IMG/VR virus record: IMGVR_UViG_3300010299_000019
Span: 1 to 37,580 of that record
DNA from: a virus
Strand: one strand, 5' to 3'
DNA: 37,580 nt
The notes beneath the pieces are model-generated. The model had not been told where the DNA came from. It worked only from the letters and a program-made list of their open reading frames with translations, and did not search any database. Of the stretch, positions 1 to 37,580 are shown in pieces (positions within the stretch are counted from its first letter, which is position 1; each line of letters opens with the position of its first letter). The position numbers and the translations under genes were made by a program.

Positions 1-78
1 GAAATAGTAATAACAGCTAACCCATTATCAAGCAATTCAGATGTTTTAGCATCTATAAAATGGAGAGAATTATCATAA
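1..78 (+). CDS. 3' end of virion structural protein (start lies at 36429 across the junction)
   Basis: The first 25 codons are open in frame 1 and end at TAA 76-78, one base before the next ATG. The residues end in LASIKWRELS. The gene at the window end (36429-37580) is open for exactly 384 codons, so joining the ends keeps the frame and completes one protein of about 409 residues. The last six and first six bases of the window are both GAAATA. They may be a trimmed overlap, in which case the protein reads ...LDEIVITANPL...; either reading keeps the frame. I infer a tail-tip or virion protein from its partner half and from the tape measure gene downstream. Confidence 0.75.
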   Translation, partial: EIVITANPLSSNSDVLASIKWRELS

Positions 79-375
79 ATGGCAAACATAGTAATAACAA
101 CATCAGGTAACTCTATAATAGTAGCTTTTAATGACTACTCATCAATTATTGGTGCTACAAAAAGAAGTTATGACATAAGAGATATAGCTGAAGTTGAATT
201 AGGTTCTGATTACGTTCAACTATCTATAAGAGATTCACATTCAGTAAATACGTGGCTATTAACTTATGATAGCGGATATAGTGGTAGTGAGAGGTTTATA
301 GTTGATTCAGTTTCAGCATCAGCTCCATCTAGTGAATCAGATTTATTTGATAAAATAACAGCATTAAGAGGATAA
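79..375 (+). CDS. Small virion-associated protein, unknown function
   Basis: This 98-residue protein starts at an ATG directly after the stop of the preceding tail gene and ends three bases before the tape measure start, so it lies in the tail operon. The sequence is rich in beta-prone and Ser/Thr residues (MANIVITTSGNSIIVAF at the start) and has no signal peptide or membrane segment. I do not recognise a family. Its place between a large virion protein and the tape measure suggests a small structural or assembly protein, but nothing in the residues proves this. Confidence 0.7.
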   Translation: MANIVITTSGNSIIVAFNDYSSIIGATKRSYDIRDIAEVELGSDYVQLSIRDSHSVNTWLLTYDSGYSGSERFIVDSVSASAPSSESDLFDKITALRG

Positions 376-377
376 AA

Positions 378-3182
378 ATGGCAACAAAGACAATAGCATT
401 AAGTTTAAAGATTGATGGCAATGCTGAATTAACTCAAGCACAAGCTAATTTAGACCAGCTTAGACGTTCATTAAAACAAGTTAATGACCAAGAAAAGAAA
501 GGTATAATAACTGCCAAAGAAGCTAATAAGGCTAGAGCTGATTTAAACGTAAATATAAAAGCATCTAGAAACGCTTTAGTAGACCAACAAAACGCTATAT
601 TAAAAAACAACGATGCCTTAAAAAAGAATAGTGGATTTGTTGCTGGTGTTCGTAAGGGAGTAGGTCAATGGGCTACATCTATGATTGGAGTAACTGCTGC
701 TATTGCTGCTGGAACTAAAATCATAAGCAGTATGGTTTCTGTTGTTGTTGACTTTAGTAAATCAACATCTACACTAGCATCGGTGTTGGGTAAAACAAAG
801 GGAGAAATAAAAGCCTTATCAGACCAAGCTAAACAATTAGGAGCAACAACAGCCTTTACAGCAAGTGAGGTAGTAGAACTTCAAACAGAGTTTGCGAAGT
901 TAGGTTTTCCCGAAAAGGATATTCAAAATATGACTGCTTCTACGCTTGATGCTGCTGCTGCATTAGGTAGCGAATTAGGAGAACAAGCAGCTTTAACTGG
1001 AGCAGTATTAAAGGGTTATGGTTTAGATTCAACAGAAGCAGCTAGAGTTAATGATGTGTTAGCTAAGTCTGCTAGTAGTTCAGCTTTAGATTTTAGTAAA
1101 TTAAGCACAGCCTTACCGATAGTTGGTGCAACAGCAAAAACAGCAGGAGTAGATTTAGAAAGAACAACAGCTTTATTAGGTACTTTATCAGATAGAGGTA
1201 TAGACGCTTCTACTGCTGCAACTTCATTGAGAAATATATTCTTAGAGCTAAGTAAGAAAGGTTTAACTTTTGAGGAAGCAATGGCTAAGATTAGTACGGC
1301 AACAGATAAAAACGCTGTTGCAATGGATTTGTTTGGCAAAAGAAGTGCTACTGCTGGTATCATTATCGCAGAGGCTGGTGGTTCTATTGATAAGTTAGAA
1401 GAAACATTAAGAGGTGCAGAAGGAGCAGCTAAAGAAATGGCAGATACAATGCTAGACAACTTAGCTGGAGATATAACTAAAGCTGGTTCTGCTTGGGAAG
1501 GGTTTATTCTTTCTTTAGAAGATGGGGAGGGTGTGTTTAGTCAGATATCGAGGTCTTTTACACAAGCATTTACAGATATATTTGATACTTTAACAAGGTT
1601 AAATAATGGAGATTTTGAAGGTATAGGGGAAAGAATAATAGGCGATGCCAAAGGTATTAATGACAGAATAACTTTAACAGATAAATTAACTGGTAAAGTA
1701 ACAGAGTTAAGCATAACACAAAATGATTTATTTTTAGCAGCTAAACAAAATGAAGAAATATTTAATGCTTTAAATTCAGCTTATAAAAATGGAGAAATAG
1801 ATATTTCTAAATATGAAGCTGGAATTAGGAATCTTGCAGACGGTTATCAAGCGTTAACAGCAGAACAAAAGCATCAACAAAGAGTTGAAGCAGATAGAGC
1901 AGAATTAAAAGCAATAGAGGATGAGGAAAACGCAAAGTTACAAGCTAAATTAGTAGCAGATAACGCAGCAGCAGAAGCTGAAGAAAAAGCAAACGAAAAA
2001 AGAGAAAAAGCAGCAGCAGATAGTGCCAAGCGTGAAGCAGAAGCAAGACGTAAAGAAGAAGAAAAAGCCTTTGAAGATAAAAAGAATAGAGCAATACAAG
2101 CTCAAAAAGAACTTGAACAATTAGCTATTCAATCTATTACAGACGAAAGAACTAGGGAAAGACTATCAACAGCAGCTAAGTTTGATGATAAAATAGCAGC
2201 TTTAAAACAAGATGGAGAAGAAGAAAAGGCTTTAGCATTGGCGTTAGAGCAGAGTAAAAGAGATGCTTTAAAAACACTAGATGAAAAATTTAAAGCAGAA
2301 GATGAAGCTAAGAAATTAGAGGAAAGAGCATTAGAATTAGAAAACAATCTAATAAAAGCTGGAGAAGATTTAGAGCAACAAAATCTAATATTAGAAGAAC
2401 AAAAGCAATTAGAGTTAAGCAACCAAGAATTAACTGATGCGGAAAGAACATCGATTAGTTTAAAGTACGACCAACAAATCGCTGACAATACTAAGAAGCT
2501 AACAGAAATTAAAAAGCAAGAACAACTAGCAGCGTTAAGTGTTGTTGCTGGTGCTTTTGATGCAATAGCAAGTTTAGCAGAAGAAGGAAGTAATGAAGCA
2601 AAGGCTCTAGCCACAGTATCAGCTATTATAAACTCTTATTTAGCTTATACAAACGCTTTAGCAAATACTCCAGCCCCAGCACCTTTCCCTCAGATTGCAG
2701 CAGCAAGTGCTTTATTATCAGGTTTAGCACAAGTTAAAAAGATAAACTCAACCAAAAAAGCAGCAAAAGGGATGTATCTTGAAAATGGTGGAATGATTAA
2801 CGGTGCATCACACGCAAACGGTGGAGTACCTTTTACAGTTGATGGTAGAAGTGGATTTGAAGCAGAAGGTGGGGAAGCTATAATAAATAAAAGAAGTACT
2901 GAAATGTTTAGACCTTTATTAAGTCAAATAAACGAAGCTGGTGGTGGTGTTGCTTTTGCTAGAGGTGGGTTAGTTTCTAAATTTCAAACAGGTGGATTAA
3001 CTCCTTCAGCTACTGGTGTAACAGCTACGCAATTAGCATTAAGTTCTAATGGTCTTAGCATAGAAGAACTAGGGCAAACAATAGTATCAGGAATAAATGA
3101 TAAAGAAGTTATAAACGTAGCAACATCGACAAGTGATGTGGCAGCAGATGCTTTTAATGTGCGTAATGTAGCCACTTTTTAA
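378..3182 (+). CDS. Phage tail tape measure protein (TP901-type)
   Basis: At 934 residues this sets tail length and is probably threaded through the tail tube. The N-terminal 80 residues are a helical QAQANLDQLRRSLKQ-type segment. A hydrophobic stretch lies near residues 95-130, followed by the family-typical LGATTAFTASEVVELQTEFAKLGF segment (about 155-178) and an Ala-rich core. Residues about 500-720 are highly charged coiled coil, followed by a hydrophobic region (about 720-790). The Gly-rich C-terminus (NGGMINGASHANGGVPFTVD) is common in tape measures of this type. Known tape measures scale at about 1.5 angstrom per residue, which would give a tail near 140 nm. A long minus-strand open frame inside it is a shadow. 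Confidence 0.93.
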   Translation: MATKTIALSLKIDGNAELTQAQANLDQLRRSLKQVNDQEKKGIITAKEANKARADLNVNIKASRNALVDQQNAILKNNDALKKNSGFVAGVRKGVGQWATSMIGVTAAIAAGTKIISSMVSVVVDFSKSTSTLASVLGKTKGEIKALSDQAKQLGATTAFTASEVVELQTEFAKLGFPEKDIQNMTASTLDAAAALGSELGEQAALTGAVLKGYGLDSTEAARVNDVLAKSASSSALDFSKLSTALPIVGATAKTAGVDLERTTALLGTLSDRGIDASTAATSLRNIFLELSKKGLTFEEAMAKISTATDKNAVAMDLFGKRSATAGIIIAEAGGSIDKLEETLRGAEGAAKEMADTMLDNLAGDITKAGSAWEGFILSLEDGEGVFSQISRSFTQAFTDIFDTLTRLNNGDFEGIGERIIGDAKGINDRITLTDKLTGKVTELSITQNDLFLAAKQNEEIFNALNSAYKNGEIDISKYEAGIRNLADGYQALTAEQKHQQRVEADRAELKAIEDEENAKLQAKLVADNAAAEAEEKANEKREKAAADSAKREAEARRKEEEKAFEDKKNRAIQAQKELEQLAIQSITDERTRERLSTAAKFDDKIAALKQDGEEEKALALALEQSKRDALKTLDEKFKAEDEAKKLEERALELENNLIKAGEDLEQQNLILEEQKQLELSNQELTDAERTSISLKYDQQIADNTKKLTEIKKQEQLAALSVVAGAFDAIASLAEEGSNEAKALATVSAIINSYLAYTNALANTPAPAPFPQIAAASALLSGLAQVKKINSTKKAAKGMYLENGGMINGASHANGGVPFTVDGRSGFEAEGGEAIINKRSTEMFRPLLSQINEAGGGVAFARGGLVSKFQTGGLTPSATGVTATQLALSSNGLSIEELGQTIVSGINDKEVINVATSTSDVAADAFNVRNVATF

Positions 3183-3198
3183 AATATAATTTTGTAAT
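3181..3198 (+). promoter_or_regulatory. Putative late promoter, class TAATTTTGTA
   Basis: TAATTTTG at 3187-3194 fits the Bacteroidota -7 box TAnnTTTG. The 18 bases AAAATATAATTTTGTAAT recur exactly at 24926-24943 upstream of another late operon, which argues against chance. No TTTG sits at the expected -33 distance. Transcription would start near 3199-3201, so the mRNA of the gene at 3202 would be almost leaderless. Confidence 0.55.
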
Positions 3199-3201
3199 TT
3201 T

Positions 3202-3390
3202 ATGTTAGTAGATGAACAAACAAAAGAGAATAGAAGAAATATCTGTAACTTATGTCCAAACAAAAGAGGTCATTTTAAGTTATTCGGTATCGTTATCTTT
3301 AAAAGAGTTAGCCAATGTAAAATTTGTAAGTGTTCTTTACTGTTAAAAACAAGTATGGATTTTTCTAAATGTCCTAAAGGCTTATGGTAG
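3202..3390 (+). CDS. Small cysteine-rich, zinc-ribbon-like protein
   Basis: The protein has 62 residues and six cysteines arranged as CNLC near residues 15-18, CKICKC near 40-45 and a final Cys in KCPKGLW. This pattern suggests one or two bound zinc ions. Small proteins of the form RxxICxxC...CxxCxC...CPxxxW are common in Bacteroidota phages and have no settled function. The start follows the promoter at 3187-3194 directly. The stop overlaps the next start: ATGG(TAG), with ATG at 3384 and TAG at 3388-3390. It is first in a short operon between the tape measure and the capsid genes. Confidence 0.75.
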   Translation: MLVDEQTKENRRNICNLCPNKRGHFKLFGIVIFKRVSQCKICKCSLLLKTSMDFSKCPKGLW

Positions 3391-3620
3391 CACCAAAATT
3401 TAAAGCAATAAACTACACAGATAGAGACAAGGTAATAGATGCTTTTTCTGAAATAGGTAAAATAAGACCAGATAGTAAAAAAATAGTCTTTTTAATCAAT
3501 CTATTTAATGATTTTCACAACAACGAAATGTTAACATTAAAGTCTTATGCTTCTTGTGGAGATTGTCAAAGAGCATTAAGTAATTTTTTTAGATACGTAA
3601 TAGAAGAATGGAAGAAATAA
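3384..3620 (+). CDS. Small protein of unknown function
   Basis: This 78-residue protein is mostly alpha-helical by composition and has one CGDC motif near residues 60-63 that could bind metal or form a disulfide. It overlaps the preceding cysteine-rich gene by 7 bases and the next gene by 13 bases, so the three are almost certainly translated together. I do not recognise the family. The location among head and tail genes suggests a morphogenesis accessory or a gene inserted in the late operon. Confidence 0.7.
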   Translation: MVAPKFKAINYTDRDKVIDAFSEIGKIRPDSKKIVFLINLFNDFHNNEMLTLKSYASCGDCQRALSNFFRYVIEEWKK

Positions 3621-3871
3621 TAGAAGAACTTTTAAGTAGTTATGGATTAAGCCCTGACAAAAAGACTATTAATGTAATGATAAGATTGATGGAACTTGGC
3701 TTTGATTATAAGTGGTTGCGTAATGTAAAAATAATAAAAGACTTTGATGAGCTTTATAAAACTGATATGCCTGTAATGGATATATATGGAGATTTAAGTA
3801 TTAAGCATAAAGATTTATCTGTAAATCATATAAGAAAAATAATTAGCGAAAGACAATTATTTGAAATTTAA
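3608..3871 (+). CDS. Small protein of unknown function
   Basis: The 87-residue protein starts with an acidic helix (MEEIIEELLSSYGLSPDKKT) and has no membrane segment. The start ATG lies inside the end of the preceding gene. It is the last gene of the 3202-3871 trio and is followed by a 69-base gap holding a promoter and a perfect inverted repeat. I do not recognise a family. Confidence 0.7.
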   Translation: MEEIIEELLSSYGLSPDKKTINVMIRLMELGFDYKWLRNVKIIKDFDELYKTDMPVMDIYGDLSIKHKDLSVNHIRKIISERQLFEI

Positions 3872-3915
3872 TTTTATTGCTTACACTTAAAGCAACATAA
3901 AATTTTGCTCTATTG

Positions 3916-3923
3916 TAACTTTG
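3916..3923 (+). promoter_or_regulatory. Putative late promoter -7 box TAACTTTG
   Basis: TAACTTTGTA fits TAnnTTTG and matches the TAAyTTTGTA form seen at 3187, 24932 and 30096. No TTTG lies at a normal -33 distance. It precedes the protease-capsid operon by 18 bases and would start transcription near 3928-3930, inside the inverted repeat at 3925-3940. Confidence 0.5.
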
Positions 3924-3924
3924 T

Positions 3925-3940
3925 AGTATAAAATTATACT
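3925..3940. repeat. Perfect inverted repeat directly before the protease ATG
   Basis: AGTATAA-AA-TTATACT is a perfect 7-bp inverted repeat with a 2-base centre. It ends one base before ATG 3941 and begins just after the -7 box. As DNA it could be an operator overlapping the transcription start. As RNA the two-base loop is too tight for all seven pairs, but a shorter hairpin at the extreme 5' end of the capsid-operon mRNA could form. Confidence 0.6.
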
Positions 3941-4951
3941 ATGATTTTTAACAAAGCAGAGAATAGAACCGAAATCAATATAAATGATGAAATCGGTTTT
4001 TGGGGTGTTACCCATCAAGACTTCACTAATCAGCTTAACCAATTCGATGGAGAAGATATACAATTAAATATAGCTTCTTACGGTGGTGATGTTTCTCACG
4101 CTTTTGCAATCTATAATTCTTTAAAATCTCACAAGGGGCGTGTTACTGCTAATATCTATGGAGATTCAGCAAGTGCAGCAACATTTATAGCTATGGCAGC
4201 AGACGAGATAAGAATGGTAGATAACGCTATGTTTTTAATTCATAATGTTTGGGGTATGGTTGTGGGCGATTCAGAAGAATTACGCAAACAAGCTGAAGTT
4301 ATGGATAAATTAAACAACAATATAATTGATGTTTATAAAAAGAAAACAGGTTTAAACAAGAACACTATTAAATCTTTAATGAATAAAGAGGAGTGGTGGA
4401 CTGCAAAAGAAGCAAAAGCAAATGGATTCATTGATACAGTTGTTGAGCCTAGTGATGCTTTAAATCGAAGCGAAGCAGTATTAATGAACTGTGCTAACGA
4501 TAAAATGAAGTCAGCCCTATTAGAGAAAGTAAATTCAATTAATAATAAAAACCAATTCAAAATGACAGAAGAAAACAAATCTTGGTTAAAAGAGATGTTT
4601 GAAGACGTTAAAAACTCTTTCAAAAAAGAGGAAAGCGTGGTTGAACCTATCGAAGAGCCAAAAGAAGAAACAGTTTCTAAGGAAGATGTTTCTGAAATGT
4701 TAAATTCAGTTAAAGAAGAAATTTCAAGCATTAAAGCTGACAACGAAACTAAGTTGAACGCTAAAGATGAAGAAATCGCTAAACTTAGAGCTGAATTAGA
4801 AAAGAAAAATGCTAAAGCTGTTGAAGCAAGTGCTAACGCTGGTAACCCAGAAGAAGAAGCTAAAAGCACTAAAGAGGAAGTTTCTCCTTTTTTAGCTAAA
4901 ACAGTAAGCAGATTGTCTAACAAATACAAAGGTATTTTAAATTTTAAATAA
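3941..4951 (+). CDS. ClpP-type prohead protease fused to a scaffold-like coiled coil
   Basis: This 336-residue protein probably processes the capsid during head maturation. Residues 1-170 are a ClpP/S49-like serine protease: the GDSASAA motif places the nucleophile Ser at about residue 78, and LIHNVWG gives the catalytic His at about 101. The WWTAKEAKANGFID segment (152-165) is typical of phage ClpP-type prohead proteases. Residues about 195-310 are a charged helical region (EEIAKLRAELEKKNAK) resembling an internal scaffold. The gene ends one base before the capsid gene, the usual protease-scaffold-capsid order. A 217-codon minus-strand open frame over the coiled coil is a shadow. Confidence 0.92.
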   Translation: MIFNKAENRTEININDEIGFWGVTHQDFTNQLNQFDGEDIQLNIASYGGDVSHAFAIYNSLKSHKGRVTANIYGDSASAATFIAMAADEIRMVDNAMFLIHNVWGMVVGDSEELRKQAEVMDKLNNNIIDVYKKKTGLNKNTIKSLMNKEEWWTAKEAKANGFIDTVVEPSDALNRSEAVLMNCANDKMKSALLEKVNSINNKNQFKMTEENKSWLKEMFEDVKNSFKKEESVVEPIEEPKEETVSKEDVSEMLNSVKEEISSIKADNETKLNAKDEEIAKLRAELEKKNAKAVEASANAGNPEEEAKSTKEEVSPFLAKTVSRLSNKYKGILNFK

Positions 4952-5989
4952 ATGGCAAATGTATTAACAGCGAATTTTTCGCACACATACGCTGGAGAAG
5001 AACTAATTAATGAAATGTTTTTCCAGCCACAGGAATCAGTACCAGCATTATCACAATGGTATAGATTTATTCCTGTAAAAGGAGATAAAGTAAACGTATA
5101 TTTACCTCAAACTTTATCAAAAATATTAAGAAAATACTCAACTTGTGGTTTTAGTGCTGCTGGTGGAGTTACTACTATTGTTGACAAAACATTATCAGTA
5201 GAGAAAATCAAAGCTAACTTAGAAGAATGTGTTGACGCTTGGGATGATACTATCTTTGCAGAGTTAATGAAACCTGGAGTTAACAGAGATGACTTATCAG
5301 GAACTTTGATTGATAACATCATTAGAACACAGTATTTAAAAGCTGCTCAATCAGACATTCATAGAATTGCTTGGTTTGCTGATGCTAACGATGCTGATGC
5401 AGACTGGAATCAATTTGATGGTTGGATTACTAACTTCGTTGATAACTCTGCTTCTTTTGAAACAGGAGCCTTCTTAGATTTAGATTCTGATAACACTAAC
5501 TATGAAAATTCTGATGTTCTTGTTTCTAATGGTGCTTTAAATATTTTTAGAGCTTTATGGGCTGCTCAATCAGCTACTTTAAGAGCTGTACCTAACAATA
5601 TGAAAGCGTTTTATGTAACTAACACTTTTATTGACAACTTTGCTACTACACTAGAAAATCAAGGAAACAGCGAAGGACAAAGATTAATTCAAGATGGTGT
5701 TACAACATACTACTTTAGAGGTGTTGAGTTGAAAGCAGTACCAGAATGGGATACTAACTTGGCTGATTCTACTAACCCACACTACACAGGGTCTGGTTTA
5801 AGTATCGGTTCTAACTTAGTTGTTTATGCAGCTAAAGATAACTTAGTATTTGGTTCTGATGTTTCAGAAGGTTCTACTTCATTCAAAGTTAGATATGCTG
5901 ACGATGACGATGAAACAATGAAACTAACTACTAAATTTAAGTTAGGAGTACAAGTGATGCACTACGAATACGTTTGTATCGGATATTAA
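4952..5989 (+). CDS. Major capsid protein, HK97 fold
   Basis: The 345-residue product directly follows the prohead protease/scaffold gene with no gap. Its length, N-terminal region and late acidic strands (VRYADDDDETMKLTTKF) fit HK97-type capsid proteins of Bacteroidota phages. The ATG follows the protease TAA immediately (TAAATGGC). A UUCG hairpin follows the stop, as expected for a very highly expressed gene. No DxD-cleavage site for the protease is evident, so processing cannot be judged from the sequence alone. Confidence 0.85.
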   Translation: MANVLTANFSHTYAGEELINEMFFQPQESVPALSQWYRFIPVKGDKVNVYLPQTLSKILRKYSTCGFSAAGGVTTIVDKTLSVEKIKANLEECVDAWDDTIFAELMKPGVNRDDLSGTLIDNIIRTQYLKAAQSDIHRIAWFADANDADADWNQFDGWITNFVDNSASFETGAFLDLDSDNTNYENSDVLVSNGALNIFRALWAAQSATLRAVPNNMKAFYVTNTFIDNFATTLENQGNSEGQRLIQDGVTTYYFRGVELKAVPEWDTNLADSTNPHYTGSGLSIGSNLVVYAAKDNLVFGSDVSEGSTSFKVRYADDDDETMKLTTKFKLGVQVMHYEYVCIGY

Positions 5990-5992
5990 TAT

Positions 5993-6014
5993 AGTGAGGG
6001 CTTCGGCTCTCACT
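5993..6014 (+). terminator. UUCG hairpin after the capsid gene
   Basis: AGTGAGGGC-TTCG-GCTCTCACT forms a 9-bp stem (one G-U pair) closed by the very stable UUCG tetraloop, four bases after the capsid stop. Only TTCTT follows, so it is a weak rho-independent terminator or an mRNA-protecting hairpin. A similar hairpin lies at 6623-6646. Confidence 0.75.
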
Positions 6015-6041
6015 TCTTAAAAATTATTAAACTAATTAAAA

Positions 6042-6608
6042 ATGGCAGAATTAAGCGCAGATATATTAGTGGCTTGTGAGGATGAAAATAGACGTGGTGG
6101 TTTTAAAAGAATGTTCGTTATCAATAGAGAAAACGTAACTTCTTTTACTGCTGGTGCTACTCACGATTACACAGCCGTTACATTAGATGCTACATCAGAT
6201 GTATTTTTTGAGATACAATTTGATGACGAAGGTTGTTCTTATACTGCTGAAGGTTCACGTGAAAACGGGTCTTCTTTACAAGAACATACTATTGAAGCTG
6301 TTATCCCTAGAATAGATAAAACTAAAGCTAAACAATTACAAGCATTATTTACATCTTGTAAAGTTATAGTTATAGCAGAAACATACATATCAACAGGCAC
6401 ATACAATCAGGCTTTTGTTGTTGGGTATGATGAAATTCTATTAGATGATGCAGCATTAAGAGCTAATGTAACAACAACAGTAGAAGCTGAATTACAAGGT
6501 CAAAACGCTTACACTTTAACAATGACTGGTAAGAGTGCGGAAATCGCTAGAGAGTACGTAGGGTCTATCACAAGTAATTTAAGTGGAACAGTAAACTTCG
6601 GTAGTTAA
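6042..6608 (+). CDS. Probable major tail tube protein
   Basis: This 188-residue, largely beta protein (ends SITSNLSGTVNFGS) is flanked on both sides by UUCG hairpins and stands next to the capsid gene, as expected for the second most abundant virion protein. The size fits tail tube subunits, and segments such as ALRANVTTTVEAELQGQNAYTLTMTG look like the strand-rich core of such proteins. No catalytic motif is present. The assignment rests on size, context and general resemblance, so another abundant virion protein is possible. Confidence 0.65.
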   Translation: MAELSADILVACEDENRRGGFKRMFVINRENVTSFTAGATHDYTAVTLDATSDVFFEIQFDDEGCSYTAEGSRENGSSLQEHTIEAVIPRIDKTKAKQLQALFTSCKVIVIAETYISTGTYNQAFVVGYDEILLDDAALRANVTTTVEAELQGQNAYTLTMTGKSAEIAREYVGSITSNLSGTVNFGS

Positions 6609-6622
6609 GAAGTTGATTAAAT

Positions 6623-6646
6623 AGCAGGGAGCTTCGGCTCTCTGCT
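6623..6646 (+). terminator. UUCG hairpin after the tail tube gene
   Basis: AGCAGGGAGC-TTCG-GCTCTCTGCT forms a 10-bp stem with one G-U pair and a UUCG loop, 14 bases after the tail tube stop. No long T-run follows (TTAATATAATAG), so partial termination or 3'-end protection is more likely than a strong stop. Confidence 0.75.
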
Positions 6647-6659
6647 TAATATAATAGTT

Positions 6660-6917
6660 ATGTATAAACTAAAAGATAGTGGTGTTGGTAAAAAATGGTG
6701 TGGAGATGAGGTAATCATTTTATCACACGAATTAAGCCAAAGAAAATTAAAAAAACTATTCAGTAAGAATTGCGAATTTGTAACTTATGAACAAACCACA
6801 ACAAGCGAGGAAACCGAGATATCGAGTAGTACCGCAGAAAAAAATACAAGCGTTGGCAGTTCAAACGGACGTAAACCAAACACAGGAAAAAGAACCAAAA
6901 AGTCAAAAGCAGACTAA
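6660..6917 (+). CDS. Small protein overlapping the portal gene
   Basis: The 85-residue protein starts 13 bases after the second UUCG hairpin. Residues 1-45 look folded (MYKLKDSGVGKKWCGDEVII); the rest is low-complexity Ser/Thr/Glu then Lys/Arg-rich (ending GKRTKKSKAD). That tail is encoded in the same DNA as the portal N-terminus in another frame: the two genes share 131 bases. I do not recognise a family. The low-complexity end may be a by-product of this overlap. The position suggests a head-tail or tail accessory protein. Confidence 0.6.
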   Translation: MYKLKDSGVGKKWCGDEVIILSHELSQRKLKKLFSKNCEFVTYEQTTTSEETEISSSTAEKNTSVGSSNGRKPNTGKRTKKSKAD

Positions 6918-8109
6918 GTGGTTTCCCTTTTTTAAGGATTCAAACAATATCTATATTAACGATTTAGCAGCTAGAACTAAAAGAAGTTCTACTCACGGTG
7001 CTATCGTACAATCTAAAGCAAACTATACTAAAGGTCAGGACTTTTTATACTACAAAGAAAGTGAAGAAGTTAATTACGAAGACTTAGAAGTTAACTTTAA
7101 AGAATACTTAAACGAAGTAAACAATAAAAGACAATCCTTACACGATGTTTTTGGGTTAAATTCGTATGATTTTGTTTATAGTGGTAATGCTTATCTTGAG
7201 GTAATAAGAAGTAAAAACTTTACATCTATATTTTATTTAGATGCTTCTAAGGTAAGAGTATCGGAAGACACAGCTTATATAAGTGCATATTGGAGAGATA
7301 TAGAAAACGACCCAACAAAAGGTAGTTCTGATTATCCTATATCTACTTTAGAGTTGTGGAATGGAGAAATTGACACTAAGCAAAAACACTTCGTTGTTCA
7401 CGTAAAAAACACTACACCTGAATACGATTACTACGGATTACCAGAACATATCCACGTATTAAAGTGGGCTGATGTAGAATATAAAATAGCACAATTTAAT
7501 CTATCAAAACTTAAAAACGGTTTCTTCCCTAGTGCATCTATTACTATGGTAGGGCAACCACCAGAAGGTTATACAGCAAAAACATACGTAGAAGCTATAA
7601 AAGATAGTTTTACAGATGAAAGCAATAATCACAAAATGATTGTTCAACTTGTAAATGATGCAGAACAAGCACCAATTATAAATGAATTTACAACAACTAG
7701 AGAGGGCGAAATGTTAGAACTTCAAAGGTTAGCAAGAGAAAACATTATAAGTGGTCATAGATGGTTTGCTTCATTAGCTGGTATAGCAACTGCTGGGCAA
7801 TTAGGTAGCAATCAACAAATAAGAAACGAATACAACATAGCTTTAAAGAGTGTAGTTGTGCCACAGTTTCAAAATCCTTTATTAAATGTTTATAATGACA
7901 TAATAAAAATGTTAGGATTTGATATTGAATTAGGTGTTTTAAATGTTGCTCCAGTAGGAATAGAAGATAAAATTGACCCTATGCAAATACTCGATAAAAA
8001 CGAGTTAAGAGAATTATTAGGATATGAACCAATAGAACAAAGCGATGAGCCTAACAACGGAAATGATGACGTCAACGGAAGTGAAGACGTCAGCAATAGT
8101 GGACAGTAA
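6787..8109 (+). CDS. Phage portal protein
   Basis: This 440-residue protein should form the dodecameric ring at the capsid vertex used for DNA entry and exit. The core (GQDFLYYKE, HDVFGLNSYDFVYSGNAYLEV, VGQPPEGYT, the helical LARENIISGHRWFASLAGI segment, and IDPMQILDKNELRELLGYEP near the end) is typical of portal proteins in this group. The first ATG, at 6787, lies 131 bases inside the previous gene. No later in-frame ATG precedes the conserved region, so this start is the best choice. The C-terminal 20 residues are acidic and overlap the next gene. The portal lies downstream of the capsid here, unlike the usual order. Confidence 0.88.
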   Translation: MNKPQQARKPRYRVVPQKKIQALAVQTDVNQTQEKEPKSQKQTKWFPFFKDSNNIYINDLAARTKRSSTHGAIVQSKANYTKGQDFLYYKESEEVNYEDLEVNFKEYLNEVNNKRQSLHDVFGLNSYDFVYSGNAYLEVIRSKNFTSIFYLDASKVRVSEDTAYISAYWRDIENDPTKGSSDYPISTLELWNGEIDTKQKHFVVHVKNTTPEYDYYGLPEHIHVLKWADVEYKIAQFNLSKLKNGFFPSASITMVGQPPEGYTAKTYVEAIKDSFTDESNNHKMIVQLVNDAEQAPIINEFTTTREGEMLELQRLARENIISGHRWFASLAGIATAGQLGSNQQIRNEYNIALKSVVVPQFQNPLLNVYNDIIKMLGFDIELGVLNVAPVGIEDKIDPMQILDKNELRELLGYEPIEQSDEPNNGNDDVNGSEDVSNSGQ

Positions 8110-8536
8110 TTTTGATACTGCTTACTTAGACCAATACATACTTTATTGCCAAAGAAGATACATAAGACCTTTTTTGGGGGAAGATTATTACGAGGAATTA
8201 TTAACACAAATTGCAGGTAGTAGTTTAACAAGTGATAATAATACGCTTTTAGAAAGTTATATTAAACCATCTTTAGCACATTATGTTGTACACGCAAGTT
8301 TACCACAATTAAGAAATCAAATAGCGAAAGGTGGTGTTTGGTTGAATTTATCAGATACTTCTGATGCAGCTAGTAATGTTGGATACAATCAAATAAGAGA
8401 TGACTATATTACAAAAGCAGAAGCATTTAGAGAAGAAATAGACTACTTTATAAAAGATGCTAGAAAAGACGATAGTACAAAATACCCTTTATATTGTGGT
8501 AAAAATAGTCAAGACACAGGAATAGTAATTTATTAA
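8045..8536 (+). CDS. Head-tail connector-like protein
   Basis: The protein has up to 163 residues, with possible ATG starts at 8045, 8063 and 8066; all lie in the end of the portal gene. It is helical, with YLDQYILYCQRRYIRPFLGEDYYEELL and YIKPSLAHYVVHASLPQL segments. This resembles the small head-completion or connector proteins (DUF6712 type) that follow the portal in Bacteroidota phages. It would sit below the portal and receive the tail. The family name is from memory of the pattern and was not checked. Confidence 0.65.
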   Translation: MSLTTEMMTSTEVKTSAIVDSNFDTAYLDQYILYCQRRYIRPFLGEDYYEELLTQIAGSSLTSDNNTLLESYIKPSLAHYVVHASLPQLRNQIAKGGVWLNLSDTSDAASNVGYNQIRDDYITKAEAFREEIDYFIKDARKDDSTKYPLYCGKNSQDTGIVIY

Positions 8537-8537
8537 A

Positions 8538-8744
8538 ATGAACGAACACCAACAAATATTAACAACCAAATTAGGGCTTATTATAGGAAGCGTAACAGGA
8601 ACACTAACACTAGCAGACATTGATTTAATAATGGCTATTCTTTTAAAGTTTGTATCTATAATATCATTTATAATAGTTATAGCTTTGAATATACCTAAAC
8701 TATACCACAAGATAAAGAATTGGAGAAATGGAAAAAATAATTGA
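8538..8744 (+). CDS. Small membrane protein, holin-like
   Basis: The 68-residue protein has a strong membrane segment at about residues 29-52 (IMAILLKFVSIISFIIVIAL), a weaker hydrophobic stretch before it, and a basic tail (KIKNWRNGKNN). Size, topology and position at the start of the lysis cassette fit a holin or a holin partner, which would open the inner membrane at lysis. There are two candidates: the 66-residue protein at 9428 has two membrane segments. Confidence 0.6.
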   Translation: MNEHQQILTTKLGLIIGSVTGTLTLADIDLIMAILLKFVSIISFIIVIALNIPKLYHKIKNWRNGKNN

Positions 8745-9033
8745 TATATCTAAATACGTTGGTGCTTTTATGGTTATTCAAGCTGGATTAGGTTTTATTG
8801 CAAAGCCTTTATTGGATGACTACATAGACAATCATATAAAGACCTATCAAAAACAAGTAGAAGAAAAAGAAAACAATAAACAAAGTTTTAGAAGTTTATT
8901 AGCTCCTAAGATGGGAGTAGAAGAGGATGAAGTACACATTGAACTTGGTAGAATGTATAAAGATGAGCAGGATTTTAAAAAGATAGTTAAAAGCGAAATA
9001 AAATATTATCATCCATCAACATTGATTAAATGA
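8728..9033 (+). CDS. Lysis-cassette protein of unknown function
   Basis: This 101-residue protein overlaps the previous gene by 17 bases. It has a mildly hydrophobic N-terminus (YVGAFMVIQAGLGFIAKPLL, about 11-30) followed by a charged helical region (KTYQKQVEEKENNKQSF). It could be membrane-anchored with a cytoplasmic or periplasmic coiled segment. I recognise no family. Its position between a holin-like protein and the DUF5675 protein suggests a role in lysis. Confidence 0.6.
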   Translation: MEKIIDISKYVGAFMVIQAGLGFIAKPLLDDYIDNHIKTYQKQVEEKENNKQSFRSLLAPKMGVEEDEVHIELGRMYKDEQDFKKIVKSEIKYYHPSTLIK

Positions 9034-9431
9034 AAGTAGAGATTAAAAGAATAACCGAAGGAGATAGGCAAACAGAAGGAGTATTAACTGTTTTCAATGG
9101 AGATGAAAAAGTATTCCAATGTTATACTTTAGAACTACCAGACAAAGACAATCAAAAGCGTGTTTCTTGTATTCCTAAAGGAGTTTACAATGTAGAAAAA
9201 AGGTACTCTACTAAATATAAACACCACTTTCATATACAAGATGTACCAAACAGAAGCTATATTTTAATACATCAAGCTAACTATGTACGCCAATTATTAG
9301 GCTGTATTGCTGTGGGTAAAACTTTAACCGATATTGACAAAGATGGATTAAGGGATGTAACTTCTAGTGTAGCCACAATGAATAAATTAAACGGTATTTT
9401 ACCAGACACTTTTAAATTAACAATAAAATGA
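9030..9431 (+). CDS. DUF5675-like protein, candidate peptidoglycan-acting lysis enzyme
   Basis: This 133-residue protein matches the DUF5675 pattern: TLELPDKDNQKRVSCIPKG (about 33-51), then VPNRSYILIHQAN (72-84) and LLGCIAVG (89-96). His81 and Cys92 lie in the order of the L,D-transpeptidase (YkuD) motif HxxN...GC, so a Cys-dependent peptidoglycan role is plausible but inferred. No other endolysin is recognisable in the window, and this gene sits between holin-like genes, which makes it the best endolysin candidate. It overlaps both neighbours by 4 bases. Confidence 0.7.
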   Translation: MKVEIKRITEGDRQTEGVLTVFNGDEKVFQCYTLELPDKDNQKRVSCIPKGVYNVEKRYSTKYKHHFHIQDVPNRSYILIHQANYVRQLLGCIAVGKTLTDIDKDGLRDVTSSVATMNKLNGILPDTFKLTIK

Positions 9432-9628
9432 CAGATAAATTAAAAAATATTATATCAAACATTATAGGCTTAATAGTTGTATTAGTTAGTTTTTACTTAT
9501 ACATATTTAAAGACTTAGAAACTGCTAAGTTCTGCATTGCTTTGGTTGTTTCTTTAGCTTTATTTATGTTTAAAGCACCTGTATTAAAAGACTATATTAA
9601 AAAGTTTTTAGATAAGAAGTTAAAGTGA
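9428..9628 (+). CDS. Two-helix membrane protein, holin candidate
   Basis: The 66-residue protein has two membrane helices (about 8-27 and 33-48), a short turn (KDLETAK) and a basic tail ending LDKKLK, a classic small holin layout. It overlaps the DUF5675 gene by 4 bases and the next gene through GTGA. Together with the 8538 protein it could be a holin/antiholin pair. Confidence 0.65.
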   Translation: MTDKLKNIISNIIGLIVVLVSFYLYIFKDLETAKFCIALVVSLALFMFKAPVLKDYIKKFLDKKLK

Positions 9629-10182
9629 AACTAAAAGATTTTATAATAACAGCCTTAGTAATTGTAATTATTTATTTATTCACTTGCAATAAACCTAAAG
9701 TAATAACCGAAACTAAAACAGTTACAAGGGTTGATTCACTTTATTTTAGAGATACAATAGTACAAACAATAAAAGTTCCTAAGAAAGAGTTAGTATTTAT
9801 TAAAGAAACACCGTTTAACATAGATTTAAGCGATACCAGCGAACTTTCTGCTCGTTTTAGTACTTATGTATATGAACAAAAAGATAGTTTGTTAGAAGCT
9901 CTTATTTCAATCGAAGCAGATAAACGACCCGATAAAGTTAGCTTTGAGTATGAATTTAAGAACTTTACTTTAAGAGATTCAATTTATGTAAGAGATTCGG
10001 TTTATAATGAAGTTAAAAAGTCTTTTTTAAGTGTTGGAGCTACTTTGGTTGGTAGTAAAACTTCGTTTGGGTTTGCTCCAGTAATTCAATACAGCCATAA
10101 AAAAGGCAATAATTACTCATTAGGTTATGATTTAATTAACAATCAATTTCACGTAGGGTTTAGTAAAAAGATAAGCCATTAA
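9625..10182 (+). CDS. Membrane-anchored periplasmic protein, spanin candidate
   Basis: This 185-residue protein starts at GTG within GTGA at the end of the holin-like gene. Residues 1-21 are a hydrophobic N-terminus ending in YLFTC, so it is either a membrane anchor or a lipoprotein signal with Cys21. A charged helical middle follows. The last 50 residues are alternating polar/hydrophobic strands (SFLSVGATLVGSKTSFGFAP, then YSLGYDL and FHVGFSKK) resembling outer-membrane beta-hairpins. As last gene of the lysis cassette it could link inner and outer membranes, acting as a spanin. This is inference; no known spanin family is recognised. Confidence 0.6.
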   Translation: MKLKDFIITALVIVIIYLFTCNKPKVITETKTVTRVDSLYFRDTIVQTIKVPKKELVFIKETPFNIDLSDTSELSARFSTYVYEQKDSLLEALISIEADKRPDKVSFEYEFKNFTLRDSIYVRDSVYNEVKKSFLSVGATLVGSKTSFGFAPVIQYSHKKGNNYSLGYDLINNQFHVGFSKKISH

Positions 10183-10239
10183 AACGGCTTCCAACATCCG
10201 ATATAAAAACATCTAAAGACGTTTCATATCTTGGTGTTA
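10181..10239. repeat. 59-bp hairpin repeat, copy 1
   Basis: Copy 1 matches copy 2 (11043-11101) at 55 of 59 positions without gaps. It begins AAAACGGCTTCCAACA and ends CATATCTTGGTGTTA. Internal complementarity (AACATC/GGTGTT outer arm, ATAT/ATAT, AAACATCT/AGACGTTT inner arm with one mismatch or wobble) folds it into one imperfect hairpin. It lies just beyond the 3' end of the minus-strand Dam gene. Confidence 0.85.
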
Positions 10240-10272
10240 TGCACAATAATTAAAAAAAAGGGTGACTCACTC

Positions 10273-11031
10273 TTACGCAAAAAGAGATTGTTGTATATTT
10301 TGATAATTAGTTACAAGTATTTCTGTTCTAAAGTTTTTCAAATTACCTCTTTCTCCTATTATAATAATGTTTAAGTTTCTTTCTTTTGCTTGTTCCAAAA
10401 TAAATGGGTGGTCAAATTCACTCATTGCAAACTTGAATTTACTTTTTTCTAAACAATCAAATAAGTCTTTACTATCATTTTCGTTAAATGAGTTGCTATA
10501 ATTATCGTCAGTTCCTAAATACGGTGGGTCACAGTAAATAAAACCGTTACCAGCATTTTTATCTCTTAACTGCTTAAAAAAATCCCTAAAATCTTTATTA
10601 CTAAATTGAACGTCTTTTATAAGTTCAAATGTTTTATCTATCCTTTCTTGAAATATACTTTTAGGGTTTTCAGCCCCAAAACACATAGAAGCACCAGCAC
10701 CCATATAAGTAAAATTACTTAAAAATATGAACCTTAACGCTTGCCTTATACTTTCGGATTCTTTGTGTTTTTTCCAATGTTCTAAAAACGCATTGTGTAC
10801 AGGTAAAATTTCCATCTGTTTTTTAAGTTCTTCTTTTTGTAATGTAACTACTTGAAACAAGTTAAATACATCGTTATCAAAATCATTTACAATATTATAT
10901 TTTACTTTCGGCTTATTAAAGAACATTCCGCCAGCACCAAAAAAAGGCTCAATATACATTGTATGTTTAGGAAAATGCTTTTGTATTTCCTTTGCTATTT
11001 TGCTTTTGTTTCCCATTCTTCTTAATATCAT
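10273..11031 (-). CDS. dam: Dam-type (D12 class) adenine-N6 DNA methyltransferase
   Basis: The 252-residue enzyme transfers a methyl group from SAM to adenine in DNA. The alpha-class motif order is clear: RRMGNK at 4-9, SAM-binding EPFFGAGG at 28-35, and catalytic DPPY at 168-171. GATC specificity is typical for the family but cannot be read here. It is one of only two minus-strand genes, and both of its ends lie next to copies of the 59-bp repeat. This suggests it arrived as a unit with the repeat. It probably shields phage DNA from host restriction. Confidence 0.92.
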   Translation of the reverse strand: MILRRMGNKSKIAKEIQKHFPKHTMYIEPFFGAGGMFFNKPKVKYNIVNDFDNDVFNLFQVVTLQKEELKKQMEILPVHNAFLEHWKKHKESESIRQALRFIFLSNFTYMGAGASMCFGAENPKSIFQERIDKTFELIKDVQFSNKDFRDFFKQLRDKNAGNGFIYCDPPYLGTDDNYSNSFNENDSKDLFDCLEKSKFKFAMSEFDHPFILEQAKERNLNIIIIGERGNLKNFRTEILVTNYQNIQQSLFA

Positions 11032-11042
11032 ATCTTAAATTT

Positions 11043-11101
11043 AAAACGGCTTCCAACACCACATATCAAAACATCTAAAGACGTTTCATATCTTGGTGTT
11101 A
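11043..11101. repeat. 59-bp hairpin repeat, copy 2
   Basis: This is the second copy of the repeat at 10181-10239, in the same orientation and 862 bases away. Here the outer arm AACACC/GGTGTT is perfect. Read on the minus strand, the inner arm AAACGTCT/AGATGTTT pairs completely if one G-U is allowed. It sits just after the 3' end of the beta-class methyltransferase and just before the Dam gene, as a cassette-boundary element would. Confidence 0.85.
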
Positions 11102-11110
11102 GTGGCAATG

Positions 11111-11917
11111 CTACCCGAACACACGAGCAACTGCCAAATCATAATATTTTACCTCTTTTTCAATTCCAATGAATTTTCGGTTCAACTCTTTTGCTCCTAA
11201 GCAAGTTGTTCCACTACCCATTGTGTTATCCAAAACAAGTTCGCCATCATTTGAGTAAGTGCTAATAATCCATTTCATCAACTCCAAAGGTTTTTCTGTT
11301 GGGTGCTGTTTTGCCTTTTGGTTTGCGTTGCTAATCTCAATAATGGAAGTCGGATAGTATTCATTATTAAACTTCACATCTTCATTATAACTTCCGTATG
11401 TTCCTTTATTCCCACCAACATAACCACCTTTTTTTCGTGGCTTTCCTCGTTCTTCCATTATTGGATTATACGTTGTTTTCCCTTTGGCAAAAATCAAAAT
11501 ATCTTCGTGCCTTCTCAATGGCATTTTTTTGGCGTTTAAAAATCCGCTTGTGCTTTTCTTATCCCATATCAGTTTATACTTAAACCACTTTGGGTTGCTC
11601 ATCATTAATACGCCTGTAAAAATACCATCAGCAGTTAAAACTATGCAACCGTTTTCACTTAATATTCTACTGTAATTTTGCCAAAGTAAATCCAAAGGCA
11701 AAACACTATCCCACTTGTTTTGAGTAGTTCCATAAGGCAAATCTGCTAAAATAAGTTGAACCGATTTATCAGGAATAAGAGGTAAAATATCCATACAATC
11801 TGCATTGAACAAAGCACAGCCACTAACATCGGCTATATGCAATAGCGGTTTCGGTGCGTTGTTCAACATTTGTTCTATTATCATAATTCGTTCTATATTT
11901 AAAGTTTTGTTTTTCAA
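11111..11917 (-). CDS. Beta-class DNA methyltransferase (N6-adenine or N4-cytosine)
   Basis: In this 268-residue enzyme the catalytic motif DLPYG (59-63, a DPPY variant) comes before the SAM-binding motif DNTMGSGTT (230-238), with HPTEKPLELM (205-214) between them, which is the beta-class order. The target base and site cannot be deduced. The gene looks less AT-rich than its neighbours, suggesting separate origin. A second possible start is the Met at residue 12. It lies upstream of, and in line with, the Dam gene, separated by a 59-bp hairpin repeat. Confidence 0.9.
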   Translation of the reverse strand: MKNKTLNIERIMIIEQMLNNAPKPLLHIADVSGCALFNADCMDILPLIPDKSVQLILADLPYGTTQNKWDSVLPLDLLWQNYSRILSENGCIVLTADGIFTGVLMMSNPKWFKYKLIWDKKSTSGFLNAKKMPLRRHEDILIFAKGKTTYNPIMEERGKPRKKGGYVGGNKGTYGSYNEDVKFNNEYYPTSIIEISNANQKAKQHPTEKPLELMKWIISTYSNDGELVLDNTMGSGTTCLGAKELNRKFIGIEKEVKYYDLAVARVFG

Positions 11918-11921
11918 ATCC

Positions 11922-11942
11922 GCTACTGCACATAGCCGTAGC
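11922..11942 (-). repeat. Short hairpin upstream of the methyltransferase
   Basis: GCTAC (11922-11926) and GTAGC (11938-11942) can pair around an 11-base loop, just upstream of the minus-strand start at 11917. The nearby ACGGCT words resemble those in the 59-bp repeats, so this may be a decayed boundary element or a regulatory hairpin in the 5' leader. The evidence is slight. Confidence 0.35.
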
Positions 11943-11966
11943 CGTTAGCAAACATACAACAATTAT

Positions 11967-11996
11967 TTTGAAATAAAAAATATTTGTTTATATTTG
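11967..11996 (+). promoter_or_regulatory. Early promoter with both Bacteroidota boxes
   Basis: TTTG (11967-11970) and TATATTTG (11989-11996) are separated by 18 bases, within the 17-23 range reported for Flavobacterium promoters (TTG/TAnnTTTG). This is the only promoter in the window with a convincing -33 box. Transcription would start near 12000-12003, giving a leader of about 8-11 bases before ATG 12011. The in-frame TTG at 11984 lies inside the promoter and cannot be the start. Confidence 0.75.
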
Positions 11997-12010
11997 TACA
12001 AACTAAAATT

Positions 12011-12958
12011 ATGGCAGGTCAAGGACAACAAGTTGCTTATGAAAAGTTTGTAATTGAAAGATTAGAAGTTGAGCCAAACAACACAAGGTTAGCAGAGATA
12101 GTACAGCAAGAATTTTCATTAGACACTCCATTAGACACAATCCGCAGGACTGTATCAAGGATAAGAAGTAGAAACTCTACTCAATTAAAGAAACCGATAA
12201 AGCGACTATTCTACGACATCGAAACAAGTTACGCAAAGGGTTGGTTTTGGCGACCATCTTACAACACTAGAATAACCTATCAACAAATAATAGAACATTC
12301 TAAAATAATTTGTATAAGTTGGAAGTGGCAAGGCGAGGATAAAATCTACAATCTAAAGTGGGATAAAGACCAATGCGATAAACAAATGATTTATGAGTTT
12401 ATAAAAGTATTAGACAAAGCAGATGAAGTAGTAGCTCATAATGGAGATAGATTTGATGAGAAGTGGATAAGAAAAAGAGCAATATACCACCGTTTACCTA
12501 TGCGACCTAATTACAGAAGTTTAGATACATTAAAAAAGGCTAAAGCACATTTTGGTTTTGATTCTAATAGATTAGATGATTTAGGCGATTATTTAGGAGT
12601 AGGTAGAAAGTTGGAAAATGAAAAGGGCTTATGGGATAAAGTAGTACAATTTAATAATCGTAAAGCACTACAAAAAATGGTTGATTATTGCGATGTAGAT
12701 GTTATCTTATTAGAAGATGTTTATACAGTAATGATGCCATACATTAAAAAGAACACAAATTTTGCTGTATTAAAGGGTGGTAATAAATTCGATTGCCCTG
12801 AATGTGCTAGTCCTCACACCCACTTAGTAAAAACATACACAACAGAAGCAGGAACATTTAAGCGAGTAATGGAGTGTAAGAGTTGTGATAATAACTTTAG
12901 CATAAATAATAGCACATATCAAAATTATTTAGTAAAACAAATGACTAATGACAACTAA
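12011..12958 (+). CDS. DEDD-type 3'-5' exonuclease with C-terminal zinc ribbon
   Basis: The 315-residue protein has an RNase H-like exonuclease fold. The motifs are FYDIET (Asp69, Glu71), AHNGDRFDEKW (Asn144 to Asp149) and YCDVD (Tyr226, Asp230). Together they give the DEDDy set that binds two metal ions. An N-terminal region (1-60) resembles a helix-turn-helix, and the C-terminus has CPEC (262-265) and CKSC (289-292), a probable zinc ribbon. The ATG at 12011 follows the promoter by 14 bases. It is first gene of the early operon and may serve recombination, repair or degradation of host DNA. Confidence 0.85.
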   Translation: MAGQGQQVAYEKFVIERLEVEPNNTRLAEIVQQEFSLDTPLDTIRRTVSRIRSRNSTQLKKPIKRLFYDIETSYAKGWFWRPSYNTRITYQQIIEHSKIICISWKWQGEDKIYNLKWDKDQCDKQMIYEFIKVLDKADEVVAHNGDRFDEKWIRKRAIYHRLPMRPNYRSLDTLKKAKAHFGFDSNRLDDLGDYLGVGRKLENEKGLWDKVVQFNNRKALQKMVDYCDVDVILLEDVYTVMMPYIKKNTNFAVLKGGNKFDCPECASPHTHLVKTYTTEAGTFKRVMECKSCDNNFSINNSTYQNYLVKQMTNDN

Positions 12959-13217
12959 TGAGAAGATTAAAAGGTTAATGATAAAGCACACTAACAACTT
13001 TATAGATAAGAATAATATTTATGGAGATAGTTTGCAAAATCCTATTAGTATATTTCAAAAGGATAAAATGCAAGGTATTTTAGGGCGTATAGATGACAAA
13101 CTAAACAGAATTAAAACAGTAGGCATAAATGAAGATACAGAAGATACTATTGAGGATTTAATAGGGTATTTTGTGCATTTAGAAATAATGTTAGAGGATG
13201 CTAAAGAAGAAAGTTAA
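12948..13217 (+). CDS. DUF1599 / nucleotide-modification-associated-like protein
   Basis: The 89-residue protein carries NIYGDSLQNPISIF (23-36), GRIDDKLNRI (46-55) and EDTIEDLIGYFVHLEIML. This pattern of YGDS, a central Ile/Asp/Lys/Arg helix and DLIGY is seen in the DUF1599 (Nmad1-like) family, often phage-encoded and related in form to MazG nucleotide pyrophosphohydrolases. A role in nucleotide metabolism is inferred. It overlaps the exonuclease gene by 11 bases. Confidence 0.65.
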   Translation: MTTNEKIKRLMIKHTNNFIDKNNIYGDSLQNPISIFQKDKMQGILGRIDDKLNRIKTVGINEDTEDTIEDLIGYFVHLEIMLEDAKEES

Positions 13218-13344
13218 AGGTATATTCTTATCCTTACCAAAAGAAACAATATCCAGCGAATATATTGCTGAACTAACAAACACTAATATTAATAAGATTG
13301 AAAAAATATTAGTAAATTTGGAGAAAGAAAAGTTCATAAAGTGA
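13198..13344 (+). CDS. 48-residue winged-helix-like small protein
   Basis: This short ORF runs from ATG 13198 to TGA 13342-13344. It overlaps the previous gene by 20 bases and the next start (GTG 13341) by 4, filling an otherwise odd gap. The sequence SSEYIAELTNTNINKIEKIL followed by VNLEKEKFIK has the helix-turn-helix then 'wing' rhythm of MarR/MTH-type DNA-binding domains. The tight coupling to both neighbours supports it as a real gene. DNA binding is inferred. Confidence 0.6.
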   Translation: MLKKKVKGIFLSLPKETISSEYIAELTNTNINKIEKILVNLEKEKFIK

Positions 13345-13553
13345 AAACATCATTAGATAAAGAAATAACTGTTTATTGTGTTTTAAGTGAATACAACGAA
13401 GCACTTATTAATGATGGTATTTGTGATTATTACTTAACACTTCAAGACTTATACGAATGTGAGGGTGTAGTTCCTCACGTAGAGTTAAAAACTAAAGAAT
13501 GGTTAGAGCTTGATTCTAATTCAATAGACTTAACATTATTAAATTTAAACTAA
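13341..13553 (+). CDS. Small acidic protein of unknown function
   Basis: The protein has 70 residues and starts at GTG overlapping the TGA of the preceding small ORF. It is acidic (KTKEWLELDSNSIDLTLLNL at the end) with two cysteines and no membrane segment. It is the last gene of the first early operon, 27 bases before a strong terminator hairpin. I do not recognise it. Confidence 0.65.
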   Translation: MKTSLDKEITVYCVLSEYNEALINDGICDYYLTLQDLYECEGVVPHVELKTKEWLELDSNSIDLTLLNLN

Positions 13554-13580
13554 TTTCCCTTTTCATAATTCTTGTTTTGG

Positions 13581-13611
13581 GGTGGTTGTAGAAATGCAGC
13601 CACCTTTTTTT
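13581..13611 (+). terminator. Rho-independent terminator
   Basis: GGTGGTTG (13581-13588) pairs with CAGCCACC (13597-13604) through 8 bp with one G-U, followed at once by seven T (13605-13611). It ends the operon 12011-13553 and separates it from the next promoter. It is the clearest intrinsic terminator in the window. Confidence 0.85.
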
Positions 13612-13661
13612 ATCTTCTGAAACCCTTATAAACATTGAGAAAATAAAAATAAATGAAAAAA

Positions 13662-13706
13662 AGTTAACCAAAAGTTAACAACGTATTACTTTTTGTATTA
13701 CATTTG
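13662..13706 (+). promoter_or_regulatory. Promoter with tandem GTTAAC sites
   Basis: The -7 box TACATTTG is at 13699-13706. Two copies of AGTTAAC (13662-13668 and 13673-13679), each holding the palindrome GTTAAC, are 11 bases apart, one helical turn. They lie where the -33 region should be, and no TTTG is found there. This suggests a regulator-bound promoter. Transcription would start about 30 bases before ATG 13737. Confidence 0.6.
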
Positions 13707-13736
13707 CTTTAAGTTTAATACTTAAAATAAAACGAT

Positions 13737-13928
13737 ATGGAAACTTTAAAAACACTACACGCAAAAATTGAAAAAAAAGCTATCTCAATAAAAAAAGTTA
13801 AGGATGATTTAAAAACAAGCACAGTTGATTCTGTTACTGAACATTTGAAAGTGTTTTTAAAAAAATTACAAAACGATAAAGAAAACTTGCAATTACAATT
13901 TGATGAAATATATAAAAAATTCAATTAA
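13737..13928 (+). CDS. Small coiled-coil protein
   Basis: This 63-residue, Lys/Glu-rich helical protein (METLKTLHAKIEKKAISIKK at the start) probably forms a coiled coil over its whole length. It is the first gene after the terminator and promoter at 13581-13706, so it is likely made early. I recognise no family. Confidence 0.65.
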   Translation: METLKTLHAKIEKKAISIKKVKDDLKTSTVDSVTEHLKVFLKKLQNDKENLQLQFDEIYKKFN

Positions 13929-13954
13929 ACAAATAACAATTAAAACAAAACAAG

Positions 13955-14275
13955 ATGAAAATAGAATTAAACGACTTAGAGTTCCCTTATTACGAAGGAT
14001 TAGATTCAGAAGGAAACTTTATTAGAGATGCAGTAATTAACTATAATGATTATGTTATTACTTGCGAGGTTAGTTGGTGGTATAACTTCCAATTAGATAA
14101 AGGAGATTATTATACACCTGATTATAAGTTCGCAACATTAGACCACTTAACTATTATATTAGATGAATGGTACGACAAAGAAGAAACTCTACTACATTTA
14201 GAAGATAGCACTAAAGCAGTTATTTTAGAAAAGATAGAAAAACATATTAAAGAACATACAAATTTTAGTATATGA
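13955..14275 (+). CDS. Acidic protein of unknown function
   Basis: The 106-residue protein is acidic and aromatic-rich (CEVSWWYNFQLDKGDYYTPD in the middle) with no membrane segment or known motif. It is expressed early with the genes around it and overlaps the next start by 4 bases. Small acidic early phage proteins sometimes mimic DNA to block host defences, but nothing here shows that directly. Confidence 0.65.
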   Translation: MKIELNDLEFPYYEGLDSEGNFIRDAVINYNDYVITCEVSWWYNFQLDKGDYYTPDYKFATLDHLTIILDEWYDKEETLLHLEDSTKAVILEKIEKHIKEHTNFSI

Positions 14276-14514
14276 ATAAATATAAAAAAGCAGATGCAAA
14301 CGGTAATCAGTTACCAGAGCAAATAGGAAAGGGATTAACTCCTCATTGGGATAAAATAAAAGACCAATATAGAGAACCTTTAGATGATATTATTACATTT
14401 AAAATATCTAAAAAAGACAAACAATGCTTTGAAAAGTTGTTAGAAATGAATAACTTAGACAAGTCAAAAGTGTTGAGGGCAGCAGTAAAAGAAATTAATA
14501 ACGAATTAAAATAA
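14272..14514 (+). CDS. Small protein with ribbon-helix-helix-like C-terminus
   Basis: In this 80-residue protein residues 40-80 (DIITFKISKKDKQCFEKLLE, then NNLDKSKVLRAAVKEINNEL) have the strand-helix-turn-helix pattern of ribbon-helix-helix DNA-binding domains. The N-terminal half (ADANGNQLPEQIGKGLTPHW) may be a flexible arm. It could be an early transcription regulator. The fold call rests only on the residue pattern. Confidence 0.6.
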   Translation: MNKYKKADANGNQLPEQIGKGLTPHWDKIKDQYREPLDDIITFKISKKDKQCFEKLLEMNNLDKSKVLRAAVKEINNELK

Positions 14515-14520
14515 TAGATT

Positions 14521-14859
14521 ATGGAAACAATTAAGATTCAAGGAAAAGACTATGTAACTGTAAACGAAAGGTTAAAATACTTTAGAGAAAAGTTTGCAGG
14601 TTATAGTTTAACAACTGAAATTTCACACATAAACGAAAACGGTGTAATTGTCAGAGCAAGTATAAAGAATGATAAAGGCGATGAAGTAGCAAGTGGCTAT
14701 GCTCACGAAAAGCAAGGCAGCTCATTTATTAATAAAACTTCATTTATTGAAAACTGTGAAACATCTGCTTGGGGTAGAGCATTAGCAAATTTCGGAATAG
14801 GCATAGATTCATCTGTTGCCTCTGCTGATGAAGTAGCAAACGCAATTAAAAACCAATAA
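14521..14859 (+). CDS. Phage recombination-type protein (possible ssDNA annealing)
   Basis: This 112-residue protein has VNERLKYFREKFAGY (14-28), a strand-rich middle, and the motif ENCETSAWGRALANFGIG (78-95). The pattern ETSAxGRALAxxGIG followed by ASADEVANAI is shared by small phage proteins found beside recombination genes. It recalls the GSAxTYxRRY...LGI element of ERF/Rad52-like annealing proteins, but the protein is shorter than those. I infer a role in ssDNA handling. The family name is uncertain. Confidence 0.55.
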   Translation: METIKIQGKDYVTVNERLKYFREKFAGYSLTTEISHINENGVIVRASIKNDKGDEVASGYAHEKQGSSFINKTSFIENCETSAWGRALANFGIGIDSSVASADEVANAIKNQ

Positions 14860-14870
14860 AAATAAATGTT

Positions 14871-15317
14871 ATGAGAAAACAAGGAGATATATTAAAAAAG
14901 ACAATAGATAGATATGAGAATGCTTTGAATATACTTTATTACACGCTTCAAAGCAACAACAACATATCTATAACGAAATTTATATTAAATAATGGATTAT
15001 CTAAAAACACACCCGTTGTGCTTTATAAAAATGGAATATTAAAAACAAATAATAAAAGGGGTAGAGCTTGTAAGTATTATTGGAATACAATAAAACCAAC
15101 AAAAGATATGGCTGTATCTGTAATAAAAGAGGTTAATGATATTGGTTATAGAGAAAAAATAAAAAGAGATAATAATGAAGATGAAGTAAAAAAAAGGGGC
15201 GGTAAAAGAAATGGAGCTGGAAGACCAAATGGAAGTATTAATGTTCGGTCTGCAAAGAAAGTTATTACAAAGTCTTTTCTTTGGGGGTTATACTCATATA
15301 AGGAAACAATAAAATGA
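14871..15317 (+). CDS. Basic protein with HTH-like and AT-hook-like segments
   Basis: This 148-residue, strongly basic protein has a helical N-terminus (ITKFILNNGLSKNTPVVLYK, about 34-53) with winged-helix character. Near residues 108-120 it has a flexible GGKRNGAGRPNGS segment, which resembles an AT-hook. It probably binds nucleic acid. It overlaps the next gene by 4 bases and belongs to the 13737-15888 operon. Confidence 0.6.
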   Translation: MRKQGDILKKTIDRYENALNILYYTLQSNNNISITKFILNNGLSKNTPVVLYKNGILKTNNKRGRACKYYWNTIKPTKDMAVSVIKEVNDIGYREKIKRDNNEDEVKKRGGKRNGAGRPNGSINVRSAKKVITKSFLWGLYSYKETIK

Positions 15318-15565
15318 GCTGGGGTAATTTAGATGAGTTTCAAGGATTCTCGGAAGAACCTAAAGAAACACAATGTTCTGCTTGGCAAATGTCTATAATA
15401 GAAAGCCTTTTAGTTGTTGCTAATTTAGACCAAAAAGAAAAAGACTTAATAGGAACTAACATAGAAGGATATTCAGAACAAGAGGCACACGAAACAATAA
15501 AGTATTTAAAAGAAAACAGTATAGAAACTGATTGTAGAAAAATCTTTGAAAACTATTTAAAATGA
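15314..15565 (+). CDS. Small protein of unknown function
   Basis: The 83-residue acidic protein (MSWGNLDEFQGFSEEPKETQ) has a helical C-terminal half (GYSEQEAHETIKYLKENSIE). It is coupled to both neighbours by 4-base overlaps. I recognise no family; the operon suggests a DNA-metabolism accessory. Confidence 0.65.
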   Translation: MSWGNLDEFQGFSEEPKETQCSAWQMSIIESLLVVANLDQKEKDLIGTNIEGYSEQEAHETIKYLKENSIETDCRKIFENYLK

Positions 15566-15888
15566 AAACATTAGAAGAAATAAAAGATAACTTAATAGCT
15601 GCTGTTGATACTTACGAAAGTTTAGATTTAGACGATGTAATGCAACTAAGCGAAATATTAAGAACTTTTGATGTTAACTTAAACCACTTAGTAATAGTAA
15701 GAGATGAATATTATAAAAAGTTTCAGAGTGTTTATTTTAATTCAAAAGCACCAAGTTCAGCAGCAAAAACAAAAGAGGCTGAAATGTTAGTTCCTGAATT
15801 AGATTTAGTAAGAAAAATATTAAGACATTATTCAGATACGCAGAACAGTATAAGAAGCCAAATAAGTTTAAGAAAAAAAATAGGATAG
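15562..15888 (+). CDS. Helical protein of unknown function
   Basis: The 108-residue protein is almost wholly helical, with DDVMQLSEILRTFDVNLNHL near residues 24-43 and a basic C-terminus (SQISLRKKIG). It overlaps the previous gene by 4 bases and its stop lies one base before a folded non-coding interval. I recognise no family; the operon suggests a recombination or replication accessory. Confidence 0.65.
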   Translation: MKTLEEIKDNLIAAVDTYESLDLDDVMQLSEILRTFDVNLNHLVIVRDEYYKKFQSVYFNSKAPSSAAKTKEAEMLVPELDLVRKILRHYSDTQNSIRSQISLRKKIG

Positions 15889-15889
15889 A

Positions 15890-15956
15890 GGGGCGTAGAT
15901 AATAGCGATATTGCTAAAAACAATTTCCTATTTGTAAGGACTACGCTTCCTTTTTT
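15890..15956 (+). ncRNA. Three-way-junction RNA element ending in a T-run
   Basis: GGGGCGTAG (15890-15898) pairs with CTACGCTTC (15941-15949), 9 bp with two G-U. Inside are two hairpins: TAGCG-ATAT-TGCTA (15903-15916) and TCCT/AGGA (15926-15929 with 15937-15940). Six T follow (15951-15956). The fold is a three-way junction that could act as an elaborate terminator, a processed small RNA or a leader for the methyltransferase at 15969. No promoter box lies directly upstream. Confidence 0.6.
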
Positions 15957-15968
15957 AAAAATAACATT

Positions 15969-16610
15969 ATGAAAATAACAGATAAGATAACAATAACCAA
16001 CGAAGATAATATGTTATTAATGGCACGTTATCCTGATAACTATTTTGATTTGGCTATTGTAGACCCACCTTATGGTGCAGGAGATGTAAAAAACTGCACT
16101 CAAAACAAATACAAAACTTATGTAAATAATAGACCAAGTACGGAATATTGGGATGAACTTTTTAGAGTAAGTAAAAATCAAATTGTTTGTGGTGGCAATT
16201 ATTTTACAGATTACTTAAAACCTTCACGTGGCTGGGTGTGTTGGGATAAATTACAGCCAAATCCAAAATACGCTGATGGTGAGATGATATGGACGTCATT
16301 TAATATTAATACAAAATTTTTTAGGTATATGACAACAAACGTGATTGAGGGGTCAAAAAACATAAGTAATGGCAGTAAAAAACCTAATATACACCCAACA
16401 CAAAAACCACAAGGTTTATATGAATGGTTACTTATGAATTACGCAAAGCAAGGAGATAAAATACTCGATACACATTTAGGAAGTGGAAGTATTGCCTTAG
16501 CTTGTCACAATAGAGGTTTTGAATTAACAGCTTGTGAATTAGACAAAGACTATTACGAAGCAGCAATAAAGAGAATCAAAAACCACGTAGCACAAACAAC
16601 ACTATTTTAA
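15969..16610 (+). CDS. Beta-class DNA methyltransferase
   Basis: The 213-residue enzyme has catalytic DPPYG at 32-36, HPTQKP at 142-147 and SAM-binding DTHLGSGS at 167-174, the beta-class order. It is a compact member with little room for a separate target-recognition domain. It is the third methyltransferase of the phage, and unlike the two at 10.3-11.9 kb it is on the plus strand within the early arm. It probably protects phage DNA; its target is unknown. Confidence 0.9.
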   Translation: MKITDKITITNEDNMLLMARYPDNYFDLAIVDPPYGAGDVKNCTQNKYKTYVNNRPSTEYWDELFRVSKNQIVCGGNYFTDYLKPSRGWVCWDKLQPNPKYADGEMIWTSFNINTKFFRYMTTNVIEGSKNISNGSKKPNIHPTQKPQGLYEWLLMNYAKQGDKILDTHLGSGSIALACHNRGFELTACELDKDYYEAAIKRIKNHVAQTTLF

Positions 16611-16611
16611 A

Positions 16612-16809
16612 ATGAAAAACATAATATTCACAATAACAGCCCTTACAATTATCTTTTTATCTTTTTGGGTAACTATATTAAGAAACGAATTAAACGCTGT
16701 TAGAAACGATAAAAAAGGCTTAGAACAAGAGATAAAGTTAAAGCGAGATACTATTGAAGGAATGTATGAAAATGATTTGAAAGCATTAGAAATAATAAAT
16801 AATAGATAA
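16612..16809 (+). CDS. Small single-pass membrane protein
   Basis: This 65-residue protein has an N-terminal membrane helix (MKNIIFTITALTIIFLSFWV) and a charged coiled-coil tail (RNDKKGLEQEIKLKRDTIEG), a layout shared with small inner-membrane spanins and with superinfection-exclusion proteins. It is one base after the methyltransferase gene and away from the lysis cassette, so its role is open. Confidence 0.6.
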   Translation: MKNIIFTITALTIIFLSFWVTILRNELNAVRNDKKGLEQEIKLKRDTIEGMYENDLKALEIINNR

Positions 16810-16810
16810 T

Positions 16811-16972
16811 ATGAATATAGATTTAAAAAAAGAAGAAATTGAGATTATAAAAGAGCTGGTTTCGATTGAAAGAAAACAATTAAGTTCTTTAAATTTTAGT
16901 GCAACTAAAGAAGAAGTAGATAAAATAAGAATATTAGCACCGTTAGAATTTAAACTTAAAAATTATGAATAG
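16811..16972 (+). CDS. 53-residue helical protein of unknown function
   Basis: An ATG at 16811, one base after the previous stop, opens a 53-codon frame that ends 8 bases inside the DnaA-domain gene. The protein is charged and helical (MNIDLKKEEIEIIKELVSIE, ending LEFKLKNYE). The seamless fit between two genes supports it as coding. I recognise no family. Confidence 0.6.
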   Translation: MNIDLKKEEIEIIKELVSIERKQLSSLNFSATKEEVDKIRILAPLEFKLKNYE

Positions 16973-17276
16973 AAAAATTAATTATTGGGTAGCACCTCAA
17001 TTAGAGTTTAAAAACCCAGAGGATTATGTAGCAAGAATATGCAACGAATTTGGAATAACTAGAAGTGAGATTTTAGGAAGTTCAAGGCTGCGAAATATAG
17101 CAGATGCTAGAGCAATTTTAAGTTATTTGTTGCATAAAAGATTAAAAATGACTAGTTTAGCAGTTGGAAAGTATTTAGGTAGAAACCACGCAACGGTATT
17201 ACACGCTTGTAAAAAGGTTGAAAACTTAATGCAATTTGAGAAAGGATATAGTGAATTAGTAAATAAATTTATTTAG
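16965..17276 (+). CDS. Stand-alone DnaA domain IV (DnaA-box-binding domain)
   Basis: The 103-residue protein carries the DnaA C-terminal DNA-binding fold: NPEDYVARICNEFGITRSEI (17-36), then RLRNIADARAILSYLL (41-56), and the signature GRNHATVLHACKKV (72-85) that contacts DnaA boxes. The AAA+ domain is absent. It could bind host or phage origin boxes, and so either recruit or block host DnaA. A long hairpin follows the gene. The domain call is secure; the role is inferred. Confidence 0.88.
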   Translation: MNRKINYWVAPQLEFKNPEDYVARICNEFGITRSEILGSSRLRNIADARAILSYLLHKRLKMTSLAVGKYLGRNHATVLHACKKVENLMQFEKGYSELVNKFI

Positions 17277-17285
17277 AAATTGCCC

Positions 17286-17345
17286 AAGTGTTGTGGTGTT
17301 TCCTAAAACAACGTGAAGACGTAAAGCAGTTAGCACCACACACTT
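17286..17345 (+). ncRNA. Long hairpin after the DnaA-domain gene
   Basis: This lies in the 100-base gap 17277-17376. AAGTGTTGTGGTG (17286-17298) pairs with CACCACACACTT (17334-17345) through 12 bp with one bulged T. Inside, CTAA/TTAG (17303-17306 with 17330-17333) and ACGT-GAAG-ACGT (17311-17322) extend it to one rod-like hairpin. No T-run follows, so it is not a standard terminator. It may be a regulatory RNA, a leader for the gene at 17377, or a DNA structure at an origin. Confidence 0.6.
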
Positions 17346-17376
17346 TTAAATAGTAAACAATTAAAAATTATATAAA

Positions 17377-17721
17377 ATGAAAAGATTACATTATGCAGAA
17401 TTAGAGAATACCGATGACATTAGAGGTATTGAATTTGATGAATTAAAAGAATTAACAAACTATGTTTATGAAAGAGGTCAACAGGTAAATAAAGTTTTTT
17501 TAGTTACATTTAATATTGGTGATGACTGTTTGTATTCTCCGATATTTGTTGGTGAAAACACAGAAACATTTATAGCATTAATAGCATCTTGTCCAGACTT
17601 TTATGAAGAAATGGTAGATGATTATTTTTTACACGAATACGAATCTTATGAGGATGCATATAATGGTGCATTATTTATGAAAGAAGGTAATGTATTATGT
17701 ACTAGCAAAGAAACTGTATAA
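17377..17721 (+). CDS. Highly acidic protein of unknown function
   Basis: This 114-residue protein is strongly acidic, with roughly three times as many Asp/Glu as Lys/Arg, most densely in the second half (YEEMVDDYFLHEYESYEDAY). It has no membrane segment. The composition would suit a DNA mimic such as an anti-restriction protein, but there is no recognised motif. It follows the long hairpin at 17286-17345. Confidence 0.65.
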   Translation: MKRLHYAELENTDDIRGIEFDELKELTNYVYERGQQVNKVFLVTFNIGDDCLYSPIFVGENTETFIALIASCPDFYEEMVDDYFLHEYESYEDAYNGALFMKEGNVLCTSKETV

Positions 17722-17738
17722 ATTAAAAATATATAAAA

Positions 17739-17993
17739 ATGAGTGATTACACAAACAAAGGAGTTATATTTAAAAACAACTTCAAAGAAAAAGAAACGCA
17801 ACCAGACTTTAAAGGAAAAATTAATATAGATGGTGTAGAAAAAGAAATAGCCTTATGGGTAGCAGAAGATAAGAACGGTGGTAAATACTTTCAAGCTAAA
17901 ATTCAAGAGGTTTGGAATAAAGAAGAGGTAAGCAAACAAAATATTAACAAGGTAGCAAAGGCTATTGATGCTGACGATTCATTACCATTTTAG
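17739..17993 (+). CDS. DUF736-like protein with SSB-type C-terminal tip
   Basis: The 84-residue protein reads NKGVIFKNNFKEKETQPDFK (6-25), GKINIDGVEKEIALW, then GGKYFQAKI. This matches the DUF736 pattern of small OB-like proteins (kN.K....PDf.G.i.idG....W...G.yf..Ki). The last residues DDSLPF match the acidic tip of bacterial single-stranded DNA-binding proteins that recruits partner enzymes. It probably acts as the phage SSB, though it lacks a full-length OB fold. Confidence 0.65.
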   Translation: MSDYTNKGVIFKNNFKEKETQPDFKGKINIDGVEKEIALWVAEDKNGGKYFQAKIQEVWNKEEVSKQNINKVAKAIDADDSLPF

Positions 17994-17995
17994 TT

Positions 17996-18160
17996 ATGAA
18001 ACTATCACTAACAGAAAGCGAAATAAAGTTAGATAAAGATGCTAATGGTTATAAATATCAGATAAAGGATATTAAAGTTTCTAATATACCAACTAAAGAA
18101 GAAGCAATAGCACACGCTGAAAATTTAGCAATGAAATTTATTAGGAAAATGTTTAATTAG
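17996..18160 (+). CDS. 54-residue protein of unknown function
   Basis: ATG 17996 lies two bases after the SSB-like stop and the frame closes at TAG 18158-18160, 14 bases before a promoter box. The sequence (MKLSLTESEIKLDKDANGYK at the start, IRKMFN at the end) looks like a small alpha/beta domain. The spacing and codon use fit the neighbours. I recognise no family. Confidence 0.6.
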   Translation: MKLSLTESEIKLDKDANGYKYQIKDIKVSNIPTKEEAIAHAENLAMKFIRKMFN

Positions 18161-18174
18161 TTAATATTTTTTCT

Positions 18175-18182
18175 TATATTTG
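18175..18182 (+). promoter_or_regulatory. Putative early promoter -7 box TATATTTG
   Basis: TATATTTG fits TAnnTTTG exactly; a -33 TTTG is not clear (TTTA at 18152-18155, 19 bases away, is the nearest match). Transcription would start near 18187-18190, at the first strand of the structured RNA 18187-18324, so promoter and RNA appear to be built as a unit. Confidence 0.6.
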
Positions 18183-18186
18183 CATA

Positions 18187-18331
18187 TCTTAACAATCTAA
18201 ATACGACAAAATGCAATTAGATTTTTACATAACCCCGATACTGAAAGCGTAGGCTGTCGTATGCCTGTTAAGAACGTGAGTACGTTGAGGGGTTTCTTAA
18301 TAGTTTATGGGTATCTTAAAACCCTTATATT
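18187..18331 (+). ncRNA. Structured leader RNA with possible pseudoknot and alternative pairings
   Basis: The gap before the gene at 18332 folds extensively. Stem A is TCTTAACA (18187-18194) with TGTTAAGA (18266-18273), and stem B is ATACGACA (18201-18208) with TGTCGTAT (18255-18262); both are 8 perfect pairs. AACCCC (18231-18236), in the loop of B, is complementary to GGGGTT (18289-18294) outside, a pseudoknot. Hairpin C is AACGT-GAGT-ACGTT (18273-18286). TCTTAA recurs at 18295 and 18314 and could displace stem A. AGGC/GCCT (18251-18254 with 18263-18266) competes with stem B. It also holds a 13-codon ORF (18211-18252). This looks like a regulated leader of the replication operon; I do not recognise the class. 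Confidence 0.65.
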
Positions 18332-18553
18332 ATGGCAAATATAGATTTAACTTTTTTAGACAATTTTGGAGGTAAAATAAAAGTAGAAGTTGAAAATAAT
18401 GCACATTATGAAGAAGTGTATGTAGCAATAAGAGGTTATGATGAGCATGAGAATTCTAACTTTGCTGTTTGGTTGGACATATCAACTGCGATTAAATTCG
18501 CTAAAGCATTAAGGACTGAAATTAACAAGGCAAAGGAGATGAGCAATGGATAA
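18332..18553 (+). CDS. Small protein of unknown function
   Basis: This 73-residue alpha/beta protein begins MANIDLTFLDNFGGKIKVEV and carries AVWLDISTAIKFAKALRTEI near the end. Short proteins of this form occur next to replication genes in Bacteroidota phages. Its mRNA carries the structured leader at 18187-18331, and it overlaps the replication-initiator-like gene by 8 bases. Function is unknown. Confidence 0.65.
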   Translation: MANIDLTFLDNFGGKIKVEVENNAHYEEVYVAIRGYDEHENSNFAVWLDISTAIKFAKALRTEINKAKEMSNG

Positions 18554-19268
18554 GTTACAATGGTTTAAATTTAGTTACGCTGATTGGCGAATGGGCAAAA
18601 TACAAAGATGTTCAGAAATAACACAAGCAAGGTTTTTAAATTTATGTTGTTTGTATTGGAGTAAGGAAGCTAATTTATCTTATGAAGATGCTGAAATAGA
18701 AATTGACAAAGAGCATTTAGATGTATTATTAGCGAAAAAAATAATTGAAAGAGATGATGAACATATTTTTATAAAGTTCTTAGATGAACAGTTAGAAGAT
18801 ATTGCAGAAACCAGTAAGGGTAAGAGTAAAGCAGCTAAAATACGCTGGGAAAAGCATAGAAAACGTAAAGCAAACGAAGAGCAAAATAATGCAGATGCAA
18901 TGCACGTGCATAAAGATGCAATGCAAAACGATGCAGAGAAGAGAAGAGAAGATAAGATAAGAGAAGATAATAACATATATCACACGCAAGAAACTTTTAT
19001 TGAATGGTTTAATGATTGTCGTAAATTCTTAAAGTTACCATCTAATATTAAAAAACTTTCTACAATGGAGTCGCAAATGTTTAAAGAATTAGAATCTACT
19101 TACACAAAAGAAGAATTTAAAACAGCATTTAAAAACTTTAGTAAAGACTCTTATTATAAAAATAATAACTTACTATTCCCTAAGAACTTTCTTAAATTAG
19201 AAACATTCACTAAATATCTAAATGTAAAAGAATTAACGACTGGCGAAAAATTAGCAGGAAAATGTTAG
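18546..19268 (+). CDS. Replication-initiator-like protein containing iterons
   Basis: The N-terminal 85 residues of this 240-residue protein (KLQWFKFSYADWRMGKIQRC, then TQARFLNLCCLYW) resemble the DUF1376/DnaT-like domain of phage replication proteins. Residues 95-140 are a flexible, repetitive linker encoded by the ATGCA repeats. A C-terminal helical domain follows (FIEWFNDCRKFLKLPSNIKK). It precedes the helicase gene by a 7-base overlap, the order of lambda O-P type modules: it would bind the origin and load the helicase. The role is inferred from architecture. Confidence 0.65.
   Translation: MDKLQWFKFSYADWRMGKIQRCSEITQARFLNLCCLYWSKEANLSYEDAEIEIDKEHLDVLLAKKIIERDDEHIFIKFLDEQLEDIAETSKGKSKAAKIRWEKHRKRKANEEQNNADAMHVHKDAMQNDAEKRREDKIREDNNIYHTQETFIEWFNDCRKFLKLPSNIKKLSTMESQMFKELESTYTKEEFKTAFKNFSKDSYYKNNNLLFPKNFLKLETFTKYLNVKELTTGEKLAGKC
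18889..18935. repeat. ATGCA iterons inside the initiator gene, candidate origin
   Basis: ATGCA occurs at 18889, 18895, 18900, 18916, 18921 and 18931, with one inverted copy (TGCAT, 18907-18911). Directly after lies a purine tract of GAGAAGA/GATAAGA units to about 18970, then AT-rich DNA. Iterons beside an easily melted tract within the initiator gene is the arrangement of the lambda origin. The repeats also encode a low-complexity linker, so protein-level repetition is the competing explanation. Confidence 0.5.
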
Positions 19269-20173
19269 AAGAAAGTTTTAATATAAGCGAATACTTAAAA
19301 GATTACCATTCTGGTAAAATCTTAATGGGTAAGGGTATTGGATTACCTTTAGATGACTTTCTTAGATTTAAGCATAGCCAATTTACAATCATAAACGGTT
19401 TAGATAATGTAGGAAAAACTATTTGGATGTTATGGTATATGCTTTGCCTTTCAAGAAAACACGATTTAAAATGGTGTATTTATTCAGGAGAAAACAAAAC
19501 AGGGCAATTAGTAAGACAATTAATCCAATTCCATACAGGTAAAAGATTAGAACAATTAGAACTTAAAGAAGTATTTTTATATGAAATAGAAATAAGTAAA
19601 TGGTTTAAGTTTGTAGATAACAGCCCTTTTTATAAATTAGATGAGTTATTGGATATATTTTCAGATGGTAATTATGATGGTTGTTTAATAGACCCATTTA
19701 CAGGATTAGACAGAGGTTATACCCATTCTGATAATTATGAGTTTTTGAATAAGTCAAGACAATTTTGTAAATCAACAGGTAAAAGTTTATACGTAAATAC
19801 TCACGTAGTAAGTGAAGCAGCACGTAGAAATTATGCAGAAAATCACGAATACGCTGGTTATCCTTACCCACCAAACAAAAGCCAAAGCGAAGGTGGTCAG
19901 CCTTTTGGAAATAGAGCAGATGACTTTATAACAATACACCGACTAAATGGGCATCCTTTAATGAATTACAAAACACAAATTTATGTAAGAAAAATAAAGG
20001 ACACAGAAACAGGGGGTCAAGTTTCCCCGATAGACGACCCAATAGAATTTGATTATAACAAAGGATTAGGATTTACTTTAAACGGTCAAAACATATTAAA
20101 TCAAAGTAGTTTTAATCCATTAGATTTTAGTAAATTAACACCTAATGAGGATTTTGAAGATTCCCCATTTTAA
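19262..20173 (+). CDS. DnaB-like / RecA-fold replicative helicase, short form
   Basis: This 303-residue protein has Walker A GLDNVGKT (46-53), Walker B CLIDP (141-145) and a conserved VNTHVVSE segment (178-185). GGQPFGNRADDFITIHR is typical of the DnaB C-terminal motor. The usual DnaB N-terminal domain is missing. It probably unwinds DNA at the fork, loaded by the protein encoded just upstream. The C-terminus NEDFEDSPF resembles the acidic Pro-Phe tip of SSB proteins and may bind the same partners. Confidence 0.8.
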   Translation: MLEESFNISEYLKDYHSGKILMGKGIGLPLDDFLRFKHSQFTIINGLDNVGKTIWMLWYMLCLSRKHDLKWCIYSGENKTGQLVRQLIQFHTGKRLEQLELKEVFLYEIEISKWFKFVDNSPFYKLDELLDIFSDGNYDGCLIDPFTGLDRGYTHSDNYEFLNKSRQFCKSTGKSLYVNTHVVSEAARRNYAENHEYAGYPYPPNKSQSEGGQPFGNRADDFITIHRLNGHPLMNYKTQIYVRKIKDTETGGQVSPIDDPIEFDYNKGLGFTLNGQNILNQSSFNPLDFSKLTPNEDFEDSPF

Positions 20174-20195
20174 AAAAAAATAAATAAAATAAGTT

Positions 20196-20405
20196 ATGGA
20201 AATAAAGATAAATGAAAAAGAATTAATACAGATAACTAATAATGTTATTAATGAAATAACAAGAAATGTTAACAACTATTTTCACGAACAACAAGAATGT
20301 GAAAATCAAAGAGGAGTGTATTACATAGAAAAAATAGATTTAACTGAATATATTTTAGATTCTAAAATTACTCTTGAAACTCTTTTAATCAAACAAGATA
20401 AATAA
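20196..20405 (+). CDS. Small protein of unknown function
   Basis: This 69-residue acidic helical protein (MEIKINEKELIQITNNVINE) lies 22 bases after the helicase gene in the replication operon. It has no membrane segment and no motif that I recognise. Confidence 0.6.
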   Translation: MEIKINEKELIQITNNVINEITRNVNNYFHEQQECENQRGVYYIEKIDLTEYILDSKITLETLLIKQDK

Positions 20406-20417
20406 CAAATAAATAAA

Positions 20418-20618
20418 TTGGACTATAAAACAGAATACAGCCAAGTAAAAGTATTTTTAACAGCACAGTTAGAGCTTCATAAAATAGAGTATGCAGCAAC
20501 TGGAAACGAAAAGCACTTAGAAGCAATGGAGAAATTTACAGATGCTATTAAGTTTTTAGCTAATGTAAATAATATGGCATTAAAACTAAATGCAGAAAAC
20601 TATAAATTAAAGAGTTGA
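20418..20618 (+). CDS. Small helical protein, TTG start
   Basis: The 66-residue frame opens with TTG at 20418; the first in-frame ATG would remove more than half of it. It is helical (LTAQLELHKIEYAATGNEKH in the first half) and may form a coiled coil. TTG starts are also seen at 20615, 23465 and 33505. The next gene begins at TTG inside its stop (TTGA). Function is unknown. Confidence 0.6.
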   Translation: MDYKTEYSQVKVFLTAQLELHKIEYAATGNEKHLEAMEKFTDAIKFLANVNNMALKLNAENYKLKS

Positions 20619-20851
20619 AACCAATAATAAACGATAAAAACACAATGATAGTTGTAACTTGGGATTATCCAAATGGTGGAGAATTTTTAATAACGGGAAG
20701 CACTACAAATGGAACAATAGAATTAAAAGACATAAAGAAAAACGAACAAGTAAGATTTAAAGGAACTAATAATGTAGTTAGTTTTAAGGATTGTGGAGAT
20801 TATTTACAAGTAAGAGGATTAAAATTAAAGATATTAAAAAGACCTAAATAA
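20615..20851 (+). CDS. Small beta-rich protein, TTG start
   Basis: This 78-residue protein starts at TTG within TTGA at the end of the preceding gene. It is beta-rich (TMIVVTWDYPNGGEFLITGS early on) and basic at the end (LKLKILKRPK). It may be an OB-like nucleic-acid-binding protein, but no family is recognised. Confidence 0.6.
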   Translation: MKPIINDKNTMIVVTWDYPNGGEFLITGSTTNGTIELKDIKKNEQVRFKGTNNVVSFKDCGDYLQVRGLKLKILKRPK

Positions 20852-20877
20852 GCGATATAGAATTAAAAAAATAAACA

Positions 20878-21276
20878 ATGGCAAGAAAACCACTAACAAC
20901 AAATCAACTAATAAAGAAACTACAACCGATATTTAACAAGTATATCCGATTAAGAGATAAAAACAAGCCTTGTATTAGTTGTGGAGAATATGCAGAAGAA
21001 ATGGACGCTGGGCATTTTTGGGCAAAGTCTGGTTATAGTGGTTTAAGATTCGATGAAGATAATTGCCACGCTGAATGTGTAAAGTGCAATAGATTTGATG
21101 AAAGCCATTTAATAGGCTATGCAGAGAACTTAAAAGCTAAGATAGGCGAATATGATTATAAACTACTTCAAGAAAGAGCAGCAGAATATAAAAGAAACGG
21201 TAAAAAGTGGAGTAGAATGGAGTTAAGAGAATTGATAGAATATTATAAAGAGCTAGTAAAAAATTTGCAGGAGTAA
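20878..21276 (+). CDS. ninG: NinG-like recombination nuclease
   Basis: The 132-residue protein matches lambda NinG/Rap: PCISCGE (31-37), DAGHFWAKSGYSGLRFDEDN (43-62) and CHAECVKCNR (63-72), which together give a zinc site and HNH-like fold. NinG family proteins act on Holliday junctions and recombination intermediates. It follows the helicase operon, consistent with a role in phage recombination or in resolving DNA before packaging. Confidence 0.88.
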   Translation: MARKPLTTNQLIKKLQPIFNKYIRLRDKNKPCISCGEYAEEMDAGHFWAKSGYSGLRFDEDNCHAECVKCNRFDESHLIGYAENLKAKIGEYDYKLLQERAAEYKRNGKKWSRMELRELIEYYKELVKNLQE

Positions 21277-21315
21277 AATAAAAGTATTACGTTAGCAGAA
21301 GTAAAAAATAAGATT

Positions 21316-21639
21316 ATGGAAAAAGAAGAGATTGAAGAAAAAGTGCATTCAAAACTATGTCAAAGATGGTCGCACCTTTATATTGAAGGCAATCCTGATA
21401 TGACAAAGAAACAACCAAGTATATTTGCACAGGAATTTGAGAGTGTTAAAAAGGACTTAACAATAGAGAGCCAACAAAAGCAAATAGAAGAACTAAAAAA
21501 ACAATTAGAGCAGAGAGAGGAGAAATTACTTTTAGATTTACTTGAATGGTTATCAGATAGCAACGAACACAATATTAGAAAGAGTGAATTAAGTGAGATA
21601 TTAGAAGATTATTTTGATTACAAACAGATTAAACAATAA
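21316..21639 (+). CDS. Coiled-coil protein of unknown function
   Basis: The 107-residue, Glu/Lys-rich protein has a long helical segment (SQQKQIEELKKQLEQREEKL) likely to form a coiled coil. No enzymatic motif is visible. It precedes the first copy of the small membrane peptide gene by 9 bases. Confidence 0.6.
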   Translation: MEKEEIEEKVHSKLCQRWSHLYIEGNPDMTKKQPSIFAQEFESVKKDLTIESQQKQIEELKKQLEQREEKLLLDLLEWLSDSNEHNIRKSELSEILEDYFDYKQIKQ

Positions 21640-21648
21640 ATAAATTGA

Positions 21649-21747
21649 ATGAAACAACCTACTAAAATAACAATACTATTAGCAATAATAACAGGAGCAA
21701 TTATAGGCTATACTTTAGCCTTGTTAATACTTATGAATTATGGATAA
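21649..21747 (+). CDS. 32-residue membrane peptide, copy 1
   Basis: ATG 21649 to TAA 21747 encodes a single membrane helix (KITILLAIITGAIIGYTLAL) with a short MKQPT head and LMNYG tail. A near-copy at 22608-22706 encodes the same head and tail. Its end, ATGGATAA, contains the start of the PP-loop gene (21740). Because the peptide is conserved between copies mainly at the DNA level, recent duplication is likely; function is unknown. Confidence 0.6.
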   Translation: MKQPTKITILLAIITGAIIGYTLALLILMNYG

Positions 21748-22624
21748 AAAAAATATAATAGGTTGGTGGTCTGGTGGTATTACAAGTGCTGTTGCTTGTA
21801 AGTTAGCAATAGATTTGTATGGTAAAGAAAATGTGAGGATTATATTTATTGATACAATGAATGAAGATGATGATACTTATAGATTTAAAGATGATTGTTC
21901 TAAATGGTATGGAATAGAAATAGAAACAATAAGCAGTACAAAACACAAAAGTGTTCAAGCTGTCTGGCGTAGATATAAAGCGTTAAATAATGCTAAAGGA
22001 GCTGTTTGTAGTTCTGAAATGAAAAGGCAGGTGCGTGAAACTTGGGAAAAAACAAACACTTGGGAGTATCAAGTATTTGGATTTGATTTAGATGAAAGTA
22101 AAAGGGCGAAGGGTATGGCATTAAATCACCCACAAACAAAACCTATCTTCCCTTTAATGATGTATGGATTAAATAAAAAAGACTGCATTAAAATAGTTCA
22201 AAAAGAAAACATTGAAGTACCTAATATGTATAAATTAGGGTTTTTAAATAATAATTGCTTTAAGACTGGTTGTGTGCAAGGTGGAATAGGTTATTGGCAA
22301 AAGATGTATAGAGATTTTCCTAATAAATTTGATGCAATGGCTAAAATGGAGCACGAATTAACAGATGTTAAGGGTAAGCCAGTAACAATGTTGAAAGACC
22401 AAAGTTCTGGTGGTGGATTAGTGTTTTTAAAACCACATCCTAACTACCCCAACATTAAAGATATATCAATGATGAAAGGTAGAGAACCTAAACCCTTAGT
22501 TGATTGTAATGGGTTTTGTGGAGTTAATGATTTAGATGAAAGACTTGAAACAGAAAAAGAAATAAATTATCAAATGGATATATTTGATGTAATCGAAGCA
22601 AAAGCAAATGAAACCCCCAACTAA
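21740..22624 (+). CDS. PP-loop ATPase, PAPS-reductase-like
   Basis: This 294-residue protein has the PP-loop SGGITS (11-16) and the IIFIDTMNEDDDTYRF segment (34-49) typical of PAPS-reductase/DndC-type adenylating enzymes. Cysteines at about 90, 173, 178, 256 and 260 (NCFKTGC, CNGFC) could hold an iron-sulfur cluster or act in sulfur transfer. Phage members may serve in nucleic-acid or nucleotide modification or in counter-defence; the substrate cannot be told. The gene lies exactly between two copies of a 32-residue peptide gene. Confidence 0.8.
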   Translation: MDKKNIIGWWSGGITSAVACKLAIDLYGKENVRIIFIDTMNEDDDTYRFKDDCSKWYGIEIETISSTKHKSVQAVWRRYKALNNAKGAVCSSEMKRQVRETWEKTNTWEYQVFGFDLDESKRAKGMALNHPQTKPIFPLMMYGLNKKDCIKIVQKENIEVPNMYKLGFLNNNCFKTGCVQGGIGYWQKMYRDFPNKFDAMAKMEHELTDVKGKPVTMLKDQSSGGGLVFLKPHPNYPNIKDISMMKGREPKPLVDCNGFCGVNDLDERLETEKEINYQMDIFDVIEAKANETPN

Positions 22625-22706
22625 AATAACAATACTATTAGCAATAATAACAGGAACTACTTTAGCTTATTATATAGCTTTATTAATACTTATGAATTAT
22701 GGATAA
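22608..22706 (+). CDS. 32-residue membrane peptide, copy 2
   Basis: This encodes KITILLAIITGTTLAYYIAL with head MKPPT and tail LMNYG, a near-copy of 21649-21747. The DNA is identical over about 36 bases from ACTAAAATAACAATACTATT and over the last 24 bases; copies are 959 bases apart. The copy also keeps an ATGGATAAA start remnant that now runs only 9 codons, as if a second PP-loop gene once began here. It overlaps the PP-loop gene by 17 bases. Confidence 0.6.
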   Translation: MKPPTKITILLAIITGTTLAYYIALLILMNYG

Positions 22707-22718
22707 ATCATTAAAACT

Positions 22719-23105
22719 ATGGAATTAAAAGCAACAGAATTAAGAGTAAATAACTATCTTGAATTTAAAGATACTATATTTCAAGTTGAGATAATAACCT
22801 TAACTGGTGGATTACAGATATACAGAATAGATTATGATAGCGGATATCAATTTATTATCGGACAAGTAAAAGACTTTAAACCAATACCACTAACAGAAGA
22901 ATGGTTGATACGTTTTGGGTTTGATAAAAAAGGTGAGCAATATTTTAAGGGATATTGTTATGAGATTGGAATGATGCTTAACTCAAATAATGAATGGTAT
23001 ATTGATGATGGAATAAGGACGTTTGATTTACCACTTAAATACGTACACCAATTACAAAACCTTTACCACTCATTAACAGGAGAAGAACTAACAATAAAAG
23101 AGTAA
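22719..23105 (+). CDS. Conserved Bacteroidota phage protein of unknown function
   Basis: In this 128-residue protein MELKATELRVNNYLEF at the start, PIPLTEEWLIRFGFDK in the middle and YVHQLQNLYHSLTGEEL at the end form a pattern I associate with small proteins common in Bacteroidota phages and prophages. It is alpha/beta, soluble and last in the early arm, just upstream of the terminase promoter. No function is known to me. Confidence 0.7.
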   Translation: MELKATELRVNNYLEFKDTIFQVEIITLTGGLQIYRIDYDSGYQFIIGQVKDFKPIPLTEEWLIRFGFDKKGEQYFKGYCYEIGMMLNSNNEWYIDDGIRTFDLPLKYVHQLQNLYHSLTGEELTIKE

Positions 23106-23120
23106 TTAAAAAATAATTGT

Positions 23121-23128
23121 TAAATTTG
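23121..23128 (+). promoter_or_regulatory. Putative terminase-operon promoter -7 box TAAATTTG
   Basis: TAAATTTGTA fits TAnnTTTG and sits in the 58-base gap before the terminase genes. No TTTG lies about 20 bases upstream. Transcription would begin near 23135, giving a leader of about 30 bases. Confidence 0.5.
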
Positions 23129-23163
23129 TAAAAAATCCTGATAAAAACAGTAAAAAACAGAGT

Positions 23164-23496
23164 ATGTCAAAGTTTGAAAAAGGACAAAGTGGTAATCCAT
23201 CGGGCAGACCAAAAGGTACACCAAATAAAACAACTCAAGAAATTAGAGATGCTTTTCAATGCTTTGTAGAAAACAATGTTGGAAACTTTGAAGAATGGAT
23301 AACTAGAGTAGCAGAAAAGAATCCAGCTAAAGCAATAGAATTAATAAATAACTTATCTGAATACATACTACCGAAACTAAGCCGACAAGAAGTTAAAGCA
23401 GAAATAGAAGTAACAGACGAAATTGATTTAAGCAAATTTAAAACAAGTGATTTAAAGAAAGCGATTGAAGACGACAAGAACAAAGATATTAGCTGA
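23164..23496 (+). CDS. Terminase small subunit-like protein (DUF5681-type N-terminus)
   Basis: The 110-residue protein opens with KGQSGNPSGRPKGTPNKTTQ (7-26), the Gly/Pro/Arg pattern of DUF5681 proteins that stand in place of the terminase small subunit. A helical middle (ILPKLSRQEVKAEIEV) and an acidic basic-mixed tail follow. It would recognise the packaging site and recruit the large subunit. It overlaps the large subunit gene by 32 bases. Confidence 0.75.
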   Translation: MSKFEKGQSGNPSGRPKGTPNKTTQEIRDAFQCFVENNVGNFEEWITRVAEKNPAKAIELINNLSEYILPKLSRQEVKAEIEVTDEIDLSKFKTSDLKKAIEDDKNKDIS

Positions 23497-24901
23497 ATTA
23501 TATCGTAGGTCGTTTTATGAGTTCTCATTAGAAGCATTTAAAGTACTACACAACGGTCAGGAGATGACCGAGAATTGGCATATTAGATATATCTGCAATA
23601 CACTACAAAGGGAAGCAGAAAGGATAGCACAACGTAGGCCAAGAAGAAAACACCTGATAATTAACGTACCACCAAGAACATTAAAGAGTGAATTAGTTAA
23701 TGTGTTCTTTTCAGTTTATTTATGGATATTAGATGACAGTTTAAAATTCATAAGCACATCATATAGTTACCGACTTAGTGAAAGTTTATCAGTACAAGCA
23801 CGTAGAATAATAGAAAGCGACTGGTTTAAGAATCTATACCCACACATAGAAATAAACAAAGATGAAAACGCTAAAGTAAAATACACTACCAAAAAAGGCG
23901 GTTTAAGATATTGTACATCAACAGGCGGAACAGTAACAGGAATGGGAGCTGATGTTATTGTAATAGATGACCCACAAAACCCACAAGAAGCAAGAAGTGA
24001 TGTTAAGCGAGAAAAGGCAAACGCTTACTTTAACGAAACACTACGTTCAAGGCTTAATGATTCAGATGTAGGAATGTTTATTGTTATAATGCAAAGACTA
24101 CACGAAGAAGATTTAACAGGAATGTTGTTAGAATTAGAGCCAAGCAAATGGAAACATATTTGTTTACCAGCAGAACAAACAACAAACGTATTTCCAAGCG
24201 TTTTAACGAACTTTTATAGTGATTTAGTACTATTCCCCCAAAGACTATCTAAAAACGTCTTAGAGAGCTTTAAAATAGGTTTAGGAAGTTATGGGTATAG
24301 TGGGCAGTATTTACAAAGTCCATCTCCTGCTGATGGTGGAATGTTAAAAAGAGATTGGTTTAAGATAGAAGAAACACCTAAAGACAAGAACGGCAACCCT
24401 GTTAATTTAAGGTGGGATTTCTTTTTAGATACAGCATACACAGATAAGACTTATAATGATGCTACTGCTATGATGGCTGCTACTTATTATGATAATAAAA
24501 TATACATTCGCAAGATAGAGGCTGTTAGATTAGAGTTTCCAGAGTTGATTAAGAAAATACAAGAGTTTGTACACGAAAACGGGTACACTCAAAGCAGCAG
24601 AATATTTATTGAACCTAAAGCAAGCGGTAAATCAATCTCACAACAGTTAAGACGTGAAACAGGGTTAAACGTAATAGAGGATAAGCCACCAACACAAGAC
24701 AAGGTAAGTAGAGTAAATGGAATAAGTGCAATAGTTGAAGCTGGGCGTGTTATCTTGATAGATGGTAGATATATTGATTCATTCTTAAATGAGTGTGTAG
24801 CGTTCCCTAATGGCACGAATGACGACCAAATAGATACATTAGTTATGTGTGTAGATAAGTACACAACAAGAGCAAACTCTGTTCAAGCATTTGCAATATA
24901 A
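23465..24901 (+). CDS. Terminase large subunit (ATPase and nuclease)
   Basis: The 478-residue protein is the DNA-packaging motor. The Walker A is the atypical VPPRTLKSE (68-76), and the Walker B is DVIVIDDP (163-170). The C-terminal nuclease has FLDTAYT (Asp322), FIEPKASG (Glu383) and DDQID (453-457), the expected acidic metal ligands. The frame opens at TTG 23465, inside the small subunit gene; the conserved YRRSFYEFSLEAF segment begins within 13 residues, so the true start is close to it. A short minus-strand open frame in it is a shadow. Confidence 0.93.
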   Translation: MKTTRTKILAELYRRSFYEFSLEAFKVLHNGQEMTENWHIRYICNTLQREAERIAQRRPRRKHLIINVPPRTLKSELVNVFFSVYLWILDDSLKFISTSYSYRLSESLSVQARRIIESDWFKNLYPHIEINKDENAKVKYTTKKGGLRYCTSTGGTVTGMGADVIVIDDPQNPQEARSDVKREKANAYFNETLRSRLNDSDVGMFIVIMQRLHEEDLTGMLLELEPSKWKHICLPAEQTTNVFPSVLTNFYSDLVLFPQRLSKNVLESFKIGLGSYGYSGQYLQSPSPADGGMLKRDWFKIEETPKDKNGNPVNLRWDFFLDTAYTDKTYNDATAMMAATYYDNKIYIRKIEAVRLEFPELIKKIQEFVHENGYTQSSRIFIEPKASGKSISQQLRRETGLNVIEDKPPTQDKVSRVNGISAIVEAGRVILIDGRYIDSFLNECVAFPNGTNDDQIDTLVMCVDKYTTRANSVQAFAI

Positions 24902-24925
24902 TATTTTAAAAAAAGTTTTGTACTT

Positions 24926-24943
24926 AAAATATAATTTTGTAAT
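24926..24943 (+). promoter_or_regulatory. Putative late promoter, class TAATTTTGTA
   Basis: TAATTTTG at 24932-24939 lies within AAAATATAATTTTGTAAT, exactly the 18 bases found at 3181-3198. A TTTG at 24917-24920 is only 11 bases upstream, too close for a normal -33 box. Transcription would begin near 24945, about 7 bases before ATG 24952. Confidence 0.55.
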
Positions 24944-24951
24944 ATTGCTAT

Positions 24952-25677
24952 ATGATAACATTAGAAATTGAAAACAAAGAGTATAAGTGTCCTTCTGATT
25001 ATTCAGATATTACCTTTAGTGAGTTTAAGAAAATACAAGCGTGGTTAGACTTAGACCATAACAAAGAAATAGTAGATAAGATAATAGATAGTAAGGTAAC
25101 ATCAGATGAAGAAGAAAGGGTACTAAACTTTTATTTAGACTTTATTAATTATGTTACCAAGATACCCAAGAAGCATTTAATGCAAATAAAACCATACGGT
25201 AAAGACAACATTGAAGACTTATCTATTCAATGGGTATTTGAAAGACTTTCGTTTTTATTATGTGTGCCACAGATAGAAAACCCACAACCAGCAGAAAAGT
25301 TAAACGGATATTATTTTATTGATAGAACCGACTTAAACGAAGCGATGTTAAGGGATTTAACCTTTAGAGAATACGTAGAAGCAGACGCTGTAAAGAAAGA
25401 ATTTAACAAACTAAAAGAAGGACGTTATGACCGTTTAGCACAATTCTTAGCTATAATGTATAGACCAAAGACATCAAAAGGTAAATGGTTTTGGAAAAAA
25501 GAAGTAATAGAAGAATATAATTCTGAAACAGTAAGAGAACGAGCTAAAGAGTTTGATAATATCACAATGGATAAGATATGGAACTGTTTGTTTTTTTTTA
25601 TGCAGTTGAAAACAAAATCGCTAAAAAATATAGAGCAGTCTTTAAAGGTGGAAGTGGAAAAGGCTCGAAGCGTTTAG
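24952..25677 (+). CDS. Probable tail assembly chaperone (G-like)
   Basis: The 241-residue protein begins MITLEIENKEYKCPSDYSDI, followed by TFSEFKKIQAWL, a start seen in Bacteroidota tail assembly chaperones. It is helical and charged. Near its end, its frame crosses nine T and then A-AAA-AAT, both -1 slippery sites, and a second frame is open beyond. This is the G/GT arrangement in which a fraction of ribosomes make a longer protein that helps load tail tube subunits on the tape measure. The chaperone identity is inferred, since the gene lies after terminase instead of before the tape measure. Confidence 0.65.
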   Translation: MITLEIENKEYKCPSDYSDITFSEFKKIQAWLDLDHNKEIVDKIIDSKVTSDEEERVLNFYLDFINYVTKIPKKHLMQIKPYGKDNIEDLSIQWVFERLSFLLCVPQIENPQPAEKLNGYYFIDRTDLNEAMLRDLTFREYVEADAVKKEFNKLKEGRYDRLAQFLAIMYRPKTSKGKWFWKKEVIEEYNSETVRERAKEFDNITMDKIWNCLFFFMQLKTKSLKNIEQSLKVEVEKARSV

Positions 25678-25853
25678 CTGGATTAAATTGGCATATTATG
25701 AGATATGACATAGCAGAAAGCGGAGTATTCAACAAGGAAAAGATGACACCATTTGAGGCGGTAGGTAGTGAAAATCTACATAATGTATTAAGGTATCAGG
25801 ATATAAGAGCAATACAAATAGATGAACATAACAAACAAGCTAAGAAGAAATGA
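25578..25853 (+). CDS. Frameshift extension of the chaperone (T-like)
   Basis: The frame overlaps the upstream gene by 100 bases and lies in its -1 frame. If read by frameshift at 25591-25599 or 25623-25629, the fusion is about 300 residues with a C-terminal part of 74-84 residues (YRAVFKGG, then GLNWHIMRYDIAESGVF). An independent ATG at 25578 exists but would place LFVFFYAVENK at the N-terminus. T-type partners are expected to bind the tail tube protein. The fusion is inferred from sequence only. Confidence 0.65.
   Translation: MELFVFFYAVENKIAKKYRAVFKGGSGKGSKRLAGLNWHIMRYDIAESGVFNKEKMTPFEAVGSENLHNVLRYQDIRAIQIDEHNKQAKKK
25591..25629 (+). other. Candidate -1 programmed frameshift site
   Basis: Two heptamers fit X_XXY_YYZ in the frame of the gene at 24952. 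One is T_TTT_TTT inside the T9 run (25591-25599); the other is A_AAA_AAT at 25623-25629. Slipping back one base at either enters the frame that ends at 25853. No strong downstream hairpin is obvious apart from a small GCT-CGAA-GC element near 25662-25671. Confidence 0.6.
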
Positions 25854-25915
25854 AACTATTTCTATTCTGCATAGCACTACTATTATTAGCGTATTTAATA
25901 TATGACAAAGACTAA
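25850..25915 (+). CDS. 21-residue hydrophobic mini-ORF
   Basis: ATG 25850 overlaps the previous TGA as ATGA and the TAA ends 14 bases inside the next gene. The peptide is one membrane helix (KLFLFCIALLLLAYLIY) with an acidic end (DKD). It bridges two genes exactly, which favours a real coupled ORF, but it is very short and could be an accident of spacing. Similar tiny membrane ORFs occur at 21649 and 22608. Confidence 0.4.
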   Translation: MKLFLFCIALLLLAYLIYDKD

Positions 25916-26720
25916 AATACTAATAGGTACTGTAACAAGTCAAATAAAAGATTATTGTTGGAAGGAATTTAAAAACCAATTAAGCTCTTTTGAACACGAT
26001 GTTTTAATAGTTGACAACTCTGAAAGGATAATAAACAGACCACCGTTTAACATAATACACTACACAGGAACAAAGCTATTAAGACAATTAATGCCTAAAG
26101 ATAATTACTTAGCGATAGTTACCAGAGATTGTATGAATATACTTAGAGATGAGTTTTTAAAAGGAGATTATACTCATTTATTTGTTTTAGAAAGCGATGT
26201 ATTTATAGAAAAAGAAAGGTTAGAACAGTTAGTTAATTTAGATGCTGATGTAGCTAACTTTACTTATCCAATGAAGTTAAAGCGTAACAACGGTACTGTA
26301 TCTTTATGTGTTCAATCAACAGGTGTAAGAGATAAAGCATTAATGATAACACCAGAAGAAAGTAAGGAGCTACTTAAAGACCCATCTGTTAAGGTGCTTA
26401 ATGTTGATTTATTAAACGGTAAGAAACTAACACATTGTGGTTATGGATGCACATTAATTAAGCGTAAAGTATTAGAACAAATAGAATTTAGAGCAGTTAA
26501 GCAAAGTAATGGAGTTACGCCTTTTCCTGATAGTACCTTTCATTATGACGTTAATAAAGCTGGGTTTAAGAATGTTTTAGATATGACTTACTTGCCATTC
26601 CATTATAACCTAAACAATGAAACAACAACATACGCTAAGATAATACAAATACAAAACACCACATCAAGAAGACAAAGACGTGCCAATAAAAGAAATGCTA
26701 AGAGAAACACAGGGAATTAA
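25902..26720 (+). CDS. Glycosyltransferase-like protein (GT-A fold)
   Basis: The 272-residue protein starts as a Rossmann-like alpha/beta domain (KILIGTVTSQIKDYCWKEF) and carries HLFVLESDVFIEKERL near residues 97-112, where the ESDV stretch is in place of the DxD metal/nucleotide-sugar site. A basic tail (RRQRRANKRNAKRN) overlaps the next gene. It starts a run of sugar-modification genes and probably transfers a sugar to a virion or host-surface acceptor. Confidence 0.7.
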   Translation: MTKTKILIGTVTSQIKDYCWKEFKNQLSSFEHDVLIVDNSERIINRPPFNIIHYTGTKLLRQLMPKDNYLAIVTRDCMNILRDEFLKGDYTHLFVLESDVFIEKERLEQLVNLDADVANFTYPMKLKRNNGTVSLCVQSTGVRDKALMITPEESKELLKDPSVKVLNVDLLNGKKLTHCGYGCTLIKRKVLEQIEFRAVKQSNGVTPFPDSTFHYDVNKAGFKNVLDMTYLPFHYNLNNETTTYAKIIQIQNTTSRRQRRANKRNAKRNTGN

Positions 26721-26946
26721 GATAATAGTTGCTGATAAAAAACACCGTTCAGCTTATTATGTAAACGCTAAGAATAGCTATAATAGGGTGTTATTAGACT
26801 TACAAAGCAAGTTGATTAAACTAGATGTGTTAGAAAGTGAGCCACAACAATTAACTGCTATATTTGATACAGATAAAGCAGATAGGTTAATAAACGATGT
26901 ATTTGAAATAGCCAACATAGTAAGATGTAAACTAATTAAGGTATGA
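26680..26946 (+). CDS. Small protein of unknown function in the sugar island
   Basis: The protein has 88 residues from GTG 26680, or 83 from ATG 26695; both lie in the end of the glycosyltransferase gene. It is alpha/beta with HRSAYYVNAKNSYNRVLLDL and a helical C-terminus (INDVFEIANIVRCKLIKV). It overlaps the next gene by 4 bases. I recognise no family. Confidence 0.55.
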   Translation: MPIKEMLRETQGIKIIVADKKHRSAYYVNAKNSYNRVLLDLQSKLIKLDVLESEPQQLTAIFDTDKADRLINDVFEIANIVRCKLIKV

Positions 26947-27563
26947 GAAAAGTTTGTGTAGTGCCAATATTCGGAGATTATGACACTCTAAAAGAGCCAT
27001 TTGTAAGTGAGGGGTGGAAGTATATTTGCATATCAGATAGACACCATAAATCGGACGTATGGAAGACTAAGGTGTTTAAATCAGATTTAACAGATAAAAG
27101 AAAGAGTGGTTATGTTTTAACACAGCTTCATAGATTGATAGACTTTGATATTGCTTGTGTAGTGGGTGGGCAAATACAAATTAACGATGACTTGAATAAG
27201 TATATAACAGAAGACTTTGATTTTATTAGTCTTAACCATCCTAGTAGAAATTGTGTTTACAAAGAAGCACAAGCTTGTATATTATTAGATAAGGATAACC
27301 CAAAGACAATAGCAAAACAGATGTATAAGTATTTAGAAAATGGCTATCCTGTAAACAATGGTATGATTCAAACAGGTGTAACATTTAGAAAAGATAATAA
27401 TTTGATTCGTACATTTATGAATCATTGGTGGCACGAAATAGAGCAGGGCAGCCATCGTGACCAATTAAGTTTTAACTATGTATTAGATAAGTATAAGATA
27501 AACCATAAAGAGATAAGCAGTAATTTATTAAATAAACAATTTAAACTACATAATCACTTATGA
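26943..27563 (+). CDS. Glycosyltransferase-like protein (DUF616/TOD1 type)
   Basis: This 206-residue protein has VVPIFGDYDTLKEP near the N-terminus, VGGQIQINDDLNKYI in the middle and HEIEQGSHRDQLSFNYVLDK (163-182). The last pattern (W...E...GS.RDQLSF.Y) is typical of DUF616 glycosyltransferase-like proteins (TOD1/MUCI70). The acceptor is unknown. It overlaps both neighbours by 4 bases, so the island is one operon. Confidence 0.75.
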   Translation: MRKVCVVPIFGDYDTLKEPFVSEGWKYICISDRHHKSDVWKTKVFKSDLTDKRKSGYVLTQLHRLIDFDIACVVGGQIQINDDLNKYITEDFDFISLNHPSRNCVYKEAQACILLDKDNPKTIAKQMYKYLENGYPVNNGMIQTGVTFRKDNNLIRTFMNHWWHEIEQGSHRDQLSFNYVLDKYKINHKEISSNLLNKQFKLHNHL

Positions 27564-28276
27564 GAATAGGTATTATAACAGCAATATGGCAACGCCCTGA
27601 AGTATGGGATATGTTCAAGCGTGGTGTTATGCGCTTACGTAATCAATATGAAGATGTTGAAGTAGAAGTTTGTGTTGCTGGTTCAGAAGGACATAGAAGT
27701 CAAAACAGATGTAAAGAGAAATGGATTCATTATGTAGAAGTGCCAAACAATCCATTAGGGCGTAAAATGAATGAAGCAGCATTATTAGCTAAAAATAAAG
27801 GTTATGATTATTGTTTGTTAGTTGGTAGTGATGACATTATCTGTAATAAGTTGTTTGATTTATATTTAGATTCAGCAGAACAAGGGATAGATTACACCTA
27901 CCTAATGGATGGATATTTTTTTGACACAATGAGTAGGTTAGCTTTATATTGGGGTGGGTATAAAGACCACAGAAAAGGCGATTCATTAGGTGCTGGGCGT
28001 TTCTTATCTAATAAGTTGTTAGACAAATTAGACTGGCAGATGTGGTATGATGTTAAGTTAAGTGGAATGTTAGATAGTGCTATGGATGAAAAGATGAAGC
28101 AACTTGAATATACAGAAAAAGCAATATGGTTAAAAGAAAGTGATTGTATGTTGTTAGATATAAAAAGCAGTACTAATATGACTACATTCAATAGGTGGCA
28201 AAATAGTGATTTTATAAATGTTAGTGAAATATTAAGACATTTACCTGTTTTTGAGTTTAAAAAGATTTATGGATAA
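27560..28276 (+). CDS. Glycosyltransferase family 2-like protein
   Basis: The 238-residue protein has IGIITAIWQRPEVWDMF at the start and YDYCLLVGSDDIICNKLFDL (about 88-107), where SDD is the DxD-like nucleotide-sugar/metal site of GT-A enzymes. WGGYKDHRKGDSLGAGRFLS (about 131-150) may form the acceptor side. Its stop overlaps the acyltransferase start as ATGGATAA. Probable role: sugar transfer onto a phage or host surface glycan. Confidence 0.75.
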   Translation: MRIGIITAIWQRPEVWDMFKRGVMRLRNQYEDVEVEVCVAGSEGHRSQNRCKEKWIHYVEVPNNPLGRKMNEAALLAKNKGYDYCLLVGSDDIICNKLFDLYLDSAEQGIDYTYLMDGYFFDTMSRLALYWGGYKDHRKGDSLGAGRFLSNKLLDKLDWQMWYDVKLSGMLDSAMDEKMKQLEYTEKAIWLKESDCMLLDIKSSTNMTTFNRWQNSDFINVSEILRHLPVFEFKKIYG

Positions 28277-28871
28277 CAGAAATAATATAAGCGACTTTGC
28301 ATTTATACATCCTAACGCAATAATAGGTAAAGGAAACACTATTGAAGAAGGTGTTATTATACGTTCAAATGTAATAATAGGAGATAATAACCATATATCG
28401 CCTTATGTTACTATCGGTTTAGCTGGAGAAGTAAGAGGAGAAAACGAAATAAAAGGAAGGGTTGTAATAGGCAATAATAATGTAATAAGAGAATTTACAT
28501 CAATACAAAGCCCTCAAAGATTTGACTTCACACAAATAGGTAATAACTGTTTTATAATGGAGAAAAATCATATATCACACGATTGTATAGTTGGTAATAA
28601 TGTAACAATAGCCCCAATGGTTACTTTAGGTGGCTGTGTTAATATAGGCGATTATACTAATCTTGGAATAAACTGCTCAATACATCAACGATTAACAATA
28701 GGAGAAAGTGTAATGGTTGGTATGGGTAGTATAGTAACAAAAGACATTCCTAATTATGAAAAGTGGTTTGGAACTCCAGCACAATTTAAAGGATATAATC
28801 TTATTGGATTAAAAAGAAGATACCCAGATAAAACAGAAGAAGAATTAATTAAGTTATGTGCGGAATATTAG
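28269..28871 (+). CDS. LpxA-like hexapeptide-repeat acyltransferase
   Basis: The 200-residue left-handed beta-helix protein is the LpxA type. It has IHPNAIIGKGNTIEEGVII (13-31), HISHDCIVGNN (101-111) matching the catalytic HxxHDC of LpxA (His104), and GTPAQFKGYNLIGLKRR (168-184) matching the LpxA C-terminal element. Cellular LpxA is about 260 residues, so this is a trimmed form. LpxA acylates UDP-GlcNAc; here a sugar-nucleotide for glycan modification is likely. The ATG at 28269 overlaps the previous stop; an upstream TTG (28251) is less likely. Confidence 0.85.
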   Translation: MDNRNNISDFAFIHPNAIIGKGNTIEEGVIIRSNVIIGDNNHISPYVTIGLAGEVRGENEIKGRVVIGNNNVIREFTSIQSPQRFDFTQIGNNCFIMEKNHISHDCIVGNNVTIAPMVTLGGCVNIGDYTNLGINCSIHQRLTIGESVMVGMGSIVTKDIPNYEKWFGTPAQFKGYNLIGLKRRYPDKTEEELIKLCAEY

Positions 28872-29341
28872 CAGTCTTAGGAGATTACAGATATAAAGAT
28901 ATACCAGAAGCATTACGTGAACGTGGGCGTGATTCTGAAGGAATGTATCAAGATAACTATGTCCAACTAATGCAAACACGCCTACATATTACTGGTGGGC
29001 ATATTGATTTACCATATCAACAAGAAGAATTTGTTTTGTTGTTTAATGGCGAGATATATAATTATAGAGAATTTGCACACAACGAATACAAAGCCATTGT
29101 AGAAGCATATAAAAGTGATAGGATGAATAAATTAGATGGTCAGTATGCTATTATCATTTATAATAAAAACACACACTTAATAGACGTTTATTTAGATGAG
29201 TTAAGAATACACTCTTTATATAAAGGAGAGTACAATGGAAGCATTATATACTCATCTAATTTAAGAAGCTTACCAAAGATAGAATTTAACGAAATACAGC
29301 ATAGGGGTTATGGCAACATCACAAAGCAAGAAGTTTTATAA
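28856..29341 (+). CDS. Class II glutamine amidotransferase (AsnB N-terminal half)
   Basis: This 161-residue protein releases ammonia from glutamine. The nucleophile is Cys2 (MCGILAVLGDY), exposed after Met removal, with RGRDSEG (23-29) and LLFNGEIYNYREF (61-73) as conserved glutamine-site motifs and KLDGQYAIIIY later. It is shorter than the usual AsnB N-terminal domain. The synthetase half is encoded by the next gene, overlapping by 32 bases, so the two proteins probably act as one split asparagine-synthetase-like amidotransferase. Confidence 0.88.
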   Translation: MCGILAVLGDYRYKDIPEALRERGRDSEGMYQDNYVQLMQTRLHITGGHIDLPYQQEEFVLLFNGEIYNYREFAHNEYKAIVEAYKSDRMNKLDGQYAIIIYNKNTHLIDVYLDELRIHSLYKGEYNGSIIYSSNLRSLPKIEFNEIQHRGYGNITKQEVL

Positions 29342-30059
29342 TGATTTTCTAAAAGCAATAAATAAAAGAATTACCAATAGAGTTGTTGTACCTGTTAGTG
29401 GTGGGTTAGATTCTACATTAATTGTAAAAGCGTTAAATGATTTAGATTTAAAGTACTTTGTTAAGTATGTAACAATGTCAGAAAATGATTATGCTTTAGA
29501 AGTTGCGGATAGATACAAGATAAGGTTAGAAATATTTGAGCCTAAAATAGAACAGGGAGATTTAAGAAAGATTGTAGGAATATTAGAAGAACCGTTTTAT
29601 GCACCAAGTGTTAACTATTATCTTTATAAGAAGATTAACGAGATGGGTGGGCGTGTTTCTTTTAGTGGTTTGGGTGCTGATGAATTATTTGGTGGATATG
29701 ATTACTATAATACTGATAATTACCCACGCGGTTTATTTAAGGAGATTGAAGCAAAAACAAACAAAGAAAAAAAAGAACAAGATATACACTTCTTAACACA
29801 CCACCATTTAAGAGAAAATGAAAAGATAGGGTTATATTGGCAGGTAGAGGGGCGTTATCCATTCTTAGATAAAGAAGTTCGCAAGTATAATGACATTGGT
29901 AAGTCATTAATAAAAGAAACACTATTACAAGACTTTAACGATGGTTTTGTTAATCGTAAAAAAGAGGGTTTTAGATTAACCAATATAACAGACCGTTCTA
30001 AGCAAAGGCTACAATATTTAGAGCAATTAGCAATATTTAGAGATATATTTAAAATTTAG
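29310..30059 (+). CDS. Asparagine-synthetase-type ATP-PPase (AsnB C-terminal half)
   Basis: The 249-residue protein has the PP-loop SGGLDST (30-36), FSGLGADELFGGYDYY (118-133), EGRYPFLDKEV and NRKKEGF, all AsnB C-terminal signatures. It would adenylate a carboxylate and use ammonia from the amidotransferase made by the preceding gene. In sugar operons such enzymes amidate uronic acids or similar sugars; asparagine synthesis is the alternative. Separate genes for the two halves are unusual for AsnB. Confidence 0.88.
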   Translation: MATSQSKKFYNDFLKAINKRITNRVVVPVSGGLDSTLIVKALNDLDLKYFVKYVTMSENDYALEVADRYKIRLEIFEPKIEQGDLRKIVGILEEPFYAPSVNYYLYKKINEMGGRVSFSGLGADELFGGYDYYNTDNYPRGLFKEIEAKTNKEKKEQDIHFLTHHHLRENEKIGLYWQVEGRYPFLDKEVRKYNDIGKSLIKETLLQDFNDGFVNRKKEGFRLTNITDRSKQRLQYLEQLAIFRDIFKI

Positions 30060-30095
30060 TATTGTATTTTGACTATCTAACGAAATATTGTTGTT

Positions 30096-30103
30096 TAATT
30101 TTG
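30096..30103 (+). promoter_or_regulatory. Putative late promoter -7 box TAATTTTG
   Basis: TAATTTTGTA matches the form at 3187 and 24932. A TTTG at 30068-30071 is 24 bases upstream, one beyond the reported 17-23 range. It lies in the 60-base gap between the sugar island and the tail genes; transcription would start about 12 bases before ATG 30120. Confidence 0.55.
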
Positions 30104-30119
30104 TATAAACACAGATTAA

Positions 30120-31631
30120 ATGGCAAGATTACAAACGGTTGTAGATGAGTGTTTAGCTGTTGCTACTGCTTTTGTTGATATTAGTTCAAGTACTTACAAT
30201 GAATTAAGTGCTGTTAATTGGGATGATAATGATAAGTACTTCCCAATGTTTCTATTTGATAAAAGAAGCGTTGAGATAGCAGTAAATAAATTTTCAAGGC
30301 TAAACTTACCTAGTCGTTCTACATATACACAAACATTTTATTTCTTTGATACTTACTTAGAAAGTGAGAAGTCTGGTACTAGCTTACAAGCGAAGCAAGA
30401 TGCTTTAATGGTTATTGCAGACCAATACTTTGCAGAGTTAAGAGGTAGGAACGCATCAGGCGAAAACGGTTTTTATTTAGGCGATATATCATTTAATAGT
30501 TTAGACGATATGCAAAACAATAGGCTGATTCAGTTAGCCTATAATGTAGAGTTAATTGTACATCGTGAAGATTGTTCTTTAGGCTCTTTTAGTTATGCAG
30601 GGGTAGAACAACCAACCAATTTAATATGTAGCTCTAATACTGACACAAGTATAGATATAAGCTGGACTGATAACGCAACAGGAGAAACTAACTACGAAGT
30701 TTGGCGTTCATCTAATGGTGTTGATTTTACTTTGTTAAACACAATAGCAGCAAACTCAACAACCTATTCAGATACAGGATTACCAAACGAAACACCATAC
30801 GCTTATAAGGTAAGAGCAATAACAACCCTAAACAATGGTAAGTTTTCTAATATAATTCTTTGTACTACAGATTCTGCTGCTGGGGCTTGTGCTGATGCTA
30901 CGGTAGAAAATAGCACTCAATCTTATCAAGTTAATGTAGCAAGTGGTGGTACTTTAGTTTTACCAGATATAACTCACATTGACCCACAAGGAAACAATGT
31001 TGTAACACCAGCTCAAGTTGTTTTTGATTCAACTACTTATGCAAGTGGTATAGTATATAAACGACCCACAATTACGGGTAGCAAAACTTCGTTTTATAAT
31101 TATGATGATGTTTGGAATTTACAAAATGGTGTTTATGATATAACTTACCCTACTTATCCAGCTTCTTATGCTCAATTAGATTTAGCTTCTGCAAATCCTT
31201 TTATTACACTGTTAGCTAATAATGCCTTTGGCACAAAAGACAGATTTACAGATATAAACGGGTTACAAGTTTATGGGGATGATTATATCATAGACCACTT
31301 GACAGGTTTAGGATGGTATAACGTAATGATAAACAACGAAACGTGGGAAGATGCCTTAGATAATGCAAACGCATCAACACAAAACGGTTATTCAAATTGG
31401 AGAGTTCCAAACAACGAGGAGTGGCGAAGCGTTATGATGGAAGATTTTCCATCGGGAACTTCAGCGATGAATTATGCACCATTTAACCAATCTGCACAGA
31501 ATAGAAAATGGACAAGTACAACGAATAGCGGAAATACAATAAACGCTTATATATGGCAGGCTTACACTTTTGCATCAAGAGGGAAAACAAATGTAGAAGA
31601 TTATTTATTAGTTAGAAACCATTATAATTGA
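30120..31631 (+). CDS. Tail protein fused to FN3 and DUF1566/Lcl-type domains
   Basis: The 503-residue protein is made of distinct parts. Residues 1-155 are a small alpha/beta domain about the size of a tail terminator. Residues 164-251 are a fibronectin type III domain (EQPTNLICSS, SIDISWTDNATGETNYEVWR, YAYKVRAIT). Residues 260-370 are beta-rich with TYDIT-like repeats. Residues 373-503 fit a DUF1566 (Lcl C-terminal) lectin-like domain (GLGWYNVMINNETWEDAL, SNWRVPNNEEW). The last domain likely binds a host glycan or other ligand. Parts one to four are inferred from residue patterns. Confidence 0.7.
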   Translation: MARLQTVVDECLAVATAFVDISSSTYNELSAVNWDDNDKYFPMFLFDKRSVEIAVNKFSRLNLPSRSTYTQTFYFFDTYLESEKSGTSLQAKQDALMVIADQYFAELRGRNASGENGFYLGDISFNSLDDMQNNRLIQLAYNVELIVHREDCSLGSFSYAGVEQPTNLICSSNTDTSIDISWTDNATGETNYEVWRSSNGVDFTLLNTIAANSTTYSDTGLPNETPYAYKVRAITTLNNGKFSNIILCTTDSAAGACADATVENSTQSYQVNVASGGTLVLPDITHIDPQGNNVVTPAQVVFDSTTYASGIVYKRPTITGSKTSFYNYDDVWNLQNGVYDITYPTYPASYAQLDLASANPFITLLANNAFGTKDRFTDINGLQVYGDDYIIDHLTGLGWYNVMINNETWEDALDNANASTQNGYSNWRVPNNEEWRSVMMEDFPSGTSAMNYAPFNQSAQNRKWTSTTNSGNTINAYIWQAYTFASRGKTNVEDYLLVRNHYN

Positions 31632-31879
31632 TGAAAGCAATAGGAACAGTAAACATAACAAATGAGTTGACATTAACAGATCCAGAATTGTCAATAAAAA
31701 ATGTAAGTTATGATTGGGAAAATCATAAAGTACATATTGAGTTAATATTTAAAGAAGCGGAAGCAAGTTATAAGCATAGTAGAACATTTGCTTATGATAT
31801 AACACCAACAGGAGAAATGACTACAGAAGATATTTACAATCTTATAAATAATGACCCTGTATTAAGTGTATTTAAATGA
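31631..31879 (+). CDS. Small virion-associated protein
   Basis: This 82-residue beta-rich protein starts at the ATG of TGATG, directly at the end of the FN3 gene; an upstream TTG (31628) in the same frame adds one residue and is less likely. The sequence (KAIGTVNITNELTLTDPELS, ending NNDPVLSVFK) is soluble. It overlaps the next gene by 4 bases. Its position among tail genes suggests a structural or assembly role. Confidence 0.65.
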   Translation: MKAIGTVNITNELTLTDPELSIKNVSYDWENHKVHIELIFKEAEASYKHSRTFAYDITPTGEMTTEDIYNLINNDPVLSVFK

Positions 31880-32349
31880 GTGAGATAACAAAAGGGTTAG
31901 AAGATGTAGGTCAATTTGTTATTAACGAATTAGCAAAAGAAATAATAAAACAAGACCATTCTAACACAGGAAAATTAATAGACAGTTTAGACTATGTAGT
32001 AAATACAGCTAACACTTCTATTGATATATATATGAATGATTATGGAAGATACGTTAACACAGGGCGTAAAAGAGGTGCTAAAAAAGTTCCAATACAAGCG
32101 TTGGTTGAGTGGATTAAACAAAGAGGTATTGAAACAAACAATAAGAAAGCAATCGGGATTGCATTTGCGATACAAAAAACAATTGAGAGAGAAGGAACTC
32201 CAACAAACAACAGTCGCAAAAAAGGTAAGCGAATTGAATTTGTTGATGACACCGTAAGTAGAATAGAAGGTAAGATAGACACTATGCTTACTGATGTTTT
32301 TAGTAAAGCAATAGAAGCCCAGATAGATAATTTTGTTAAAAGAATATAA
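31876..32349 (+). CDS. HK97 gp10-like tail completion protein
   Basis: This 157-residue protein has NDYGRYVNTGRKRGAKKVPI (54-73) followed by ALVEWIKQRGIETNN and GIAFAIQKTIEREGTPT. This is the pattern of HK97 gp10-family proteins at the head-tail interface, where YxxYVNxGR, WIKxRGI and AxxIQKxIxxxG recur. It probably helps close the tail or join it to the head. It overlaps both neighbours (4 bases and 1 base). Confidence 0.8.
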   Translation: MSEITKGLEDVGQFVINELAKEIIKQDHSNTGKLIDSLDYVVNTANTSIDIYMNDYGRYVNTGRKRGAKKVPIQALVEWIKQRGIETNNKKAIGIAFAIQKTIEREGTPTNNSRKKGKRIEFVDDTVSRIEGKIDTMLTDVFSKAIEAQIDNFVKRI

Positions 32350-33512
32350 TGGCTATAAATATATATACAGAACCAGACAACTTGCAGTCGCCATATAGAC
32401 CTTACTATTTTGACTGTTCAAGTGATTTAGGTACAATACAAAGAATGATAGCAGACGTTTATATTGGTAGCTCTTTAGTTTCTACAATAGACGTTGACCC
32501 AATAATTGGCACAACAGACCAATTTAGATTTGAAGTAGGCGAGATAATACAAAAGAACCTAACAAGCGAATTTGACGAAGTATCAGCACTACCAGAAACT
32601 TTTGACCAAACAACAAGTGCAACAGATGTTTATTTGAATATTTTTGAAGTTTACACATCAGGCTCTTTATTAGATACATCTTGGAGTGAGGGTGGAGCTG
32701 GTACAGGATATGCTACATCAACAGTATTAAATGTTAGTAACTTAGTATTTCAACATAGTCAAAAAGACGATGCTTCAGATTATCTTTTAACAAGTAGTTC
32801 TGGTAAGTTCGGTACAAATAGACCACAAAACATAGCTGTAAGTAAAAATCAATACTTCTTTTTAGGTGGTGTAACATCAGATTCAGCAAAGAAAATACAA
32901 GTAGTTGAGTATGATGGCTTAAATGGTACAGGGTCAACTGTTAATTCATCAACATCAGGAACAGTAGCACCTACTTATCAATCTTTAAACTTTGGTATAG
33001 ACACATCAGACTTAGACTCTACAACAAAATCTTTTTCTTTTAAAGTTCAAGATGGTGGGAACAGTACTATGAGTGAAACATTTTATGTGAACTTAGACGA
33101 TTCTTGTGATAATGAAGTTATATTTTATTGGCAAAACAATTATGGAAAATTTGATACCCACGTTTTTAAAGGTAGGTATTCTGAAAAGACAAGAACAAAA
33201 ACATCTACAATAGAAAGAAGATTAGCAAAAGATTACAACTTTTCAGATAGAGGATTAACAGACCTAACAAAAGAAAATGAAAGAGTGTTTGAAGTTTACA
33301 CAAAACTATATTCAAGAACTACAATCGAATGGTTAGCAGAGATAGGAGAAAGTGTAGATGTTAGAATACAAGAAACAATAAATGGAGCTAAAGAAATAAT
33401 ACCTGTAAATGTTAAAAATATCTCATCTAAAATAGTAGATACAGAAAACGGTGTTTATCAATTAAAAGTTGAATACGTACTTTCTAACCAAAGAATTAAT
33501 TTAATTGGATAA
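32349..33512 (+). CDS. Large virion protein, tail-tip candidate
   Basis: The 387-residue beta-rich protein has no catalytic motif. Low-complexity Ser/Thr/Gly segments (STVNSSTSGTVAPTYQ) and a C-terminal domain (IEWLAEIGESVDVRIQETIN) fit a distal tail protein or baseplate component. It starts at the A shared with the stop of the preceding gene (TAATGG). It overlaps the 975-residue gene as TTGGATAA. I recognise no named family. Confidence 0.65.
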   Translation: MAINIYTEPDNLQSPYRPYYFDCSSDLGTIQRMIADVYIGSSLVSTIDVDPIIGTTDQFRFEVGEIIQKNLTSEFDEVSALPETFDQTTSATDVYLNIFEVYTSGSLLDTSWSEGGAGTGYATSTVLNVSNLVFQHSQKDDASDYLLTSSSGKFGTNRPQNIAVSKNQYFFLGGVTSDSAKKIQVVEYDGLNGTGSTVNSSTSGTVAPTYQSLNFGIDTSDLDSTTKSFSFKVQDGGNSTMSETFYVNLDDSCDNEVIFYWQNNYGKFDTHVFKGRYSEKTRTKTSTIERRLAKDYNFSDRGLTDLTKENERVFEVYTKLYSRTTIEWLAEIGESVDVRIQETINGAKEIIPVNVKNISSKIVDTENGVYQLKVEYVLSNQRINLIG

Positions 33513-36432
33513 CGTACAAATTGAAATATTAGATTCAGATAACTCTATACAAGGAGTTTTAGAAGTAGGTAATGTTAAGAATTTTCCAATATCATTAACC
33601 AGCTCAATAGCTGATATAAAAGATATTTCTGCACGTTCTGGTAGCTTTTCTTTATCTTTTAAAGTACCAAGTACAAAAGACAATGATAATCTATTAGAAC
33701 ACATCTATTTAAGTCAGCATAAAAACTACAAAGACTTTGATGCTGAAAAAGATTGTAGAATAAGAGTTAATGGAATAACTTTAGAAAATGGTAAATTAAG
33801 AATAACTAGAATATCTAGACAAGGGCGTGATGCTGATTCTTATTCGTTAACATTCTTTGGTAATAATATGGATTGGGTGTTAAGCATGAAAGACAAAACA
33901 ACTCAAGACCTACCATACTTAGATACTACATATACTTATGACGATGCAACTGTAAGAGGTACTTGGACTAATAGCGGTGGTAGTGAGTTACCTGTGTTTT
34001 CATTAATAAACAGAGGAACTAAAGACACTTTAAACGCTTTTAATGTATTAGATGTTAGACCAGATTACTTTGTTAGAGATTATTTAAACAACGCTTTTAA
34101 GTCTATTGGATATAATTTTGAAAGTAGTTTCTTTTCAAGTGCTGCTGGTAGTAAGTTGATTATACCTTTTTTTGGTAAAAACTTTAGAGATTACGAAAGG
34201 TCAGTACCCAATACTGCTATCGTAATGATGGATAGCAATGTTACTAATTTCGACAACACATTTACAAGCTCAACAGGATATTATACAGAGTTATTAAATT
34301 TCGATGCACTACAAGTTAGTGAAATGGAAGACCAGCGTATAAATTGGAAAGCAGACACTTTTACAGCTCACGGTTTTAATGGTATTAGTATAACCAACGC
34401 TACTAAAGTAGCAGACTTTGACGATACACCAAGCCCATTAAAAGACACTAATAACAATTTTGCATCAAATGTTTATACAGTACCTTACAACAATAGATAT
34501 AGAGTTACTACTGACATTGAAGCAATATTAACAGAAGACCAAACTAAACAATTCTTAGACCCTGAATTTTCTTATTATGTTAAACTAACTACTACTGGTG
34601 GTGCTGTTTCAATAATACCATTATTTGGAGTTGGCACAGGTAATACAACACTAACAACTGTAAGTGCAAATAGAAGAACAAGACAAATAAACAGGCGTGT
34701 TCAAAGCACTTGGTTTGGTGCTAATGCTACCGACACAATAGAAATAGGTTATAAGTTTAAAGTAAGAAAGGGATTAGGCAATTATACAGCAGACGATTAT
34801 TACTTTAAGTTAGTACATAATGCAAAGCCAATAACAATAGAACCAATTTATCTATTAGATGAAGGAGATAACTTTAATTGGAAAACAGTTTCAGATGACA
34901 CTATTTCTCTTTTAGATATAGTCTTGGATATTGGTAGATTACATCATATTTATTGGCGTACAAACGTGGCTACTAAAACAGTTTATGCAGAGCCAAGAGA
35001 TGATTTTTATAACGCTTTAAGTACAGCCACAAATGAAACAGATAGGGTTGACCCAGCTTCACAATTTGAGATAACTTACAATTCATCTTACTACAATAGA
35101 GATAATATATTTAGATACAAAGAAGACGACAAAGATGGATATTTAAAAGCACGTAATGAAGAGGCTGTAACAGATTGGTGTAGTTATGAACACAAGTACC
35201 CTTCTAAATTTAAAGAAGGTACTACAACTTTAGAAACAAAAGTATTAGCTGCTACTTACACAATAGAGGATATTTATTGTGGTGGAGATGTGCCACCAAT
35301 ATTAGCAAGGTTTTGGAGTGATGAAACAAGCATAAAAAATATATACGAAAATGAAGTGTTAGCGCCTAGAATACTTTATTACAAATACGATTCACAAACA
35401 GATATAGATGGTAATAATAGAAACTTCCAATGGCGTACAGAATCAACCAAAAGAACTATTATACCTTATGCTTTACCTTTCTCAATAATAGAAGAAGGTG
35501 TTACTATGGCAGATGTTGCTGGAGAACTTTCATTTAAAGAAATAGCAGGGAGTGATGGTTTATGGTACGACTATTTCAGTAACACAGCAGCAGAAATAAG
35601 AGATGGTAAAAGATTAAGAATAAAATTAAAAACAGATTTAGTAGATTACATAAACTTAGATTTTAGAAAGCCTATTTATTTTGATAATAGATACCCAGAA
35701 ATTGAGGGTTATTGGCGTATTATTTCGATAGATGGATTTAAACCAACATCAAATGAAATTAGCACTTCTTATGATTTAATACAAGCTAAAAACTTTAATG
35801 TAGAAGCACCAACACCAAACACATTAGAAGATGTAGATAGCCTTAGCGATAACAATTATAGTGCTGCTAGATATATGCCACCAAATACAGGTACAAACTC
35901 AAGTAGTAATCGTTCATCAGGTATGCCAAATATAGAGTTTGGAACTGATAACGACATAAATGATGCTTCTAATATGGCTTTTGGTAGGGGTTTAAGTACT
36001 GATGGCTATGGTAATCTACGAATGGGAGTTAATAATTTAGATGTAAGTACCGATATATTTCAGTTAGGTACTGGAACACCAAGCAGTCCATTTAGTTTAA
36101 TAAGAGTTGACAGTAGTGGTAATACTTACTTTAATGGTAAGATTGTAATACCAAACAAAGGACCAGTAGAAGTAGATTTTGACTATACTGTAAATGATAT
36201 AGATGGAAGAATAGAAGTTGATTGTTCTAGTGGAGATATAACAATAACAATGCCATCAGCCCCATCAGATAATAATGAATGGGAGATAGTAGATATAGGA
36301 AACGCTAACCCAAATAGAATAACATTAAATGGTAATGGTTACACAATAAATAATGAAGATGAAATATATATAACAGAGCCTTACGAGGTAAGAAAGTTAT
36401 ATTTCACAGGAACAGAATATATATTAATATGA
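33505..36432 (+). CDS. Large tail-tip / baseplate protein
   Basis: The 975-residue protein starts at TTG 33505, 8 bases inside the previous gene (TTGGATAA). The N-terminus (ISARSGSFSLSFKVPSTKDN) resembles proteins in Bacteroidota phage tail modules. A long beta-rich body follows. The Ser-rich region near 815-845 is probably a flexible linker, and the C-terminal 90 residues (GRIEVDCSSGDITITMPSAP) look like a small beta-sandwich or carbohydrate-facing end. As the largest virion protein after the tape measure it is probably the tail-tip hub or host-contacting protein. No enzyme motif is seen. Confidence 0.7.
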   Translation: MDNVQIEILDSDNSIQGVLEVGNVKNFPISLTSSIADIKDISARSGSFSLSFKVPSTKDNDNLLEHIYLSQHKNYKDFDAEKDCRIRVNGITLENGKLRITRISRQGRDADSYSLTFFGNNMDWVLSMKDKTTQDLPYLDTTYTYDDATVRGTWTNSGGSELPVFSLINRGTKDTLNAFNVLDVRPDYFVRDYLNNAFKSIGYNFESSFFSSAAGSKLIIPFFGKNFRDYERSVPNTAIVMMDSNVTNFDNTFTSSTGYYTELLNFDALQVSEMEDQRINWKADTFTAHGFNGISITNATKVADFDDTPSPLKDTNNNFASNVYTVPYNNRYRVTTDIEAILTEDQTKQFLDPEFSYYVKLTTTGGAVSIIPLFGVGTGNTTLTTVSANRRTRQINRRVQSTWFGANATDTIEIGYKFKVRKGLGNYTADDYYFKLVHNAKPITIEPIYLLDEGDNFNWKTVSDDTISLLDIVLDIGRLHHIYWRTNVATKTVYAEPRDDFYNALSTATNETDRVDPASQFEITYNSSYYNRDNIFRYKEDDKDGYLKARNEEAVTDWCSYEHKYPSKFKEGTTTLETKVLAATYTIEDIYCGGDVPPILARFWSDETSIKNIYENEVLAPRILYYKYDSQTDIDGNNRNFQWRTESTKRTIIPYALPFSIIEEGVTMADVAGELSFKEIAGSDGLWYDYFSNTAAEIRDGKRLRIKLKTDLVDYINLDFRKPIYFDNRYPEIEGYWRIISIDGFKPTSNEISTSYDLIQAKNFNVEAPTPNTLEDVDSLSDNNYSAARYMPPNTGTNSSSNRSSGMPNIEFGTDNDINDASNMAFGRGLSTDGYGNLRMGVNNLDVSTDIFQLGTGTPSSPFSLIRVDSSGNTYFNGKIVIPNKGPVEVDFDYTVNDIDGRIEVDCSSGDITITMPSAPSDNNEWEIVDIGNANPNRITLNGNGYTINNEDEIYITEPYEVRKLYFTGTEYILI

Positions 36433-37580
36433 GTATATTTAAAAATATTAAAGTTAGTTATAATGACACACCAAATATAGATGCTTTTGGTAGGTTAAGA
36501 GTTTCGGAACTAACAACACAATTCGATGGAAAACAACTACACGATGCCTTGCCTTTAATTTATGATAGTGAAACAGGTGGAACAGGTAGTATAAGCCATA
36601 GTACAGCTAATGCTGAAAGCACAATGACAACGAGTGCTTTAGGAGATTTTGCTATATTTCAAACTAAGCAAAGGTTTAATTATCAGTCAGGAAAGAGTGC
36701 TTTAGGTCTTATGACCCTTAGAAACTTCAACCACGAAACTAATGTTATTAAAAGGGTAGGTTATTTTAACAGTAACACAACTACTCCGTTTAGTAGTAAT
36801 TATGATGGCTTCTACTTAGAAACAGATGGCACAGATATTAATTTTGTAGTGTCTAAAGCTGGTAATAAAAGCACTATATCTCAATCTAATTGGAATATAG
36901 ATAAAATGGATGGTACTGGTTCGAGTAAGATAGATTTAGATTTAGGCACAGAATCAGGTAATCTTTTATTTTGGTTTCAGTTTGAATGGTTAGGGGTCGG
37001 AGCTATCACATTTGGATTCGTCTATAACGGTTTGCTGTATCATTGTCATAGAGAAGACCATATATTAAGTACAGGCACATATATTAAAACACCTAACCAT
37101 AGTTTAAGATACGAGATTAGACAAAGCGAGGTCGGTTCTGGTACATTTAGAGCTATATGTAGCACGTTTAATACTGAGGGAAGTATAAATAGTCTTGGTA
37201 AGATATTTAGTGAAAATTTAGGAACTGCTTATATAAATGCTAATAGCACGTCTAATAAGTATGCTTTACTAGGAATAAGATTACAATCTGCGAAAGTAGA
37301 TACTTTAGTAGATATAATAGATTACACTATACTGGCGATAACAAGTGATAATCAACTTGTTGAGGTATGGCTAAATCCAACCGTTGCAGGAACTTTCACT
37401 TATAACTCTATAACTAATTCGAGTGTTCAAATAGCTAAAGGAGCAGACGGAGGAACGAATACAGTAAGTGGTGGAACGCTTTTATACTCGGACTATATTA
37501 ATAGTCAACAGGCTTTTAAAATAGCGATACAGAACGCTATAAGATTAGGAGTGAGTATAGATGGAACTTTAGATGAAATA
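36429..37580 (+). CDS. Virion structural protein, continues across the window end into 1-78
   Basis: ATG 36429 overlaps the stop of the 975-residue gene by 4 bases and the frame is open to the last base (384 codons). The N-terminus holds NIDAFGRLRVSELTTQFD (16-33); DAFGRLRVS...T.FD is a pattern in tail or capsid-associated proteins of many marine phages. A long beta-rich body follows (FWFQFEWLGVGAITFGFVYN). Joined to the open start of the window it makes a protein of about 409 residues that ends just before the small gene at 79. Confidence 0.8.
   Translation, partial: MSIFKNIKVSYNDTPNIDAFGRLRVSELTTQFDGKQLHDALPLIYDSETGGTGSISHSTANAESTMTTSALGDFAIFQTKQRFNYQSGKSALGLMTLRNFNHETNVIKRVGYFNSNTTTPFSSNYDGFYLETDGTDINFVVSKAGNKSTISQSNWNIDKMDGTGSSKIDLDLGTESGNLLFWFQFEWLGVGAITFGFVYNGLLYHCHREDHILSTGTYIKTPNHSLRYEIRQSEVGSGTFRAICSTFNTEGSINSLGKIFSENLGTAYINANSTSNKYALLGIRLQSAKVDTLVDIIDYTILAITSDNQLVEVWLNPTVAGTFTYNSITNSSVQIAKGADGGTNTVSGGTLLYSDYINSQQAFKIAIQNAIRLGVSIDGTLDEI

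Follow-up and report, generated by a model that had tools for sequence, protein, structure and literature searches.

Phages are known to carry clusters of attC sites without an integron-integrase (CALINs), among them the Polaribacter phage P12002L with its methyltransferase (MTase) cassettes, and IntI1 recombined one of the two P12002L attC sites that were tested (Qi et al., 2023, PMC9892861). Integrons are reported to be nearly absent from Bacteroidetes, the one complete integron found with IntegronFinder 2.0 being that of Salinibacter (PMC9024848). A second relevant system is Muminvirus, in whose study LMO9 phages were described that plate poorly on LMO6 and are without one particular MTase (Nilsson et al., 2020, PMC7077304).

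Here we analyse a 37,580-base virus record (the window, meaning the whole stretch of DNA), which encodes tail and terminase genes and whose closest isolate relatives are phages of Cellulophaga, Olleya, Flavobacterium and Polaribacter. Like P12002L, it belongs to a flavobacterial lytic phage with DNA methyltransferase cassettes on the minus strand and attC-type sites without an integrase, and a scan of P12002L recovered the window's hairpin family there, including between its MTase genes. With Muminvirus it shares units of MTase and small ORFs beside a PF13482 exonuclease, the site family and a homologous MTase joined at GTTAGTGGC. The region is probably an array of two integron-like gene cassettes that a flavobacterial phage carries without an integrase, the recombinase coming from elsewhere.

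The array and its hairpin sites

The region comprises the following features:

9,625–10,182, plus strand: Rz-like gene, convergent, its 3′ end abutting repeat copy 1 (assigned from sequence)
10,179–10,239, minus strand: attC-like site 3 (repeat copy 1), from the repeat and a covariance model match at 10,187–10,243; end of the array, overlapping the end of the Rz-like gene
10,237–11,098, minus strand: putative Dam cassette (copy 2 hairpin and Dam gene), 862 nt, proposed from layout
10,273–11,031, minus strand: Dam-type N6-adenine methyltransferase, PF02086; 86% amino acid identity to relative L004
11,041–11,101, minus strand: attC-like site 2 (repeat copy 2), from the repeat, the fold and a covariance model match at 11,049–11,105
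11,099–11,944, minus strand: MTase cassette, 846 nt, bounded by the TAA^C cuts of site 1 and copy 2
11,111–11,884, minus strand: beta-class DNA methyltransferase, PF01555 (N6_N4_Mtase); residues 1–19 are a leader encoded within site 1
11,819–11,951, minus strand: attC-like site 1 (hairpin 11,947–11,824), TAACG-N5-GGCTATGTGCAGTAGCGG ... CCGCTATTGCATATAGCC-GA-TGTTAGTGGC; score 22.6, covariance model 20.3 bits
11,893–11,974, minus strand: 5′ array border (ATTTCAAAATAATTGTTGTATGTTTGCTRACGG...), common to phage G002, 76% over 85 bp
11,984–12,958, plus strand: exonuclease at the array border, PF13482 / phrog_403

The initial annotation described two 59-bp hairpins flanking the Dam gene. Both 59-mers are present (10,181–10,239 and 11,043–11,101), inside ungapped direct repeats of 61 nt and 93% identity, and its statement that the MTase and Dam genes are the only ones on the minus strand agrees with our count of plausible genes, judged among the larger ORFs. 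On that strand copy 2 folds much better than its shuffles (z −3.5), whereas copy 1 alone folds no better (z −0.6). A scan for TAAC, a hairpin and GTT added a site that the annotation had overlooked: site 1, a stronger hairpin diverged from copies 1 and 2. The array thus consists of tandem one-gene units with attC-like folded sites between them, three sites and two genes, all on the minus strand. The Rz-like gene at its end has no match in Pfam or PHROG. In the window (10,173–10,190) and in L022 (about 10,999–11,030), the last site is followed, after its right-hand box, by a short hairpin with loop CGTTTTAATG, a 10-mer that is also the loop usually found in the short sites.

Sites of this kind, seen in cellular Flavobacteriaceae and in many viral contigs, share one architecture: TAACG, about five unpaired nucleotides, a stem that often starts with GTATAT, a variable loop, the stem partner, about two unpaired nucleotides, and TGTTA. 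Forty matches were found in 13 viral loci, compared with 0.6 in Markov controls, and phage G688 carries 12 tandem sites within ~6 kb on a single strand (controls 0). In an alignment of 18 short sites 98.6% of the cells of the two helices are paired, 21 cells are changed on both sides, and the covariation score reaches 0.364, compared with 0.154 ± 0.019 for shuffles and at most 0.11 for slid controls. A covariance model built on these 18 sites, none of them from the window, was searched against 143 kb; its three top matches in the window are the three minus-strand hairpins (11,819–11,951, 20.3 bits; 10,187–10,243, 16.3 bits; 11,049–11,105, 15.2 bits), the next best scoring 12.7 bits. Because a model free of the window ranks exactly these three highest, chance is ruled out as their explanation. 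No Rfam family matches the sites, and searches with the repeat in public phages and genomes returned little; a genome-contig match (L006) was discarded as a chance coding match.

Phage and chromosomal sites alike place G opposite T at two fixed positions 5 nt apart (C:A when read on the other strand) and have no consistent bulges, and these positions may be the counterpart of the extrahelical bases of attC. A hallmark of integron cassettes is that the first box is complementary to the inverse box of the attC belonging to the cassette itself. Such complementarity of own-cassette end boxes (at least 4 of 5 outer bases) is found in 18 of the 31 neighbouring pairs from phages (14% after shuffling) and in 7 of the 11 chromosomal pairs (9% after shuffling). 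The R boxes of the window (GTTAGTGGC, GTTGGAAGC, GTGCATAAC, GCCACTAAC) fit the canonical RYYYAAC / GTTRRRY only at AAC/GTT. The integron origin put forward earlier as a hypothesis is partly supported: it agrees with the attC-like hairpins and the layout of a small cassette array without integrase, but not with the boxes beyond GTT/AAC.

The loop of site 1, between arms GGCTATGTGCAGTAGCGG and CCGCTATTGCATATAGCC, holds the start codon of the MTase, so that its first 19 residues (MIIEQMLNNAPKPLLHIAD) are encoded within the hairpin; alignment with MTase homologues from other hosts begins only at residue 24–25. For the leader peptide, frame and length are conserved in eight of eight cases under only weak purifying selection (mean dN 0.40, dS 0.45), and since this selection is only weak we claim no function for the peptide itself. 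With the start codon and N-terminal leader inside the site, acquisition of a new site would also alter the N-terminus of the protein. Searches of 395 Bacteroidota genomes and of phage and plasmid collections did not recover the DNA of the KIA leader. A common leader of 31–33 residues, encoded in a long hairpin, is also seen in small viral proteins (L022, 10,719–10,958 on the plus strand and about 1,006–770 on the minus strand; L026–L035), whose C-terminal parts are unrelated after GTTAG.

Cassette boundaries and natural turnover

Six loci with a common 5′ hairpin and nine with a common 3′ end entered the comparison of MTase units. At the 5′ TAAC boundary mean identity falls from 97.5% just inside the unit to 31.7% just outside, and at the 3′ TAAC boundary from 91.3% to 28.1%, while the end boxes of the window's MTase cassette, taken from its coordinates (GTTAGTGGC/GCCACTAAC), are complementary at 9 of 9 positions. 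By these alignments the beta-class MTase unit (site 1 and gene) behaves as a genuine cassette, occurring in at least six contexts with homology ending at TAAC boxes. The hairpin and leader can also separate from the MTase body at GTTAGTGGC, with exchange at GTTAG: against L094 the window has 53% identity to the left of this point and 94% to the right, and against L097–L100 and L108 it has 87–92% to the left and 57–65% to the right. A second such separation is found in L028 and L035, which have a common tail and different leaders. Crossover at GTTAG inside the ORF was our first assumption and was dropped when the comparison of isolates put the crossover at TAAC.

That comparison concerns the first 9 kb of the Muminvirus isolates mumin, filifjonk and tooticki, lytic Flavobacterium phages that are nearly identical there outside their arrays, which also adjoin a PF13482 exonuclease. 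The difference between mumin6-1 and mumin6-3 is a single 506-nt unit of hairpin and gene; filifjonk has two additional stretches relative to mumin6-1 (1581 and 412 nt), and in tooticki 1206 nt including a C5-MTase replace 776 nt of mumin6-3. All breakpoints fall within the box TAAC(GTT) or CTTATAAC, and 7–8 bp are shared at them, so that deletion by microhomology is a possible cause of the single losses. Since the breakpoints lie in the 5′ box of the site, read with the gene, the phage cassette is a hairpin and the gene that follows it, which reverses the gene-plus-3′-hairpin unit originally proposed.

Phage G002, whose DNA is otherwise almost unrelated to that of the window, shares with it copy 1 and the Rz tail (135 bp, 93%) as well as the 5′ border, and carries an 81-aa ORF and one repeat copy where the window carries MTase and Dam; the borders thus correspond and the cassettes within them differ. 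A relative without Dam and with one remaining copy, which the initial annotation had suggested looking for, does exist in form: L003 has one repeat copy and keeps the 3′ tail of Rz, and an unrelated 81-aa cassette replaces both MTase and Dam. Elsewhere in these genomes, a PAPS reductase-like gene of the window lies between the copies of a 101-nt direct repeat (86%; 21,648–21,748 and 22,607–22,707) that encodes a small membrane peptide (MKQPTKITILLAIITGAIIGYTLALLILMNYG); in place of this gene G002 has a lipoprotein-like ORF, with a single copy of the repeat (L034, 6,366–6,474). Directly 3′ of the last cassette, the arrays of L094 and L004 end in TAAC(T)ACCGTATAACC, which may be a shared end of arrays or a border resembling attI.

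The Dam gene, originally taken for the mobile unit between the two copies, is indeed laid out in this way. The end boxes of its unit (GTTGGAAGC / GTGCATAAC) are not complementary, however, and homology to the one relative found, L004, is limited to the ORF (11,032–10,268, 83% DNA identity), with different hairpins flanking Dam there; a unit boundary at a crossover box was not found for Dam in other contexts. Because only the ORF is common and the boxes do not pair, we infer no more than a putative mobility for Dam, and it is the MTase, bounded by site 1 and copy 2, that is the well-supported cassette.

Recombinases, proposed mechanism and alternatives

The window contains no integrase or tyrosine recombinase and no PF00589 match, and among 14 virus records searched G002 alone exceeds the Pfam cut-off for a recombinase. 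None of 299 Flavobacteriaceae genomes has a protein above the TIGR02249 (IntI) cut-off, but 151 of them contain a site pattern, with ~4 control matches. Neighbourhoods of up to 19 kb around the 17 top-scoring recombinases hold 16 sites, compared with 0 in controls, and for recombinases with sites nearby the best model is NF040815 (XerA-type recombinase/integron integrase), whose cut-off is exceeded by seven of eight. By a count that rests on listed coordinates transcribed by hand, 28 of the 76 sites among those listed have a listed recombinase no more than 30 kb away, with ~1.6 expected, and 26 share one geometry. In L073–L089, XerA/IntI-like recombinase genes of Flavobacteriaceae are followed by ORFs in the same direction with hairpin sites between them. 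Many of the top recombinase matches are close to a contig end, at a distance of ~450 bp, which suggests assembly breaks at neighbouring repeats.

Chromosomal XerA/IntI-like recombinases beside such arrays are the likely source of the activity on the phage sites. Each cassette would consist of a folded recombination site and the gene after it; the single-stranded site would fold into its hairpin, a tyrosine recombinase from outside the phage, most likely the host's chromosomal XerA/IntI-like enzyme, would cut one strand at TAA^C, and joining of the cut strand to another site would insert, remove or exchange cassettes. The methyltransferases carried in this way probably shield phage DNA from host restriction. 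Genes in chromosomal cassettes run opposite to their sites (both neighbours in 13 of 19), whereas phage genes run in the same direction (36 of 42), so phage cassettes would be reversed relative to chromosomal ones if one enzyme serves both. Tentatively, and with some doubt, we suggest that Flavobacteriaceae own an integron class of XerA-type recombinases and AAC-N5/N2-GTT hairpin arrays, present in about half of the sampled species and outside the standard attC/IntI models, from which lytic phages take up cassettes in reverse, so that the site 5′ of a gene may supply a start codon and an exchangeable N-terminal leader, reshuffling anti-restriction genes.

Turnover could instead reflect homologous or microhomology-mediated recombination between repeated hairpins without any dedicated recombinase. 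The 7–8 bp common at the breakpoints accord with this, as does the 93% identity of copies 1 and 2 over 61 nt, which would suffice for phage annealing or RecA-type exchange to drop Dam in one step. Yet adjacent hairpins of other arrays are mostly unlike each other and the breakpoints nonetheless fall in the short box, unrelated cassettes replace inserts, which goes beyond mere deletion, and chromosomal arrays of this site family adjoin recombinases; we regard this explanation as improbable.

It is very unlikely that the repeats are merely transcription terminators or RNA processing hairpins after unrelated genes, with no role in recombination, the possibility by which the first reading proposed to be judged. 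The sites are intergenic and a terminator-like hairpin with a T-rich tail, AAGCCGTTTTAATGGCTT, does lie 3′ of copy 1, but the site hairpin itself has no T run after it, and site 1 carries a start codon and does not trail a stop. Homology changes precisely at TAAC boxes in many contexts, isolates gain and lose whole units there, and the complementarity of end boxes within a cassette would be needless for a terminator. Single-strand transposition also employs hairpin ends, and single genes flanked by hairpins could be passengers of an IS200/IS605-like element whose ends the hairpins form. This seems scarcely credible given that a non-exhaustive search recognised no HUH transposase near the array, that sites arranged in tandem, one for each gene, and complementarity between the two end boxes of a cassette are as in integrons, and that the chromosomal arrays are adjoined by tyrosine recombinases.

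Relation to known systems

Sites of a divergent family that adjoin recombinases in roughly half of the sampled Flavobacteriaceae species would give access to a large pool of cassettes so far unseen. For laboratory work, the Muminvirus isolates offer a system in which cassette exchange alters a methyltransferase content already tied in the literature to plating efficiency, and gain, loss and exchange of methylating genes at these sites could alter which bacterial defences phages survive. The text of Nilsson et al. (2020) makes no mention of integron, insertion or indel, so the Muminvirus region has apparently gone unrecognised as a cassette array, and a search of the open-access literature on integrons with Flavobacteriaceae and attC found no account of such arrays.

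The window differs from the P12002L CALIN in boxes that depart from GTTRRRY and in an MTase start codon within the site, and from Muminvirus in that the latter has longer arrays, with up to nine scored sites. Sedentary chromosomal integrons with IntI, for example those of Vibrio, resemble the present arrays in having cassettes of one gene each in tandem, AAC/GTT boxes in their folded sites and complementarity of own-cassette boxes, whereas the sites described here apparently have two G:T positions instead of the bulged extrahelical bases of Vibrio-type attC. The Flavobacteriaceae arrays also depart from Vibrio-type integrons in having no IntI above TIGR02249, in neighbouring recombinases that best fit NF040815, and in a recombinase and cassettes that run in the same direction. 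Phage-borne attC clusters as such are already known (Qi et al., 2023); what is new is a site family outside GTTRRRY, start codons within sites, and lytic phages whose cassettes turn over naturally.

Follow-up and report, generated by a model that had tools for sequence, protein, structure and literature searches.

The question raised by this locus is whether the DNA immediately upstream of a phage replication operon encodes a structured leader RNA and, if so, what kind of control such a leader might exert. The locus lies in a viral DNA of 37,580 nucleotides (IMG/VR record IMGVR_UViG_3300010299_000019), which as a whole is called the window hereafter, and the features of the leader and of the operon are all on its plus strand. 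A preliminary description, made from the letters of the window, had seen two perfect 8-bp stems, a 6-bp pairing between a loop and the tail, a small hairpin and repeated TCTTAA motifs at positions 18187-18324, and had taken them for mutually exclusive pairings that resemble a riboswitch or attenuator controlling the replication operon. The leader is a genuine RNA element that had not been catalogued before, and its fold recurs in named phages of flavobacteria and in some 100 contigs of IMG/VR. This paper describes the element, its relatives and the mechanisms by which it may act, focusing primarily on transcription attenuation.

The Leader in the Window

The letters and positions of the preliminary description are all correct: 18187-18194/18266-18273, 18201-18208/18255-18262 and 18231-18236/18289-18294 are perfect complements, and the small hairpin, called hairpin C, and the TCTTAA copies at 18187, 18295 and 18314 are present as claimed. 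Its placement of a structured leader at a promoter also holds, since a Bacteroidota-type -7 box, TATATTTG, occupies 18175-18182 and the relatives share their fold about 10 nt past such a box; in most of them the motif TAnnTTTG lies 3-7 nt upstream of the first helix, P0. Two conserved helices, P0 and P3, had been missed. P0 is the stem of hairpin 1 and is formed by AATCTAA (18194-18200) and its perfect 7-bp complement TTAGATT (18217-18223). The loop of hairpin 1 contains the 5' strand of P1, ATACGACA (18201-18208), which is a perfect 8-bp complement of TGTCGTAT (18255-18262) in the loop of hairpin 2, and the two strands together make a kissing helix. Hairpin 2 has P2 at its base, AACCCC (18231-18236) with GGGGTT (18289-18294), and the cap stem P3, AGGC (18251-18254) with GCCT (18263-18266), which presents the 3' strand of P1, and the 3' strand of P2 runs into a U-rich, terminator-like TTTCTT (18293-18298). 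Hairpin C, AACGTGAGTACGTT (18273-18286), lies between P3 and P2 and is an insertion in the window copy, absent from the consensus. The window copy therefore has P0 of 7 bp, P1 of 8 bp, P3 of 4 bp and P2 of 6 bp with zero mismatches and in the order of the relatives, and it sits between the TATATTTG box and element B with the gene for a 73-aa protein, which matches the layout of the relatives.

Taken alone, the window stretch is unremarkable. A plain pseudoknot-free fold is not more stable than shuffles (z -0.59), a perfect 8-bp stem occurs in 15.5% of dinucleotide shuffles of 18187-18324, and two such stems occur in 0.7%; it is because the fold recurs in relatives that the leader is regarded as going beyond chance. 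With a descriptor of the whole architecture the window leader scores 70.1, which none of 120 whole-window shuffles, searched on both strands, reaches (maximum, 69.0). The covariance model R1, built from the relatives, has no match to the window leader, and the model R2 gives 14.6 bits, which is not significant. R2 came from an automatic alignment and was rejected, as the second subtype was misaligned and the window was not recovered. The window leader is thus a divergent copy, and its membership of the family rests on architecture and synteny. Such divergence is also seen against the phage L242, whose replication protein is 86% identical to that of the window over the first 130 residues, yet whose leader sequence is unrelated.

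Relatives and Their Distribution

In a sensitive DNA search, matches to the end of the leader and to the following gene came from Olleya phage Harreka_1, Flavobacterium phage morran9-1 and Cellulophaga phages phi19:1 and phi10:1. The leaders of these phages have the same layout in different letters, with long-range pairings across about 110 nt. The 73-aa protein, used by itself as the query, gave nothing; the conserved DNA of element B, a short hairpin in front of the gene for this protein, succeeded instead, and element-B patterns gave about 58 distinct true loci, mostly from IMG/VR, which were recognised by the LDKSTAIKFAKTLRTEINKI-like end of the encoded protein. In a genome collection the element-B pattern had 33 matches, mostly in unrelated organisms, and these were rejected as chance because none encodes the 73-aa family. 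A second letter-based pattern, TATAATGA...AAGT...GGATTTATA, gave 42 loci, nearly all without element B, and one further letter pattern returned no loci. Because the patterns by which most relatives were gathered prescribe some letters, either these or GGTA and CTTAAAACC of element B, conservation of the prescribed letters is not counted as evidence. Searches of a phage database with other leaders gave nothing for one and only Cellulophaga phage phi18:3 for another.

R1 was also run on cellular genomes under strict filters. Of 301 Flavobacteriaceae one gave a match, which lies on a short contig and precedes a replication-type gene, and the 395 genomes from the class gave none. The element is nearly absent from these cellular genomes and is therefore essentially one of phages.

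The genes that follow the leader are various. Copies with their own promoter lie directly before Lin1244-like, DUF6291, DEAD-type helicase and DUF6378 genes (assigned by Pfam) and before genes for ParB and other replication proteins (by-eye resemblance), and replication proteins also follow copies in the absence of the 73-aa gene. Furthermore, homing-endonuclease genes come after the leader in about six cases, namely GIY-YIG (L130) and NUMOD4-HNH (L081), both by Pfam, and L006, L194, L302 and L304/L305 by resemblance. L081 and L194 belong to one phage record, in which the promoters and leaders of two NUMOD4/HNH-type endonuclease genes are almost the same; it looks as if a gene and its leader had been duplicated as one cassette and travelled together. 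The element is a portable promoter-plus-leader module before non-homologous replication genes and homing endonucleases. The leader of the window does precede the replication operon that it was thought to control, but it is not tied to that operon, because endonucleases, helicases and other genes also follow copies.

Architecture and Covariation

The relatives have a common layout: the TATATTTG box, about 10 nt, hairpin 1 (P0), hairpin 2 (P2 and the cap P3) and a U-rich tract. The loop of hairpin 1 and the P3-capped loop of hairpin 2 are joined by the 7-9 bp of P1, so that the hairpins kiss. The four helices were identified from a first alignment of 15 relatives, in which 94.2% of the cells are paired and both partners have changed in 20 of the 25 pairs; shuffled alignments have a covariation score of 0.210 and slid ones at most 0.163, compared with 0.602 for the real alignment. 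R1 contains P0, P2 and P3 only, P1 being left out, and it matches 38 of the 42 loci of the second pattern with E 2.3e-9 or better. In 28 further distinct relatives from these loci 99.3% of the cells are paired, 188 cells are doubly changed, compensatory changes are found in 20 of the 25 pairs, and the covariation score is 0.739 (shuffled, 0.212; slid, at most 0.156). Moreover, P1, which is outside the model, is 99.6% paired in these 28 rows with 6 of its 8 pairs compensated, and across relatives overall its pairing is 98-99.6%.

All of P0, P1, P2 and P3 covary in relatives. One of the two 8-bp stems first described (18201/18255) is P1, which is conserved by covariation as a real pseudoknot-type pairing, and the loop-to-tail pairing (18231/18289) is P2, which is kept in the same way, but the outer stem (18187-18194/18266-18273) has no counterpart of at least 6 bp in 41 non-redundant elements, so this perfect 8-bp stem is specific to the window and probably due to chance. 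The supposed competition of pairings loses its support with it. A ligand-sensing riboswitch or a two-state attenuator with mutually exclusive pairings would suit the leader position, the pseudoknot-type fold and the conservation of some unpaired positions seen in a covariation scan of the relatives. In that scan, however, the 12 column pairs that co-vary most strongly are all part of the same structure, and no conserved alternative or antiterminator helix appeared. Neither the outer stem nor any other competing pairing was found to be conserved, which leaves a two-state switch without support; in addition, no metabolic gene is controlled and no Rfam class matches, so a mechanism of this kind is very unlikely.

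Copies within one phage can have different P1 sequences, and each still pairs (L130, L111), so P1 acts within one RNA. The same difference led a trans-acting sRNA to be set aside. The internal loop between P2 and P3, which is UGAA/GGAU in other relatives and appears strand-swapped, as GGAU/UGAA, in L243-L265, could be a tandem G-A motif. Of 30 elements no more than 17 have GA in both strands, so this is a lead only.

Since most copies adjoin replication genes, they could also be supposed to act as DNA, as a replication origin, primer RNA or operator whose repeats merely resemble RNA stems. The model scores are strongly strand-asymmetric (L136, 107.7 bits sense against 23.7 antisense), the promoter is on the 5' side and the U tract on the 3' side, and copies precede homing endonucleases as well, all of which makes a DNA-level element hardly credible.

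Element B and the 73-aa Protein

Element B, AGTTTATGGGTATCTTAAAACCC (18302-18324), contains a hairpin of GGGT (18309-18312) and ACCC (18321-18324). In its 58 relatives, in which the search pattern itself dictates GGTA and CTTAAAACC, it is a hairpin NGGU/ACCN' in which the pair next to GGT/ACC is C-G (22), A-U (18), U-A (4), G-C (1) or G-U (1); this outer pair is Watson-Crick in 45 of 58 (46 with G-U) and unpaired in 12, of which 11 are U/U. L272 has a compensated stem, CCGU/ACGG. The distance from element B to the ATG is usually 9 nt in relatives and is 7 nt in the window. True matches of element B are found only before the 73-aa gene family, and in Harreka_1 a small gene displaces element B from the leader. 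In L237, L242, L267 and L271 another hairpin (for example, UGUUU...AAACA or CAGUUU...AAACUG) replaces element B, and the same kind of small protein follows.

The 73-aa protein (18332-18553, phrog_33177) is encoded by the first gene of the replication operon and is conserved in dozens of phages, its C-terminal helix strongly so. AlphaFold2 predicts four strands and a helix with a mean pLDDT of 86.6, and the best Foldseek matches are Pur-alpha (3k44, TMq 0.73) and the PC4 homologue of T5 (4bg7, 0.62), with E-values above 0.05; it is accordingly predicted to be a nucleic-acid-binding protein with a PUR/PC4-like fold. It is followed by a replication-initiator-like protein (18546-19268, phrog_29280), whose counterpart at the same place in Harreka_1 is annotated as 'replication protein', and by a primase/helicase-type protein (19262-20173, phrog_18375, E 1.4e-22). 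Elsewhere in the window a free-standing DnaA domain IV (16965-17276, Bac_DnaA_C, E 4.1e-18) hints at the use of DnaA boxes, and proteins annotated as 'DnaA protein' are present also in phi19:1, Harreka_1 and phi18:3. An asparagine-synthase-like protein is split over two overlapping genes at 28856-30059, one with the glutamine amidotransferase part and the other with the Asn_synthase part, and a hexapeptide-repeat transferase gene (28251-28871) adjoins them.

The gp32 protein of T4 is an autogenous translational repressor that acts on a pseudoknot leader (PMC535899, PMC3014915). With this precedent, the leader could be a translational operator on whose fold a single-strand-binding protein of the phage nucleates before it coats the unstructured stretch over the start codon. 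As in the T4 gene 32 system, a 5' leader with a pseudoknot stands before the gene of a putative binding protein in the window, whose first gene encodes the predicted PUR/PC4-like protein and has element B 7 nt from its ATG. Unlike the T4 leader, which serves one gene, the leader here has two kissing hairpins and many unrelated genes, including endonuclease genes, downstream, and 13 of 14 non-control leader-bearing phage records (possibly fragments) have no match to the 73-aa protein, the 14th match being weak. Because most carriers are without it, the 73-aa protein is not a general partner of the kissing leader, and an operator of the gene 32 kind, which fits element B at most, is improbable for the kissing element. 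For element B itself the link is plausible: in the window and about 58 relatives the PUR/PC4-like protein may bind element B and thereby limit its own translation, which would make element B a putative autoregulatory translational operator.

Transcription Attenuation as the Likeliest Mechanism

In the relatives a U tract follows the second hairpin, and for this reason attenuation is favoured; the attenuator half of the first suggestion, unlike the riboswitch half, agrees with the mechanism favoured here. In most copies P2 has 10-14 bp, and in 41 elements the T share is 59-78% at positions +1 to +7 after P2, a richness that is partly selected since the descriptor by which they were collected itself requires T after P2. 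Beyond +7 the T share falls and A rises. The promoter comes first, then the terminator-like hairpin and then the start codon, and between them no second promoter was seen. In the window the U tract is weaker than in relatives and interrupted (TTTCTT), and a simple terminator scan found nothing there; the hairpin has a large loop.

We consider transcription attenuation to be the likeliest mechanism and give it an even chance of being right. The leader of about 100 nt would be transcribed from its own promoter and fold co-transcriptionally, hairpin 1 (P0) forming first and its loop then pairing with the emerging loop of hairpin 2 to make P1. Closed by P3 and P2 and ending in the U tract, hairpin 2 would have the shape of an intrinsic terminator immediately ahead of the gene. 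Some transcripts would stop at the U tract and others would read through into the gene. Since P1 can form before P2 closes, the kissing helix is positioned to influence termination, and it may set the fraction of read-through or let a factor alter that fraction. The same module would be reused before non-homologous replication genes and homing-endonuclease genes.

The main rival to the attenuator is a leader that stabilises the message and enhances translation without termination, the kissing fold shielding the message from decay and the unstructured A/U-rich stretch after P2 serving as a landing zone for ribosomes in hosts that rarely use Shine-Dalgarno pairing. Such a leader would agree with the start of the fold about 10 nt past the promoter box and its end before the A/U-rich stretch and the ATG, and with the use of one fold by unrelated genes. 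However, a T-rich block of about 7 nt followed by A-rich sequence is the pattern of a terminator and not general A/U richness, and a plain stabiliser would need no loop-loop helix of 7-9 bp kept by covariation. We therefore hold it to be a serious but distinctly less probable explanation.

The put RNA of HK022 has two hairpins at the 5' end of early phage transcripts, and the present leader resembles it in its two hairpins at the 5' end of the transcript, adjoining the promoter of replication operons. A cis-acting antitermination RNA of this kind would modify RNA polymerase near the promoter so that later terminators are ignored. The leader itself, however, ends in a terminator-like U tract, and, unlike put, copies of it also precede single mobile genes such as those of endonucleases; to our knowledge, put RNA has neither a kissing helix nor a terminal U tract. 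Antitermination of the put type is thus a slight possibility.

Comparison with Known Systems and Novelty

Loop-loop pairing is linked to the control of replication genes in ColE1 RNAI/RNAII and in the pT181 attenuator, the latter acting via a terminator. In these kissing RNAs of plasmid copy control a sense molecule pairs with an antisense molecule, whereas both loops are in the same RNA here. Purine riboswitches are leader attenuators that likewise combine kissing loops with a terminator-like hairpin, but the present element has no stem enclosing both hairpins, no conserved alternative helix and no metabolic genes. In type III toxin-antitoxin leaders (ToxI) a promoter, a pseudoknotted RNA, a terminator-like hairpin and the gene come in that order, as they do here; unlike ToxI, the leader has no tandem repeats and is followed by replication proteins and endonucleases and not by a ToxN-like toxin. 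A type III antitoxin was set aside since the genes downstream are not toxins.

The preliminary description recognised no known class, and indeed no family of Rfam 15 matches the window at the gathering score, a lax Rfam search of the window leader gave only a 13-bit antisense match due to chance, and an Rfam search of nine relatives gave no match at the leader. In the literature searches no paper describing such a leader came up. The kind of element, a structured regulatory leader, is known; what seems to be new is its architecture and its occurrence before genes that are unrelated to each other. It is possible, at somewhat less than an even chance, that the element represents a new class of RNA in phages, a portable attenuator made of a promoter and kissing hairpins and common to flavobacterial phages that are not related to one another. 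On this view it would be exchanged between replication modules that are not homologous and would travel with homing endonucleases, and the pairing of two loops within one RNA would adjust termination just ahead of the gene.

Little is known about the timing of genes in phages of Flavobacteriia. That one strongly covarying fold recurs ahead of replication genes unrelated to each other, and ahead of mobile endonucleases, points to a common principle of control, and the recurrent leader is a handle for testing gene control in these phages. It suggests, too, that a free-standing endonuclease gene brings a ready-made promoter and leader along when it moves, a point relevant to the regulation of such genes within the carrier.

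Follow-up and report, generated by a model that had tools for sequence, protein, structure and literature searches.

In the Island3/Brujita mycobacteriophages, a repeat of ~50-60 nt in two adjacent genes (67/68) accompanies an extra gene, and a relative that lacks this gene has one recombinant copy of the repeat; general recombination at boundary sequences was proposed (PMC3029335). The same paper credits Clark et al. 2001 and Susskind and Botstein 1978 with the proposal that lambdoid boundary or linker sequences, located at module borders, are sites of homologous exchange. A further class of elements, the promoter-early-stem-loop cassettes (PeSLs) of phage T4, are repeated short intergenic elements that mediate gene shuffling, as cited in PMC4503421.

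The locus described here lies in a 37.6-kb virus contig (the window, i.e., the whole stretch of DNA that was analysed), from a Bacteroidota-type phage, in the variable region between helicase and terminase, and with high probability represents a mosaic seam at which two alleles of a short sequence were joined by recombination. The Island3/Brujita case is its closest published likeness (PMC3029335). However, the Island3/Brujita repeat corresponds to the 3' end of two genes, whereas that of the window comprises a whole membrane mini-ORF, from which the inserted gene takes start and stop alike, and its two copies are distinct alleles found in other phages. With the lambdoid boundary sequences, as summarised in PMC3029335, the locus shares a short conserved sequence at a module border, here beside a NinG gene. 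It differs from them in that the phage is of the Bacteroidota type, that the borders lie inside gene ends and that they have been read from sequence alone. The PeSLs, in the terms in which PMC4503421 cites them, are promoter/terminator elements while the window repeat is a coding frame without such structure.

The window carries a Bacteroidota-type phage gene set, whose best protein matches among isolates are to Croceibacter, Cellulophaga and Flavobacterium phages. A helicase-like gene is followed by a dense series of small genes and then by the terminase genes. The series comprises, in this order, NinG, a 107-aa ORF, the mini-ORF TM1, a PP-loop gene, the mini-ORF TM2, a nine-codon frame and a phrog_10066 gene, after which comes the terminase (Table 1). 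NinG, the PP-loop gene and the repeat are all absent from G001, the syntenic backbone relative of the window (TerL 74 %, a head-region protein 81 %). Since the backbone relatives G001 and G002 lack the entire module, the region is variable and the ancestral order is not visible from them. Elsewhere in the window (28856-30059), an ORF with a glutamine-amidotransferase domain overlaps the next, separate ORF, which has the PP-loop motif SGGLDST; the pair looks like an asparagine-synthase-like protein in two halves, both of which are conserved in G001, and adjoins putative glycosyltransferase-like genes.

Table 1. Coordinates of the features discussed in the text (window unless another record is named).
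Feature	Record	Position	Strand	Remark
NinG/Rap Holliday-junction nuclease gene	window	20878..21276	+	
107-aa ORF	window	21316..21639	+	left neighbour of repeat copy 1
Direct repeat copy 1	window	21648..21748	+	contains TM1
Mini-ORF TM1	window	21649-21747	+	32 aa, one membrane span
PP-loop ATPase gene	window	21740..22624	+	PAPS-reductase-like, PF01507, phrog_424
Direct repeat copy 2	window	22607..22707	+	contains TM2
Mini-ORF TM2	window	22608-22706	+	32 aa
Nine-codon frame MDKSLKLWN and stop	window	22699..22728	+	deletion scar of 139-aa gene (phrog_12560)
128-aa gene	window	22719..23105	+	phrog_10066
Second direct repeat copy A	window	10179..10239		61 nt, left of Dam-type methyltransferase gene
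Dam-type methyltransferase gene	window	10273-11031	minus	
Second direct repeat copy B	window	11041..11101		right of Dam-type methyltransferase gene
Membrane-tail ORF	L092 (Croceibacter phage P2559Y)	5667-5807		
Membrane-tail ORF	L139			
Membrane-tail ORF	L162			
Membrane-tail ORF	L169			

No direct repeat in the window is larger or stronger than the one that brackets the PP-loop gene (101 nt, 86 % identical, self-BLAST E ~1e-27). The spacing of 959 nt and the repeat itself agree with the original prediction. The description of the two membrane ORFs as near-identical conceals a mosaic pattern: 14 differences separate the copies, 11 of them packed into 27 nt with identical runs of 36 and 24+ nt on either side, both of which were reproduced in 0 of 20,000 shuffles. 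Neither copy folds better than its shuffles (z -0.62 and +1.33). At the end of TM1, the last 8 nt, ATGGATAA, overlap the PP-loop gene and provide its start at 21740, and the equivalent overlap in copy 2 opens the nine-codon frame at 22699-22728, both as first described. The PP-loop gene takes its stop from the repeat as well, a point absent from the original prediction. Copy 2 overlaps it by 17 nt and provides its final codons (...KANETPN and stop), the tail NETPN with its stop being the first TM2 codons read in a different frame. In PP-loop relatives the protein stops on the motif INYQ.D(M/L/I)F or a little behind it, with differing tails, so the tail in the window has been altered at the joint. 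Both mini-ORFs are probably translated, given that length, start and frame are conserved across four sequences.

The check that had been suggested was positive, in that some relatives have one copy and lack the PP-loop gene. They were found only via the 107-aa neighbour protein and relaxed mini-ORF patterns; a strict degenerate mini-ORF pattern gave no match in viral_contigs or genome_contigs, nor did tblastn with the 32-aa mini-ORF protein against phages. Three contigs carry one mini-ORF each: L193/G010 (69.5 kb), L194/G011 (51.0 kb) and L195/G009 (27.5 kb). The PP-loop gene and a terminase matching that of the window are absent from all three, which are contig records and may be fragments. 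In G010 and G011 the mini-ORF lies between a lipoprotein-like gene and a helix-turn-helix gene, and in G009 between a DNA methyltransferase-like gene and a 139-aa gene. Across the four known contexts, the left neighbour is thus different each time and the right one is of at least three kinds. Copy 1 differs from G009 (type-1 allele) at 5 of the first 91 positions and copy 2 from G010/G011 (type-2 allele) at a single one, compared to 14 between the two copies. All 11 informative sites pair copy 1 with G009 and copy 2 with G010/G011, with 0 conflicts. This partition indicates that two pre-existing alleles were brought together, rather than that a recent duplication occurred in place.

One could imagine that the two mini-ORFs form an old tandem pair, from which G009 lost type 2 and G010/G011 lost type 1, while in the window lineage the PP-loop gene entered between the two. 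No rooted history can be drawn from the four known mini-ORF sequences, which do not distinguish such a pair from allele mixing. However, separate losses would be needed, no contig has the pair without the PP-loop gene, and the G009 chain of mini-ORF, 139-aa gene and phrog_10066 gene is complete, with no trace of a second copy, so that we consider this scenario improbable.

The same G009 chain accounts for the nine-codon frame behind copy 2. In G009, the 139-aa ORF (phrog_12560) takes its start from the terminal ATGGATAA of the mini-ORF; it begins with MDKLISMTDFVL, ends with LTLTDKALKLWN and a stop (DKALKLWN) and overlaps the start of the phrog_10066 gene by its last 10 nt. In the window, MDKSLKLWN occupies the same place and has the same 10-nt overlap with the phrog_10066 gene. 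Within this frame the head ATGGATAAA and the tail GATAAATCATTAAAACTATGGAATTAA join at a common GATAAA, a joint of only 6 nt; at the protein level, the head MDK is fused to the tail DK-S/A-LKLWN. Among all loci collected, GATAAA(T/G)CATTAAAACTATGGAATTAAAAGC is present only in the window and in G009. The 139-aa family matches phrog_12560 and has relatives in 36 phage records. A distant homologue in Flavobacterium phage lillamy9-1 (37 % identity over residues 3-136) starts with MKLISMTDFVL and ends with LTPNAIKRIFG (SLTPNAIKRIFG), so both head and tail belong natively to this family and the window represents the deleted state. The nine-codon frame is therefore the deletion scar of a 139-aa gene and not a relic of the PP-loop start. 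The original prediction was right to see a relic here; it erred on the origin, as what remains is the start of the 139-aa gene, of which the tail has been retained as well.

These observations also bear on one of the two explanations first offered for the locus, namely that the mini-ORF and the first PP-loop codons were copied in place, downstream of the PP-loop gene. The copies are indeed equal in length and in their ends, both finishing in ATGGATAAA. Yet over 91 nt the identity is 99 % between copy 2 and G010/G011 and 95 % between copy 1 and G009, as opposed to 85 % between the copies, i.e., these are two alleles found singly in other phages, and the codons behind copy 2 belong to the 139-aa gene and not to the PP-loop gene. 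An in-place duplication is thus very improbable.

Evidence for the mosaic seam extends beyond the repeat. BLAST segments shared between the window and G009 in this region fall on gene starts or stops in seven of eight cases, compared to 1.95 expected (p=0.0002). The phrog_10066 protein is only 37 % identical overall to its G009 homologue, whereas the DNA at the start and stop ends of the gene is 88-95 % identical; 40 of 40 nt are identical across the stop, the start is near-identical and the interior about half identical. Of the NinG gene, G009 has kept the first 17 codons and the last ~75 nt, with other genes between. Inside this replaced NinG gene (L195 8776-9663), two ORFs resemble, by eye, HNH-type nucleases, and these are possibly the agents of the replacement. 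The start of the 107-aa ORF is common to the window and G009/G010, and in its 3' half (21477-21638) the DNA identity to G010/G011 is 97.5-98 %. Conserved ends around replaced interiors are the expected trace of exchange at conserved gene ends. The mini-ORF is common to G009-G011, which are otherwise different phages, its one-copy relatives lack the bracketed gene, and the borders of the shared G009 segments coincide with gene ends. It is in effect a conserved boundary sequence with genes on either side that vary between phages. We read the seam as having arisen by homologous exchange at conserved gene ends within a variable, nin-like phage region. Among the proteins scanned in the middle region, where NinG/Rap is present, none was recognised as a phage recombinase.

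The PP-loop protein is a clear member of the phrog_424 / PF01507 family (E 4e-57 and 5e-9, with a PF01507 score of 36.7 bits vs a cut-off of 22.5). Residues S11, G12, G13, T15 and S16 of the PP-loop motif SGGxTS do not vary between the window protein and five relatives. It also matches the PADLOC model of SspD from phosphorothioation systems (E 1e-13), a hint at DNA phosphorothioation-like chemistry. The nearest PP-loop relatives (79-84 %) are found in other contexts with no mini-ORF alongside, and none of the mini-ORFs beside other PP-loop genes is homologous to that of the window. In four phages, an ORF with a membrane tail and the motif GT(P/A)QE(S/M)IDE overlaps or directly precedes the PP-loop start (Table 1). 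It is unrelated to the window-type membrane ORF, whose presence next to PP-loop genes is not a general rule.

PP-loop genes have a direct repeat on both sides unusually often, namely at 10 of 83 testable loci, while only 2 of 204 controls do (Fisher p=1e-4); the controls are other genes of the same loci and several PP-loop loci are related, so that the true weight of this difference is less than the p value suggests. A 38/33-nt repeat in L117 consists of leader and start codon and has the same form as the window repeat, and ATGGATAA starts the PP-loop genes in L118, L143 and L110 too. In L191, L186, L158 and L141/L144, attC-like repeats (TAACG... / ...GTTA) flank the PP-loop gene as if it were an integron cassette. 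In L121, L122, L124 and L125 it is bracketed by 41-57-nt repeats with TAnnTTTG, a sequence that resembles the Bacteroidota promoter -7 box, and each gene seems to bring its own promoter copy.

That a cassette sits at the repeat, the second explanation first offered, is borne out by the single-copy relatives and by the different gene behind the mini-ORF in G009, which together identify the unit as a movable insert at the repeat. We find it hardly credible that this insert arrived by site-specific integration, integron-like or transposon-like, with the repeat as target. Direct repeats, in part attC-like, do often flank PP-loop family genes, but the 101-nt copies fold like shuffles, show no integron attC hairpin, have no inverted ends and are part of a protein-coding frame, and the PP-loop gene lies alone between them, without a transposase.

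The same phage offers a second case of a bracketed gene. The sole other significant self-match of the window is a 61-nt direct repeat (93 %) around a Dam-type methyltransferase gene, of which G010 has a single copy, with other sequence in place of the methyltransferase gene. Copy B of this second repeat forms an attC-like hairpin with AACACC/GGTGTT arms (z -3.6, minus strand), which suggests that the 61-nt repeat may be an integron-like site; copy A folds no better than shuffles.

The least credible explanation is an assembly chimera, in which the alleles of two co-occurring phages would have been merged by the assembler at the run that they share, since, even though the window is a virus contig record with alleles from different phages, their longest shared exact run is 36 nt, which is short relative to usual assembly k-mers, the frames and overlaps at the joints are all coherent, and the flanks fit one phage, as judged by synteny with G001.

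Under homologous exchange at gene ends, the older layout would have been that of G009, with mini-ORF, 139-aa gene and phrog_10066 gene in successive overlaps of 8-10 nt. Exchange with another phage at short conserved gene ends would have brought the PP-loop gene behind a type-1 mini-ORF and a type-2 mini-ORF behind the PP-loop gene, leaving two alleles 959 nt apart. Since ATGGATAAA natively starts the 139-aa gene and some PP-loop genes, it would be a plausible joining point. The 139-aa gene would have been lost between two GATAAA copies, with nine codons left behind. Recombination between the present copies would excise the PP-loop gene cleanly, one intact mini-ORF remaining. We infer the order of events and the enzymes, and likewise the direction of the joining events, because the records searched, from which those very close to the window are withheld, held no donor in which a PP-loop gene lies between a type-1 and a type-2 mini-ORF.

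The end of the mini-ORF serves as the start of two genes, the 139-aa gene in G009 and the PP-loop gene in the window. It is conceivable, albeit unlikely, that the mini-ORF is kept because it works as a plug-in translational coupler: its tiny membrane peptide would be translated, and the ATGGATAA at its end would offer a start to whichever gene is recombined behind it. If so, phages would gain and lose accessory genes at the mini-ORF while expression is kept. For annotators the locus carries a caution, as a tiny "start-codon relic" may be what is left of another gene that was deleted. As a whole, it adds a clean new case to boundary-sequence mosaicism and does not amount to a new system, and its seams can still be read from the two alleles, the single-copy relatives, a scar with a known parent gene and the sharing of gene ends in unrelated phages.
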